Counted from the first letter of the stretch, positions 1 through 47,340 are shown. The stretch is 47,340 nucleotides of DNA from a virus (IMGVR_UViG_3300031576_000082:1-47340), one strand, 5' to 3'. Notes: generated by a model from the sequence alone, not told the origin. Made by a program: numbers and translations.

Positions 1-127
1 CGGTTACGCTAGGATCGGTGAAATTGTCGATAAACAGCAGGTCAACTTGTGTCCCGCTGACAACGCTGACCACTTCGTAATTGAAATCCTCCACCGACGA
101 TGTGACTTGATCACCCACAGCAAATCC
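1..127. repeat. 127-bp exact terminal repeat, copy 1
   Basis: Bases 1-127 are identical to 47109-47235, and the match stops at base 128. The copy lies inside the tail nozzle gene. Joining the two copies keeps the reading frame, which marks this as a circular-closure overlap. An odd exact length of 127 is typical of k-mer assembly overlap, so a biological terminal repeat is less likely. Confidence 0.95.
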
Positions 128-841
128 CGTCGTGGACGCCACTGTGATGCGGCGCGTCGGGAATAGCGTCTGTAATATTGTCACCGTGAGCGACGTGCTC
201 GAACCGAATGCAGTCACCGTCATTTCCCGCCCAAGAATGCGAAACAACTTACCAACATGGCCAGCCACGAACGGCGAGCCACCGGCCGCTGTCAACGTCA
301 CTCCAGCCCCGCTCGTCGCCGAGGGCTGTACGGTAATCCCCTTGGTGGCGTTGAATCGGTAATACGGCTGGCCGCTGGAGCCGTCTTGTCGTGTTTCAAA
401 AGCCAGATCGGCAATCGTGAATGTCGATCCTGTCCATTTTAATTCTTGTGGCGCGAAATTGCGGTGAGTCACCAACACGCGGTCATTTTCCACCGCCATT
501 TGCATCGCCGTCAGTTCCGTCGCCGTCCAATCGCCCCCACCGGGGCTCGCGGCCAACGATTCGCCTTCGGTGAAAATATCCACCACACCGCCAGTGCGGA
601 AAGACAACAAGCGCTTATCGCCGGCGCGGCTGACGAATTCCTTCAACCGCGCCGCCCCGCTCAATGCCGCAACTCGCGCCAAACCGGGACGGCGGCGAAA
701 ACCACCGCCATTGGTCAAGATCACATTGCGCATGCGCTTGGCTGTGACCAGCCACAGATCGGCATCGGCGCGGCGCTCGTATTGGGGATCCGCTTCGCCG
801 CCCTCGAAAGAGAAGTGAACCTTGTTCCGTGGGCGCGCCAT
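1..841 (-). CDS. Tail nozzle protein (T7 gp12 / tail tubular protein B-like), N-terminal part, cut by the contig edge
   Basis: These are the first 280 codons of the tail nozzle, the ring that closes the distal end of a podovirus tail and contacts the fibres. The ATG at 841 overlaps the stop of the upstream adaptor gene as ATGA, which fixes the start. The N-terminus MARPRNKVHFSFEGGE and the run with WLVTAKRMRNVILTNGG match the opening of the gp12-like family. The frame runs off base 1. It continues in frame at 47108, where the same 127 bases are found, and the joined protein has 714 residues, ending at 45805. The split is therefore an effect of linearising a circle, not a broken gene. Confidence 0.88.
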   Translation of the reverse strand, partial: MARPRNKVHFSFEGGEADPQYERRADADLWLVTAKRMRNVILTNGGGFRRRPGLARVAALSGAARLKEFVSRAGDKRLLSFRTGGVVDIFTEGESLAASPGGGDWTATELTAMQMAVENDRVLVTHRNFAPQELKWTGSTFTIADLAFETRQDGSSGQPYYRFNATKGITVQPSATSGAGVTLTAAGGSPFVAGHVGKLFRILGREMTVTAFGSSTSLTVTILQTLFPTRRITVASTTGFAVGDQVTSSVEDFNYEVVSVVSGTQVDLLFIDNFTDPSVT

Positions 842-1428
842 CACACCCGCCTAGGCTGACGTGCAAACCACGCCCGCAATAAAGGCGCCTGCGCAAACCG
901 CTTCGGCGGCTTCTGGCGGCGATCACGCCCAGCGGCGCGATCCAGCTTGGCGGCGGCGATTTCGCGAATCTCAAGCGAGCGGATGCGCTCCTCGAACGCC
1001 CCGAGTAATCGCCCGAATAATTCTTCCTGAACGGCGCCGGCAAAATCCCCCGGCCAGCGCTCCTCGCTTGATCGCCAATTGTGGATCGCCAGCAATGGCC
1101 CAAGCGCGTTGCTGTAAATCAACGCCTCGGTCATCTCGTAATCGATCGGAACGCCGCTTTCCTCGTCAAGCAGATCGCGCAAATTGAGGGCGCCCGCAGG
1201 AAGTTCGTAGATGTAGAGCCAAGGCGCCGGCGCCGCCGTCACAGTGCGCGAAATGCTGCGCCAGCGGGTGGCGAAAGACCACGCGTGGCGACAGATCATT
1301 TCCTCGACAATTGTCTCATACATCGCCTCCGCGGCGGTCATTTCGTCGGTGTCTTCGCCGAGCACAGCCGGCGCTTCCGCGCCCAGACGCACCAGCGCCG
1401 CCTTCACAATTGCAATCTTCGTGGCCAT
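841..1428 (-). CDS. Tail adaptor protein (T7 gp11 / tail tubular protein A-like)
   Basis: A 195-aa head-tail adaptor that docks under the portal and links it to the nozzle. The opening ATKIAIVKAALVRLGAEA, the segment ICRHAWSFATRW around residues 45-56, and the YIYELPAGALNLRDLL stretch around residues 73-88 are the usual signature of T7 gp11-like proteins. The length fits the family. Its stop overlaps the ATG of the nozzle gene as ATGA, and the gene sits between the capsid genes and the nozzle, where an adaptor is expected. Confidence 0.85.
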   Translation of the reverse strand: MATKIAIVKAALVRLGAEAPAVLGEDTDEMTAAEAMYETIVEEMICRHAWSFATRWRSISRTVTAAPAPWLYIYELPAGALNLRDLLDEESGVPIDYEMTEALIYSNALGPLLAIHNWRSSEERWPGDFAGAVQEELFGRLLGAFEERIRSLEIREIAAAKLDRAAGRDRRQKPPKRFAQAPLLRAWFARQPRRV

Positions 1429-1495
1429 TCAAACACCAAAAACCGGAGCGTTGGATCACAGCGCCCCGGCCAAAGTCGTTCCAGAGAGGCAAAGC

Positions 1496-1852
1496 CTATT
1501 CCTCGGAACGCGACGGCTTTCCTCGCTTCAGCGATTCCATCGCGCCAAGTCTATCGCTGATCAATTGCAGGCCGGCGTCATGTTCCGCCACATTTGCGGT
1601 GATTGCCGCCAACCGGTCGATCAACCCCTTAACCAGCACAACAAGGTCTTGGTTGCCAACTTTCTCCGATTCTGTCGCTTGCACTTTGGCGCGCGCCGCC
1701 CGACGCAGCTGCGCCGCTTCTACAGCCGCTTTGGCAGCCACATCAAGCGGCTCATAATTGATCGCCGGCTCGCCGCCATACTCAATCACCGCCCCAGCCT
1801 CAAGCAACGCATCATTGACATAGGATCGCTTGGTCAAACGGTACTGCGCCAT
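1496..1852 (-). CDS. Conserved small phage structural-region protein
   Basis: 118 aa. It starts MAQYRLTKRSYVNDALLEAG and continues with a short segment reading EYGGEPAINYEPLD, then a long alpha-helical, probably coiled-coil second half. Proteins with this opening often lie between capsid and adaptor genes in podoviruses, and their function is not settled. No catalytic motif is visible. It is 9 bases downstream of the decoration protein gene and is probably co-translated with the head genes. Confidence 0.7.
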   Translation of the reverse strand: MAQYRLTKRSYVNDALLEAGAVIEYGGEPAINYEPLDVAAKAAVEAAQLRRAARAKVQATESEKVGNQDLVVLVKGLIDRLAAITANVAEHDAGLQLISDRLGAMESLKRGKPSRSEE

Positions 1853-1861
1853 GAAGACTCC

Positions 1862-2302
1862 TCAAAACACCACATAACCACGGGGATAATAGCGTTGCGC
1901 GTCAATCGCGGGCGTAATGAAAGCCCGCACCTTGCCAGCGGTCATCGGCCCGGTCGCCACGGTCCAGTTAAGGCCGATAAAACGCTGCGTGATCTTGTTG
2001 ATCTGAATCCGTGTCTTGAACAGTTCAAAACCAATTATTAGTGACGCCTTGCCGGTGACGGCCATCAACTGTTGTAGAGTGGTCGGCGAAGAGAGCGCAG
2101 CGTTGTCATCATCCACAAGGTCAACCGTGAGCGTGGCGGCGCCAGCGGCGGTGAATGCCTCGGTGACCACGCCGACGAGATACAAATCATCCGCCAAGCC
2201 AATGTCACGATTGACCGTCGTGAGGTCATACGTGTCAGTGGATACTCGCGTGGATGTGATGGCGTTATCCCAGTCGAACCGAGCCTGTTTATCGATAATC
2301 AT
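1862..2302 (-). CDS. Bbp16-like capsid decoration/cement protein
   Basis: 146 aa, beginning MIIDKQARFDWDNAITSTRV. The middle contains VGVVTEAFTAAGAATLTVDL followed by DDNAALSSPTTL, a pattern shared with the Bbp16 capsid-cement family of Bordetella phage BPP-1 relatives. Its position directly after the major capsid gene is also the usual one. It probably binds the outer capsid surface and stabilises it. The call rests on recognised sequence pattern plus position. Confidence 0.78.
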   Translation of the reverse strand: MIIDKQARFDWDNAITSTRVSTDTYDLTTVNRDIGLADDLYLVGVVTEAFTAAGAATLTVDLVDDDNAALSSPTTLQQLMAVTGKASLIIGFELFKTRIQINKITQRFIGLNWTVATGPMTAGKVRAFITPAIDAQRYYPRGYVVF

Positions 2303-2311
2303 ACTGTCCTC

Positions 2312-3304
2312 TTAAACCACAACCGCTTCTGTGTTGACTAGAGCATCGGCACGGAGAATTGGGATGCCGTCGAACATCATGATCCGCTTCCCCTCTACGT
2401 TCTCATACGTCAAATTGTTCGACACCCGCTCCAAAATCCCTTGCCGCAGCGCCGACGTGATGGTTTTGTTGGCAAACCAATATTGGCGCCCCGAGCCCAT
2501 CGGCTCTTCCACCCGCTCACTGAGCTGGATCATGAAGGTGATAAGCGCCTTCTGATTGTTGACCACAGTGCGCACATCAGACACATCGATGTTGGCAATT
2601 CGGCCAGCAGCTCGCCAATCGCGCAACGTCAGCCCCGCTTGCCATGCGTATTTTGTCATGAGCACGGTGTAACGTGAGCCGTCAGTTTCTTGGCGCACCT
2701 GGCGGCCCAAATCCTGCGGCTTAAGCCCAGCTGTCGTGCCCTTCGGATAAATCCCATGCAGCGAACTGGGACCAAAGCCGAGCAGCCAAATCGACGTGTT
2801 ATCAGCGCCCGCGCCGGCGGCGGTGATTACATTCTCCGCCGTCTGCGACGTAGCTGCAACCAGCGTATTATAGCGCGGCGCCAGTCCATGGAACCGTTCT
2901 GGGGTTATGGTGACGTTGCCATAGAAGAAGGTGCTCGCCATCATTTGGCTCATGCCCTCGATGTGAGCGGCATCTTCTTGCATTCGCCACGTATCGCGAT
3001 CGTCGCCAGCCAATTCATATTCTAGCTCGTCGACCTCGCCGAAATCCTCCAGATTGCCCGCCGAATCGCGCACGGCGGCCACCACGCCCTTGGTGGGCTG
3101 AACACCCTGATAGAGCGCGCGCCAAGTGGGCGTTGGCAGGCCGACCCGAATCTTAGTCTTATGACCAGCGCCGTCGTTGCACTCGATCCAGGGCATTACC
3201 TGCAACAGCGGATTCTTCTGGTTTAGAATCTCGACCAACATCTGATCGGTTTTGCTCATCGCAATATCAATCAGAGTCGCGAAGTTTGTGCCTACCGTAG
3301 CCAT
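2312..3304 (-). CDS. Major capsid protein (GP7 family, HK97-like fold)
   Basis: 330 aa. The N-terminal part has LQVMPWIECNDGAGHKTKIR (about residues 34-53), then GLPTPTWRALYQGVQPTKG (about 55-73), and later EGMSQMMASTFFYGN (about 116-130) followed by PERFHGLAPRYN. These are the landmarks of the GP7-type major capsid proteins found in many Bbp17-like podoviruses. The start ATG overlaps the scaffold stop (TAATG). It is flanked by the scaffold upstream and the cement protein downstream, the normal head order. Confidence 0.93.
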   Translation of the reverse strand: MATVGTNFATLIDIAMSKTDQMLVEILNQKNPLLQVMPWIECNDGAGHKTKIRVGLPTPTWRALYQGVQPTKGVVAAVRDSAGNLEDFGEVDELEYELAGDDRDTWRMQEDAAHIEGMSQMMASTFFYGNVTITPERFHGLAPRYNTLVAATSQTAENVITAAGAGADNTSIWLLGFGPSSLHGIYPKGTTAGLKPQDLGRQVRQETDGSRYTVLMTKYAWQAGLTLRDWRAAGRIANIDVSDVRTVVNNQKALITFMIQLSERVEEPMGSGRQYWFANKTITSALRQGILERVSNNLTYENVEGKRIMMFDGIPILRADALVNTEAVVV

Positions 3305-3933
3305 TAGGTATTCCCGCTGTTCATGCCCTCAAAGAACACTCTTCCGGGCGAGCCATCTGCCGGCGTGACCGTGGTTATGGGCGCAGCTCCAGGGCCAGCC
3401 GCCAGCTTTGCCAGCGCTTCGATGATCTCGACTTGCTCCGCGGTCACCCAGGTTGTTGAAAACGCCTCGGCCCGCTTTTCACCAACCGCGCGCGTGACGA
3501 ACGCCTTGGCCGCATCGTGGCGTTCCTGCCACTTATTGCCCAGCTTCTTGCGTTCGCCGTCGAGCGCCGCCTTCGCCGCCTTGAATTGCGCGACGTGCTG
3601 GGCGGCATAGGCGCCGGCCACCGCTGAAATCATTGGCTGCGTAGCCTTGTGCTCAACGAACACCTTGGAAATAGCCCCTAACATCGGATCGTCGCGGTTG
3701 ATCACCCATGCGGCGTCCGGGTCTGGATCGAGGTCTTCCGGCAACGACCAGTCGATATCCTCGGGCTTAGCCACGTAGGAGGATTTTAGGTCGGAATAGG
3801 CCTTGAGCTGCGGCAACAGCGCATCAAACTTCACGCCCGTCTTGGCATCCCAATAATCATCCGGCAGCCCATCCGGGCGAACCGGGGCTGTTGGACCTGC
3901 GCCTTCATCTAGCGGGTCGATCTCGTCGGTCAC
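3304..3933 (-). CDS. Capsid scaffolding protein
   Basis: 209 aa, GTG start. An acidic, low-complexity N-terminus (MTDEIDPLDEGAGPTAPVRP) is followed by DDYWDAKTGVKFDALLPQLK and a helical, lysine- and alanine-rich central part. That composition and order are characteristic of podovirus scaffolds, which guide capsid assembly and then leave. It sits immediately upstream of the major capsid gene and overlaps the Bbp19-like gene by 29 bases. Family assignment is by architecture and neighbourhood, since scaffolds diverge fast. Confidence 0.82.
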   Translation of the reverse strand: MTDEIDPLDEGAGPTAPVRPDGLPDDYWDAKTGVKFDALLPQLKAYSDLKSSYVAKPEDIDWSLPEDLDPDPDAAWVINRDDPMLGAISKVFVEHKATQPMISAVAGAYAAQHVAQFKAAKAALDGERKKLGNKWQERHDAAKAFVTRAVGEKRAEAFSTTWVTAEQVEIIEALAKLAAGPGAAPITTVTPADGSPGRVFFEGMNSGNT

Positions 3934-4207
3934 GCTCTCGCGGTTCCTCGCCTAAAGCCAATAATTGGTCGAAGAACCTCTTTCGCGCCTCTATCTCCCT
4001 CAACGCACTCTCAGGGGCATCTGGCGAAACCGCCCGCCCATAGCTATGGGCCAGCATCCAATCGAGCAAAACCTGCCCATCCTTGGTGGCGAATACACTG
4101 AGGGCCGCCTTGCGCAACTCAGTGGGCTCCTTGGCGGTCTCACCCCGAAGCCGCCGCAGCCGCGCGATCGGGTCGGCGCCGAAGCGGCTCAATCTGGCCT
4201 GTCTCAT
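3905..4207 (-). CDS. Bbp19-like small head protein
   Basis: 100 aa. The core VFATKDGQVLLDWMLAHSY (about residues 38-56) and the later ESALREIEARKRFFDQLLAL match the Bbp19-like family that lies between portal and scaffold in BPP-1-type and related podoviruses. The role is unknown, but it is coupled to the portal: ATG and portal stop overlap as ATGA. The C-terminus is very basic and arginine-rich (RERDRRDRPAR). Confidence 0.78.
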   Translation of the reverse strand: MRQARLSRFGADPIARLRRLRGETAKEPTELRKAALSVFATKDGQVLLDWMLAHSYGRAVSPDAPESALREIEARKRFFDQLLALGEEPRERDRRDRPAR

Positions 4208-5781
4208 GCCATCTCCTGCGGGGCTTGCTGAGCTTGCTGGCCTTGCTGGCCTTGCTGGGCCATTTCGGAGGCTTGGGCTATGAGCTGGGCCAATTCCTCT
4301 TCGCTGCGCAGCACCACGATTTCATCACCGATTTCCTCCTGCATGGCGGCGATGGTCGCCCGCCCGTCAATCACCATCTGCGCCTGCTGGGCCAGGACAG
4401 GATTGGCCGCCGACGCCATCAGCCGCTCCGCCTTGGCTAATTTCTCGAATGATCGCGCCTTGGCTTGCGGGCTTTGCGGCTTGAGCATGATCGCATGCGA
4501 TCCAAGCTTGATTGGCGGGAACAGCCCATGTTGGGTGCGTAGCCATTGGTGACCGCGGACAATCGGGATCACCCACTCACGGATCACCTTGCCGCGCGGT
4601 ATCTCAAAGCGCTGCTGCGCGCGGGCGCTCTCATCAGCCCATTGCGTCGCCGTTGGCGGGGTGTCGCCGCGTTGCTCCGGCTTGTCCTGGTAGAGCGCGC
4701 GCTTGATCAGCATGCGCAAATCCTCGGTCTTGTAGAACGCTGCGTTGAACTCACCCTCACCGCCGAGCTTCTTCACATCGAAGCCTTCGCCGAGCTGCAC
4801 CCAATCTCCAGAATTTATGCCCTGTTCCAAATTGGCGCCGCCGTCTGGGTCCGAATAGGCCATAGGCGGGTCAACGACGTTGTGCATCTGCCCGAGGGTG
4901 AGAGCATGCAGTTCCAGCAACACCCTCGCCGGCGCGCAGGCCCACCACGCCGGCCCGACGCCATAGGCCGATTGATGCTCAGTGCGCCAACGTGACACGT
5001 AGAGCGATTCCGCGCCGTCCTGGTCGAACACCGCTTCGTAAACGGTATGTTTCTCAAGCATGACCACGCGCCGCCAATAAGTCTGACCTGGTTTGACCCA
5101 GAGCTTGTGCCAGCCATCGCAGAGCCGGAACGTAGCGTCTTGCCTAGCGTTCGTGAATCGGCGCTGAAGTTCCGCCGGCAGTTTGGTCAGATCAATCCAG
5201 GCGCCGTAATTGGCGATGAAGTGGCGCTTCTCGATCTGGCCTTCGGTAAAGCGGCCGTCGGTCGCTCCGTCCGGTCCCCTCTCGCACAGCAATTGCGAAA
5301 CCGGGATCGGCTCGTAACAAACCGGCTGAACGGCGCCGTAATCACGGCGCTGGATCGCCATCGTGCCCGCCGCCAGCTCGTGGTAGCACTCGTCGGCGGC
5401 GTCATAGAATGACGAGTCCTCCATATCGTCCCAAAACCACGCCACCGCGCCCGATAGCTGATCTGCGATCGCTCGGCGCTGAGCCGGCGGCAGCACCACG
5501 GTCGGGACGTGCTTTACCCACGGTTCATGCGGCGGCGTGAACGTCGCCATCATGTCGGACGCGAAGTCGTCCAGCGTTTCCGGCAGGGTTTGATCGAGGA
5601 TGTCCTGGATTTCATCCTCGGTCATCGGCGTTACGCGCTCTACGTCGATGCGTGAGCGCTGCGGCATGCCGAGCCGGTAAACCTCATTGACAAACCCCGC
5701 CCGCAAAGTGCGGTCGCGCCGCATCTTTTCCAGCCGGCGCTTCAATTCCGCATCGGCGGTGTCTGGTTCGCCGCTTGCCAT
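4204..5781 (-). CDS. Portal protein (podovirus head-to-tail connector)
   Basis: 525 aa, the usual length of T7-like portals. This dodecameric ring is the DNA entry and exit pore of the head. The N-terminal half has PETLDDFASDMMATFTPPHE, the middle has GTMAIQRRDYGAVQP and SAYGVGPAWWACAPARVLLE, and then LGQMHNVVDPPMAYSD, all of which are standard for the head-to-tail connecting protein family. The C-terminus is a glutamine-rich tail with repeated GQQ units, seen in several podovirus portals. It lies 3 bases downstream of a glycine-rich protein gene and overlaps the Bbp19-like gene. Confidence 0.93.
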   Translation of the reverse strand: MASGEPDTADAELKRRLEKMRRDRTLRAGFVNEVYRLGMPQRSRIDVERVTPMTEDEIQDILDQTLPETLDDFASDMMATFTPPHEPWVKHVPTVVLPPAQRRAIADQLSGAVAWFWDDMEDSSFYDAADECYHELAAGTMAIQRRDYGAVQPVCYEPIPVSQLLCERGPDGATDGRFTEGQIEKRHFIANYGAWIDLTKLPAELQRRFTNARQDATFRLCDGWHKLWVKPGQTYWRRVVMLEKHTVYEAVFDQDGAESLYVSRWRTEHQSAYGVGPAWWACAPARVLLELHALTLGQMHNVVDPPMAYSDPDGGANLEQGINSGDWVQLGEGFDVKKLGGEGEFNAAFYKTEDLRMLIKRALYQDKPEQRGDTPPTATQWADESARAQQRFEIPRGKVIREWVIPIVRGHQWLRTQHGLFPPIKLGSHAIMLKPQSPQAKARSFEKLAKAERLMASAANPVLAQQAQMVIDGRATIAAMQEEIGDEIVVLRSEEELAQLIAQASEMAQQGQQGQQAQQAPQEMA

Positions 5782-5784
5782 CTG

Positions 5785-6114
5785 TCACAACAACCGAAAG
5801 CCGCCGCCGCCAAAGCCGCCGCCAAAACCACCGCCGCCGCCGCCTGGGACATACCCCAACGGAAAACTCGCCGATCCGGTAGCCCCCGAGATCGACACAG
5901 CGCCCGGCGGCGCGCCCGGCGCCGCAAGTCCAGCCAACACCTTACGAGCGCCAAATAAACGCATCACCCGGCGAGTACGGCGGGTCATTAACTGACGGCC
6001 AGCAGCGGCTTCATCGGCATCGGCGCGGGCTTGGGCTACCTTCATGCGCTGTTCTTCAGCTAAACGGATTTCCGTCTGTTGGGCGGTTTCACGCGGAGCT
6101 TTTGGAGATTTCAC
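5785..6114 (-). CDS. Small protein with helical N-terminus and glycine-rich tail
   Basis: 109 aa, GTG start. Residues 1-45 form a charged, alanine-rich, probably helical region. Then comes a basic patch (RRTRRVMRLFGARKVLAG), and the last 20 residues are almost only glycine and phenylalanine (GGGGGGFGGGFGGGGFRLL). Short proteins with this layout often precede the portal in podoviruses. The phenylalanine/glycine tail could be a flexible binding segment. Function unknown. It lies 3 bases upstream of the portal and shares its frame of translation coupling. Confidence 0.6.
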   Translation of the reverse strand: MKSPKAPRETAQQTEIRLAEEQRMKVAQARADADEAAAGRQLMTRRTRRVMRLFGARKVLAGLAAPGAPPGAVSISGATGSASFPLGYVPGGGGGGFGGGFGGGGFRLL

Positions 6115-6187
6115 GAATTGCGCCTATGATGCCGCTTGCGACAGCGCACGGTCTGGCGACGGCGTGGGAGGCTCAACGCACCGCCCA

Positions 6188-6406
6188 ATGTGGATTTTGT
6201 TCATCGTCTTCTTCCTGGACGAGGGGACCTACCCCTATTCCTACCCTACCGGCGCGTGGCGCTATGAGACACTGGCTGCATGCGAGGAGGCGCTTGAGCA
6301 AAGGCGGGGCGGCGGACCGCCGGATGGCTGGGATAGACGAGTGCGTTTCGTTGCTGGTCAGTGCGTCACTCCAGAGGATCAGTCGAACCGTCCCGCCGGG
6401 GGGTGA
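6188..6406 (+). CDS. Small membrane-anchored protein encoded antisense within the late operon
   Basis: 72 aa, read opposite to all surrounding genes. It starts MWILFIVFFLDEGTYPYSYP, a hydrophobic anchor, then has a soluble part with YETLAACEEALEQRR and VRFVAGQCVTPED. Short proteins with a MWxLxIV opening, an AAC/AxEAL motif and a late xxxCV cysteine are common in phages and prophages of proteobacteria, with unknown role. No minus-strand ORF fills 6115-6365, which supports this reading. A GGGAGG lies 15 bases upstream of the ATG. The end overlaps the transglycosylase gene end by 41 bases, tail to tail. No clear promoter was found. Confidence 0.55.
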   Translation: MWILFIVFFLDEGTYPYSYPTGAWRYETLAACEEALEQRRGGGPPDGWDRRVRFVAGQCVTPEDQSNRPAGG

Positions 6407-7424
6407 ATTGCACCAAGGTCTGATCGCCGGCCATGTGACTGTAGAGCTCTGCTACAGTGCGAGGATGGCTGTAATCTATATCGTCGCCAGCAGCATTCCG
6501 GTGGAAAAACACCCCCAGATTATTCCTCACCTGGTCGCCTGTAAAATACCTGGTCGCCGATGCGCCCCTGGCGCTCACGCCATAATAGGCGCGGAGCAGA
6601 TTCACGCCAGACTGATCACCAAAGTGCATAACGTAGAGATCCCCGAAAGTGGCCGATCGCCCCACGCGCGGGGCCAGCTCGCGCTCGAACACACCATGAT
6701 TCCGCCGTCCATACTCCCCCGCCATGATCGCCGACCAGCGTTCGTCCCCGCGCAAGCTCAAGGTTTCTTCATCGCTCATCGTGGGCGGCCAGCCGTAACG
6801 CGGCCCCATGCCGCGCATATACGCAATCCAGGTATCCGGGACGAATTGCGTGAGACCGAAGGCTTGTGAGGTTGAGGCGGCGGCGTTTGGATCGCCGCTG
6901 CTTTCCCTGCTCACCACATGCTCCAGATAGGCCAGCGGGGCGCCAGACATGCCAGCCACGTCGGCCAGCACTTCCGGCAACGGACGGTCCTCGTCTGGCG
7001 AATAGAGTCGCAAACGCAAATCGCGACGCTCCAATGTCCCGGCGTAGCCTATGGCTTCCGGTCTCCCAGGACGCTCTCGACTAAGTGGGATATCTTCCAC
7101 TCGCATGCTGTGGGTCCGATTATAATTGTGCACCTGCACCATCCCCTCACCGAATATCCGCGATAGTGACGGTCCAGACTTGTAGATGCGGGAGTAGCGA
7201 TCAGCAGAGCGGATGGTCGATGCATGGAGAGGCGGCGGCGGTCTATGCGATGGATCACGAAAGTCAGAAGATATCCGGCCTCCACGATTAGTGAAAGCAG
7301 CAAAGCCTTCGCTTCGCGATACCGGGTAACCGCGCGGACGGAGAATGCCAAGGCGCTCCAGCCGTTGCGCGCCGGTCTCACGCGGAGAAGGCTCGAATGG
7401 ATGCGGTTTACGCGGCATTGGCAA
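6366..7424 (-). CDS. Virion-associated lytic transglycosylase (SLT fold)
   Basis: 352 aa. The domain at about residues 160-270 has LEHVVSRESSGDPNAAAS, with the catalytic glutamate likely E174, followed by SQAFGLTQFVPDTW (GLTQF about 190-194), the hallmark of SLT-type peptidoglycan transglycosylases. The N-terminal 150 residues are proline- and arginine-rich and unrecognised. In T7 this activity sits inside gp16. Here it is a separate gene between the portal region and terminase, and probably cuts the cell wall during DNA ejection. It could also contribute to lysis, since no separate endolysin is seen. Confidence 0.85.
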   Translation of the reverse strand: MPMPRKPHPFEPSPRETGAQRLERLGILRPRGYPVSRSEGFAAFTNRGGRISSDFRDPSHRPPPPLHASTIRSADRYSRIYKSGPSLSRIFGEGMVQVHNYNRTHSMRVEDIPLSRERPGRPEAIGYAGTLERRDLRLRLYSPDEDRPLPEVLADVAGMSGAPLAYLEHVVSRESSGDPNAAASTSQAFGLTQFVPDTWIAYMRGMGPRYGWPPTMSDEETLSLRGDERWSAIMAGEYGRRNHGVFERELAPRVGRSATFGDLYVMHFGDQSGVNLLRAYYGVSARGASATRYFTGDQVRNNLGVFFHRNAAGDDIDYSHPRTVAELYSHMAGDQTLVQFTPRRDGSTDPLE

Positions 7425-7839
7425 AGGCCTCCCTCGCGCCGCCGCGGCACAGATCGCGCCACAGGCCGATTGGCCGCAGCGCCGCTGACTTGGCGCCGAC
7501 CAAGTGAATCACTGCGACCGTACACCACAAGCCGATCTGCAACCAGAACCGCGGCGCGGGCCGAACCTCTACTTGCAGCACCCGCATACCGCTGACGTGT
7601 CGCATGTGCGTCAGCCATTGATCGAATTGCGCCGGCGGCAGCGACAAGATCGTAACGCCGCCGCGATTCACATCGTAGAGCAGCCAACGCTCGCCGCCCA
7701 CGTCGTACGCGAACGCCATGCAGTGCCAGAAGCCGCGCGGACTCAGCCAATCGACCACATAACGGCGCGGCAGATCGCCGCCGCCGCCGAGAAAGCCAAC
7801 AAACCATTTGGCGATTGGATGATGTTCTCCATCATTCAT
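7408..7839 (-). CDS. Unknown phage protein with H-C core and one membrane segment
   Basis: 143 aa from the ATG at 7839, which overlaps the upstream stop as ATGA. The longer frame upstream is a shadow of neighbours. The sequence YVVDWLSPRGFWHCMAFAYD (about residues 28-47) followed by RWLLYDVNRGGV resembles the layout of a small cysteine-histidine protein found in phage late operons. A hydrophobic stretch at about 99-117 could span a membrane. I do not know its function. A peptidase-like role is only a guess from H39-C40. Confidence 0.62.
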   Translation of the reverse strand: MNDGEHHPIAKWFVGFLGGGGDLPRRYVVDWLSPRGFWHCMAFAYDVGGERWLLYDVNRGGVTILSLPPAQFDQWLTHMRHVSGMRVLQVEVRPAPRFWLQIGLWCTVAVIHLVGAKSAALRPIGLWRDLCRGGAREAFANAA

Positions 7840-8075
7840 TTGACGCTCGCCCAATAGTGCTGCGCCGCCGCCAATTGTCCAAGCATCAAGCAGCGTAGCG
7901 TTGACGGGCTGTCTGGAATAATATTGAAGCCGTCGATTTCGCCGCCCACAGTAATGTAGCGCACACATAGCGCCGAGATGCCGTCCGCCTCCAGCCTTGC
8001 TTGCAAGTCGGCGACCCAGCCTAAAACCTCTTGTCTGGCGCACTCTCTTTCCGGGAACAACGAAACCACATTCAT
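7836..8075 (-). CDS. Small conserved hypothetical protein next to terminase
   Basis: 79 aa, from the ATG at 8075. ATGA overlaps join it both to the large terminase gene upstream and to the next gene downstream, so it belongs to a tightly coupled trio. It starts MNVVSLFPERECARQEVL and ends HYWASVK, and is mixed helix and strand by composition. No motif recognised. Confidence 0.62.
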   Translation of the reverse strand: MNVVSLFPERECARQEVLGWVADLQARLEADGISALCVRYITVGGEIDGFNIIPDSPSTLRCLMLGQLAAAQHYWASVK

Positions 8076-9703
8076 CGTGAAAACCTCCGACCTACGGTGA
8101 ACAGCCGCCGCTTCTTCGGGGCGGCATTCTGGATGCGCGCCTTCTGCACGCCGGCGGGTTGGATAATCTCGCGCGCCTCGCCGCCGCCCCATAATGCATA
8201 ACACGTCGCCTCAAACACATGCGAATCGGCGTTCTTCACAATGTCCTCCACCAGCTTGAGGCCGTCCGCCGTCTTCACCCGCCGTATCTGGGCGCCGCCG
8301 CCAAGCGCCGCAATAAGCCGCTTGCAACGCGGATGCACCATCAATCTTGGACGCCCATTGTGTTCGGTGGCGAGCAGCCGGCGAATCGTTTCAAGCCGTA
8401 ATTGCGGCTTGTCCTTGAGCGCCGGGGGCCGCATGGCGACGCCGTGGGCGTTATAGATTTGGAACGGGGTGCGCGAATCGGTGGAGCCGCCGCGCCATCC
8501 ACCCTGCGGATCGCCCCATGCGGCATAGCCGCCGCGACCCTCGATCACCCACGGGAAGCGCGCGGCTATTACTTGACGCACCTGCGGCGCGAATTCATCC
8601 GTCGTGGTGTTCGTCGCCGTCAACTCGTCGAACACAATCCAGCTGCCGGCGATGTTTTGCAGGAACACGCATGCCGGGGTCAAGCCATGATCGGCGCCGA
8701 TCACAATGCCGGCGCCGTCGAACGGCTCCACCGCTTCGCGGCACACATGCCGCTCGCGCCGATATTGCGGCGTGGCTGGGGCGCCGACCTTAACCCGCAC
8801 CACTCGGCCGAGAAGATCGCGATCGATTTCGTCCTTGGTTTTGCCGCCGGTCAATTCGATGTAGCGGTGCGGGCGCGGCGGCGTCTGGCCCAACGCCTTT
8901 GCTTCACGCTCCAAGCGATCCATCTCCACAGTAGAGCGCGCGCCATCGCGCATGTGCTCCACATTCTCGGCCTCCGGGCTAACCTCGTACCCGCGTACAT
9001 TTTGCCCATCTGGCGTCATAATCTCCAGTAGCGCCGGCGCTTGGCGGAAGAATTGCACGCCAGCCGGCTTGATAAATTGCATCGCCTCTTCCAATGGCAT
9101 ATCCAAAGGCAACGGCACATCGCCGCGCATCCGTAGAATCCAGTGGTCATCGGTGAACGGCGCGTTGTTATCCGCCACGAGAAACTGCGTCAGCCCTTCA
9201 CCTGGCGTCAAGACGTGCGCCAGATCAATGCGGCGCGGATAGCGCCCGGTGCGCGAGGCGATCTCAAACACCAGCCGGCGCGGAAAAAACTGACACTCGT
9301 TGATCCATGCTCCGGTAAACTCCTTTGACCGCAGCGAGCGGATCGTGTCGTCGCGGTCATCAAGAAACGACTCGAACACGATCTCCGCTTCTGCATCGCG
9401 AAACTTCATTGAGAAGGTGTAGGGCTCGGTATCGCGAAACTTGCCATACACTTCCGGCTTGAACCAATTCAGGAAAGTCTCGACGGTGCTTCCGCGCAAA
9501 TCCGGGTAACTATTCCTAGTCACCAGCCAACGCGAGCGGCGCTTGCCGTCCCTCATCCGGGGCATCGTGCAAATACCCACGTAGATCGCCATCGCACAAG
9601 CGGTGGACTTGCCCGATTCAATCGGCCCCTCGATAAACCTGATCGGCGACTTGGAGCGCAGGAAATCCGCTATCGTTGGCCCGGACGGGCGATAGATGGC
9701 CAT
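8072..9703 (-). CDS. terL: Terminase large subunit (packaging ATPase and nuclease)
   Basis: 543 aa. It cuts concatemeric DNA and pumps it into the prohead through the portal. Walker A is GPIESGKS at about residues 26-33. Walker B is in GAWINE at about 131-136, with the glutamate at the catalytic place. The C-terminal nuclease has the expected acidic residues in IGADHG (D338), WGDPQGG (D398) and NADSHVFEA (D493). The end is basic (KKRRLFTVGRRFSR). Unusually, it lies about 5.8 kb downstream of the small-terminase-like gene, with a tail fibre and small structural genes in between. Confidence 0.93.
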   Translation of the reverse strand: MAIYRPSGPTIADFLRSKSPIRFIEGPIESGKSTACAMAIYVGICTMPRMRDGKRRSRWLVTRNSYPDLRGSTVETFLNWFKPEVYGKFRDTEPYTFSMKFRDAEAEIVFESFLDDRDDTIRSLRSKEFTGAWINECQFFPRRLVFEIASRTGRYPRRIDLAHVLTPGEGLTQFLVADNNAPFTDDHWILRMRGDVPLPLDMPLEEAMQFIKPAGVQFFRQAPALLEIMTPDGQNVRGYEVSPEAENVEHMRDGARSTVEMDRLEREAKALGQTPPRPHRYIELTGGKTKDEIDRDLLGRVVRVKVGAPATPQYRRERHVCREAVEPFDGAGIVIGADHGLTPACVFLQNIAGSWIVFDELTATNTTTDEFAPQVRQVIAARFPWVIEGRGGYAAWGDPQGGWRGGSTDSRTPFQIYNAHGVAMRPPALKDKPQLRLETIRRLLATEHNGRPRLMVHPRCKRLIAALGGGAQIRRVKTADGLKLVEDIVKNADSHVFEATCYALWGGGEAREIIQPAGVQKARIQNAAPKKRRLFTVGRRFSR

Positions 9704-9709
9704 GCCGCT

Positions 9710-11941
9710 TTAAGCCATGACCTCACCGGCAATACCAGAGCGAACGATGCTCGCCGCGCCGGCGTCGCCGCGCCAAGTTTGGGTTTCTCCACCCGTAGCG
9801 TTGCCTTGCTCCAGCCAGACCAGGGTATGCCAGCCGGCGCCGGGGTAACCGGAATAGCGCGTCCACATCTGCTTGAAGTCGGCGCTGGTGGCGCCGACCT
9901 GGCCCTGATAATTCGCGCCGATCGCCGCCGGCGTGGTGGTCGAATCGAGACCGATAGCGACGTAGCATGGCCGCACCGTCGCAGTCGAATTCGACACTTG
10001 CGCCACCGCCATGGCGGTGGCCGCGTCTTCATCGAAGCCGCGCACCATTCCCAGTTGATTTGTTGTCGCCGCATTGGCCTGTCGGAACGCCGTCGTCGAG
10101 TAAGTCCAGGTGTCCGTCGTATCGGTGATATTGAGGTTGCGCGGGCGTCTGTTATACATGTTCCACAGCGCGCAATTGGCGAACGAGTTTTCGGTCTGCC
10201 CATCGGCAGTGGCGCGCATAGTGCCAACGTAAGTCGCGAAATTGGCGGTGATGGTGGAGGTGTCGCTGACGCCAGAGCCCCATCGCAGCACGATCGAGCC
10301 GGTGTTGACGTAAAGCCCGCGCACTTTGGCGACGGCGTCGGCGCGCGTGGTGTCATTGGTCCAAGCTGGGCCAGTGCCCAGCTTCATGGTTTCGCCGTCC
10401 ATGAACACGAACAGGTCGAAATTTTTGCCGCTCTGGTGGTAGCCGGCATGGCCAGCGTTATTGTCCAACGCCAGCGAGAGCTGCGCGAACACCCGATGCA
10501 CCGTGCCCAGCGCGCCCCGAATCGGGACCACATCGCCAGCGTCTAGCGCATAAAAAACGGTCGTGGCGGCGACGATCGAACCGACCGTCACCGAAACGCC
10601 GGAAGTCAGACTCAAACGCCCTTGCGGAAAATTGAGCCGACCCTCGCCGCCCAGCGCCGGATCGGCGCCGGCCAGATACGCCCCGCCGGAGCGACGCACG
10701 CCGGGAAGTGAGCCGGGGAAAAATGTCTCGCCGCCGGCGCCGGGATCGATGCAGCCGTTGCTCTCGGCGATGTAGCGCACCCCAGTCGCGCCAGACCCCG
10801 CATAGATGATTCCGGTGTAATTTACCGAGCCGCCTTGATCGGCCAGCACCCATGACCCGGAATAGGCGGGCGTCGCTTCCGTGGTGCAGGTAATGCCGGA
10901 GGTCGCGCCCATAAAGGCGCCATTCTCGGCCAGCATATGATACGCAGCGGCGCCGCTATCGGTGTAGCTGACGCTATGAGAGTGGCGCGCCCCCGCGCCG
11001 GCCGCCGAGACCTTCGCCCGCGTGCAAGCGGTATACTTCACCAGGGCGCCGGCCTCGATCCAGCACGGCCCGTCCACCAGCACGCCATTGGCGGCGCTTC
11101 CGGTCGCCCCAACCGACATGTAAGCGTAGGTGAAGCTCGCGCCGGCGCGCCCATACCAGCCTTGGCGTCCCGCCGCGCTCGGGGCGATGATGCAAGTGGT
11201 GGAATCGTCGGCGGCGCCGCGAAACACCACCGATTGCGGCCCGCGATTGCCGGTGATTGGCCCGTACGCATCGAACGTCTCGGTGAATGTGCCGGTGAGC
11301 CGAACCGTGACCACCCAATCGCCGTCGAGGTCGAGATTTTCCTGGATATAGTCCCAAGCTTTTTGCCGCGTGGCCCATGGCAGCGCCAGACTGCCATTGC
11401 CGGTCGTGTCGTTGCCAGTGGCGACATTGACGTAAAAAGTCTCGTTGCTCGTCAGCACGCGCAAGCCCCGCGCAACGTCGGCCATCCAGTCCGCCAGCGT
11501 GCGTGAGACGGTCCCGCCTGTGGGCGTAACAGTCCGCGATTGCAGCGAGCCGGTAGTCTCGCTGCGCTCAATGCGCAGGCGATTGTCCTGAACCTCCATC
11601 ACCAGCCGGCTCACTTCGGCGTTGAAGGCGCCGATGTCGAACGGACCCTGTGAGTAATCCAGCGTGCGGGTCATTGGCGTGTCGCGCCATATTTTGACGT
11701 TGGCCGCTGTAACCGAGGCAACCAGCGTCACCGTCCCGGTCGGGTAGCCCGACAAGGTGCCGGAATCAGGAGTGAATGAAAATGCCGTCGCCGCCAGCTC
11801 GACATTGTTCACCGAAACGTGGACGGCCCCGGTAACGCTAATTGGGAGCGGGAACGGAACCGCCAGCGGTCCAGTCCCAGTGACGGAAGCATATTCGACA
11901 TAGGCATCGTCGTCGGGAATCGGCAGTGCGGCGCTGGCCAT
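9710..11941 (-). CDS. Tail fibre protein with T7 gp17-type N-terminal anchor
   Basis: 743 aa. Residues about 10-130 match the T7 tail-fibre N-terminal domain that attaches to the adaptor/nozzle: FTPDSGTLSGYPTGTVTL, then VKIWRDTPMTRTLDYSQG and FDIGAFNAEVSRLVMEVQDN. The middle (about 160-450) is glycine-, serine- and threonine-rich with repeated short strands and reads like a beta-helix. The C-terminal 300 residues are unrecognised and presumably bind the receptor. It follows a tiny proline-rich ORF and precedes terL by 6 bases. Host range is most likely set here. Confidence 0.88.
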   Translation of the reverse strand: MASAALPIPDDDAYVEYASVTGTGPLAVPFPLPISVTGAVHVSVNNVELAATAFSFTPDSGTLSGYPTGTVTLVASVTAANVKIWRDTPMTRTLDYSQGPFDIGAFNAEVSRLVMEVQDNRLRIERSETTGSLQSRTVTPTGGTVSRTLADWMADVARGLRVLTSNETFYVNVATGNDTTGNGSLALPWATRQKAWDYIQENLDLDGDWVVTVRLTGTFTETFDAYGPITGNRGPQSVVFRGAADDSTTCIIAPSAAGRQGWYGRAGASFTYAYMSVGATGSAANGVLVDGPCWIEAGALVKYTACTRAKVSAAGAGARHSHSVSYTDSGAAAYHMLAENGAFMGATSGITCTTEATPAYSGSWVLADQGGSVNYTGIIYAGSGATGVRYIAESNGCIDPGAGGETFFPGSLPGVRRSGGAYLAGADPALGGEGRLNFPQGRLSLTSGVSVTVGSIVAATTVFYALDAGDVVPIRGALGTVHRVFAQLSLALDNNAGHAGYHQSGKNFDLFVFMDGETMKLGTGPAWTNDTTRADAVAKVRGLYVNTGSIVLRWGSGVSDTSTITANFATYVGTMRATADGQTENSFANCALWNMYNRRPRNLNITDTTDTWTYSTTAFRQANAATTNQLGMVRGFDEDAATAMAVAQVSNSTATVRPCYVAIGLDSTTTPAAIGANYQGQVGATSADFKQMWTRYSGYPGAGWHTLVWLEQGNATGGETQTWRGDAGAASIVRSGIAGEVMA

Positions 11942-11982
11942 AGCCGGCAGATTGGACTTGCGCTATCGACAGGCGCGACGCA

Positions 11983-12072
11983 CTAGCGGCGCCGGCGGCG
12001 CAGGTTGGGGATAAAAACCGGGGGCGGGGCGGGGGGTGGGGCAGCGCCAATACGCGACAGCAACAGCGACAT
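11983..12072 (-). CDS. Possible 29-aa proline/arginine peptide
   Basis: A tiny ORF, MSLLLSRIGAAPPPAPPPVF followed by IPNLRRRRR. Its ATG at 12072 lies one base after the upstream stop (TAG at 12076-12074), as expected for coupled genes. It fills the gap before the tail fibre gene. The ordered layout (hydrophobic start, PPPAPPP, five arginines) argues for selection, but the length is too short for certainty. Its proline codons create a G-rich run on the plus strand. Confidence 0.35.
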   Translation of the reverse strand: MSLLLSRIGAAPPPAPPPVFIPNLRRRRR

Positions 12073-12073
12073 G

Positions 12074-12751
12074 CTAGTACGCCGCAATTTCGGCCCACAC
12101 GACAGTGACGCCGAGCGCCCAGGTCAGGGTCGCCGGCCAGATCACCGCCCCGTTCTTGATCACGAAGCCCTCGTTGGCCGCCAGCACCAGCGGATGCTGT
12201 TCGATGCCGTCCTGTTCGAGTAGGTCAATGCGATCGATCAGCGTCAAATTATGGGTTACGGTGATGGCCCCGGTGCCAATGCCGATGGTGGCGTTGCCAA
12301 TGCCTTGACTATCGAGCACCTTGGTGCCGGCCCCAAGCGCCGCCGTGGTGGCGATGCGGGCCTCCCCCAACAGCGTGGTGCCCATCGATGTGCGGTCTTT
12401 CTGGTTGTTGCCGGTCAGCGTCGCCGTCGCCCCGCCAGTGCCGGCGACCGTGAACGCACGCGCGACCGCCGCCTCCAGCGTCACCGCCGCCGCCGCTGTC
12501 GCCGCCGCGATCGCCCCAGCCGAGATCATGATCTTCTGGATCGCGCACAGCCGGGTGGCGTCAGTCCAGCGGAATTGGAACAGCTCCGCATTCGCCGCCA
12601 AGGCCGCAGCAATCGTGCCGGTCGCCATTGATAGCCGGTAATGCCCGAGCGCCCCCGTATCCAGCGGCGCGTTGCGCACCCGCAGCGCCCGGTACGATGT
12701 GCCGTCAACTTCGGCGACATTGCCGCCATTGCCCTGAATCTGCACCGCCAT
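12074..12751 (-). CDS. Structural protein, probable decoration or tail-associated protein
   Basis: 225 aa. It opens MAVQIQGNGGNVAEVDGTSY and then ALRVRNAPLDTGALGHYRLS, a start I associate with virion proteins encoded beside fibre genes in podoviruses and siphoviruses. The rest is alanine-, threonine- and glycine-rich with many predicted strands, ending TWALGVTVVWAEIAAY. No enzyme motif. It is 12 bases downstream of the next gene in the run. Role inferred from neighbours only. Confidence 0.65.
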   Translation of the reverse strand: MAVQIQGNGGNVAEVDGTSYRALRVRNAPLDTGALGHYRLSMATGTIAAALAANAELFQFRWTDATRLCAIQKIMISAGAIAAATAAAAVTLEAAVARAFTVAGTGGATATLTGNNQKDRTSMGTTLLGEARIATTAALGAGTKVLDSQGIGNATIGIGTGAITVTHNLTLIDRIDLLEQDGIEQHPLVLAANEGFVIKNGAVIWPATLTWALGVTVVWAEIAAY

Positions 12752-12763
12752 TGCGTTCGCTTC

Positions 12764-13162
12764 CTAATTCCAGACCCAGGCCAGCGTCCACTGCCCATAC
12801 ACCATCGGCAGGGCGCCGCCGACGCTCGGGTTGAGATCGCCCGGTCCCTTGAAATTGTTGCCGACTGTGGTGTGCGCGACGAGTATCCGGCCAATGCCAG
12901 GCGGCGCCAGCGGCGCGCTCAGCCGGTTGTCGCTGAAGGCGAAGATGGTGAACCCCACCCCGGCGACGATAGCGGCGGCAAACACCCTCAACGGCTCAAC
13001 CATATGCTCGTCGGCGCTGTGCTCGGCGGTTGCCTCTGGACGTATCCACGCCTCCACCAGCGAGCCGGCGATAATGTCGGCCTGCCCGACAATAGCGACG
13101 CTGGCGTCGCCCTTGCCGGGAAACGCGCCGAAATTGACAATGGCCGTACCCTGCGCGCCCAT
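12764..13162 (-). CDS. Structural protein, possibly fibre-associated
   Basis: 132 aa from the ATG at 13162 (MGAQGTAIVNFGAFPGKGDA), 16 bases after the coiled-coil gene stops. The frame open further upstream overlaps that gene and is not needed. The body has AEAxI-type short strands: ASVAIVGQADIIAGSLVEAW, then a hydrophobic FTIFAFSDNRLSAPL, and it ends YGQWTLAWVWN. It looks like a small beta-rich virion protein. Function not recognised. Confidence 0.62.
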   Translation of the reverse strand: MGAQGTAIVNFGAFPGKGDASVAIVGQADIIAGSLVEAWIRPEATAEHSADEHMVEPLRVFAAAIVAGVGFTIFAFSDNRLSAPLAPPGIGRILVAHTTVGNNFKGPGDLNPSVGGALPMVYGQWTLAWVWN

Positions 13163-13178
13163 GCTCAGCGCCCCCGCT

Positions 13179-13664
13179 TCACCCGGCAAGCCGTTGCCGC
13201 AACGCCGCCAAATCGCGCTGCACCTGCTCGAATTCCGCATTTATGGCCGCAGTCGCCGCCTCGCGCTCGGCCAGAATAGCCTTCTGCTTGTCGGCTTGCC
13301 CGGCAATCTTGATGACCTCAGCGTTCAGAACCGCGACCCGGCGCTTGCCGTCCTCGGTCGCCGTCACCGCTTCCTCCATCGCTTTGTTGATCAGAGCCTC
13401 CGCACGCTTCTCAACATCGGCGAACAGCGCTTCGCCCCGCGCCTTGGCGTCCGTCAAAATCTGTTCAGCCTTGGCCTTGGCCTGCTTGGCCTCGGCGCCA
13501 GCGGCGGCGGTCTCGGCCCGCACCGTCTCCAAATCGCGGTCGGCTGCGCCAATGGCGGCCTCGATATTGGCCAGCTTCGCCAAATCGTCCTTGAGATCGC
13601 GCAGGCCTTCGGTGAACTGGATCAACCGGCCAATGTCGCGTAACACCTGCGCTCGATCCTTCAT
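13179..13664 (-). CDS. Coiled-coil protein, structural region
   Basis: 161 aa, almost entirely alpha-helical and rich in Ala, Glu, Lys and Arg. Heptad-like spacing of hydrophobic residues runs from about residue 20 to the end. No globular domain is visible. It overlaps the preceding gene by 4 bases. A trimeric fibre shaft, a fibre chaperone or a length-determining rod are all possible. I cannot choose between them from sequence. Confidence 0.65.
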   Translation of the reverse strand: MKDRAQVLRDIGRLIQFTEGLRDLKDDLAKLANIEAAIGAADRDLETVRAETAAAGAEAKQAKAKAEQILTDAKARGEALFADVEKRAEALINKAMEEAVTATEDGKRRVAVLNAEVIKIAGQADKQKAILAEREAATAAINAEFEQVQRDLAALRQRLAG

Positions 13665-14026
13665 TGCGACACCAACAAAAGTGAAACCGTGATCCCAGTC
13701 GAATCGCCAGTCACCACCGGACGAATGTCCAGCACCGGCTCCAATACCCCCTCAACCCGAACCGTCCCAGCCGCGAACGTCAGCGGATTCCCTTGCGGAT
13801 CATTCAAAACCCGGAAATTAACCCCGTCAAGCGAGCCCTGAAGGCTCGTCGATCCAGTCCCGTGAGTGCCCTCAACCTGCACCGCCCGGTCGGTCCAGGC
13901 GGCATATTTGCGGTCCAGCGGCGTCGCCGTGTCAGCCGAAGTCAGCGGCGTCCACGTCACCAGCCGCACCTTGCCGCCAAGGTAGGCCTCCTCGATCACC
14001 GTAATTGTCGGAGTAATGGTCGCCAT
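13661..14026 (-). CDS. Small beta-rich structural protein
   Basis: 121 aa, starting MATITPTITVIEEAYLGGKV. The central part has SLQGSLDGVNFRVLNDPQGN and VLDIRPVVTGDSTGITVSLL, a pattern seen in small phage virion proteins with an Ig-like or jelly-roll look. It overlaps the coiled-coil gene by 4 bases. Role unknown; virion location inferred from neighbours. Confidence 0.62.
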   Translation of the reverse strand: MATITPTITVIEEAYLGGKVRLVTWTPLTSADTATPLDRKYAAWTDRAVQVEGTHGTGSTSLQGSLDGVNFRVLNDPQGNPLTFAAGTVRVEGVLEPVLDIRPVVTGDSTGITVSLLLVSQ

Positions 14027-14047
14027 GACGATTAATCTCCGAGACCG

Positions 14048-14242
14048 CTAAACCAACAACAACGCACCACTTGCCAGCGGCTGAACAGCGCCTGTTGCTC
14101 GATCAGCCGCCGCCACGTGGGCGCCGCAGCCAGCGCACCACGTCACCCGATTGAGCGCGTCCAGCCGCAAATCCCAATGCTCGCACTCAGGGCACAATGC
14201 GCCGGGCGGCTTGGCGCCGGGCAGATTGTCGTCCATGGACAT
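14048..14242 (-). CDS. Small zinc-ribbon protein
   Basis: 64 aa from the ATG at 14242 (another ATG lies at 14236). Two cysteine pairs, CPECEH and CAGCGAH, are separated by about 17 residues and form a likely zinc ribbon. The hydrophobic C-terminus (LASGALLLV) is short. Similar mini-ribbons are found in phage genomes without a known role. The start is uncertain by a few codons. Confidence 0.55.
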   Translation of the reverse strand: MSMDDNLPGAKPPGALCPECEHWDLRLDALNRVTWCAGCGAHVAAADRATGAVQPLASGALLLV

Positions 14243-14293
14243 TAACGCGCCCACCAATTTGGCGTCGGCTCTTCCTGCACTTCCTGAACTTTC

Positions 14294-14527
14294 TTAGCTT
14301 GCGGCGCTTGGGGGCGGCGCCGAGAGGACACAAACCGCATCCGCCAAATCATTCATCGACCGCAAGGTCAACCGCGCCAGTTCGCAAGGCTGCGCCGCGC
14401 CAGTCGCCATACCGCTCGTCCGGCTCACCACTTCATAAAGCTCAACCCCGAAGCCGGCATTGGCGCGACCAGCATAGCGCAGATAATAATGGGGGTATGC
14501 AACACCGAGACGATCCAATTCACTCAT
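14294..14527 (-). CDS. Small hypothetical protein
   Basis: 77 aa from the ATG at 14527, which overlaps the end of the upstream gene by 8 bases. Starting there rather than 32 codons earlier avoids a long overlap. It has GVAYPHYYLRYAGRANAGFG, ELYEVVSRTSG and LTLRSMNDLADAVCVLSA. No recognised domain. It is part of the run of small genes between small terminase and the fibre. Confidence 0.5.
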   Translation of the reverse strand: MSELDRLGVAYPHYYLRYAGRANAGFGVELYEVVSRTSGMATGAAQPCELARLTLRSMNDLADAVCVLSAPPPSAAS

Positions 14528-14798
14528 CAGGAAACCCGATAAAAGGCGCGGCGCCAAAACGATTGTCACGCGAAAGGCGCCCCAGCGCCCGAATCGCCGC
14601 ATGCACGCCAGCATCGTCCGCACTCAAGGAATCAGCCGGATCAACCGGAACAGTCGGAGCGGCAGCCGTGGATGACGGCGGCGGGTAAGGCGGGCGCTCA
14701 GCAGCTTGAGGCGGCCGATCCGGAACGGCAGGCGTAGCCGCAGGATCACCACCATCATCGCCTAGGATTAGATCATCACCATCCATAGCCAGCTCCAC
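14520..14798 (-). CDS. Acidic, proline-rich small protein
   Basis: 92 aa with a GTG start directly after the upstream stop; an ATG start at 14786 is also possible. The first 50 residues are acidic and proline-rich (DGDDLILGDDGGD, PPQAAERPPYPPP) and likely disordered. The last 40 are more ordered (AGVHAAIRALGRLSRDNRFG). Function unknown. Confidence 0.5.
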   Translation of the reverse strand: MELAMDGDDLILGDDGGDPAATPAVPDRPPQAAERPPYPPPSSTAAAPTVPVDPADSLSADDAGVHAAIRALGRLSRDNRFGAAPFIGFPDE

Positions 14799-15071
14799 TC
14801 ACCGCCAGTCCGGGTAGTACAATATCCCATCCCCGCTCGCCGAGTTCAATACCTCAACCGCCGACACACCAGCGACAGAACCAGCCGAAATCGCAATATT
14901 CACCGCCGCCAAACCACCAACAACGTCGCCGCCACGCAAAATCGCCATGCGCACATCCTCGTTCAACGGTTCCGACGCCGCCGCCGCCAAACTCTCATGG
15001 TCGCGCCAAACCCGAATAACCCAACCACCAACCGATAGCCGGGTCATCGATTCAAAAACCGGATTCGTCAT
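14799..15071 (-). CDS. Small hypothetical protein, start of the small-gene run
   Basis: 90 aa. MTNPVFESMTRLSVGGWVIR, then alternating strands and a hydrophobic stretch GGLAAVNIAISAGSVAGVSA, ending ILYYPDWR. It is immediately followed by the acidic protein gene with no gap. I do not recognise it. The real-gene call rests on its clean place in the operon. Confidence 0.52.
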   Translation of the reverse strand: MTNPVFESMTRLSVGGWVIRVWRDHESLAAAASEPLNEDVRMAILRGGDVVGGLAAVNIAISAGSVAGVSAVEVLNSASGDGILYYPDWR

Positions 15072-15518
15072 CCAACCAAACTAAAATAAGTCATGCGGAA
15101 ATCAAGGAACTCCTTTTGTTCTCGAGCATAGAAAAATATGCATAAAGCAGGCCTCGAGCTGCATATGCCACAAAATTGTGGGTGGGATAGATGACACACG
15201 GCGCGCGAACTCGGTTTTGCCCCCACCCCCTACCGTTTTCGCGAGCCTTTTCGCCAGGTGATGCGCGATTTGATCGCCTCGCCCCATCGATATGTCTCAT
15301 GCTGTCAAAGACTTAGGCTGTTTCTACCGCTGTTTACTCAACAGCGGTGGGCGCCCGCGCGGGCGATGGGCTCAACGCAGGCCGCTGGACATCAATCGCC
15401 GCCGCATTCGGGAAACGATCTCCAACCAGCGGCGCCCATTTATTCGCTAGATGAGCTTCGAGGCGCCGTGTCGCTAGCGCCTCGCCCGAGGAATTGATGG
15501 ATTGGATCCACCTCCCAC
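15072..15518. other. 447-bp gap with hairpins, no convincing gene
   Basis: Between the small-terminase-like gene and the next small gene. Two clear stem-loops are present: CGAGGCGC/GCGCCTCG (15459-15466 with 15477-15484) and ACCGCTGTT/AACAGCGGT (15326-15334 with 15340-15348). Neither is followed by a T-run on the minus strand, so they are not ordinary terminators for the late transcript. They may be mRNA-stability or processing structures. Short ORFs here lack coding character. A packaging-site role near terS is conceivable but unsupported. Confidence 0.5.
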
Positions 15519-15986
15519 TTAAGGCGGAGAATGCCGTAGCGGCTGCATCTCCAGGCTCACCAACATTTGGCTATCGCTTGTGCCACCGCTCATCATCTCC
15601 TTATCCAGCATGGCTATGATGCGATCGGCTAGGGCTGCGGGGAAGGCGGATCGCTGCGATAACGCGGCGCGCATGTGTCGCAGGAGCGCGGCTCTTGCCC
15701 TTGCTCGAGCGATTGGCAAGAGTTCTTGCAGCTTTGGCTCTTGCTCGCACCATTGGTCGAAGGTTTCGCGGCTGATTCCCCATTGCGAGATGACCTCGTC
15801 GAGAAATTGGCCTTCCGTTGACCACTCCATGAGATCGTCGAGGATCGTTTCATCGTAGCTGCGCCGGTGATGCTCTAGCCGCTTGGCTCTTCCTTCGTGC
15901 TCATAGGCGGCCAGCTTGGCGCGCAATTGGGTGACTTCATCCTGGAGGACGCGGTTGCGTTCCTTGGTGCCTGGCATGCCAGCCAT
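15519..15986 (-). CDS. Terminase small subunit-like DNA-binding protein
   Basis: 155 aa from the ATG at 15986, chosen because AAGGA sits 9 bases upstream; earlier starts in the frame are too close to it. An N-terminal coiled segment (residues 1-50) is followed by an HTH-like region, GQFLDEVISQWGISRETFDQWCE, then the helical run LLPIARARARAALLRHMRAA. That arrangement is typical of small terminases that recognise packaging sites and oligomerise. It is the first gene of the late operon. A different HTH protein cannot be excluded. Confidence 0.62.
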   Translation of the reverse strand: MAGMPGTKERNRVLQDEVTQLRAKLAAYEHEGRAKRLEHHRRSYDETILDDLMEWSTEGQFLDEVISQWGISRETFDQWCEQEPKLQELLPIARARARAALLRHMRAALSQRSAFPAALADRIIAMLDKEMMSGGTSDSQMLVSLEMQPLRHSPP

Positions 15987-16394
15987 GGTGATCATTCCTT
16001 GCAACTAGTGGGTGTTGTTTTGTGTTTCGGGCGCCGAGTTTTGATTCTCGGCTCGCGCAGAGTCAAGTCCTGTTAGACTGAAGCTCTATACTTGATAGAC
16101 CTGCTTATCTGACCGAGGTTCCGGTAAGCTCGCTGTTGGCTCGCTTCCTCGGCCTCATCGCTTCGCTCTTCGGCACCGGATGGCCTTGCGGCCTTTCTCG
16201 GCTCTCTGATGGAGATGTTGATATCATGCTCAATTGGATGGTCAGTGAGTACTATATGGGGTGTGGCCTCTGCGCGCTTGTCAAGAGAAATCGACTAGTG
16301 GTTGAGTTTGTTGCAGATTTGCGCGGTGATTCGCTTGCGCTCTGCGGTGTTGCGCTACCTCATAGAGAAAGTGGAAGCGCCCGATTCTGTTGAA
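15987..16394. other. Late-operon leader, about 400 bp, mostly non-coding
   Basis: Lies between the minus-strand promoter at 16397-16425 and the first late gene. It holds the stem GCCGAG/CTCGGC (16033-16038 with 16047-16052), which forms on the late transcript. Visibly lower GC than the genes. An 85-aa frame on the plus strand (16136-16393) starts without a ribosome site and looks uncoded. A long leader could host antitermination or packaging signals, but I see no specific motif. Confidence 0.45.
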
Positions 16395-16396
16395 GC

Positions 16397-16425
16397 TGTA
16401 TTGTAGCTGTGTCACTGTGTCGCAT
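16397..16425 (-). promoter_or_regulatory. Probable late promoter (minus strand)
   Basis: On the minus strand ATGCGA (16425-16420) and AATACA (16402-16397) are 17 bases apart. The whole box and flanks match, at about 27 of 33 positions, the stronger promoter at 27325-27353 (TTGCGA, 17, TATACA) on the plus strand. Its -10 lies within the 18-bp operator-like motif. It points at the small terminase gene and the roughly 35-kb late operon. Confidence 0.5.
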
Positions 16426-16445
16426 GCTGATACAGCTTGCAGCTA

Positions 16446-16474
16446 TTGCATTTTTGGCTAGATAGCTGTATGGT
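16446..16474 (+). promoter_or_regulatory. Possible rightward promoter
   Basis: TTGCAT (16446-16451) and TATGGT (16469-16474) with a 17-base spacer, overlapping the second 18-bp motif. It would drive the ribozyme/membrane-protein transcript. The -10 is poor, so this is tentative. Confidence 0.3.
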
Positions 16475-16647
16475 TGCGGTATTGTCCCAGTCGCTGGGCG
16501 TTCCGAACCATCCCCGCCGGTCGCAGGCATCAAAGCGCGGGGCACTCGGTCAGGGACTTGAGAGTCACTACGGCGCGTACCGGCGCCAGGTGTCAAGGCG
16601 GACCTGATGAGCGGGCTTCTGTTGTGTAGCCCGTGCTAGCGAGGCGG

Positions 16648-16755
16648 GGTTCCTAAATCGAAACGACGCCTTCGCCGTGATGAGCGGCTTCCTGTGTGTC
16701 GTCGGTGCGCGCCTGGCCTTGCGCACCCTGATGAGAATGGCCTGGAGACGGAACC
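16648..16755 (+). ncRNA. Candidate type II hammerhead ribozyme
   Basis: All parts of the hammerhead core are present in type II order. C59-GAAA (16659-16663) is followed by stem III ACGAC (16663-16667) pairing with GUCGU (16698-16702). Next is the unpaired C at 16703, so cleavage would follow GUC. Stem I is a perfect 7-bp hairpin GGUGCGC/GCGCACC (16704-16710 with 16721-16727), directly followed by CUGAUGA (16728-16734) and G. Stem II closes with G16735-C16659 and A16736-U16658, an internal loop, and an outer 6-bp helix GGUUCC/GGAACC (16648-16653 with 16750-16755). Weak point: the inner part of stem II has only two clean pairs. Hammerheads are known in phage genomes; this one is inferred from pairing alone. 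Confidence 0.6.
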
Positions 16756-16767
16756 AAGACCGAGTAT

Positions 16768-16953
16768 GTGGCGGCGAAAGCCGCGTCGGAAGTCTGGTAT
16801 TCGGTGAAAACGCCGAGTGTGTTTCTGGAATTTGACTTGCCGATGGACTCGTCGATGTTTTCGCGAGCGAACGTTAAGAACTACGCGCAGCTGCGCCGCA
16901 TCGCTGAAGACTACGGCACGTCAATTCTGCGCACCCCGTATCGTCGAGGCTAA
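16768..16953 (+). CDS. Short ORF downstream of the ribozyme
   Basis: 61 aa, GTG start, coding-like composition: SEVWYSVKTPSVFLEFDLPM, then NVKNYAQLRRIAEDYGTSIL, ending RTPYRRG. No good ribosome site precedes the GTG; the frame is open back to 16735, so the true start may differ. It lies between the ribozyme cleavage site (16703) and a strong terminator (17007-17037), forming its own small transcript. Unrecognised function. Confidence 0.42.
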   Translation: MAAKAASEVWYSVKTPSVFLEFDLPMDSSMFSRANVKNYAQLRRIAEDYGTSILRTPYRRG

Positions 16954-17006
16954 CCCCCCGCGAGCGCAACAAGAAAGCGGAACCGCAACGCGAAAACATC
17001 TTCGCC

Positions 17007-17037
17007 AGGGCAGGCCTTCACGGGCCTGCCCTTTTTT
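17007..17037 (+). terminator. Strong rho-independent terminator
   Basis: Ten-base-pair stem AGGGCAGGCC/GGCCTGCCCT (17007-17016 with 17023-17032), six-base loop TTCACG, followed by six Ts. It ends the ribozyme/short-ORF transcript, yet lies just upstream of the membrane protein gene at 17072. Confidence 0.9.
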
Positions 17038-17071
17038 ATGCGCGCATTCCAGCGCGCGGAGGATCTCTAAC

Positions 17072-17701
17072 ATGACTCAGATAAACATGGCGCTGCCGGT
17101 CTGGCAGTCGCGGATCCTGTTCCTGGCCGGGCTTGCGGCCCTGGGGGCAGCTGAGTTGGGGGCAGGTGTGTACGCCTATCAATCGGCTGCTAGGGCGCAG
17201 CTTGTTTACGGCGTGCCAATCGACGCTGTGCTAAAAACGGTGATCTCGATCGCCGCCGGGCTTGGTGTCGCGCTTGGCGCCAGCGTTTCCGCTTGGCTTT
17301 GGCGGACAGGGCGCAAGGGCCTGCGAAAACAGGCGCTCCTTGCGATCTGCATGACGGCTTGGGCATTGATGATCTCGGTTGGCAATTTGTCCGGCTACTT
17401 TGCTTGGACAAGGGCGCAATACGCTGCGGAAACCACGCGCGAATCGGCGGTCTACCAGATCGCCTTGGAGCGCGTCCGCGGCGGCGCTTATGTGCCGAAC
17501 GAGGATCGACGTTTAGTCTCACATGGCGCAGCGCCAAGCGATGCTGAGCGCGAGTTCGGCGATGTTGGCAAATCGTTCGGCGTTCACCTGCTCATCCTGG
17601 GGTTTGCGGCTGCCTATCGGCTGCCTGCCCCACACCAGAAGAAACGCGCCAAGCCGATCAAACGCGTCAGAGGAACCCCGAACCTAAGAGCGGTGCTGTA
17701 A
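17072..17701 (+). CDS. Membrane protein with about four transmembrane helices
   Basis: 209 aa. The ATG at 17072 has GGAGG 9 bases upstream. Hydrophobic stretches fall at about residues 12-32, 50-75, 88-112 and 172-190, giving an inner-membrane protein with a basic C-terminal tail (KKRAKPIKRVRG). Similar proteins occur in phages and prophages without known role; a superinfection-exclusion or small-channel function is possible. It is flanked by terminators on both sides, so it is an independent unit on the opposite strand to both neighbouring operons. This looks like a moron. Confidence 0.7.
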   Translation: MTQINMALPVWQSRILFLAGLAALGAAELGAGVYAYQSAARAQLVYGVPIDAVLKTVISIAAGLGVALGASVSAWLWRTGRKGLRKQALLAICMTAWALMISVGNLSGYFAWTRAQYAAETTRESAVYQIALERVRGGAYVPNEDRRLVSHGAAPSDAEREFGDVGKSFGVHLLILGFAAAYRLPAPHQKKRAKPIKRVRGTPNLRAVL

Positions 17702-17714
17702 CCGCATAAACATG

Positions 17715-17744
17715 GCGCCGGCGGAGCAATCCGCCGGCGCTTTT
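17715..17744 (+). terminator. Rho-independent terminator after the membrane protein gene
   Basis: Perfect 11-bp stem GCGCCGGCGGA/TCCGCCGGCGC (17715-17725 with 17730-17740), GCAA tetraloop, then TTTT. Directly follows the stop codon at 17699-17701. Confidence 0.88.
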
Positions 17745-17768
17745 CGCCATCGCCCACTCCTGGATGGG

Positions 17769-17970
17769 TCATCGTGTTCCCTCCTTAGCCTGGATCAGCA
17801 GCAGCAACGCAGCTCTCTCGCCAATCTCTATTTCGAGTTCCGCAAAGCGCTCGTATAACCACTCGCCGGGAGAGCCACCGCGTTCGCGGGCTTCAATCGG
17901 CGCGGCCGCAAAGCGAATCGATCTCTTCGTTGACCCACGCCAATGCGATGCTCAGGTCGGCGTCGGTCAT
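17769..17970 (-). pseudogene. Small gene read in two frames (frameshift near 17897)
   Basis: From the ATG at 17970 the frame gives MTDADLSIALAWVNEEIDSL and stops at 17893. The next frame (+1) then carries a clearly coding stretch, APIEARERGGSPGEWLYERF followed by AELEIEIGERAALLLL, ending at 17769, but it has no start codon of its own. Joined, they give about 66 aa. Either a one-base indel broke a small early gene, or there is programmed slippage, or an assembly error. It is the last gene of the leftward early run. Confidence 0.45.
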
Positions 17971-18082
17971 GTGCCGCGCCGGGGTGTGTCTAATGCTCCT
18001 GTTCATTTCCGAGCTTTCGCTTCCGATAGTCAGGCGCATCGTCCGGCACGCTTTACACCAACAGGTCACGGCTCATTCTCCA

Positions 18083-18949
18083 TCATGGCGCGGGCGAGCG
18101 CGCGGGCATGTACGTCCGCGCAATCCATTCCGAGAGCGCGAACGGGATTTTCGCGATGCGCGCGCTGGCGGCTTTGCGGCGCGGCGATTTGCTTGGCAGT
18201 ACGCACAAATTGGCGTCGAACCATTCCGCGCCCGCGCCCGCGCCCTTGCGGCCTTCGGCCTTGGATTGCCCGCCTTGGCGCGACGGGCAATCGGGATCGC
18301 GGAACCAGTCACTGTGGTGTTTGCGGCCTTCGCCGACATGCCGCGCCACGCTCTCGCTTTGAAAGCTCTTGCGCGAGCCGTCGAAGCGGAAGCCGGGGTT
18401 TTTATGGCTGGCAAGCGTTTTCGGCATCAGCGCCGGCACGTCTCCCCATAGGTAATAACTGCCGAAGTTCCACGCCGCGCGGCCAACCCAGGGCGAGGCT
18501 CCGCGCACGTTCTCGACAACCATGGGAATTTTCCGTCCCGCTGCGGCGCTCGCCTCGCGCTGAATGCGGAAGCAGGCGTCAAACAGCGCCGTCAGTTCCG
18601 AGCGCCTGCGCGAGCCTCTGTAGCCAGCGGGAAATTCGTCGAGCCCGCGCAAGGCCCGCGCGATCTGCTTGGCGCGCTTCCACGGCATCGCCATATAGGA
18701 AAATTCGTGGCAAGGCGGGCTAGCGACGATCAAAGCCGCGTCCGCGAATTGCGCGCCGTCGAGCGTGAGCACGTCTTGCAGCACGAGCTTGGCCGGGTAG
18801 CGCTCCTCGCCGTATGCGTGCGCCTCGATGTCGTAGCCAGTCACGTCATAGCCGATGTCGAGCAGGCCGTCAGTCCAGCCGCCAAGGCCACAGAACAAAT
18901 CTATGGCGCGCGGCGCGTCCAGCACGCGAAGGGGAGCACGCGGGGTCAT
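18083..18949 (-). CDS. Orphan C5-cytosine DNA methyltransferase
   Basis: 288 aa from the ATG at 18949, which overlaps the upstream gene as ATGA. Motif I is AIDLFCGLGGWTDGL (about residues 15-29), binding S-adenosylmethionine. Motif IV is ASPPCHEFS with the nucleophile C80. Motif VI is VVENV (E146). The C-terminal RRKAASARIAKIPFALSEWI resembles the motif IX-X end of the family. No restriction enzyme is nearby, so it probably protects phage DNA from host restriction. The target-recognition part is short and contains a lysine/glycine-rich segment. Confidence 0.9.
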   Translation of the reverse strand: MTPRAPLRVLDAPRAIDLFCGLGGWTDGLLDIGYDVTGYDIEAHAYGEERYPAKLVLQDVLTLDGAQFADAALIVASPPCHEFSYMAMPWKRAKQIARALRGLDEFPAGYRGSRRRSELTALFDACFRIQREASAAAGRKIPMVVENVRGASPWVGRAAWNFGSYYLWGDVPALMPKTLASHKNPGFRFDGSRKSFQSESVARHVGEGRKHHSDWFRDPDCPSRQGGQSKAEGRKGAGAGAEWFDANLCVLPSKSPRRKAASARIAKIPFALSEWIARTYMPARSPAP

Positions 18950-19164
18950 GGGGCAAGATCGATGGCGGCGAAGCATACCGTGGCGCAGCCCTCGCCGTGG
19001 AGTTTCTCGCACTTCGTGGCGAAACCAAAGCACTCGCCGCACCACATGCCATCGATCTTATCGCAGTAGTAGGTGATATTCTTCTCCTGACCGGCGCCAA
19101 CGGGGTTTCCGCAGCGGGAACATTGTTCGGGGATTGGTGCGGCGTCGGAGGGAGCGTTGTTCAT
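18946..19164 (-). CDS. Small zinc-finger protein
   Basis: 72 aa from the ATG at 19164 (ATGA overlap with the upstream stop). Cysteines in CSRCGNP, YYCDKIDGMWCGECF and KCEKLHGEGC suggest one or two zinc sites. Coupled to the methyltransferase gene downstream. Function unknown. Confidence 0.58.
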   Translation of the reverse strand: MNNAPSDAAPIPEQCSRCGNPVGAGQEKNITYYCDKIDGMWCGECFGFATKCEKLHGEGCATVCFAAIDLAP

Positions 19165-19349
19165 GCGAGCTTTCCAAACACGAGGCGTATGCAGTGACAC
19201 TCTCTTCTGTCGTGCAGCGCATGAGGGCAACTAGTGCACCCAACACGCCTACGGCGCAGGTCGTTTGCGATCCAGCGACGGAGTGTCGCCAGCACTCTGC
19301 GGACGCTCATTCCGGCCCGCCCAGCGCCCTCGGCATAGCGGCGACTCAT
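19161..19349 (-). CDS. Small basic protein with Cys/His cluster
   Basis: 62 aa from the ATG at 19349 with ATGA overlaps at both ends. An arginine-rich helix (SVRRVLATLRRWIANDLRRR) precedes GCTSCPHALHDRRECHC, a probable zinc-binding cluster. Likely nucleic-acid binding. Not recognised. Confidence 0.52.
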   Translation of the reverse strand: MSRRYAEGAGRAGMSVRRVLATLRRWIANDLRRRRVGCTSCPHALHDRRECHCIRLVFGKLA

Positions 19350-19897
19350 TGCTCCGCCTCCATTTTCGCTTCGTTGATGCGCCACGTATCGGACAGGTTA
19401 GCGCGCAGCGGCATCACCAACCCGTCGCCGCCGGCAAACAGAAAATGCATCGGCCTGTGTTTAGGGAACGCTGTCGGCAAGCGCAGTTCCGGCAGCGCCC
19501 AAATTAGCCGTATATAGTGCTGTGAGTAGGCGACGCCGCCAAAGCTCCAACCAACCTGAATATCGTCGTCCACTCGTCCAACGCCGTCGCAGCAGAAACA
19601 ATCCCCCCAATCTTCGAACTTCCCAGCCCCAGAGCATTCTTCGCATGCGCGCTCATTTAGGGCCGGCAAGACAATCGCGGGCGCGGGTCTGTGTCCGGCA
19701 ACGCCATAGCGCTGAAACAACTGGCCCGCATCCGGCGCTAGCTTCTGCTCGGCCACGCCGGCGCGCGCTGGCACGCGCACCATCACCGTGCCATCGGACG
19801 CGAACATGTGTCCAGCGCGCGTCCACGGCGCCAGGAGATAGAACCTCACTTTGTCTTTGGAGCAAAACGGCGTCAGGTCCATTGTTGGGGTGCTCAT
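19346..19897 (-). CDS. Phage protein with DnaJ-like zinc motif
   Basis: 183 aa. MSTPTMDLTPFCSKDKVRFY, then FASDGTVMVRVPARAGVAEQ, a layout seen in phage proteins encoded next to replication genes. Residues about 84-109 carry CEECSGAGK and CFCCDGVGR, two CxxCxGxG units like the DnaJ zinc centre. The C-terminal third has repeated strand pairs. ATGA overlap with the helicase stop. A helper of replication is plausible, but no specific function can be given. Confidence 0.6.
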   Translation of the reverse strand: MSTPTMDLTPFCSKDKVRFYLLAPWTRAGHMFASDGTVMVRVPARAGVAEQKLAPDAGQLFQRYGVAGHRPAPAIVLPALNERACEECSGAGKFEDWGDCFCCDGVGRVDDDIQVGWSFGGVAYSQHYIRLIWALPELRLPTAFPKHRPMHFLFAGGDGLVMPLRANLSDTWRINEAKMEAEQ

Positions 19898-21438
19898 GGC
19901 TCGCGAAACCTCCCATCACGCGGGATGAAGTTCAAGTAACAGTGACCAACTTTGCCTTGCACATCCTGGAATTTCGATTTCCACGTCATGATCTTGGTGC
20001 GGGTAGAGCCAGGCAACGGCTCCTTGGTTTCCTTGTCCAGGTCTGGATCGCGATGGATGCTCACCCCGAGCGACGGTTTGTTGAAGAAGTGCGATGAGCC
20101 AGCGATATCGTAAGGACCCGGCGGCCTCCATACGCCGTCACGATTGCTCTCCAACTTTTTCGGATGCGCAATGATCGCGACGTGGGCCTTCAAACTACGC
20201 GCCAGCCGGTTGAATCGGGTCAACGAGCGACCGATAAAATCGTGCTCACTTTCGCCGCGTTCGCGTGACTGCGATATCTCTCCCCACGGATCCACAACAA
20301 CAAAGCGGCATTGGTGGCGGATAATCGCGGTCTGTGCGGCGTGCAGCACCCAGTCCATCGTGGGCTCGATCTCCTCCAGTTGCGATCCAGCATCAGCATA
20401 GCCGTGCGGGTCGATAGCGATAATGTGGTCTTCAATCCATTTCTCTGCGGTCTCTATTTCCTCCGCGGTCCATGGCCCACCAGCGTTAGGCCAGCCGCCG
20501 CGGGGGCGGCCGATCAAATAATGCAAAGCGCTGCGTTTGTAGTCGCGGTTGAATGTCTCCTCGAACGACGCTACCGCCGCACGCATCTCTAACTTTTCGC
20601 ACAAGGTCCACGTTACTTGCTTGAGTAATTGGGTTTTACCGTGCATGGGGATGCCAGTCCACACGCTGGTATAGCCTGGCATGATGCCGACCCGCTTATC
20701 CCATGCGGGCGACAAGCCAGTGCGCCACACGACTGGATCGCCATCCGATCCGGGCGGATAATCCGACAACTTGCGCACGCCAGCGACATTCACCCAGCGC
20801 GCGGCCTCGACGCATTGACGCAAGCGCGCTGCGCCGAAGCGCACCAGCACGTCGTTGGCGTCTTTGCATCCGTCCGGGTAGGGCACGAACTTGCACCGTG
20901 CTGGACCAAGCAGCGTTGAGAGGTCTTCGTTCAGCGCATAGCCTGGCGCGTCGGCGTCCATGGCCAGGATGATTCGTCCCACGCGATCCAGTGTGGCTAG
21001 GACTTCTTCGATGAACTTGTAGCGCCGTCCGGTGTTTTCGGCCTGCGGCTTGGCTGGCGCCCCGCCGGGCACGCTGACCGTCCGCTGGAACCCTGCTTGG
21101 ATGAGCGCTAGCGCGTCCAACTCACCCTCGGTAACAATAAGCGGCATATCGGCCAAGCCAACGTCGTTTAGCACCGACTCATTCCAGAAGATTTGCGCGC
21201 CGCCCTTGTCTTGGGCGAAGGCCTTCTCATCGAGGCGCCGATACTTGCGATTCACCACTCGGTCGGCTCGATAGTATGGGATTGCGATCCAGTCACCGTC
21301 AGTAACGCCAGCGGGAGATCGGCTTTCCAGCCCGTAGCGCTGTGCTAAGTCCTGATCCAGACCACGATCCTCGATCCACTCGCGGGCGTTGGCGCTCAGC
21401 ACTCTGTCCCTCCACGGTAAAAACGCACGTCCACGCAC
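19894..21438 (-). CDS. Primase-helicase (Toprim plus DnaB-type helicase, T7 gp4-like)
   Basis: 514 aa in this frame. It unwinds and primes phage DNA at the fork. The Toprim part has VTEGELDAL (about residues 102-110) and AMDADAPG (about 159-166). The RecA-fold helicase has Walker A GIPMHGKT (about 262-269), SFEETFNRDYKRSALHYLIG, and Walker B FVVVDPWGE (about 379-387), then AIIAHPKK. The zinc-binding domain expected at the N-terminus lies in another frame just upstream (21299-21604). The GTG at 21438 has no ribosome site, so translation probably arrives by a frame change near 21419-21423, or an indel has split the gene. Confidence 0.9.
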   Translation of the reverse strand: MRGRAFLPWRDRVLSANAREWIEDRGLDQDLAQRYGLESRSPAGVTDGDWIAIPYYRADRVVNRKYRRLDEKAFAQDKGGAQIFWNESVLNDVGLADMPLIVTEGELDALALIQAGFQRTVSVPGGAPAKPQAENTGRRYKFIEEVLATLDRVGRIILAMDADAPGYALNEDLSTLLGPARCKFVPYPDGCKDANDVLVRFGAARLRQCVEAARWVNVAGVRKLSDYPPGSDGDPVVWRTGLSPAWDKRVGIMPGYTSVWTGIPMHGKTQLLKQVTWTLCEKLEMRAAVASFEETFNRDYKRSALHYLIGRPRGGWPNAGGPWTAEEIETAEKWIEDHIIAIDPHGYADAGSQLEEIEPTMDWVLHAAQTAIIRHQCRFVVVDPWGEISQSRERGESEHDFIGRSLTRFNRLARSLKAHVAIIAHPKKLESNRDGVWRPPGPYDIAGSSHFFNKPSLGVSIHRDPDLDKETKEPLPGSTRTKIMTWKSKFQDVQGKVGHCYLNFIPRDGRFREP

Positions 21439-21604
21439 AATTGTTGCAATAGACCTTCACGTTCTCATGCACGTCCACGCTCAGGCACTTGGCGCGCTTC
21501 TTGGTGCGGGTGGCGGAACACTTGGGGCAGGTGGTGTAATAATGCCCTGGACCCCAAGCCCGCAGCACAATGCCGCTGTGCATCGCTTGGGTGATGGGGC
21601 TCAT
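21299..21604 (-). CDS. Primase zinc-binding domain, separated from the helicase by a frame change
   Basis: 101 aa from the ATG at 21604 (ATGA overlap). MSPITQAMHSGIVLRAWGPG leads into YYTTCPKCS, KKRAKCLSVDV and YCNNCAWTC, the zinc-ribbon of T7-type primases that recognises the priming site. After residue about 57 the frame continues with low-complexity sequence overlapping the helicase ORF. The T5 run at 21423-21419 (minus strand GTTTTTACC) is where removing one T would fuse zinc domain and Toprim-helicase in frame. Confidence 0.78.
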   Translation of the reverse strand: MSPITQAMHSGIVLRAWGPGHYYTTCPKCSATRTKKRAKCLSVDVHENVKVYCNNCAWTCVFTVEGQSAERQRPRVDRGSWSGSGLSTALRAGKPISRWRY

Positions 21605-21774
21605 GAGGTTGGCCACAGCGGTTCGTCAGGGAATGCCTTAGCGTCTGCTCTCAGCACGCGAAGCACCGCATCCTCGGTTATGTTCAGATCGCGCGCGATG
21701 CGTTTGGCGTCTCGTCCTTTCGAGTATAGCAACAGGATTTTCAGATCGCGTAAGTCGGCGGGACACAATTTCAT
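21601..21774 (-). CDS. Small helix-turn-helix protein
   Basis: 57 aa from the ATG at 21774, overlapping both neighbours as ATGA. The segment KGRDAKRIARDLNITEDAVL is a good HTH. Likely a small DNA-binding regulator in the early run. Confidence 0.58.
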   Translation of the reverse strand: MKLCPADLRDLKILLLYSKGRDAKRIARDLNITEDAVLRVLRADAKAFPDEPLWPTS

Positions 21775-22025
21775 CCGTGCTTCTCCTGTTTCGTGCGGAC
21801 GTTGGCCCACTTGCGCGCGCCATTGCGGTCCAGCTGCTGGAGCAGTTGGCCGGCGCGGAATAACCGCGCGCATATCGGGGCGATAGCGGATGGGCTCGCG
21901 CTTAGTCGCTTGGCCAAACTCTGTGTGGTGGCTGGCCCAAATGTGCGTAGCGCGCGCTCAACCCGCAGCGTTAGCGTAAATGCTGGTCGCAGTGTTCTTC
22001 GCTTCATTGGGATGGGTTTACTCAT
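21771..22025 (-). CDS. Small winged-helix-like protein
   Basis: 84 aa, basic. RVERALRTFGPATTQSLAKR followed by LSASPSAIAPICARLFRAGQ reads as an HTH with wing (strand segment LLQQLDRNGARKWANV). ATGA overlap with the next gene. Probable DNA-binding protein. Confidence 0.58.
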   Translation of the reverse strand: MSKPIPMKRRTLRPAFTLTLRVERALRTFGPATTQSLAKRLSASPSAIAPICARLFRAGQLLQQLDRNGARKWANVRTKQEKHG

Positions 22026-22266
22026 GCTCAGCTCCGCTAGCGTTTCTCTTCCATTTGAACGTGCGAACCTCGCCGGAGCGGTAGTCGCTTACATCGCCTG
22101 GCAATACCTCAATAAGGTCAGCGTTAGCCATCTCCCGCAGCGCTGCGGACGTGACGCCTATATTTAGCGCCAGCGCGTCGGCCACGGTGCGTGTTGTGAC
22201 AGCGCCAGCGGCGCACGACAAAAACTCAAAAATTAATTGGCGCTTGCTGCCTGGTTTCAATTTCAT
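22018..22266 (-). CDS. Small winged-helix-like protein
   Basis: 82 aa. SKRQLIFEFLSCAAGAVTTR, then TVADALALNIGVTSAALREM and ADLIEVLPG, a winged-helix pattern close to that of the next gene. The two could be a divergent pair of paralogues. ATGA overlap with the upstream gene. Confidence 0.58.
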   Translation of the reverse strand: MKLKPGSKRQLIFEFLSCAAGAVTTRTVADALALNIGVTSAALREMANADLIEVLPGDVSDYRSGEVRTFKWKRNASGAEHE

Positions 22267-22628
22267 TCTGGACTCCTTTCGTGCGCTAACTGGAGATCAA
22301 TCATCGAAAAGTCGTCGTCGTCCCACCACACTTCTGAGTGCGCCGCCGAGCCGTTGCCGGTTGTCTCTGTGGGCGGCGATCGCCCGCAGGCCGCGAGGTA
22401 GCTCCTGGGCTCAATTACAGAACTACACACCGCCACGCAGACCGCGCGCGCCAGCGCGTCTTGGCCAATCTCACTGGCGCGCTTACCGAGGAACGCACGG
22501 GCGCTGGCCTCGCCGCCGCCGTGCAGGCACAGCAAGCGGACCCCGGCGCCGAAGATTGTATCGCGGAGGAAATCCGCGCGGAGTTCGCGGTGCAAGTGGA
22601 AATCGAAGCTGGCTTGTGTCTTGGTCAT
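22263..22628 (-). CDS. Hypothetical protein
   Basis: 121 aa from the ATG at 22628 (TGATG overlap with the RusA gene). The frame open further upstream is a shadow of RusA. MTKTQASFDFHLHRELRADF, then GGGEASARAFLGKRASEIGQ and an acidic end with WWDDDDFSMIDLQLA. Not recognised. Confidence 0.5.
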   Translation of the reverse strand: MTKTQASFDFHLHRELRADFLRDTIFGAGVRLLCLHGGGEASARAFLGKRASEIGQDALARAVCVAVCSSVIEPRSYLAACGRSPPTETTGNGSAAHSEVWWDDDDFSMIDLQLAHERSPE

Positions 22629-23092
22629 CACACGATGCTCCACACCTGAATCGAGATTGCCGCCGCGCAGAGGCTCCATTGCTTGCTGACGCGGGCATCT
22701 ATAACCTGCGCATCGTCGCAGATCACACCTGCCCACACGGTTTCTCGTTTGATCACCAGCGGAAGCAAGGCGTCCTCCGCCGCTTTCAGAATATTACTGG
22801 AGTCTGGGCGCTGCACATGGTGCGTGCGCGGCTTGCCGCGTGCGCTCACAGGGAGCGCAAAGAAGGCGAGCACCGATAGCGCAACTGGGCCTTGGAGCGG
22901 TTCACGATCGCCCCATTGCAGCTCCGCCGCCGTGCGCACAGCCCCAATATAAGCGCGCGTCACTTTATCGGTGTACGCGCGCCTGGAACGCGGATCAAAC
23001 CGCGGGCGCCCTTGACCCTTCGGGGTAATTGGGATGAATAGGTCAAGCTCCAGCACGCGCTCATTAACGGCGCGTGCTTCTGCTAGCGTCAC
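22628..23092 (-). CDS. rusA: RusA-type Holliday junction resolvase
   Basis: 154 aa. The core LSVLAFFALPVSARGKPR leads to HVQRPDSSNILKAAEDALLP (about residues 92-111) and then GVICDDAQVIDARVSKQW (about 122-139), the RusA signature. It resolves branched DNA before packaging. The first Asp (D97) and the late DD pair (D126-D127) are present. At the position where most relatives have a second Asp (PDxDN) this one has Ser (PDSSN), so activity should be checked. It overlaps the upstream gene by 4 bases. Confidence 0.85.
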   Translation of the reverse strand: MTLAEARAVNERVLELDLFIPITPKGQGRPRFDPRSRRAYTDKVTRAYIGAVRTAAELQWGDREPLQGPVALSVLAFFALPVSARGKPRTHHVQRPDSSNILKAAEDALLPLVIKRETVWAGVICDDAQVIDARVSKQWSLCAAAISIQVWSIV

Positions 23093-23565
23093 AGCGCGCG
23101 CTCTACGGCGTCAGCCGCCAACTCAAATCGCTTGTAATACTTGTTCGCCAGCGCCAGAACCGCGTGCCAGCCGTTCATCCATGCCTGCCCCTCTGGGCTG
23201 CCGGGCTCATAAGGCGGGGAACATTCCTGGTGACAGATGGCTGCAAATCGTCCCCGACGACGCGCCTCCGCTTCGGTGTCGTTGACCATGCTCGACACGT
23301 AGGAATCGAACATTTCCAATTGCACCGGCGCGCCCACCGCGCGGTAGATCGCCGCTTGCCGCTCGGCCTTGGCTTGCCGCGCCTGCGGCGTTAGCTCGTA
23401 TTCCTTGAGCGCCAATTTGACTTCCGTCCATGACACACCGTTTTGCGCGGCCTCCTTCGCCATCGTCGCCTCGCGCCGTTGCGCACTTTTGGTCTCCTCC
23501 CGCTTACCGAGCAGCAAATAAGTGTAGAGGGCAATCTCATCGTCCTGGGCCTGTGGTTTTGACAC
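23089..23565 (-). CDS. Hypothetical protein with a ribosome-modulation-factor-like tail
   Basis: 158 aa from a GTG at 23565, chosen because GGAGGAG precedes it by a normal distance. The first 75 residues are helical and charged. The C-terminal part, RFAAICHQECSPPYEPGSPE then GQAWMNGWHAVLALA, resembles the short RMF/RMF-like motif (PY ... AWxxGW) found in several phages. Whether it binds ribosomes is unknown. It overlaps the regulator gene upstream. Confidence 0.58.
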   Translation of the reverse strand: MSKPQAQDDEIALYTYLLLGKREETKSAQRREATMAKEAAQNGVSWTEVKLALKEYELTPQARQAKAERQAAIYRAVGAPVQLEMFDSYVSSMVNDTEAEARRRGRFAAICHQECSPPYEPGSPEGQAWMNGWHAVLALANKYYKRFELAADAVERAL

Positions 23566-23809
23566 TGACAAACTCCTCCAGATCGCGCGGCGTGAAGTCG
23601 CTCCACGTCAGGGATACGCCTACGCTGTTGGCGTATTGAAGCAACCCGATCATGGCGTCATACGGGACTACGCCGCCAGTACCCTGCGGCGGCGCCATCC
23701 GCCAACGACGCACAGTGCTGTCGTCGCGGCCAATAGCGATTGCGACCGCTGACACACCGCCAAGGCGGGCGATAATGTCGGCGGCGGGTTGGTAGTGGGT
23801 TTCGCTCAT
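23537..23809 (-). CDS. Cro-like helix-turn-helix regulator
   Basis: 90 aa from the ATG at 23809. ADIIARLGGVSAVAIAIGRD followed by DSTVRRWRMAPPQGTGG is an HTH as found in small Cro/CII-like phage regulators; the tail is VPYDAMIGLLQYANSVGVSL. Two palindromic sites sit directly upstream (23821-23881), so it is probably autoregulated. First gene of the leftward early operon. Confidence 0.72.
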   Translation of the reverse strand: MSETHYQPAADIIARLGGVSAVAIAIGRDDSTVRRWRMAPPQGTGGVVPYDAMIGLLQYANSVGVSLTWSDFTPRDLEEFVSVKTTGPGR

Positions 23810-23820
23810 GCCAGACCTGC

Positions 23821-23881
23821 GTGAGCTATTCTCACGGCAAAAGCAAGCGCCGCTATTGACGTTATCGTGAGAATAGCGCAC
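23821..23881. promoter_or_regulatory. Paired palindromic operators GTGAG-N5-CNCAC
   Basis: Site 1 is GTGAGCTATTCTCAC (23821-23835), a near-perfect palindrome. Site 2 is GTGAGAATAGCGCAC (23867-23881). They are 46 bases apart centre to centre and share the inverted 12-mer GCTATTCTCACG / CGTGAGAATAGC. They lie just upstream of the Cro-like gene and probably bind it or the partner regulator at 23972-24322. Confidence 0.7.
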
Positions 23882-23971
23882 GGTCACTTCACGGCCCACC
23901 CGCCAGGGCCGGCAGGGGTCAATTCCTATGCCCGTCCCCCCCGACCCCAAGGGGTTGGCCCCTGAGCTCAT

Positions 23972-24322
23972 TTACCGGATCGATGTCCACCTGGAGCGAA
24001 TGTACCGTGTAGGGGTAGGCGTTGGCGGCGATGGGTCGGACGATGGAGGAGGATCAAATCGCACGTCGGGAAGAGCCAGCGCTACTGCGCGGTCCATCAA
24101 GACCAACGCTCGACCGAGGCCCGCCAGCCACTCGTCGGAGCAGCGAGAACCGAACACGGTTTTTCCCCAGGCTTTTTCCGGCGATTCACACTTGGCGGAA
24201 TAGCGATCGGCCCAGCCGACGCGCCAGTCCAATTCCTCACCGCTCATGCCGAGCGCAATCCGCTCAAAGCGTAGAAGCGTCGGCAAGTAGCTGGCGTGGC
24301 TGATAATTATTGGCGGACGCAT
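23972..24322 (-). CDS. XRE-like phage regulatory protein
   Basis: 116 aa. LLRFERIALGMSGEELDWRV, then GWADRYSAKCESPEKAWGKT is an XRE-type layout (helix, GMSGEELD, GWADRYxAKxExP) known from phage and prophage proteins. The C-terminal 30 residues are proline- and serine-rich. It diverges from the RecE-like gene across 45 bases. Repressor or Cro partner is likely; which one cannot be told. Confidence 0.62.
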   Translation of the reverse strand: MRPPIIISHASYLPTLLRFERIALGMSGEELDWRVGWADRYSAKCESPEKAWGKTVFGSRCSDEWLAGLGRALVLMDRAVALALPDVRFDPPPSSDPSPPTPTPTRYIRSRWTSIR

Positions 24323-24367
24323 GGGCCATCCTGGCGCAAGATGAGCCGCATATAAGGGAGCGGTTTC

Positions 24368-25255
24368 ATGGTTTCCATAGAATTACTCACCCGGCCGGTG
24401 ACTGCGGCGGGCTTCTACGACATGCCAGCCGCCGATTACCACGCCGATCCATGCCCCGATCCATCGCTGAATCATACGGTCTGTAAGTTGCTGATCGACC
24501 GCTCACCGGCTCACGCGCGCCACGCCCATCCGAGGCTTACGCCAAGTGCGGCTCATGCCGATAGCGCGGAAATGATTGTCATCGGCAAAGCGGCTCACGC
24601 GCTACTTTTGGGGCGCGGCTCAGCACTAGCGGTAATGGAATACGATGATTATCGGACAAAGGCGGCCAGGGATGCTCGCGCCGCCGCCTATGCTCAAGGC
24701 TTCACACCGATCAAGGCAATGGATTATGAGCGCGCCGCAGCGATGGCGACACGCGCGCATCCATATTTGATGGATTTGATGGTTGGTCCCGCCTGGCATG
24801 CCGAGATGGTCGCTATCGCCCGGCGTGAATCGCTATGGCTGCGCACCATGATTGATGCGAGCAGTGTCAACCTACGCAGGCTCGTGGATTATAAAACTAC
24901 CACTCGTTCTTCCGCCCCCGCCGCCTGCGCAAACATGGTGCGCGGCTACGCGACGCAGCAGGCGTTCATCACCATGATCCTCGATATCTTGCACCCCGCC
25001 GGCGCTGGCCGCCGTGAGTTCACGTTCATGTTTCAAGAGCAAGAACCGCCCTATGCGGTCACGCTGCATCGATGCGATGCAGCGTTAATGGAGATTGCCA
25101 GCCGCCAAGTTGATCGCGCGGTGCTCAAATGGTCGATGTGCATGTCATTGAATAAATGGCCGGGCTATCCGCTTGGTCCGCATTTGGTGGGGCCGAAACC
25201 TTGGGAGATAGACGATGAGCTGGACCGTCAGCAGCAAGAGGCGGAGGGGGAATGA
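24368..25255 (+). CDS. RecE/exonuclease VIII-type recombination nuclease
   Basis: 295 aa; GGGAG lies 7 bases before the ATG. The N-terminus GFYDMPAADYHADPCPDPSL is followed by LLIDRSPAHARHAHPRLTPS and IGKAAHALLLG, the recognisable front of phage putative exodeoxyribonuclease VIII proteins. The PD-(D/E)XK core is in SLWLRTMIDA and RRLVDYKTTT (D and K of DxK). It makes 3' overhangs for single-strand annealing. The next gene, a RecA-like ATPase, is its natural partner. Confidence 0.82.
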   Translation: MVSIELLTRPVTAAGFYDMPAADYHADPCPDPSLNHTVCKLLIDRSPAHARHAHPRLTPSAAHADSAEMIVIGKAAHALLLGRGSALAVMEYDDYRTKAARDARAAAYAQGFTPIKAMDYERAAAMATRAHPYLMDLMVGPAWHAEMVAIARRESLWLRTMIDASSVNLRRLVDYKTTTRSSAPAACANMVRGYATQQAFITMILDILHPAGAGRREFTFMFQEQEPPYAVTLHRCDAALMEIASRQVDRAVLKWSMCMSLNKWPGYPLGPHLVGPKPWEIDDELDRQQQEAEGE

Positions 25256-25262
25256 CCTTAGC

Positions 25263-26345
25263 GTGGCACGACGGCGCATGATGGCTGACGAGTTCCAAGC
25301 CCGCGCCCCTAGCGATAATCCAGTGCCGCTGCTGATCGGCTTGGTCGGGCCGTCGTCGTCGGGCAAAACATTCTCAGCGCTACGGCTCGCGACCGGCGCC
25401 GTGCGTGTTCTCGGCGGCGCTATCCATGTGATTGACACCGAAGCGGAGCGGGCTCGCCATTACCGCTCGCTATTTCAATTCAAGCACGTGCCATTCGGCA
25501 AACCCTATTCGAGCTTACGCTATCTGGCGGCGATACAATCGCAGGTGCAGCAGGGCGCCAGCGTGATTATCGTTGACTCAATGTCGCACGAGCATGAGGG
25601 GCCGGGGGGTTACCTGGAAATGCAAAAGCTCGAATTGGATAAGCTCGCGGGCGACGATTGGCAAAAGCGCAAGGCCATGAACTTCATCGCATGGTCATAC
25701 GCCGCCGCCCCGCGCCGCGCGCTAATAGGCGGTGTGACCGCGCTCAATGCCATGTTCATCTTCTGCTTCCGCGCCAAAGAAAAACTGATAATTGCCAGGG
25801 GCAAGGAGCCGGTGGATGGCGGCTGGCAACCGATTTCCGGCGACGAGTTTATCTTCGAGCAAACTGTGCGCGCGCTGTTGCCGCCGGCCTCGGATGGCGT
25901 ACCCGATTGGAGCCCGCAGCGACCCGGCGAAGTGAGTGTGCCGAAACTGCCGGTCCAGTTCCGCGAATTGTTCAAGCCGGGCCAAGCCCTCTGCGAAAAT
26001 CACGGCGAAGCATTGGCGCGCTGGGCGCGCGGTGCTACGTCAAATGCCTCGCCGCCACCTGTAGTGCTCCAGAGCAATGGCGGTGAACTGGCGGGTGCGC
26101 CTTCCCCTGCCGGCGCACCCGCCTATGTATTCACCCTTATCAACGGCCGTGGCGATCTGCGAACAACGAACAGCGCGGCGCAATGGTTACATGCGGTGAT
26201 GACCATGCTCAAGAAGCCTTACGATACGGCGGAACGATTCTGGACCGACAATTATGACTACATAATCGCCGCGCGTGCTGCCGGCTTTGTGGACGAAACC
26301 GACGAGGCAACAGCGTTTTGGGAAGCACGAAGGCTGGACCAATGA
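25263..26345 (+). CDS. RecA-like ATPase, Sak4-type recombinase
   Basis: 360 aa from a GTG at 25263 placed 12 bases after GGAGGGGG; an ATG at 25278 or a longer form from 25215 is possible. Walker A is GPSSSGKT (about residues 29-36) and Walker B VIIVDSMSHEHEG (about 101-113). This fits the phage Sak4/AAA_24-type ATPases that promote annealing. The C-terminal 130 residues (about 240-360) are less conserved and include NGRGDLRTTNSAAQWLHAVM, which could bind a partner. Encoded right behind the exonuclease, overlapping an ATG at its end (ATGA). Confidence 0.78.
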   Translation: MARRRMMADEFQARAPSDNPVPLLIGLVGPSSSGKTFSALRLATGAVRVLGGAIHVIDTEAERARHYRSLFQFKHVPFGKPYSSLRYLAAIQSQVQQGASVIIVDSMSHEHEGPGGYLEMQKLELDKLAGDDWQKRKAMNFIAWSYAAAPRRALIGGVTALNAMFIFCFRAKEKLIIARGKEPVDGGWQPISGDEFIFEQTVRALLPPASDGVPDWSPQRPGEVSVPKLPVQFRELFKPGQALCENHGEALARWARGATSNASPPPVVLQSNGGELAGAPSPAGAPAYVFTLINGRGDLRTTNSAAQWLHAVMTMLKKPYDTAERFWTDNYDYIIAARAAGFVDETDEATAFWEARRLDQ

Positions 26346-26620
26346 CTCCTATCGAACGCCTATATCACGGCTCACGCACACTGCCGCCGAAGCTGCAAGC
26401 GATGATCGCGCGCTACATTGAGGGCGCGGACGAAGGACGTGACGCAGTGAAACTCTTCCAAAACGGCGCGCGCTTGCTGAACGACATGTTCAAGCGAGCA
26501 GATGCGGGAGACAAGGAAGCGCTGGAGGCGATGCGTCGGGACCGAATTGACGGCTTCGCTATCGTAATAGCGGCGGAACTATTCGCCAGCGCGGCATTAG
26601 CTCTTGAGCGCGGGAGATGA
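26342..26620 (+). CDS. Small helical hypothetical protein
   Basis: 92 aa from the ATG at 26342 (ATGA overlap). MTPIERLYHGSRTLPPKLQA, then NGARLLNDMFKRADAGDKEA and a C-terminal helix with VIAAELFASAALALERGR. Almost wholly alpha-helical. Unknown function in the recombination operon. Confidence 0.55.
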   Translation: MTPIERLYHGSRTLPPKLQAMIARYIEGADEGRDAVKLFQNGARLLNDMFKRADAGDKEALEAMRRDRIDGFAIVIAAELFASAALALERGR

Positions 26621-26624
26621 CCTA

Positions 26625-27314
26625 ATGAAAGAGATTGCTACCCTGACAATTATGCGCGCGCAGCTGGACGCGAACAGCTTCTATATTGGCCCCGATGTGT
26701 CGGATTGGACCGGGCACATCGAAATTGCCGCAGACCTCGGCACCGTCTGGTTCACCGGCGCTATCAAGGCTCTTGGTAGGATCAGGTCGCTAGCTGGCTC
26801 GGGCATCTATGCTGGCGAGGGCATCGAAGCTGGCCGGGGCATCGAAGCTGGCGAGGGCATCGAAGCTGGCCGGGGTATCAAAGCTGGCTGGGGTATCAAA
26901 GCTGGCCGGGGCATCGAAGCTGGCTGGGGCATCGAAGCTGGCTCGGGCATCGAAGCTGGCCGGGGCATCGAAGCTGGCTCGGGCATCGAAGCTGGCCGGG
27001 GCATCGAAGCTGGCTGGGGCATCGAAGCTGGCGAGGGCATCGAAGCTGGCCGGGGCATCGAAGCTGGCGAGGGCATCGAAGCTGGCCGGGGCATCGAAGC
27101 TGGCGAGGGCATCGAAGCTGGCGAGGGCATCGAAGCTGGCTGGGGTATCAAAGCTGGCTGGTCCGTACAAGCAACATTTGTTGCCGTTCGGCTACGCATC
27201 TTCGTCGGGTTGTGTTCGTGGCGAGCGCCAACCAAGCACGAAATGCAGCTGCGCGCCGAGCTTCGGGAGGGCATGCTCGCCTACGGCGAGCATGTCGCCC
27301 CCGCGCCAATGTAG
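26625..27314 (+). CDS. Protein built of 21 AGxGIx hexapeptide repeats
   Basis: 229 aa from the ATG at 26625 (GGGAGA upstream). Residues 1-56 are a normal globular start (LTIMRAQLDANSFYIGPDVS). Residues 57-182 are 21 tandem hexapeptides AG(E/R/W/S)GI(E/K), and residues 183-229 a normal C-terminus. The pattern of small residues and regular Ile suggests a stacked beta-helix with the variable residue on the surface. Proteins with such GIxAGxGI repeats occur in phages and bacteria without known function. The variable third position and charged sixth position alternate acidic and basic along the fold. It may bind a repetitive ligand. Confidence 0.72.
   Translation: MKEIATLTIMRAQLDANSFYIGPDVSDWTGHIEIAADLGTVWFTGAIKALGRIRSLAGSGIYAGEGIEAGRGIEAGEGIEAGRGIKAGWGIKAGRGIEAGWGIEAGSGIEAGRGIEAGSGIEAGRGIEAGWGIEAGEGIEAGRGIEAGEGIEAGRGIEAGEGIEAGEGIEAGWGIKAGWSVQATFVAVRLRIFVGLCSWRAPTKHEMQLRAELREGMLAYGEHVAPAPM
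26793..27170 (+). repeat. Tandem 18-bp repeats, 21 units, inside a coding gene
   Basis: Unit GCTGGCNNGGGCATCGAA, 378 bases. Changes are concentrated in codon 3 (GAG, CGG, TGG, TCG) and codon 6 (GAA, AAA). All six frames stay open through most of the array, which produces spurious ORFs on both strands. Such arrays expand and contract by slippage or recombination. Confidence 0.95.
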
Positions 27315-27324
27315 GCCTTCACAT

Positions 27325-27353
27325 TTGCGACATAGTGACACCGCTACTATACA
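27325..27353 (+). promoter_or_regulatory. Promoter of the regulator-integrase operon, with operators
   Basis: TTGCGA (27325-27330), 17-base spacer, TATACA (27348-27353). Inverted 18-bp motif copies at 27338-27355 and 27368-27385 overlap and follow the -10, including the inverted pairs ACCGCTAC/GTAGCGGT and GCTACCA/TGGTAGC. The whole block is matched by the minus-strand promoter at 16.4 kb. Confidence 0.62.
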
Positions 27354-27398
27354 GCTACCAAGATTGTGATATATGGTAGCGGTATAGGAGCAAGACAG

Positions 27399-27752
27399 AT
27401 GGCCCAATCTGGAAAGCAAATCACGATCCGCCTAAGCGAGGATCAAGTCGCCACGTTGCACGCGCTCACCCCGCGCTATGGGGGCCGCATCAAGGCAACA
27501 ATCGTCGCCGGCCTGAGCACCCTCGCAGGTCAGACCGACATTAACCTCCCAGACGCGCTAGAACGCGCCGCAGCGCTGATTCGCCAGATGACACCACTAG
27601 AGCCACGGACATTCAATCCAGCGCCCACGGCCACCACAGCGCCGCCTAGCGCTATCTATCCGCCCGCAGCAGACCCCACGTCTCTCAATGACGCCGCCCG
27701 CCAGGCCGCCGCTCTTCGCTTCGCCAAGCCAACGCAACAACAGGTCAAGTGA
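27399..27752 (+). CDS. Ribbon-helix-helix-type DNA-binding protein
   Basis: 117 aa from the ATG at 27399 with AGGAG 8 bases upstream. KQITIRLSEDQVATLHALTP (about residues 6-25) followed by GRIKATIVAGLSTLAG looks like an RHH fold; the remaining 70 residues are proline- and alanine-rich and probably disordered. The paired operator motifs lie just upstream, so autoregulation is likely. It may also act at 16.4 kb. Directly upstream of the integrase, it might alternatively be an excisionase. Confidence 0.6.
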   Translation: MAQSGKQITIRLSEDQVATLHALTPRYGGRIKATIVAGLSTLAGQTDINLPDALERAAALIRQMTPLEPRTFNPAPTATTAPPSAIYPPAADPTSLNDAARQAAALRFAKPTQQQVK

Positions 27753-28618
27753 ACATGTTACAGACGATCGCCCATTACCGCGCCTCACCGCGATGGACCA
27801 CGTTGCGGGAGCGCACCCGCCGATCCTACGAGGAGAAACTTCGGCAATTGCTCGCTTGGCACAAGGCCAAGCCGGTCAAACTGGCGACGCTCAGGCTGAG
27901 CGATGCGCTGGCATTCCTGGACACTTATGCTGATCGCCCATCGCAGCGCGAGCATTTACGGGCCATGCTGTCGGTGTTGATCACTGAAACGATCTTGATG
28001 GGGCGGCGGGAAACCAACCCGTTTGCTCGGCTAAAGTTCCGCCGTACCCGCGCGAAGAAGGCGGTAGTGTTGTGGACACGCGACGATGTGGCAGCTTATC
28101 AAACTACAGCCCAAGCCAATGGCTGGCCGGGCGGCGCCATCATGATTCGCACATTATGGGAAACCGCCGCCCGCCTGAGCGATGCGCTGCTCTGGCGCAA
28201 GGACATTCACTGGATCGACGCTGCGGCCGGATCGGCGATCGAGTACGAAACCTCCAAGGTTGGGGTGTACGGCTATGCGCCAATCTCGGCCGCGCTTGGC
28301 GCGGCAATCCGCGCCACCCCAGGTGAACATCTGGTGACTGACCGCTGCGGCCAGCCATACAGGCCAGTGATCGACGATGATCGGGTAACTACGGATTTCC
28401 GCTGGTTGCGGCGTGCTGTAATTAAATCTGGCGGACGCCACTTATTACTGCGCTGCTTGCGCCACTCGGCCGCGACGGACGCTATCGATCACGGCATGAC
28501 GGCTGATCAGACCCGCGCCTTGACCACACACCAGACGGAAGCGGTGTTGGTCAGCACGTACGCTAAGCGCACGAGGAAGCAGGCGCGGCAAGTACAGGTC
28601 GCGCGGGGGATCATATGA
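27749..28618 (+). CDS. int: Tyrosine recombinase / integrase
   Basis: 289 aa from a GTG overlapping the upstream stop (GTGA); ATG at 27755 is an alternative. N-terminal SAM-like DNA-binding part (residues 1-95), then the catalytic domain with R142 (WETAARLSDALL), K170 (ETSKV), R238 in RCLRHSAATD, H261 (TTHQT) and nucleophile Y271 (STYAKRT). The usual His of HxxR is Arg here (R235). The gene inserts or excises the phage chromosome, so it marks the phage as temperate or derived from one. It is the last rightward gene and converges with the PagL-like gene 7 bases away. No attachment core was identified. Confidence 0.88.
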   Translation: MNMLQTIAHYRASPRWTTLRERTRRSYEEKLRQLLAWHKAKPVKLATLRLSDALAFLDTYADRPSQREHLRAMLSVLITETILMGRRETNPFARLKFRRTRAKKAVVLWTRDDVAAYQTTAQANGWPGGAIMIRTLWETAARLSDALLWRKDIHWIDAAAGSAIEYETSKVGVYGYAPISAALGAAIRATPGEHLVTDRCGQPYRPVIDDDRVTTDFRWLRRAVIKSGGRHLLLRCLRHSAATDAIDHGMTADQTRALTTHQTEAVLVSTYAKRTRKQARQVQVARGII

Positions 28619-28625
28619 CAGGCAA

Positions 28626-29177
28626 TCACTCATTCAAGCGATACCCCAGCCGCAAGCCGATCTGATCCAAGCCTTGGTTGCGCCCGCGGCCTATGATTTG
28701 CCCGTGACTCAGATGCTCAACCAACAGCGTCGCTTCCCACGGCCCAGGTAAATCGCGCACAACACCGAGCGATATGTGGAACAAATCGCGCGAGCCTAGC
28801 GATACGTGCTCACGAGTGGCGTCCTCGATATAACCAGAATGCAGCACATAGCCAAAGCTGGCCTCAAGCGCCCAATCGTCGGTCAGATCACGGCGCCATT
28901 GTAGTCCGCCGCCGGCGAAGCTGGTTTCCCCGGCGGTGTTTATTGACGCGACTAGATATGGGCTGGGCGACCCTATCCCATTGAGCAAATCTGGTGACTC
29001 AAGCACGACCTCCCATTCCGCATTCGGTCCAGCGCTCTTGCTGAGGGTATTGCAGCGCACTGCGCAATTGGTCATCCCCACCGACACGCGCTCGACCTCA
29101 AGATCTTCCGCCAAGGCCGTTGGCGCGGCGGATAGAGCCAAGAACGCCGTCAAGGCGGAAAGGCTATTCTTTTTCAC
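28626..29177 (-). CDS. PagL-like lipid A 3-O-deacylase, outer-membrane beta-barrel
   Basis: 183 aa from a GTG at 29177 with GGAG 12 bases upstream. A signal peptide with ALA cleavage at about residue 23 is clear. The mature part has SLGSRDLFHISLGVVRDL and then LLVEHLSHGQIIGRGRNQGL, ending LRLGYRLNE. EHxS (H155, S157) and NxGL match the PagL active-site stretch (His-Ser dyad) and C-terminal strands. PagL removes the 3-O acyl chain of lipid A, altering LPS. Family assignment is from motif reading. Whether the enzyme is active or the protein is an LPS-masking factor is unknown. Last gene of the three-gene cargo cassette. Confidence 0.72.
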   Translation of the reverse strand: MKKNSLSALTAFLALSAAPTALAEDLEVERVSVGMTNCAVRCNTLSKSAGPNAEWEVVLESPDLLNGIGSPSPYLVASINTAGETSFAGGGLQWRRDLTDDWALEASFGYVLHSGYIEDATREHVSLGSRDLFHISLGVVRDLPGPWEATLLVEHLSHGQIIGRGRNQGLDQIGLRLGYRLNE

Positions 29178-29184
29178 GGTGCAG

Positions 29185-30549
29185 TTACTCCGCCACCAAC
29201 GCCGCCCTGGCGAGCGCCAAGTGTTCCAGCGAGCGCTCAATCGATGGATTGGCCACGCATCCACGCCGCCGGCTGCTGAAAGGGAACACCAGACGCAAGA
29301 TCACGTTGGGCTGGCAGGCCCGCGTTTGTCTGGCGGCTTCCCGCAATTCTTCCACTGCGCTGGCGCTAACGCTGGCTTGCGTCAGTACAGTGAGGCCGTC
29401 CGTAAGCTCTTCATGCGCCAAGATGAGAATGTTGCGGCCAACGATGATGGACCCGATAATCACGATATCGTCGGATCGGAGCAGGCTCTCGGCGCGGCGA
29501 ATGTTCTCCAGGGCGTTCACTACTCGCAGGAAGTTGGCGACGTTTTGCACCTGGGTGGTGGTGAGGCTGATCTGCCCCACAGTCGTCGCCGCTGGCGACG
29601 TGTTGAACTCAACGGAATCATAGAACTCAACCGCTTCCTCTAGCGTGCTGATTGAATTGTTGTGAAAGAATGGGCCGGTGTCAGCGGCTTCCACCAGCGA
29701 CGGCGTGTTGAACGTACCATCGCCGGGCCCGCGCCCACGCCCATCGTCCGGTTGCGGAACAGGCCGACCAAAGAGTTGGGCTGGAGTATTTTGTAACCGC
29801 TCAACGCCAGTGTTGAAATTGGCGTTGCCGAGCGGTCCCAGGATGGCCGGGTCCACGTCGGCGCCGGCGTTGTGGTGGCATGTCCCGCACTTAGCCTCAC
29901 CCATGAACAAGGCCTGGCCGGCGGCGGCGGACACATTATGGAGAGGCAGGGGTAGCGCCAATTCGTCTGGACGCGACAGCGACAACATGAACGCTTCCAG
30001 CGCCCGCGCTTCTTGCTCGGTCGGCAGGCGGAAATCCACACCCTCCTGCCGCGCCAAGGTGCGCGTGAAATGCTGGCTCACCGCGCCCGCCGAGAACGAG
30101 CGGAGGCTGCCATCGCCGGGGCTGCCATCACCGCCGTGGCCGAGATGCGGTCCCTCGGAGCTGGCCACGGTGTGACGCAGCCCGAATAGCGACGGGACGG
30201 CCCGCAGGTTGAACCGGCTCAAATCCTCGAATCCGTCTAAATTCTCCTTGACCAGCAGATTCTCTCGCAATTGGGCCGATTCCTCCAACGTGGCCAAATC
30301 GGGGTTGGTCTCGGCCACGAACAAGGGGTCGGCGGCTGGCAGGCGGCGCACGGTCGCCCCCGTCAGTGAGTAATTGTCCTCGGCCCGGTGACAGCTTGAG
30401 CAGGTCCGCCCGTTGCCATCGAAGGTCTCTTCGAAGAACAATCGCTGGCCCTGGATGACCAATTGCTCAGGCGTGGGGTCAACCCCTGGGCCAGCGCAAG
30501 AACTCACCAGCACCGCTGCCAGCGCGATTACAGAGGCTTTGACGATCAT
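29185..30549 (-). CDS. Dihaem cytochrome c peroxidase / MauG-type lipoprotein
   Basis: 454 aa with a lipobox (VLVSSC, Cys18). Two haem sites, CSSCH (residues 50-54) and CGTCH (221-225), plus the family stretch TFNTPSLVEAADTGPFFHNN (about 279-298) then STLEEAVEFYDS. Such enzymes reduce hydrogen peroxide in the periplasm or carry out MauG-like oxidations. A C-terminal extension (about 330-454) is unusual and has no known motif. Start ATG overlaps the subtilase stop (ATGA). A haem peroxidase with lipid anchor is a surprising phage cargo gene and fits envelope modification or defence against oxidative stress. Confidence 0.85.
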   Translation of the reverse strand: MIVKASVIALAAVLVSSCAGPGVDPTPEQLVIQGQRLFFEETFDGNGRTCSSCHRAEDNYSLTGATVRRLPAADPLFVAETNPDLATLEESAQLRENLLVKENLDGFEDLSRFNLRAVPSLFGLRHTVASSEGPHLGHGGDGSPGDGSLRSFSAGAVSQHFTRTLARQEGVDFRLPTEQEARALEAFMLSLSRPDELALPLPLHNVSAAAGQALFMGEAKCGTCHHNAGADVDPAILGPLGNANFNTGVERLQNTPAQLFGRPVPQPDDGRGRGPGDGTFNTPSLVEAADTGPFFHNNSISTLEEAVEFYDSVEFNTSPAATTVGQISLTTTQVQNVANFLRVVNALENIRRAESLLRSDDIVIIGSIIVGRNILILAHEELTDGLTVLTQASVSASAVEELREAARQTRACQPNVILRLVFPFSSRRRGCVANPSIERSLEHLALARAALVAE

Positions 30550-31838
30550 GGTGTGGATCCTAGCCGAGTATTGGCGTCAAAGAGTGCGATGCGGGGGCGA
30601 CCGGAGCCCACTGGGCCGGTAGCCTCAAGCGCCAGTTCGAGCTGCGTCACATTGGCGTTGGGGAAGCGCGACCGCAGCGCGGCGAAGGCGCCGACCACAT
30701 GCGGGGTAGCCATCGACGTGCCGCTTAGGGCTTGGAACCCCCGCCCCGGAACCGATGATGTGATGGCCACGCCAGGGGCATGCAGATCGGTTTGCGGCCC
30801 GCAATTGGAGAAGCTGGCGATACGGTCGCGCTTATCCGTCGCGCCGATGGTGACAGCGCTGGAAATGCAGCCGGGAAAGCTGACAGAATCGCGCAACCCA
30901 TCATTGCCGGAAGCAATTACCGTCGCCACCCCAGCCGAACGCAATTGATCGACCACCATTTTCATCGGCTCGGTATCGCAGAAGCCGCGCTCGCGCCCGC
31001 CGCCGAGGGAGAGATTCACCGCCGCGACCCGCTGGGAAGCGTTTTGTTGCAGCACGAAATCCAGCCCGCGGATGATATCGGACGTGAACGCGCCAGTGGA
31101 TTGACCGAAGCGGCTGAACACCTGAACGGCGATGATATTGGCGTCTGGGGCTATGCCGGAGAAACTTTCGCCACGGCCGGCGGCGATACCTGCAACGTGG
31201 GTGCCGTGAAGGCATCCGGTGATCTGGCAGGGACGAGCAGCGCCAGGGCCGATCTGAGACGCCTCGCCGTTCGGGCATACCGATCTCGATTGCCCAGAAG
31301 TTGTCGAAAAACACGCTTCTGCATTCACGCGGCCGCTCAAGAACGGATGCGCCGCATCAACGCCGGTATCCAGAATGGCTACAGCCTGCCCGGCGCCGCG
31401 CCCACCCAGCTCCCAAAGCCGCGGCGCCTGCACCAGCGGCGCACTGTCGGATAGACTCATTTCCATCACGCGATCTTCGCTCCAACTGGCGAATGCCCAA
31501 TGGTAATAGAGTGCGTCCACTAATTGCACTTCGGTCAGTTCGACAACAACAAACGGTAGGGTGCCGCCAAGCGGCGCGGCTTCAATCCCGTAGGATCGAA
31601 AGATGTTTTGCGCTTCTGCCAACGCAGCCGTCCTTGCGCCGGGCTCTCGTCGCGCTAAGCGGATAATCACCCGCACGCTGCCATGCGTCGCCGCGCTTTG
31701 CCGCAGTGCTTGCAATGTGTCAGCGGGAGACGCCGCCACAGCAGCGTTGTCTGACGCAACCGGCGCGCACCGCGGTCGCGCCGCGCACGCCCCTAGAATT
31801 GCGGCGATGGCGACAGTCGAAATCAGTGTACGAAGCAT
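30546..31838 (-). CDS. Secreted subtilisin-like serine protease, lipoprotein
   Basis: 430 aa with a signal peptide and lipobox (ILGAC, Cys18). The S8 catalytic triad is D157 (AILDTGVD), H214 (HGTHVAGI) and S375 (GTSMATPH); the oxyanion asparagine is in ASGNDG (N312). Residues 40-125 form an inhibitor-I9-like prodomain (VRVIIRLARREPGARTAALA). Several cysteines (for example C177, C188, C204, C209) suggest disulphide bonds and export. First gene of the cargo cassette, preceded by AGGAG and its own promoter. Coupled to the peroxidase gene by ATGA. It could process the peroxidase or degrade envelope proteins; this is inference. Confidence 0.9.
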   Translation of the reverse strand: MLRTLISTVAIAAILGACAARPRCAPVASDNAAVAASPADTLQALRQSAATHGSVRVIIRLARREPGARTAALAEAQNIFRSYGIEAAPLGGTLPFVVVELTEVQLVDALYYHWAFASWSEDRVMEMSLSDSAPLVQAPRLWELGGRGAGQAVAILDTGVDAAHPFLSGRVNAEACFSTTSGQSRSVCPNGEASQIGPGAARPCQITGCLHGTHVAGIAAGRGESFSGIAPDANIIAVQVFSRFGQSTGAFTSDIIRGLDFVLQQNASQRVAAVNLSLGGGRERGFCDTEPMKMVVDQLRSAGVATVIASGNDGLRDSVSFPGCISSAVTIGATDKRDRIASFSNCGPQTDLHAPGVAITSSVPGRGFQALSGTSMATPHVVGAFAALRSRFPNANVTQLELALEATGPVGSGRPRIALFDANTRLGSTP

Positions 31839-31866
31839 TGTGCCTCTCCTTTAAAAAAGCGACGCG

Positions 31867-31895
31867 CATATAGCACCGCCAGCGCGGTTTGCCAA
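31867..31895 (-). promoter_or_regulatory. Sigma70-like promoter of the envelope cargo cassette
   Basis: On the minus strand TTGGCA (31895-31890), 17-base spacer, TATATG (31872-31867). Transcription would start near 31860, about 22 bases before the subtilase ATG, with AGGAG in between. Own promoters are typical of phage moron genes that are expressed in lysogens. Confidence 0.62.
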
Positions 31896-31916
31896 AGCAT
31901 GCGGCAGATCATGGGT

Positions 31917-32126
31917 TTAGTCGTCGTCGAACAGCGGTCCCTTGGCGGTGATCCGGCCCCACAGCACGACGAGCGCGCCAATGGCGTCAACGGCGGCAAG
32001 CAGCGCCTGCTCCAATTCTTGGCCGATCTCTTCACTGATCGGCGTCTCTTTCAGGAACATATTAACGATCAGGATAATCAAACCCCAAATCGTCTTGGAC
32101 CCGAGTGCATTGCTTAATTGGCTCAT
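31917..32126 (-). CDS. Holin-like small membrane protein
   Basis: 69 aa from the ATG at 32126. Two hydrophobic helices: SKTIWGLIILIVNMFLK (about residues 10-26) and ALLAAVDAIGALVVLWG (about 41-57), with a short soluble tail ITAKGPLFDDD. This is a common phage protein fold (KTIWG ... VIGxxxxxWGRITAKxPL) usually listed as holin or holin-like. No endolysin gene is next to it. It sits at the end of the virion genes, just before the cargo cassette. Confidence 0.68.
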   Translation of the reverse strand: MSQLSNALGSKTIWGLIILIVNMFLKETPISEEIGQELEQALLAAVDAIGALVVLWGRITAKGPLFDDD

Positions 32127-32167
32127 GATGCAAAGCCTAGGCGCCGCGCCTGACCGACCAAAACGCA

Positions 32168-34771
32168 CTATTGCGGTTGCGGCAACAGAGGGTCCTGATC
32201 CTCGTTCGCCAGATCAAGGGTCCGCAAATCAGGCGCTTGCAGCGGCCCGCCCGGCGGAAACCACATTCCCTGTTCGACGCGCGCCGCTCGTCTGGCGAAG
32301 TCCTCATCAGCCTCGGGATCGACCAAGCGCTGCATATTGTCCCAAAACAATCGATCTACCGCCAGATCGGTCGCCCATGTGCGCGGCACATATTGGCGCG
32401 CAGTCTTGATCCCCTGCCGGCCAAGCCGAGTGCGGTCCTCATGCAGTCCAAGCGCGGCGCCAGCCTCATCAATCGCGGCGCCGCCAAGGCCCAAGGTGCT
32501 AAAGAGCACATCGATGGTCGGGCCGAGAAAATGCGCGGCGCCCTGCGCGCGGCTCTCTGGATCGAATGCGCCCTGGAACAGGTCTTGGAAGAAGCCCAAT
32601 GAGACGGTGCGCCAGAATACACGATCCCAGAACCTCCAATCGGTAATGTCGGGCGCTTCCTTGCCGTGCAGCAAATCGGCAACCACCGTGCCAATACCAA
32701 CCAAAACCATGGACGGGAATAGAATGGACAATCCGTAATAGCGCGCCGCGCCGATCGTACTGCGCACGCTGACGCCTTCACGCCAGAATATGTGTGCTGC
32801 CCGTGCGCCATGATGCTGGAAATGTGAAATCGTATAGCTCTTGAGTTTCGACACGGAGCCGATGAGGGTGCCTACAATCGTGCCCGGACGAAACGGCAGG
32901 ATGCGCGCTGAACGCGGCGTCCCGGAGACGGTCGCGAACTCGCCCTCCTCCTTGATCATCGACATGACGCGCAGCGCTACATCCAGGCCAGAGGTCAGGC
33001 CGGGACGCGCATCCGGCAATAAGGTCAGGAGCGACGTTGCCCCTATGTCACGGGGTCGCACGACGCGTAGACCAACACGCGAACGCGGCGTTGCCTGTAC
33101 ATAGGCCCAGGCGTTTTCATCGATGTTGTAGCGCTCCAGCATATCGCGAAACGCTGGCGGCAATTTGGAATACGCGGTCGCTTGGTGGCGAGTCAGCTCA
33201 TGCAGCGCGCCCATGGTCCACATGGCGCGCGATCCCATGGTCATCGGCTTAAGCCCGCTGAAAGTGAAAGCGCGATCCACGATAAAGCGGCTGTACGGAT
33301 GGCCGTGCAGGACAGCCATGTCTCGCGCCTCGGAAGTCATTGTGGACAAACCAGCGTCAATCTCGACGCCCAATTCAGCCAATTCCTGCTTGTTGGTGGA
33401 TAAGCGCAGCGCATCCACCAGATCGCGCATCATGCCATTAACAGACACGGAGTTGAACGCGCGGGTCGCTGCTTGATTGACTAAATCGCTGGTAACATAG
33501 AGGGGTGTGAACGCGAGCTTGTTGGCGTAGACCAGATTGTTAATCGTGCCCTCAAACGCGGTCCATCCATCGTGCTCCGGTTTGCGCGCTTCGCCGGTGA
33601 AGTGACGCCACGAGTTTTGCACGCCCATGGCTTTGTCCTTGCCGTACTGCCGCCGCCCGGCAATGTTGCTAAATGGCGCCCCCACATCGTTGCGTGTGGG
33701 AAACAAGGCTGGTCGCCCAGCGCCCGCATCCCGCGCCGCTTTCATGATCAGGCCGCCCTCGTGGCCGTGACTTCCGGCAAGCCATTCGATTGTGCGCGCC
33801 GGATTAGGCCCAAGCCGCTGCATGGCGACGATATCGCCGTTGATTGAGCGCAGGTAGCCAGCCATGACCTCAAACACATGCTGATTACCGCCAAATTGCT
33901 TGTGGTATTGCTCCCAGGCGGCGGCGTTTTTGAACACGAAGAATCGCGGGTCGTTGCGGCGGCGCCAGAATGCCGTCCCCGCGCCGTCAACGTCGGCGTC
34001 ACCGCCAATCCCACGCCACACTATCGTCTCGAATATCTCCTCTAGAGCGGCGTCATACTCCAGCGGTTTAAATGGTTGCCCAGTCAGCATGTTGACCATG
34101 CGCGTCATGTCGGTGGTGGCAAGAATGGTCTTACGCCATGCCGGGAACTTCGCGCGGTCTATTGAGATGCTGTCGTGTCGCTGCGGCTCAGCCCAGTCAT
34201 CGCGCATCGCGGCGACGCCGCCAGCGCCATTGTATTGTTCGATCTTGCGCCGCGAGAGCGCGCGCCATGCGTCGGCAAACGCCTTGGCGGTCACGTCGCC
34301 GGTGTTTTCACCATGAAGTTCCCGGCGCAAGAGTGCGGCGCGCGTTGGATTGAGCCGTTGTCCACGAAACGCGGTGCGGCGGAACTCATGCGCGAGCTGC
34401 GATAAATCTGCTAAATCAAGCGCGGTGAGCGCCTGCGCATCGAAGTACATATGATTGATCAATTGCAGACCGTATTCGCCGATGTCAGCCTCGCCCTTAT
34501 TGGGATGACGCGCAGCATCTGCCAAAATGCGGTTCTCCGCTTCAGTCTGCAATTGAGCGGAGCGCGCGCGTTCCGCCGCCATCTGTTTAAGCATACGGTC
34601 AAAGGCGTTATTGGCCTCGCGTTCGGCAAATGCCGCCGCGCCGGGCGTAGCGCCCAGACGCGCCATCTCATCGTTGAAGTTCATGGCGTACAGGAATTCG
34701 AGCCGCTTGCGATCCTGCTCGCCGAGACGCCCAGCCATAGCCTCGCGGCGCACACAGCGGATCAGGCTCAT
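32168..34771 (-). CDS. Internal virion (ejection) protein with C-terminal membrane segments
   Basis: 867 aa from the ATG at 34771 (ATGA overlap). The N-terminal third is charged and helical. The middle has LPPAFRDMLERYNIDENAWA, a motif I know from large podovirus ejection proteins, and the C-terminal third has hydrophobic segments such as YGLSILFPSMVLVGIGTVVA (about residues 670-690). By place it is the counterpart of part of T7 gp16, ejected with the DNA to build a channel across the envelope. Confidence 0.7.
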   Translation of the reverse strand: MSLIRCVRREAMAGRLGEQDRKRLEFLYAMNFNDEMARLGATPGAAAFAEREANNAFDRMLKQMAAERARSAQLQTEAENRILADAARHPNKGEADIGEYGLQLINHMYFDAQALTALDLADLSQLAHEFRRTAFRGQRLNPTRAALLRRELHGENTGDVTAKAFADAWRALSRRKIEQYNGAGGVAAMRDDWAEPQRHDSISIDRAKFPAWRKTILATTDMTRMVNMLTGQPFKPLEYDAALEEIFETIVWRGIGGDADVDGAGTAFWRRRNDPRFFVFKNAAAWEQYHKQFGGNQHVFEVMAGYLRSINGDIVAMQRLGPNPARTIEWLAGSHGHEGGLIMKAARDAGAGRPALFPTRNDVGAPFSNIAGRRQYGKDKAMGVQNSWRHFTGEARKPEHDGWTAFEGTINNLVYANKLAFTPLYVTSDLVNQAATRAFNSVSVNGMMRDLVDALRLSTNKQELAELGVEIDAGLSTMTSEARDMAVLHGHPYSRFIVDRAFTFSGLKPMTMGSRAMWTMGALHELTRHQATAYSKLPPAFRDMLERYNIDENAWAYVQATPRSRVGLRVVRPRDIGATSLLTLLPDARPGLTSGLDVALRVMSMIKEEGEFATVSGTPRSARILPFRPGTIVGTLIGSVSKLKSYTISHFQHHGARAAHIFWREGVSVRSTIGAARYYGLSILFPSMVLVGIGTVVADLLHGKEAPDITDWRFWDRVFWRTVSLGFFQDLFQGAFDPESRAQGAAHFLGPTIDVLFSTLGLGGAAIDEAGAALGLHEDRTRLGRQGIKTARQYVPRTWATDLAVDRLFWDNMQRLVDPEADEDFARRAARVEQGMWFPPGGPLQAPDLRTLDLANEDQDPLLPQPQ

Positions 34772-37700
34772 TTGCAATCCTTCAGATCGTCGATAATCCG
34801 GGCCAGGGTCTCTGCCTCCTCCCGCGTTTGCACTGACGGCGCATCACCAGCGCGGCGCCTTATGAACCGACGAGACTCCTGGCCCCTGGCGGGAAACTCC
34901 TCCCCGCTCAGCATGGCCCTATGGATCAACCCCGCTACCTGGTTCCGGTTTAATCCAGTACGCTCACTAATCTCCGAACCGCTCAGACCAGCATGTCGTA
35001 AGGCGATTGTTGTGGCGCGCTGTGTCGGGGATGTACGCGCAATATGCTGGAGAAGCATACCTAGCTTTTGCCGCGCTTGGCTAATGGTTACTATGAGAGA
35101 GGCCTTACTCGGATTGAACCCATGCTGCTCAGCGTAGACACTCAGCGCGCGTTGTATAAGTTGTGTACCGGTTTTTCCGCTAGCAAGCAGCCGCCTCGCT
35201 TCGCCCAACATTGATGGCCCACGGCGCTCAACAACAAGGAACGCACGTAGCTCCGCCTCATCCATACGCAAGGCTTGCGACAGCCGCGCCAAACCGCCCT
35301 CTACCGCCATTGCCCTGTGCACCGCGCTGCGGGTCTCCACGAGGTAATGGCGCACAGTTGCGGTGTTAATTGCCTGGCCATCTAACGACAACTCCGCCGC
35401 GATGGCGTCATTAGTCATTTGATCGTTGTACATCTCAATCAGATCGCGCGCCTCATAGTGTCTGGGTGTACGCACGCCAAACTCTCGCAAGGTGGCGCGC
35501 GCCACGAGCGCCTCCTGCTCCATGCGCCATTCGTCTAGTCTCGCTGTGTGGCGCGCGATGCCGCGGAAGACTTCAGTTGTCTCGCGGCCTTGCCGCGTAC
35601 CGATCATTTGCAAGGTCCACCCAGTGCGCGGCCCGCGAAGCGGCCCGCTAAGCGCCCCGCCGCGACGCCTAACGACCGTTGAATCGCCCTTGTGGTATAA
35701 CCGGTAGGCCTCCTCGTCTAACACGCGACGGTTAGCCAAAAATGTCCGTTGCGCGCGTGTTATGGTTGGTTCGCGCGCAGGCAAAGATGGGAACGTGACG
35801 CGCGGCCCATCTCGCCCGTTGCGCAATAACGAGCGCCGCGCGTCCACCAAGTCCGCCGCTGTTCGCACCCGCTTGCCCTTGAAGAAACCCTCTCGAAGCA
35901 TTTGCGCGGCGACCTCGGTGGGGTTGAGATAGTCGCCGGTTGGCCCGCGCGAGTAGGAAAGCTCAATGATGCGAGTCGCTACCCGCGGCCCCTTACGTCC
36001 GGGGCGCAAGTGCTGGCGCCATGCTACGACGCTGGGCTCGCTGATGGCGGTGATGCTGGCGATGTGGGTGGGTCTGGCCACATCGCCGCGCATGAGCCGG
36101 TTGTCACTTTGTGCGTAGAAGCCGTCGCCTCTGGTGGACGCGCGGTTGGCGTCAACGCCGCGCGCCCAATACCCACTAGCGTCAATCTCCCGCGGTGCAG
36201 TCCGCGACACATGCCGCAACGCGCCCATGGTCAAATAACGCATGTCCTCAAACTCCAGCGTGTCGGCGAGGCGCATGCCAGGGAACGTCCGCCACAACCA
36301 AGCGCGGATGGAATTATATAAGCTCTTGAGTAAGCCGCGCAGGCCGTCGCCCATGGTCTCGTCAGCCGCGCCTTGAATCGCATAGGCCAGCGCTTCCTCG
36401 TTCAACTGACTATCCGGTGTGCGCGCCCGTTTGGCCGTTTCGTACCCGCTGGCAATGTCGGGGTCGGACTCGCGCAACTGCTCGACCCGCATCATCAATC
36501 GCTCAAAGCCCGCCGGCCCCAACATCTCTGGTAGACCAACATGGCCGCCCAGTTCGTGCAGTATGATTCCCTTGGCCTGAGACAACGGCGCAGTGTCGGC
36601 GACAACCCACGCCTGCCCGCCTTCCGCATAGCCGATGACATTGCCGAGCGATCGCGCCGTCATCCCTGCGTTCTTTTTGCGCAGCGCCTCAAAAACATCG
36701 TTGAACACCTTGTTACCGCGACTCGACGGCGCCGGGCCAGTGATGCGCCCATAAGCCGACTTGACAGCTTGATCGGTGGCCACACGTGGGTCGCCGCCAG
36801 CCGCCTTCAGCAGCGGCGTGCGCAATACAAACACACCACTGCGTGAAGTGGCGACAACACTATATCCGCGCGGAGGTTTTATGGTGGCGGCCATATGACG
36901 GTAAGCGCGGCCTAATTGCACCGTCACACCTTCAAAAAAGTAAACGTCACGCTTGGTGCGAGCCGCGTCATCCACTATGGCGCTCATCACAATCGACAGC
37001 GTATCGATCGCGTTGTGCGGGTCGGCGCCGTAATTGGCCATCATATCGTAACCACCGCGCGTTAGCTCGGCGAATATCACTTCTACTGGCGATTTGGCAT
37101 CACCACTGACCGTTGGCGTCAACGCCGCCACCATGTCCTTGCCGGCGAGGTTGCGGAACCCATAAGCGGTGATCTCCGGATCATCGATCCTGACGGTGCG
37201 ATCTTCAATTAGCGCCGCACGCTGTTTCGCGGTTCTCACACTGTCGAACAAGCGAGCGAACATGCCATCGAACGCGCTCTGCGGCAGGTCGTCCAGCGAT
37301 TGCACGATAGTCAGACGGCCGTTATCCAACGCGCGCTTGCCGTAGCCTGGGAACAGCGCACGCGCGGCGGCATGCCATTGCGAGACGGTGCCGAGCGGCG
37401 GCGCCGGCGCTGCGTGTTGCCGGCCGCGCGCGAACATATCCTGCGGCGCTCCAAGCACGGCCTCGCGCATGGCAAGGGTAAGCGGTAGGGCGTGGACGGT
37501 TTCTTGAACAGTTGGAGTCACTGGAATGGTCGTCTCTCCGACCCTTGCCCCGTATTTCTTGCCAAGATCGTTGGCGATGTTGGGGATGATGCGATCGTAG
37601 AACGCGCGCATGCCTTCGCCGCCGATCTCGACATTTTCGTCAAGCCCACCCACCTTTTGCAGCGTGACATCGCCTACCGTGGCGCTTGATGCGTCACGCA

Positions 37701-40700
37701 AACGTTGCGCCATCTCCGCGCCAACGATGGCTTCAAGCGGCTGGCTTTCGGTAACATCGATGGGGCCGGCGGCATTGTTTCCGTTCTTTGAGCCGTAGAT
37801 GTATTGGTGCCCGCTCGCCTCCGTGCGCAAGGTCAGCTCATCGACATGGCGCGCGAGGCCGGAACGCTCAATCTGGCGCTGCCCGCGCGTCCACGCAATC
37901 TGCTCAAACCCGTTCTCCGCAGCCCAGCGTATCATCCGCTTCATGGCTAGAGAGGCCCAAGCGTTGTTCTTGAATGGAGCGTCGGGGACGGAGTCAAGCT
38001 GGAAACGAAGCGCTACGGCATCAATGGCTTCCTGAGCGGAGCTGTCGAAGCTGGTGCTGGTGGAGCCTTGTTCATAACCTTGCGCATCACGCACAATCCA
38101 TCGGCCAGCGCTTTGCGTAGCAGTCCATTCAGCAATTGCGGGGCGCCCATAGCCCCTTTTTCTCCCCGTCTGATGCCAGTCGCTCTGCACCTCTTCTATG
38201 AAGAGCGTGCGGCGTCCGCTTGCATCCATGCGCTCGTTGAAACGAACGTGGGCTAGGATGTTGGGTTGATCAAAGTGCGAGGAGTAGAAGTCGAGCGGCG
38301 TCAGCGATGGTTTGCGCGTGATGTTGTCTCGCTCTGGCAGTCGCAACAGCAGCTCGCGGTAGTTCTCCCCGCCGACGAGGGTGCGGCTGGACCAGCGTGT
38401 GCTGTCACCGTAACGCTCAACACGCACCTGATCTTGGAGACGGGCGATTTCCGGTTCTATTTCATTTAGACGCGTACGAATTTCGCCCCAATCCTGGCCT
38501 GAGGGAATACGCAGCCTACTCCGCTCTTCGATTAATGACAGTAGCGCCTGTTGCGAGACTGCATCTCCGCCGCCTCCCCCCAGCAGCGTTTCTTCCACTT
38601 GCAAGCCATGCGCGCGGATGAAACCGACCACCTCCTCGCGGGAAAGCGCGCCTTCGCTGGCTTTGAGGTAGTCCTCCAACCCCACCCAATGTAATTCTTC
38701 CTGCTTCACCCCACGCGCGTGCGAGATCGCATTCCACCAATCTGAACCGGGCATCGCATCGGTAAGCTTAGGCTCATCCTTGCCAATGCGAAGCGTCTCG
38801 GCTGTTCGCGCGACGGCTGAGCCCCACACGCTCGGTAATCCTGCTGTCGCAAACCGGGCGCCGCGCGGATCGGATGAACGCAACAAAGAGCGCAAGTCGA
38901 GCGACGTTGACTTAATATCCATCTTGTCCAGTCCGCGCTTGGTTAGCTCGGTTAGAGCATCCAAACGCGCACGCGCCATAGGCAATCTGGCGCTGTACTT
39001 TCCCATTTCACGCTCAAGTTGGGTGCGCGTCTGCACCCTGTAGCGTGCGATTGGAGAGAATGTTCGCGTCCATGCGCGCGAAAGCGCGGCTGGGGAAAAC
39101 GGCGGCGGCAGAGCCTCCATTTCTCGCGCTAAGCGCTCCGTGTTCCAGGTGATGTTTCTGACATCACCCTCAGCATGAAAGAGAGACCACCCAAGCCCAG
39201 CCGCGCGATAGAATCGCTTCTCGCCCGAATGCTCAAACGATGCCATCAGTGCATCTATTTGCAGTCCGTATCGCGGAGCAATCTCGCTCACAACATCGGC
39301 AATCTGCGACTCATCCGGGATAGTGAGCGCCACTCCGTCCCGCGCGTCATAGATTTGGCTTCGCTTAACATCGAGGGTTGTTTCTGGCATGGCGCCGCGC
39401 CGCGCCGCAGCGTCCATGTCCTTGCGCGTCTGCACGTTGCGCGCTTCAACTTCCCCATGCTCGCGCTCATAGGCGAGCCACGCTTGGCGCGAGCCCGTAT
39501 CCCATACGCTTGCGGGACCATCATCGCCTAGAACCTCTAGGGTATGTTGGACGGCTTCGCGTGCGTCTTCAAGCGCTTTGCGGCTGTTGTGCCCTATAGC
39601 GCCATGATGCGCGTCCAATTGCCTGAGTGCATCTTCGATATCAGCGAGGCGGCGCTGGCTATGGTAGGCGACGTGCCTCCAATTCGATCCCGCCGCCCAT
39701 CCTTCGGCGCCTTGAATGAGATGCTGCACCTCATGCAGCGCAGCCGATAGAGCCTCCGATTCATCCTTGCCTTGCGCCCAAATCTTCTTGGTTGTAGCGT
39801 TGTATTCGCCCCGGCCGCCCCAACCGATCACGCCGGCAACTTCTTGATCCGCCAGCCATGGATATGCGCGGTAAAGGCCGGGGTGATCGATAATATCTCC
39901 CATCCTTCCTCTAAAACGTTGGATGGTGTCGTCAGGCCCTTTGGGAATGATATTTGGTTCTTCGCGCAACGCCTCTGTCTTGAATCTCGCCTTGCTATCG
40001 TCGATCTCCGCGCGCCACTCGCCGTCCAGCCCTTTGTAAACGCCGACGCCAAAATCATTCCATGAGCGTTCCCATACGTACGCCTCTGAACGTCTCGCCC
40101 ATTGCTGGGCTTGGACGATGATGGGCGCCAGCGTCGACCGCTGACCAGCCATCGCGAAGAACCCACCTTGGCCCACTGCGCCGCCTGGGAACACCTCCCC
40201 GACAAACGCGCGCTCGAACTCCGCCCGCGTGCGCTCGCTGAAATCGCCAATGCCAAATTCGCGCTGGACTTTCGCCAGCTCAGGCAAGGTCGCGCTGGCG
40301 ATAGCCTCACGCAGTTTCGCCTCATCGTCAAAGTCGAACGGATTGAACGGCGCCTTCACCGTCGCGCGCTGTTCGGCTATTTCAGCGAATGTCTCTGGCT
40401 CTGCCGCTTCTTCCGCTGCGCCAGCCTTTTCCTCTGATGGCGCACGCCGCAACCGCCGCCGCGCCGCTGCATCGAAATCATCCCCGCCGCGCGCCAATAA
40501 CAGGGCGCCGCCGGCAAGCTCTGTCGGGTCCGGGTCCAGCTCCAGCGCTTCAGCGGCGTCCTCTATACGCTCCAGATCGGCCTCGCGCTGCATGCCGAGC
40601 GCATCGTCCGGAAGCGCTTCGCCAACCTCCCCGCGCATCGCCCGCTGCAACGCTTCCTCGGCGCGGGCTTGCAGAAACGCGCCATCGTCCAGATCGTGTG

Positions 40701-43050
40701 CGCCGCGAAGCATAGCGGAACGCGATTCCGCTTCCATGTCGTGGGCTACGATTTTATCGGGCGGCTGGGCTCGCGCTGGCGGGTCCACATAGAGGCCAAG
40801 CAGACCGCGCTCATCCAAGAGGCGCGTGATCTCATCGACGAATTGCTGTGCGGCGATGCGCGCGCTGGTCTTTTCCACAGCGGCGCGGGCGACGATTGTT
40901 CGCAGCGAATCGGCCACCGGCCCTGGCCGCGTCGCGAGCCGGTCCAGCTCCCGCAGCAGTGCGCTAACGGAGTCCACGCGGCGCTGGTTTTCGTCCGTCG
41001 CCAATATGTTGCCAGCGGCTTCCAGATCGTCGGCGTAGCGAGTAGCGGCGGCGAACGCGCGCTTATCCTCACGCAATATATTGCCAGCGAGGCGCAACAC
41101 TTCGGCGCGCTCTTGCATGCCAGCCAGCACCAGCGGGTCATCGCCGAACAACGAGATTTGCGCCGCCTGTTGCCGCGCCGCTGGCGCCATCATGGCCTCG
41201 CGCACTATGAACGTCGCTTCACGGCCGTTAGCTGGTGAAGAATTATGAAACAGATCGACTAGCGCCGCATGTATCTCCGGGCGATCCGCCGCTACGTCGC
41301 CGATGATTGCGCCAAGACGCGGCGGGATCACACCAGCGCGCACTGCGGCGAAGGCCTCGTCCGACAAGCGCGCCAGCGCCCGCGCGGTGCGGAAATCATT
41401 GCTACGTTGCGGAATAGATGTGTCAATCAACTCCGGCGCTTCCCGCATCAGCATCGCGGTATCAATTGGATCGCCTGGGGTCTCGCGCAAATTCTTTTGC
41501 GCGGCGATGTGGCGGACTTCTTGTGCGGTCCAGCCGTCGGCTTCGCGGTATAGGTAGCCGTCGATCTCGATCTCGTCGCCGCCCTGCGATAGGCGTTGCG
41601 CCAAGGCGACGCGCTGATGCCCATCAGCGACGACACGGCTACCGTCAGCGCGTTCAAATACCACTAGTTTCCCGGCGCTTTGCCCATCCCACGATTCCAC
41701 CCCTTGCAATCGATCGGTCTCGCCCTGCGCTCCGGCGCGTTTGTATTGGAATGTCTGCGGATCGAAACCGAGCGATCGCGCCGGAAAGCGTTGGAACGTG
41801 CGCGGCCTCGTCCGACCATTTAGGGTGACACTCTCGCGGCGCCCGACAGCTGGCGCTGGCGCCTCATCGGCTTGGCGAGCGGCGGCTTCAATAGTTCCGG
41901 GCCCTGCCTCGCGCACGCCGCGTTGCGGCGGACGTGTGGGGCGCTCTACATTGGCGTCCCGCAAATAGGCGTCGTTGGCGACGATATCGTCGACCAGCCC
42001 ATCAAGGCCGAGTCCATCGATCGCGGATAGCGTCGCCAGATCGCGTTGCAGCGCCCCTACTACCAAGCTCTCCGCCTGGCCGGCCATCGCCGCACGCAGC
42101 GCCTCGCCGCTTCCTGGCTCATCCAGCCCTGGCCGAACGCGCGCCGACGTCGGCGATGTTTCCGCAGCGTCGCGAAGCGATACCCCGCGTCTAAACCCAG
42201 CGGGTGCGCCAATGGCGGCGCCAAAAACGCCGGCCAGCGCGAAATCAATAGCGATTTGCGAGGCTGGGTAATCCTCGCCCATGCGAATCGCATCGGCAAG
42301 AATAGCCGGCTCCACAATCGCTTGAGCCGCGACGTTGGCGGCGGCGCCATGCAGGGCGTGGGTTGCTACCCGCTCCAACAAGCCGGCGCCAACGCGAACC
42401 GGCGCCCCCCACCCAATCGCCGCCGCCGCTATTTGTTCGGGCGCTCCAGTCGATAAACCGCCGATCAACGCTCCTGGAAGGAGTAGCAAGCCACGCCCCA
42501 CCTGAGACAAAAAATCACCCTCGCCTAGATAAGTGTGCAGCTCTTCGGTCGCTTGCAGGCGCATCTCCTCGGCGCGCACGATCATCCGGTCTGGCGATGC
42601 ACGCTGTACTAGATTATTGAGATAATCGCGCGCTGGCCCCGCTTGTCGCCGCGATGGTCGCAGCAATTCAATCACGCTGGTCTGGAAAGCAAGAGCGATA
42701 TCCAGATCCAGCTGATCATAGCCCGGAATCACGGTCGCCGACGTGTACCACGAGCGCGCCTGCGAGAGCCACAATACATCTTCAGGATTGGCGAGACGCT
42801 TACCAGTCATCTCCTGCAATTCATCGATCAGTTCGTCGTAGGCATCGACACGGGACACACGCACCGAGTCGGACGTGTAGCGGCGGCGGTATAACTGATA
42901 GCCAGTTAATTGGTCGTCGAACGCTCGCGTCAACCCGCCAGGCAATTGCATTGGAGCGTTAACATCCGCAGGATCGGGCGCCCACCAATCTGACGACGGA
43001 CTGCTGTCCGGCCTAGGTTGGCCTGTCAGGGGACGCGCAAGATCGCCCAT
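34768..43050 (-). CDS. Giant polyvalent ejection protein (ParB-like, metallopeptidase-like and HTH parts)
   Basis: 2,760 aa, about 17 % of the genome. In order: N-terminal helical part with hydrophobic stretch at about residues 185-250; ParB/Srx-like domain at about 415-525 with VVADGHQRVALAQRL; a helical linker to 900; a domain with ALHEVQHLIQGAEGW (HExxH, about 1105-1120) followed by VEARNVQTRKDM; a domain with HVRFNERMD and LFIEEVQSDWHQTGRKRGYG (about 1600-1635); DVYFFEGVTVQLG (about 2035); a second metallopeptidase-like site ILHELGGHVGLPE with distal NEEALAYAIQ (about 2163-2226); and two HTH-like segments (about 2530-2570 and 2685-2715). This mosaic is that of large polyvalent proteins delivered into the cell by phages. 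Lies in the T7 gp16 position. Confidence 0.8.
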   Translation of the reverse strand: MGDLARPLTGQPRPDSSPSSDWWAPDPADVNAPMQLPGGLTRAFDDQLTGYQLYRRRYTSDSVRVSRVDAYDELIDELQEMTGKRLANPEDVLWLSQARSWYTSATVIPGYDQLDLDIALAFQTSVIELLRPSRRQAGPARDYLNNLVQRASPDRMIVRAEEMRLQATEELHTYLGEGDFLSQVGRGLLLLPGALIGGLSTGAPEQIAAAAIGWGAPVRVGAGLLERVATHALHGAAANVAAQAIVEPAILADAIRMGEDYPASQIAIDFALAGVFGAAIGAPAGFRRGVSLRDAAETSPTSARVRPGLDEPGSGEALRAAMAGQAESLVVGALQRDLATLSAIDGLGLDGLVDDIVANDAYLRDANVERPTRPPQRGVREAGPGTIEAAARQADEAPAPAVGRRESVTLNGRTRPRTFQRFPARSLGFDPQTFQYKRAGAQGETDRLQGVESWDGQSAGKLVVFERADGSRVVADGHQRVALAQRLSQGGDEIEIDGYLYREADGWTAQEVRHIAAQKNLRETPGDPIDTAMLMREAPELIDTSIPQRSNDFRTARALARLSDEAFAAVRAGVIPPRLGAIIGDVAADRPEIHAALVDLFHNSSPANGREATFIVREAMMAPAARQQAAQISLFGDDPLVLAGMQERAEVLRLAGNILREDKRAFAAATRYADDLEAAGNILATDENQRRVDSVSALLRELDRLATRPGPVADSLRTIVARAAVEKTSARIAAQQFVDEITRLLDERGLLGLYVDPPARAQPPDKIVAHDMEAESRSAMLRGAHDLDDGAFLQARAEEALQRAMRGEVGEALPDDALGMQREADLERIEDAAEALELDPDPTELAGGALLLARGGDDFDAAARRRLRRAPSEEKAGAAEEAAEPETFAEIAEQRATVKAPFNPFDFDDEAKLREAIASATLPELAKVQREFGIGDFSERTRAEFERAFVGEVFPGGAVGQGGFFAMAGQRSTLAPIIVQAQQWARRSEAYVWERSWNDFGVGVYKGLDGEWRAEIDDSKARFKTEALREEPNIIPKGPDDTIQRFRGRMGDIIDHPGLYRAYPWLADQEVAGVIGWGGRGEYNATTKKIWAQGKDESEALSAALHEVQHLIQGAEGWAAGSNWRHVAYHSQRRLADIEDALRQLDAHHGAIGHNSRKALEDAREAVQHTLEVLGDDGPASVWDTGSRQAWLAYEREHGEVEARNVQTRKDMDAAARRGAMPETTLDVKRSQIYDARDGVALTIPDESQIADVVSEIAPRYGLQIDALMASFEHSGEKRFYRAAGLGWSLFHAEGDVRNITWNTERLAREMEALPPPFSPAALSRAWTRTFSPIARYRVQTRTQLEREMGKYSARLPMARARLDALTELTKRGLDKMDIKSTSLDLRSLLRSSDPRGARFATAGLPSVWGSAVARTAETLRIGKDEPKLTDAMPGSDWWNAISHARGVKQEELHWVGLEDYLKASEGALSREEVVGFIRAHGLQVEETLLGGGGGDAVSQQALLSLIEERSRLRIPSGQDWGEIRTRLNEIEPEIARLQDQVRVERYGDSTRWSSRTLVGGENYRELLLRLPERDNITRKPSLTPLDFYSSHFDQPNILAHVRFNERMDASGRRTLFIEEVQSDWHQTGRKRGYGRPAIAEWTATQSAGRWIVRDAQGYEQGSTSTSFDSSAQEAIDAVALRFQLDSVPDAPFKNNAWASLAMKRMIRWAAENGFEQIAWTRGQRQIERSGLARHVDELTLRTEASGHQYIYGSKNGNNAAGPIDVTESQPLEAIVGAEMAQRLRDASSATVGDVTLQKVGGLDENVEIGGEGMRAFYDRIIPNIANDLGKKYGARVGETTIPVTPTVQETVHALPLTLAMREAVLGAPQDMFARGRQHAAPAPPLGTVSQWHAAARALFPGYGKRALDNGRLTIVQSLDDLPQSAFDGMFARLFDSVRTAKQRAALIEDRTVRIDDPEITAYGFRNLAGKDMVAALTPTVSGDAKSPVEVIFAELTRGGYDMMANYGADPHNAIDTLSIVMSAIVDDAARTKRDVYFFEGVTVQLGRAYRHMAATIKPPRGYSVVATSRSGVFVLRTPLLKAAGGDPRVATDQAVKSAYGRITGPAPSSRGNKVFNDVFEALRKKNAGMTARSLGNVIGYAEGGQAWVVADTAPLSQAKGIILHELGGHVGLPEMLGPAGFERLMMRVEQLRESDPDIASGYETAKRARTPDSQLNEEALAYAIQGAADETMGDGLRGLLKSLYNSIRAWLWRTFPGMRLADTLEFEDMRYLTMGALRHVSRTAPREIDASGYWARGVDANRASTRGDGFYAQSDNRLMRGDVARPTHIASITAISEPSVVAWRQHLRPGRKGPRVATRIIELSYSRGPTGDYLNPTEVAAQMLREGFFKGKRVRTAADLVDARRSLLRNGRDGPRVTFPSLPAREPTITRAQRTFLANRRVLDEEAYRLYHKGDSTVVRRRGGALSGPLRGPRTGWTLQMIGTRQGRETTEVFRGIARHTARLDEWRMEQEALVARATLREFGVRTPRHYEARDLIEMYNDQMTNDAIAAELSLDGQAINTATVRHYLVETRSAVHRAMAVEGGLARLSQALRMDEAELRAFLVVERRGPSMLGEARRLLASGKTGTQLIQRALSVYAEQHGFNPSKASLIVTISQARQKLGMLLQHIARTSPTQRATTIALRHAGLSGSEISERTGLNRNQVAGLIHRAMLSGEEFPARGQESRRFIRRRAGDAPSVQTREEAETLARIIDDLKDCK

Positions 43051-43056
43051 TTGTTG

Positions 43057-45273
43057 TTAGCGCCTCACCGCATCCGGACGACGCTCGAAAAGCGATCCGC
43101 GTAACAAATTGAAATCCAGGACGTATGGCGTGCGGCTATCGGTTTCAAAGTAAGTCTCCACCCCACCGATCTTGTCGCCCAAAAAGTAGCGCCCAGCGTC
43201 TCCGGTCCACACCAACCGCGCGTTCCGCCAATCTTGCAAGCGCCCATTGCGCGGAGGTTTACCGCCGCCAGCGCGCACATAATCATCCGCCGTCAACGAC
43301 TCGCGGATGTTGAAAAATTGATCTTGGCGTATCCAATTGGGGGCGATTTGGCGATTGCCGCCGCGTAGCGTCACCACGCCGCCCCATCGCCGTCCGTCCC
43401 CAGCGACCATACCCAGCGCTGAATTCACGGCCGTTGGATAGACTGATCGCCACCGTGGCAATCGACCGGGGTCTTCCGCGACCATCCCCTCAAAGATCAG
43501 ATCGGCGGCTGAAATTATTATCGCCGCTGTTTCCGGCGCTACATCCGGCGGCATGATGCGCGCTACTATGCGCCGATGTTCAGCCTCATCGCTTATCCCC
43601 GGAAGATTCGGCGGCGCGTACCCCTCCAGACCACGCAATCGCTGTGCTTCGGTAATATAGCGCGCCGTGTTGCGGGAGCGGACGCCGCCAAGCAGTAGAA
43701 CAGTTCCGGTTTCCATCAATCCTGGAGCACCCGCAGTCGACATTTCGCTCAACATGGCGCGGGCGCGGTCGGTGTTACCGCCGTCGCCCTGCTGCGCGCT
43801 GCGCACGATGGAACCCACCAGCGCCAGCGCCGGCTCGCCGCCTTCGCGGATGATGCGGGCGCCATCTTGGCGCTCGGTTGGAGTGAAGTAACTGGGGGCG
43901 GCGGCGCCTATCTCGCGGGCGTAGCGTTCCGCATGACGGATGCGTGGGCCGAAATCCAGGCTCGGGCCAGAGAAGGCCGGAAGCAGCGGCGGCGCTTCAT
44001 CGAAGTGCATCTGCGTCACATCGAGCGGGTCGCCGTTGCGCATAGCGTTCAGATATTGAATCCCCGCGCGCAAACGGATAGCTGCCTCGGGAGCGCCTTC
44101 ACCGCCCGCTGTCGCTTCGGCTCGGAGGGCGTCCAGCCGCTGCTCAATTGTCCGAAACGGAAGCCCATGCAATTCGCGCCGCACGGAGAACTCCGCTTCG
44201 AGCGCCCGCAATTGGCGCACCATCGCCGGGGTGCCCACCGCCGCGACTCTGGCGCGGAACCCTTCCAAATCCGCCTCATCTGGCGACACAAACACGCGAG
44301 ACAGCGCCTCCAATTCCAGCAACGAGTTGCGGACCTCTTCGCGTCCTTCCACCCTGGCGGCGCGCATCTCCGCTCTGAGCTCGCGCAAATCACGCAACCG
44401 CTCGCGCTCTAGCGCTGCTATGCGGCGGCGCCCCTCGCCAAAGAAAGCATCGCGCTGCGCCTCGCTCAGCACCAAGTCCGGATTGCGTGAGAATGTTTCC
44501 AGAAAGGCCACGGCGCGTTCGGCGCTCTCGGCAGTCTGCCCGCCGTCCTCGTAAATACCTTCCGCCGTGAAGGCCGCCGCATTGGCGCGATGGCGCGAGA
44601 GTGTGTTGTCGATACGGAGCCGCGCCTGCTCCGGTGAAATGCCGGCTAGCGGTTGCTGCACCGCCGCTTCGACCATGGCTGCGTATTCGCGCGCCCACGC
44701 CAGATACTCCGGGCTGGTCATGTCCGTGTAAGCGGAGCCGCGGGCCTCGGCGTAATCCAACGCCGAGTTTATGTCGTCGCCCACGCGCTCTATTGCGATG
44801 TTGCGGCGGCGTTGCCCAATACGATTGCGCGCCTCGCCGTATTCTCGATCCAGCAGCGCACCCACATAAGGCGCGAAATCCGGCGGCGCATTGGCCACGA
44901 ATTCCGCTCTGGCCGCATCGAACGACTGATCGAATTGCGCCACATCGTCGCCAGCGGCGCTCTCCAACTCCAACGCACGAGCGCCGATATCAACACTGGC
45001 GCGGGCCGCCCACGATTGCAGCATCGCGTTGTTGTAGGCCTCATCCTCCGCCAACCACGATTGCCGCAAGTGCGCTGCACCGGCCTCCAAATCGCCGCGC
45101 GCTTCCGCTTCCGCCGCCCGATTGAGCAACGGCTGCAATCTCTGTTGAATCTCTTGCGCGCTTCGCCCGAGCGCGCGCCACATTTCGCTGGCGTCGGCGG
45201 CTGCCGGCGCCGCCGGAACGATGCTGGCTACGTTGGATGGGGCCTCAAAGAGGCCCGCGCGTCGGACTGCCAC
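43057..45273 (-). CDS. Internal virion protein (T7 gp15-like by position)
   Basis: 738 aa. The GTG at 45273 is preceded by a perfect AGGAGG at 5 bases, so the longer frame to 45330 is not needed. It is almost entirely helical: AQEIQQRLQPLLNRAAEAEA, then RAGIQYLNAMRNGDP and later short strands around GGVVTLRGGNRQIAPNWIRQ. Helical bundles of this size are the middle partner of the ejection complex. Overlaps the gp14-like gene by 29 bases and is followed by the giant protein gene. Confidence 0.68.
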   Translation of the reverse strand: MAVRRAGLFEAPSNVASIVPAAPAAADASEMWRALGRSAQEIQQRLQPLLNRAAEAEARGDLEAGAAHLRQSWLAEDEAYNNAMLQSWAARASVDIGARALELESAAGDDVAQFDQSFDAARAEFVANAPPDFAPYVGALLDREYGEARNRIGQRRRNIAIERVGDDINSALDYAEARGSAYTDMTSPEYLAWAREYAAMVEAAVQQPLAGISPEQARLRIDNTLSRHRANAAAFTAEGIYEDGGQTAESAERAVAFLETFSRNPDLVLSEAQRDAFFGEGRRRIAALERERLRDLRELRAEMRAARVEGREEVRNSLLELEALSRVFVSPDEADLEGFRARVAAVGTPAMVRQLRALEAEFSVRRELHGLPFRTIEQRLDALRAEATAGGEGAPEAAIRLRAGIQYLNAMRNGDPLDVTQMHFDEAPPLLPAFSGPSLDFGPRIRHAERYAREIGAAAPSYFTPTERQDGARIIREGGEPALALVGSIVRSAQQGDGGNTDRARAMLSEMSTAGAPGLMETGTVLLLGGVRSRNTARYITEAQRLRGLEGYAPPNLPGISDEAEHRRIVARIMPPDVAPETAAIIISAADLIFEGMVAEDPGRLPRWRSVYPTAVNSALGMVAGDGRRWGGVVTLRGGNRQIAPNWIRQDQFFNIRESLTADDYVRAGGGKPPRNGRLQDWRNARLVWTGDAGRYFLGDKIGGVETYFETDSRTPYVLDFNLLRGSLFERRPDAVRR

Positions 45274-45805
45274 TCGTTCCTCCTGTTCGCGGTCTTGTGG
45301 TGGGGGTTCGCGGACGCGGCCTAATAACAAGTTTGCTCAGACGCATGCCTATATCGGCGACATCGCCAACCGCACCCAGATAGCCAGCCTGTTTGGCATA
45401 CTGACCTTGCAAACCAGCGGCGGCGGCGGCGTTGTTGGCGGATATCCCGCGCAGCGTCGCTTCCGATATTTCGTTCGCACGAGCGCCGAGGCTTTCGCGG
45501 GTGAACGACTTAATAATGGCCGCCTGCGTCGGTGAATCGCCGATCAAATTCTTGCCGGCGCGCGCGGCCTCGATCGCCGCCAGATTGGCGTTTAGTTCGC
45601 GCAAACGGAGCGCGGAAACCTGGCGGGCTTGGAGATCGGCTTGGCGCGCTTCGTTTTCGTGCGAGCGCGCTTGCGCTGCATATGAGGCAGCGGCGGCGCG
45701 GCCCCCTTGGATTGAGCTATAAGCCGAAGCCGCCGATGCCGTTACGGCGGCTATCGCCACCCAATTCGAGGCAATAAACGAGCCGGCGGCTGCTACGGCC
45801 TGCAT
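45245..45805 (-). CDS. Internal virion protein (T7 gp14-like)
   Basis: 186 aa from the ATG at 45805 (TGATG overlap with the nozzle stop). Hydrophobic N-terminus SFIASNWVAIAAVTASAASA, then a long alanine/glutamate helix with AQARSHENEARQADLQARQV and IGDSPTQAAIIKSFTRESLG, ending in a basic proline tail. This is the standard gp14-like pattern (membrane-inserting start, A..D..Q..R helix). Forms the outer part of the ejection channel. Confidence 0.78.
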   Translation of the reverse strand: MQAVAAAGSFIASNWVAIAAVTASAASAYSSIQGGRAAAASYAAQARSHENEARQADLQARQVSALRLRELNANLAAIEAARAGKNLIGDSPTQAAIIKSFTRESLGARANEISEATLRGISANNAAAAAGLQGQYAKQAGYLGAVGDVADIGMRLSKLVIRPRPRTPTTRPRTGGTSGSPTRGPL

Positions 45806-47235
45806 CAACGAACCTCCAGGGCGATTGAACGCACTTCCAGCGGTGCGGCCTCAATCTGCGTTAGCGCGAACGCAAAGTCACGCTTGCGCCCTAGATAGCG
45901 CGATTTGCGCCAACCCGTGCGCAGCGGCGGCGGTTGTGTCACGTCATCACTGACCCGGTACGCAGTGTAGCGCCTGCCATTGCCGTAAAACTGACCGGCG
46001 CGCAGCACATCAATCGCGGCCGAGGCAATTCGCTGCCATGTGTTTGCGCCCTCTTCCGCGTCCATCGGCGGCCACATCACTACGTCCGGCGCAAACCTGG
46101 CGCCGCCCTCGTAATCGCGCGCATCGGTGGGAGCGCCGGTCAACACGCCGCCGCCAGTTCCGACAAATTCACCCACATCGACGCGTCTGTTTTCGCTACC
46201 GCTCGTCACCCGCCAAACCAACGCCACGGTGCGATTGACGAACGCGGCGTTCGTCGGGGTCGTAGCGGCTGGATTGGTGAACAGCACGGAATTGTCCAGC
46301 AAACGATCCGCATCGAACCGCTCCAAGCTATAGGCGCTGGCGCGATTAACCACCGCATACACTTTCTTGCCGAACATCGCTGCGTCAACGAAAAGCCCAC
46401 CCGTAGTGGTCCAGACCGTCGCCCCGGCCAGCTCCGAATCACGGCGATAATGGATCGCACACACGCCGCCATCGGCGTTCACCGCCAGCACATAGCGTTC
46501 CGGCCCCCACTCAGAGCCATCCACAAGCAGCAAGCGTGTTGGCGTAACGAGCAATTCCGACGCCATCGACAGAATCTCGGCGGCCCCCCAGACGCGGCGC
46601 AATTGGCCGCTTGGCGCCAACAGCATTAGACGGTCGCCCTGAGTCTCCGAAAACACCACACCCTCCGCCGCCAAAATTGGGTTGCAATCGCCGGCAGTTT
46701 CGGGGCCAATGCGTAAAAACTCGACGGTCGTCGGCGTCACCGGCGTATTCGGCCCCTCGCCGACATAGTACGATCCCACCTCGGTTAAGCTCAGCAATTG
46801 TTCGCTCGAAACGCAGTGGCGCACGCGCCGGCCAAGCGCATCGCCAGGCCCATCGATGATGGCTTCGTCGTCCAAACCCTCGCCGATATCAAAATCCCCC
46901 GGCGTCGCCAACACGGACAACGCATGGACTTCCGGCGCACCGGGAAAATCCAACAATACAAGGCGATTTTTGTGGAACATGCAGCCGCCAGGGAAACCGC
47001 GCACGCTTGATATCATCTGCTCATCCCATTGCGTGGTGGCGCCGTTGGCGCCGGCCGCGCCCACCGCCGAGATAGCGCTGGTGGCGGATGGCCCGACCAG
47101 ATTGTTGGCGGTTACGCTAGGATCGGTGAAATTGTCGATAAACAGCAGGTCAACTTGTGTCCCGCTGACAACGCTGACCACTTCGTAATTGAAATCCTCC
47201 ACCGACGATGTGACTTGATCACCCACAGCAAATCC
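45805..47235 (-). CDS. Tail nozzle protein (T7 gp12-like), C-terminal part, joins 1-841 across the circle
   Basis: Continues the nozzle gene of 1-841; the true protein is 714 aa once base 47108 is joined to base 1. The apparent ATG at 47241 lies beyond the repeat in unrelated sequence and is an artefact. Key stretch: RGFPGGCMFHKNRLVLLDFP, then PGDFDIGEGLDDEAIIDGPG and LSLTEVGSYYVGEG with TPTTVEFLRIGPETAGDCNP, the hallmark of podovirus nozzle proteins (CMFHKNRL, followed by the PTTVxFLRIG and GVVFSETQGDRL segments). Stop at 45805 overlaps the gp14-like gene. Confidence 0.88.
   Translation of the reverse strand, partial: GFAVGDQVTSSVEDFNYEVVSVVSGTQVDLLFIDNFTDPSVTANNLVGPSATSAISAVGAAGANGATTQWDEQMISSVRGFPGGCMFHKNRLVLLDFPGAPEVHALSVLATPGDFDIGEGLDDEAIIDGPGDALGRRVRHCVSSEQLLSLTEVGSYYVGEGPNTPVTPTTVEFLRIGPETAGDCNPILAAEGVVFSETQGDRLMLLAPSGQLRRVWGAAEILSMASELLVTPTRLLLVDGSEWGPERYVLAVNADGGVCAIHYRRDSELAGATVWTTTGGLFVDAAMFGKKVYAVVNRASAYSLERFDADRLLDNSVLFTNPAATTPTNAAFVNRTVALVWRVTSGSENRRVDVGEFVGTGGGVLTGAPTDARDYEGGARFAPDVVMWPPMDAEEGANTWQRIASAAIDVLRAGQFYGNGRRYTAYRVSDDVTQPPPLRTGWRKSRYLGRKRDFAFALTQIEAAPLEVRSIALEVR
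47109..47235. repeat. 127-bp exact terminal repeat, copy 2
   Basis: Identical to 1-127. It is followed by 105 bases that differ from those following copy 1. See circular closure. Confidence 0.95.
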
Positions 47236-47340
47236 GCTCATTGGCGCGCGGACCTAGGCCGAGCGAGAATTGCTGCCCGGCCGGGGAAGCGCCCTCGACA
47301 CTCAACATCGTCAACGCCCCGCGCGCGGTCGCCAGCGTCA
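47236..47340. other. Unexplained 105-bp tail beyond the closing repeat
   Basis: Does not continue the nozzle gene: the nozzle frame meets a TAG 15 bases beyond the artefactual ATG. On the minus strand a different frame is open throughout (…LTMLSVEGASPAGQQF…), so it looks like coding DNA from a variant, another phage or a mis-joined read. I find no copy of it elsewhere in the window. Confidence 0.6.

Follow-up and report, generated by a model that had tools for sequence, protein, structure and literature searches.

A candidate moron-like envelope cassette of subtilase, two-haem MauG-like protein and PagL-family deacylase genes beside a phage integrase

The window analysed here, a stretch of 47,340 nucleotides of viral DNA, is an entire IMG/VR record (IMGVR_UViG_3300031576_000082), and three adjacent open reading frames lie on its minus strand at the end of the late operon (Table 1). 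They encode an S8 subtilase, a two-haem protein of the MauG/cytochrome c peroxidase (CcP) fold, and a homologue of the lipid A 3-O-deacylase PagL. An earlier note on this DNA had described the trio as a coupled unit of exported proteins, and its account of place and coupling is borne out. The S8 and two-haem genes overlap by ATGA, and the PagL gene starts at a GTG 7 nt past the two-haem stop codon rather than at the longer available ORF start; judged from this arrangement, the three genes are translationally linked. The claimed export also agrees with the N termini when read by eye, where lipoboxes occur in the S8 (LGAC) and two-haem (VSSC) proteins and a Sec-type signal peptide ending in an Ala-x-Ala-type site occurs in PagL. 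Likewise, the Pfam searches that the note had proposed returned all three families above their curated cut-offs: Peptidase_S8 (PF00082; E 4.2e-42, 144.9 bits against 21.8), CCP_MauG (28.6 bits against 25.6, with Cytochrom_C also matched), and PagL (PF09411; 30.6 bits against 23, a C-terminal profile match).

Table 1. Features of the cassette and its immediate neighbours, numbered from the first base of the window
Feature	Position	Strand	Basis
S8 subtilase, predicted lipoprotein with N-terminal pro-region	30546..31838	-	PF00082; alignment of relatives; subtilisin BPN' alignment
Two-haem MauG/CcP-fold protein, predicted lipoprotein	29185..30549	-	CCP_MauG and Cytochrom_C; MauG model match; conservation
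PagL-family lipid A 3-O-deacylase homologue, signal peptide	28626..29177	-	PF09411; PDB 2erv profile alignment; same-order relatives
Promoter-like site TTGGCA-N17-TATATG	31867..31895	-	9/12 consensus matches
Small membrane (holin-like) gene, last of late operon, directly upstream of cassette	31917..32168	-	Sequence and position only
Tyrosine integrase, convergent with cassette	27749..28618	+	phrog_1 integrase, E 4e-18; homologue at matching place in sibling phage

A gap of 79 bp separates the cassette from the holin-like gene, which likely starts at an internal ATG and for which the family searches gave no match apart from a weak one (E 0.011) to a family without known function. The promoter-like site lies in this gap, and an AAAGGAG ribosome-binding site precedes the S8 start codon. 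Since only seven sites scoring 9/12 or better occur on the minus strand of the whole window, the presence of one in the gap by chance is unlikely (about 0.01). The site was omitted by the promoter scan tool because the sixth base of its -10 hexamer is G. The earlier note had called it a good σ70 promoter; a promoter-like site is present, but at 9/12 matches the adjective goes rather far. A hairpin resembling a terminator, which spans the -10 region, was considered as an insulator and rejected, as it folds no better than shuffled sequence, and a scan of the window found no terminator 3′ of PagL on the minus strand. At the other end of the cassette, the PagL stop codon is 7 bp from the integrase gene.

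Two further features were seen on the far side of the integrase. Bases 26604-27314 of the window encode a protein of repeated GIEAGxGI(E/K)AGx units, in which the repeat keeps several frames open; it may be a variable-length coil or ligand. At 27343-27391, an 18-nt inverted repeat (89%) overlaps the start of the gene beside the integrase, which has a weak BrnA-type antitoxin match, and the repeat is a possible operator.

The position of the trio within the phage depends on how the record is closed. Bases 1-127 are repeated exactly at 47109-47235, and a tail gene split across the record ends becomes, when joined over the repeat, an uninterrupted frame of 715 residues, as compared to 712 for phrog_376. 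The last 105 bases (47236-47340) diverge. Although the record is classed as linear, the genome is therefore read from its sequence as nearly complete, circular or circularly permuted, and about 47.1 kb in length. As the record closes into a circle, the trio is internal to the phage, whose recognisable genes include capsid, terminase, connector, tail, primase/helicase and integrase.

A sibling phage, represented by two IMG/VR records that are essentially one phage, has the same gene order, with 52% identity in the phage protein gp869 and 38-39% in the integrase. Its gap between gp869 and the integrase holds small membrane genes and, as read from the sequence, the first half of a tRNA-Lys gene. 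This half-gene (anticodon CTT) lies at about 6000-6100 of locus L109 (IMGVR_UViG_3300032093_000365), in the interval from the end of the late operon to the integrase, and is probably the attachment site. A search near the integrase of the window found neither a tRNA nor a T-loop motif, and nothing resembling the sibling half-gene turned up in the window. No trio occurs anywhere in the 38-kb sibling record, in the available sequence of the second one, or at some 80 gp869 loci that are more distant; it was also absent within about 20 kb on each side, where the contig allowed, in distant prophages with capsids about 37-42% identical. Because the siblings lack the trio at the same locus, the cassette is an addition to one phage at the side of the attachment site.

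The S8 protein resembles subtilisin-type proteases such as QhpE, the mycosins and others in its subtilase domain and complete catalytic triad, whereas it differs from them in being a lipoprotein form from one alphaproteobacterial order. Catalytic Asp157, His211 and Ser375 and the oxyanion Asn312 are all present and invariant in the alignment with chromosomal relatives (57-62% identity), and several conserved cysteines are also kept; by these residues the active site is intact. A relative-rate test against its sister gave a mild excess of change (53 vs 34). None of the specialised NCBIfam S8 cut-offs was reached, and PADLOC returned only generic subtilase-type models.

PagL is similarly well preserved. 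His155 and Ser157 occupy the catalytic positions of the His-x-Ser motif, each conserved in 30 of 31 relatives, and the phage protein matches 22 of the 24 positions that are conserved in about 90% or more of those relatives, with up to 56% identity to homologues from the same order. In the profile alignment to PDB 2erv, Asp171 stands at the position of Glu140 in P. aeruginosa PagL, a substitution common to close relatives. The phage protein thus shares with 2erv a signal peptide, the C-terminal profile, His-x-Ser and an acid at the Glu140 position, but differs in having Asp for Glu and in its low overall identity. The comparison was made through sequence, the single-sequence model being poor (pLDDT 37) and unusable for the barrel fold. 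In its His and Ser the active site is intact, with Asp171 as the candidate third residue, and because His, Ser and an acid are kept, the LPS change that the earlier note had envisaged, through lipid A, is plausible.

The two-haem protein has diverged much further. Its haem motifs are CSSCH (residues 50-54) and CGTCH (residues 221-225). Foldseek alone gave no significant match for the predicted model (pTM 0.76); a second alignment programme applied to the Foldseek candidates matched it best to MauG (Z 16.6 over 268 residues) and to cytochrome c peroxidases and BthA at Z of about 14. Judged from this model, with two c-type haem motifs and a fold over residues 26-394 in common with MbnH, BthA and CcpA, membership of the CCP_MauG superfamily is secure; the MbnH and MauG profiles match only weakly. 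In contrast to that superfamily, the phage protein has a C-terminal helical extension, and the GPYMH motif of the second haem, with its Tyr/Met ligand, is replaced by TGPFFHN in both the phage and all aligned relatives. Other replacements are its own: His at residue 138, where 71 of 71 relatives have Trp, Ser at Gly192 (71/71), Ser at His120 (70/71) and Ala at Leu181 (70/71). Position 138 aligns with the Trp93-bearing FWDG motif of MauG, by motif alignment only as the model is poor at 132-142, and the replaced residue is probably the inter-haem Trp. This Trp is common to MauG and the previously characterised bacterial peroxidases (PMC6405878). However, BthA is active with Ser at the same position (PMC6405878), so the loss in the phage is notable without proving inactivity. 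The terminal branch of the phage protein measures 2.32 against a median of 0.25, and the relative-rate test against its closest metagenome-assembled genome (MAG) protein gave 94 vs 24 changes (P about 1e-10); by these measures the phage protein is evolving far faster than its kin.

What the phage lacks downstream of this gene is equally distinctive. Among 50 bacterial two-haem relatives of at least 45% identity, 43 have a small gene directly downstream on the same strand, and two of the remaining seven end at a contig edge. The gene (examples at L005:9285-9671, L009:9283-9675 and L010:9278-9655, with 40 more loci) encodes a secreted product, about 125 residues long, in which a Trp, a Glu, an Asp and a Lys are invariant; it matched no family above cut-off and gave at most weak matches, for example to DUF5666. 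Loci with this partner span about ten phyla and include all three tree rows closest to the phage enzyme. In the window, a search of frames down to 30 aa found no match to the partner, and its place is occupied by PagL. MauG is known to act on a protein substrate, and MbnH is paired with MbnP. By analogy, we infer that the bacterial pair consists of an enzyme and either the protein it acts on or its redox partner. The phage enzyme could then rely on a host-encoded partner, or serve as a simple periplasmic peroxidase, or be drifting under relaxed constraint. Given the loss of Trp138 and of the partner, the earlier label of dihaem peroxidase stands as to fold and superfamily and is unproven as to activity.

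Where the three genes came from can be judged from their chromosomal relatives. When about 85,000 genomes were scanned with the two-haem protein, 74 loci were recovered, the best (54%) in a Hyphomonadaceae MAG (G001) in which an S8 homologue (61%) adjoins the two-haem gene in divergent orientation. A Pfam search had suggested that this MAG lacks PagL; this proved to be a false negative, as a direct protein search found a homologue at 52% on another contig. In the order that holds the Hyphomonadaceae, the S8 family (E below 1e-40) was found in 12 of 200 sampled genomes and the two-haem gene in 2 of 200, while PagL homologues occurred in 259 of 388 sampled genomes, as compared to 36 of 367 for the class. 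In the trees, the S8 protein of the phage branches from within the orthologues of this order; its two-haem protein clusters with the row of the MAG and with further proteobacterial rows, on a long branch with modest support. With the best relatives of all three in one order, and all three in one MAG, the trio is host-derived cargo, probably captured from the phage's own host lineage, the alphaproteobacterial order in question. The GC content at third codon positions (GC3) is 0.66-0.75 in the trio, which is phage-like, and 0.77-0.88 in the relatives that were measured; either some time has passed since the capture, or the donor had a lower GC content.

Genes that modify the surface of the host are common phage cargo. 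Taken together, the evidence is best accounted for, with a probability of roughly 0.6, by a moron-like lysogenic-conversion cassette that was acquired from the host lineage and remodels the surface of the lysogen, mainly through PagL and S8. The cassette would be transcribed from its own promoter in the lysogen, PagL would remove the 3-O acyl chain of lipid A in the outer membrane, the lipoprotein protease would cleave surface or periplasmic proteins, and the two together could change, for example, phage receptors or vesicle release. In Salmonella, vesicle formation is triggered by PagL activity (PMC4958258). Three exported proteins, host-order origin, absence from siblings, linked translation and two intact active sites all favour this reading, as do the internal position in the circular genome, the phage-like GC3 and the promoter-like site. 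Against it, the trio is present in one phage only and so gives no sign of selection across lineages, the promoter scores 9/12 with no terminator confirmed, and the two-haem gene has changed at an accelerated rate. Moreover, a PagL homologue is already encoded by most genomes of the order, so the gain from a second one may be small.

The position after the holin-like gene would also fit late lytic expression, with the trio read from the late operon and the protease and deacylase weakening the outer membrane. The genes share the strand of the late genes and follow, after 79 bp, the last gene of the operon, the small membrane gene, in a place occupied in other phages by endolysin and spanin genes. 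No separate endolysin or spanin was recognised here, apart from stretches within other late proteins that resemble a transglycosylase or an endolysin. This role in lysis is nevertheless very unlikely: a promoter-like site stands between cassette and operon, siblings without the trio must still lyse their hosts, all three are ordinary chromosomal genes elsewhere, and a two-haem cytochrome needing periplasmic haem attachment makes little sense in such a programme. It is also unlikely, though less so, that the trio is functionless host DNA, acquired through an aberrant excision close to the attachment site and now decaying. Such cargo would explain its occurrence in one phage, beside the integrase, at the place of the likely attachment site in the sibling, as well as the very long branch and the lost invariant residues and partner of the two-haem gene. 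It sits poorly with three open frames joined by ATGA and 7-nt junctions, with phage-matching GC3, and with the retained catalytic residues of S8 and PagL, and the phage gene order is no straight copy of the MAG, in which the S8 and two-haem genes point away from each other and a different contig holds PagL.

The earlier note had also raised protection of the lysogen from peroxide, which would require the two-haem protein to be an active periplasmic peroxidase. The MauG/CcP fold, both retained haem motifs and the precedent of BthA, active although its inter-haem position holds Ser rather than Trp (PMC6405878), are in keeping with this. The proposal is weakened by the loss of Trp138 and His120, by Phe-Phe throughout the family in place of the Tyr/Met motif, and by the missing partner gene, the small secreted partner of the relatives fitting a protein-modifying enzyme better than a general peroxidase; as it also leaves the protease and PagL unexplained, it is highly improbable. 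Finally, the three enzymes could conceivably form a joint superinfection barrier that remodels the surface, in which PagL trims lipid A and favours the release of decoy vesicles, the protease cuts receptors, and the two-haem enzyme, in its altered form, acts on a host envelope protein by modifying or oxidising it. Such a barrier is quite unlikely, but if it existed it would constitute a phage exclusion system acting through lipid A deacylation and a repurposed MauG-like enzyme.

The earlier note had found the combination unfamiliar among phage morons, and the searches agree, the trio being known from a single phage genome. It was not found elsewhere in annotated phage records, IMG/VR scans, sibling phages, the viral structure library or the literature searched. 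Viral contigs were scanned singly with the two-haem protein, gp869 and S8, and yielded no relatives. Alignment-based viral scans found nothing related to the two-haem protein and, for S8, a single unrelated protein in another virus (L101). As these scans need exact conserved 7-10-mers, absence there is no proof. A tblastn search against phage records gave no two-haem or PagL match and only distant proteases for S8. For PagL, the search among phages covered annotated phage records and the sibling loci. In plasmids, S8 and PagL had only distant homologues, which occurred singly. The note had named lost catalytic residues, or one-off host DNA carried by chance, as what would count against its view, and the outcome is divided: one of the three genes has lost some likely catalytic residues and a single phage carries the trio, whereas phage-like codon-position GC, two preserved active sites and tight coupling speak against a fresh chance capture.

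As a kind of phage cargo, host-derived envelope genes at such a site are familiar; the gene content is new. Like known morons, for example O-antigen modifying genes, the trio consists of predicted host-derived, envelope-acting extras with a promoter-like site, is missing from siblings, and lies beside the integrase at the end of the late operon. Unlike them, it brings together a protease, a MauG-like protein and a lipid A deacylase homologue, with no terminator confirmed. In the collections searched, no other phage was found with a lipid A deacylase or with a MauG-like two-haem enzyme of this family, and if the cassette works as proposed, the phage would alter lipid A itself rather than the O-antigen.

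The bacterial pairing of a MauG-like enzyme with a small secreted partner represents a module for which no family name was found, and the phage copy, with the partner gone and the inter-haem Trp probably replaced, offers a natural experiment on what the enzyme needs. Duplication was also seen among the chromosomal relatives: tandem copies of the two-haem gene occur in one proteobacterial MAG (L030:6393-7760 and 7941-9314), and several chromosomes of the likely host order carry PagL-family genes duplicated in tandem (L237, L238, L239, L230, L231, L232 and L236).
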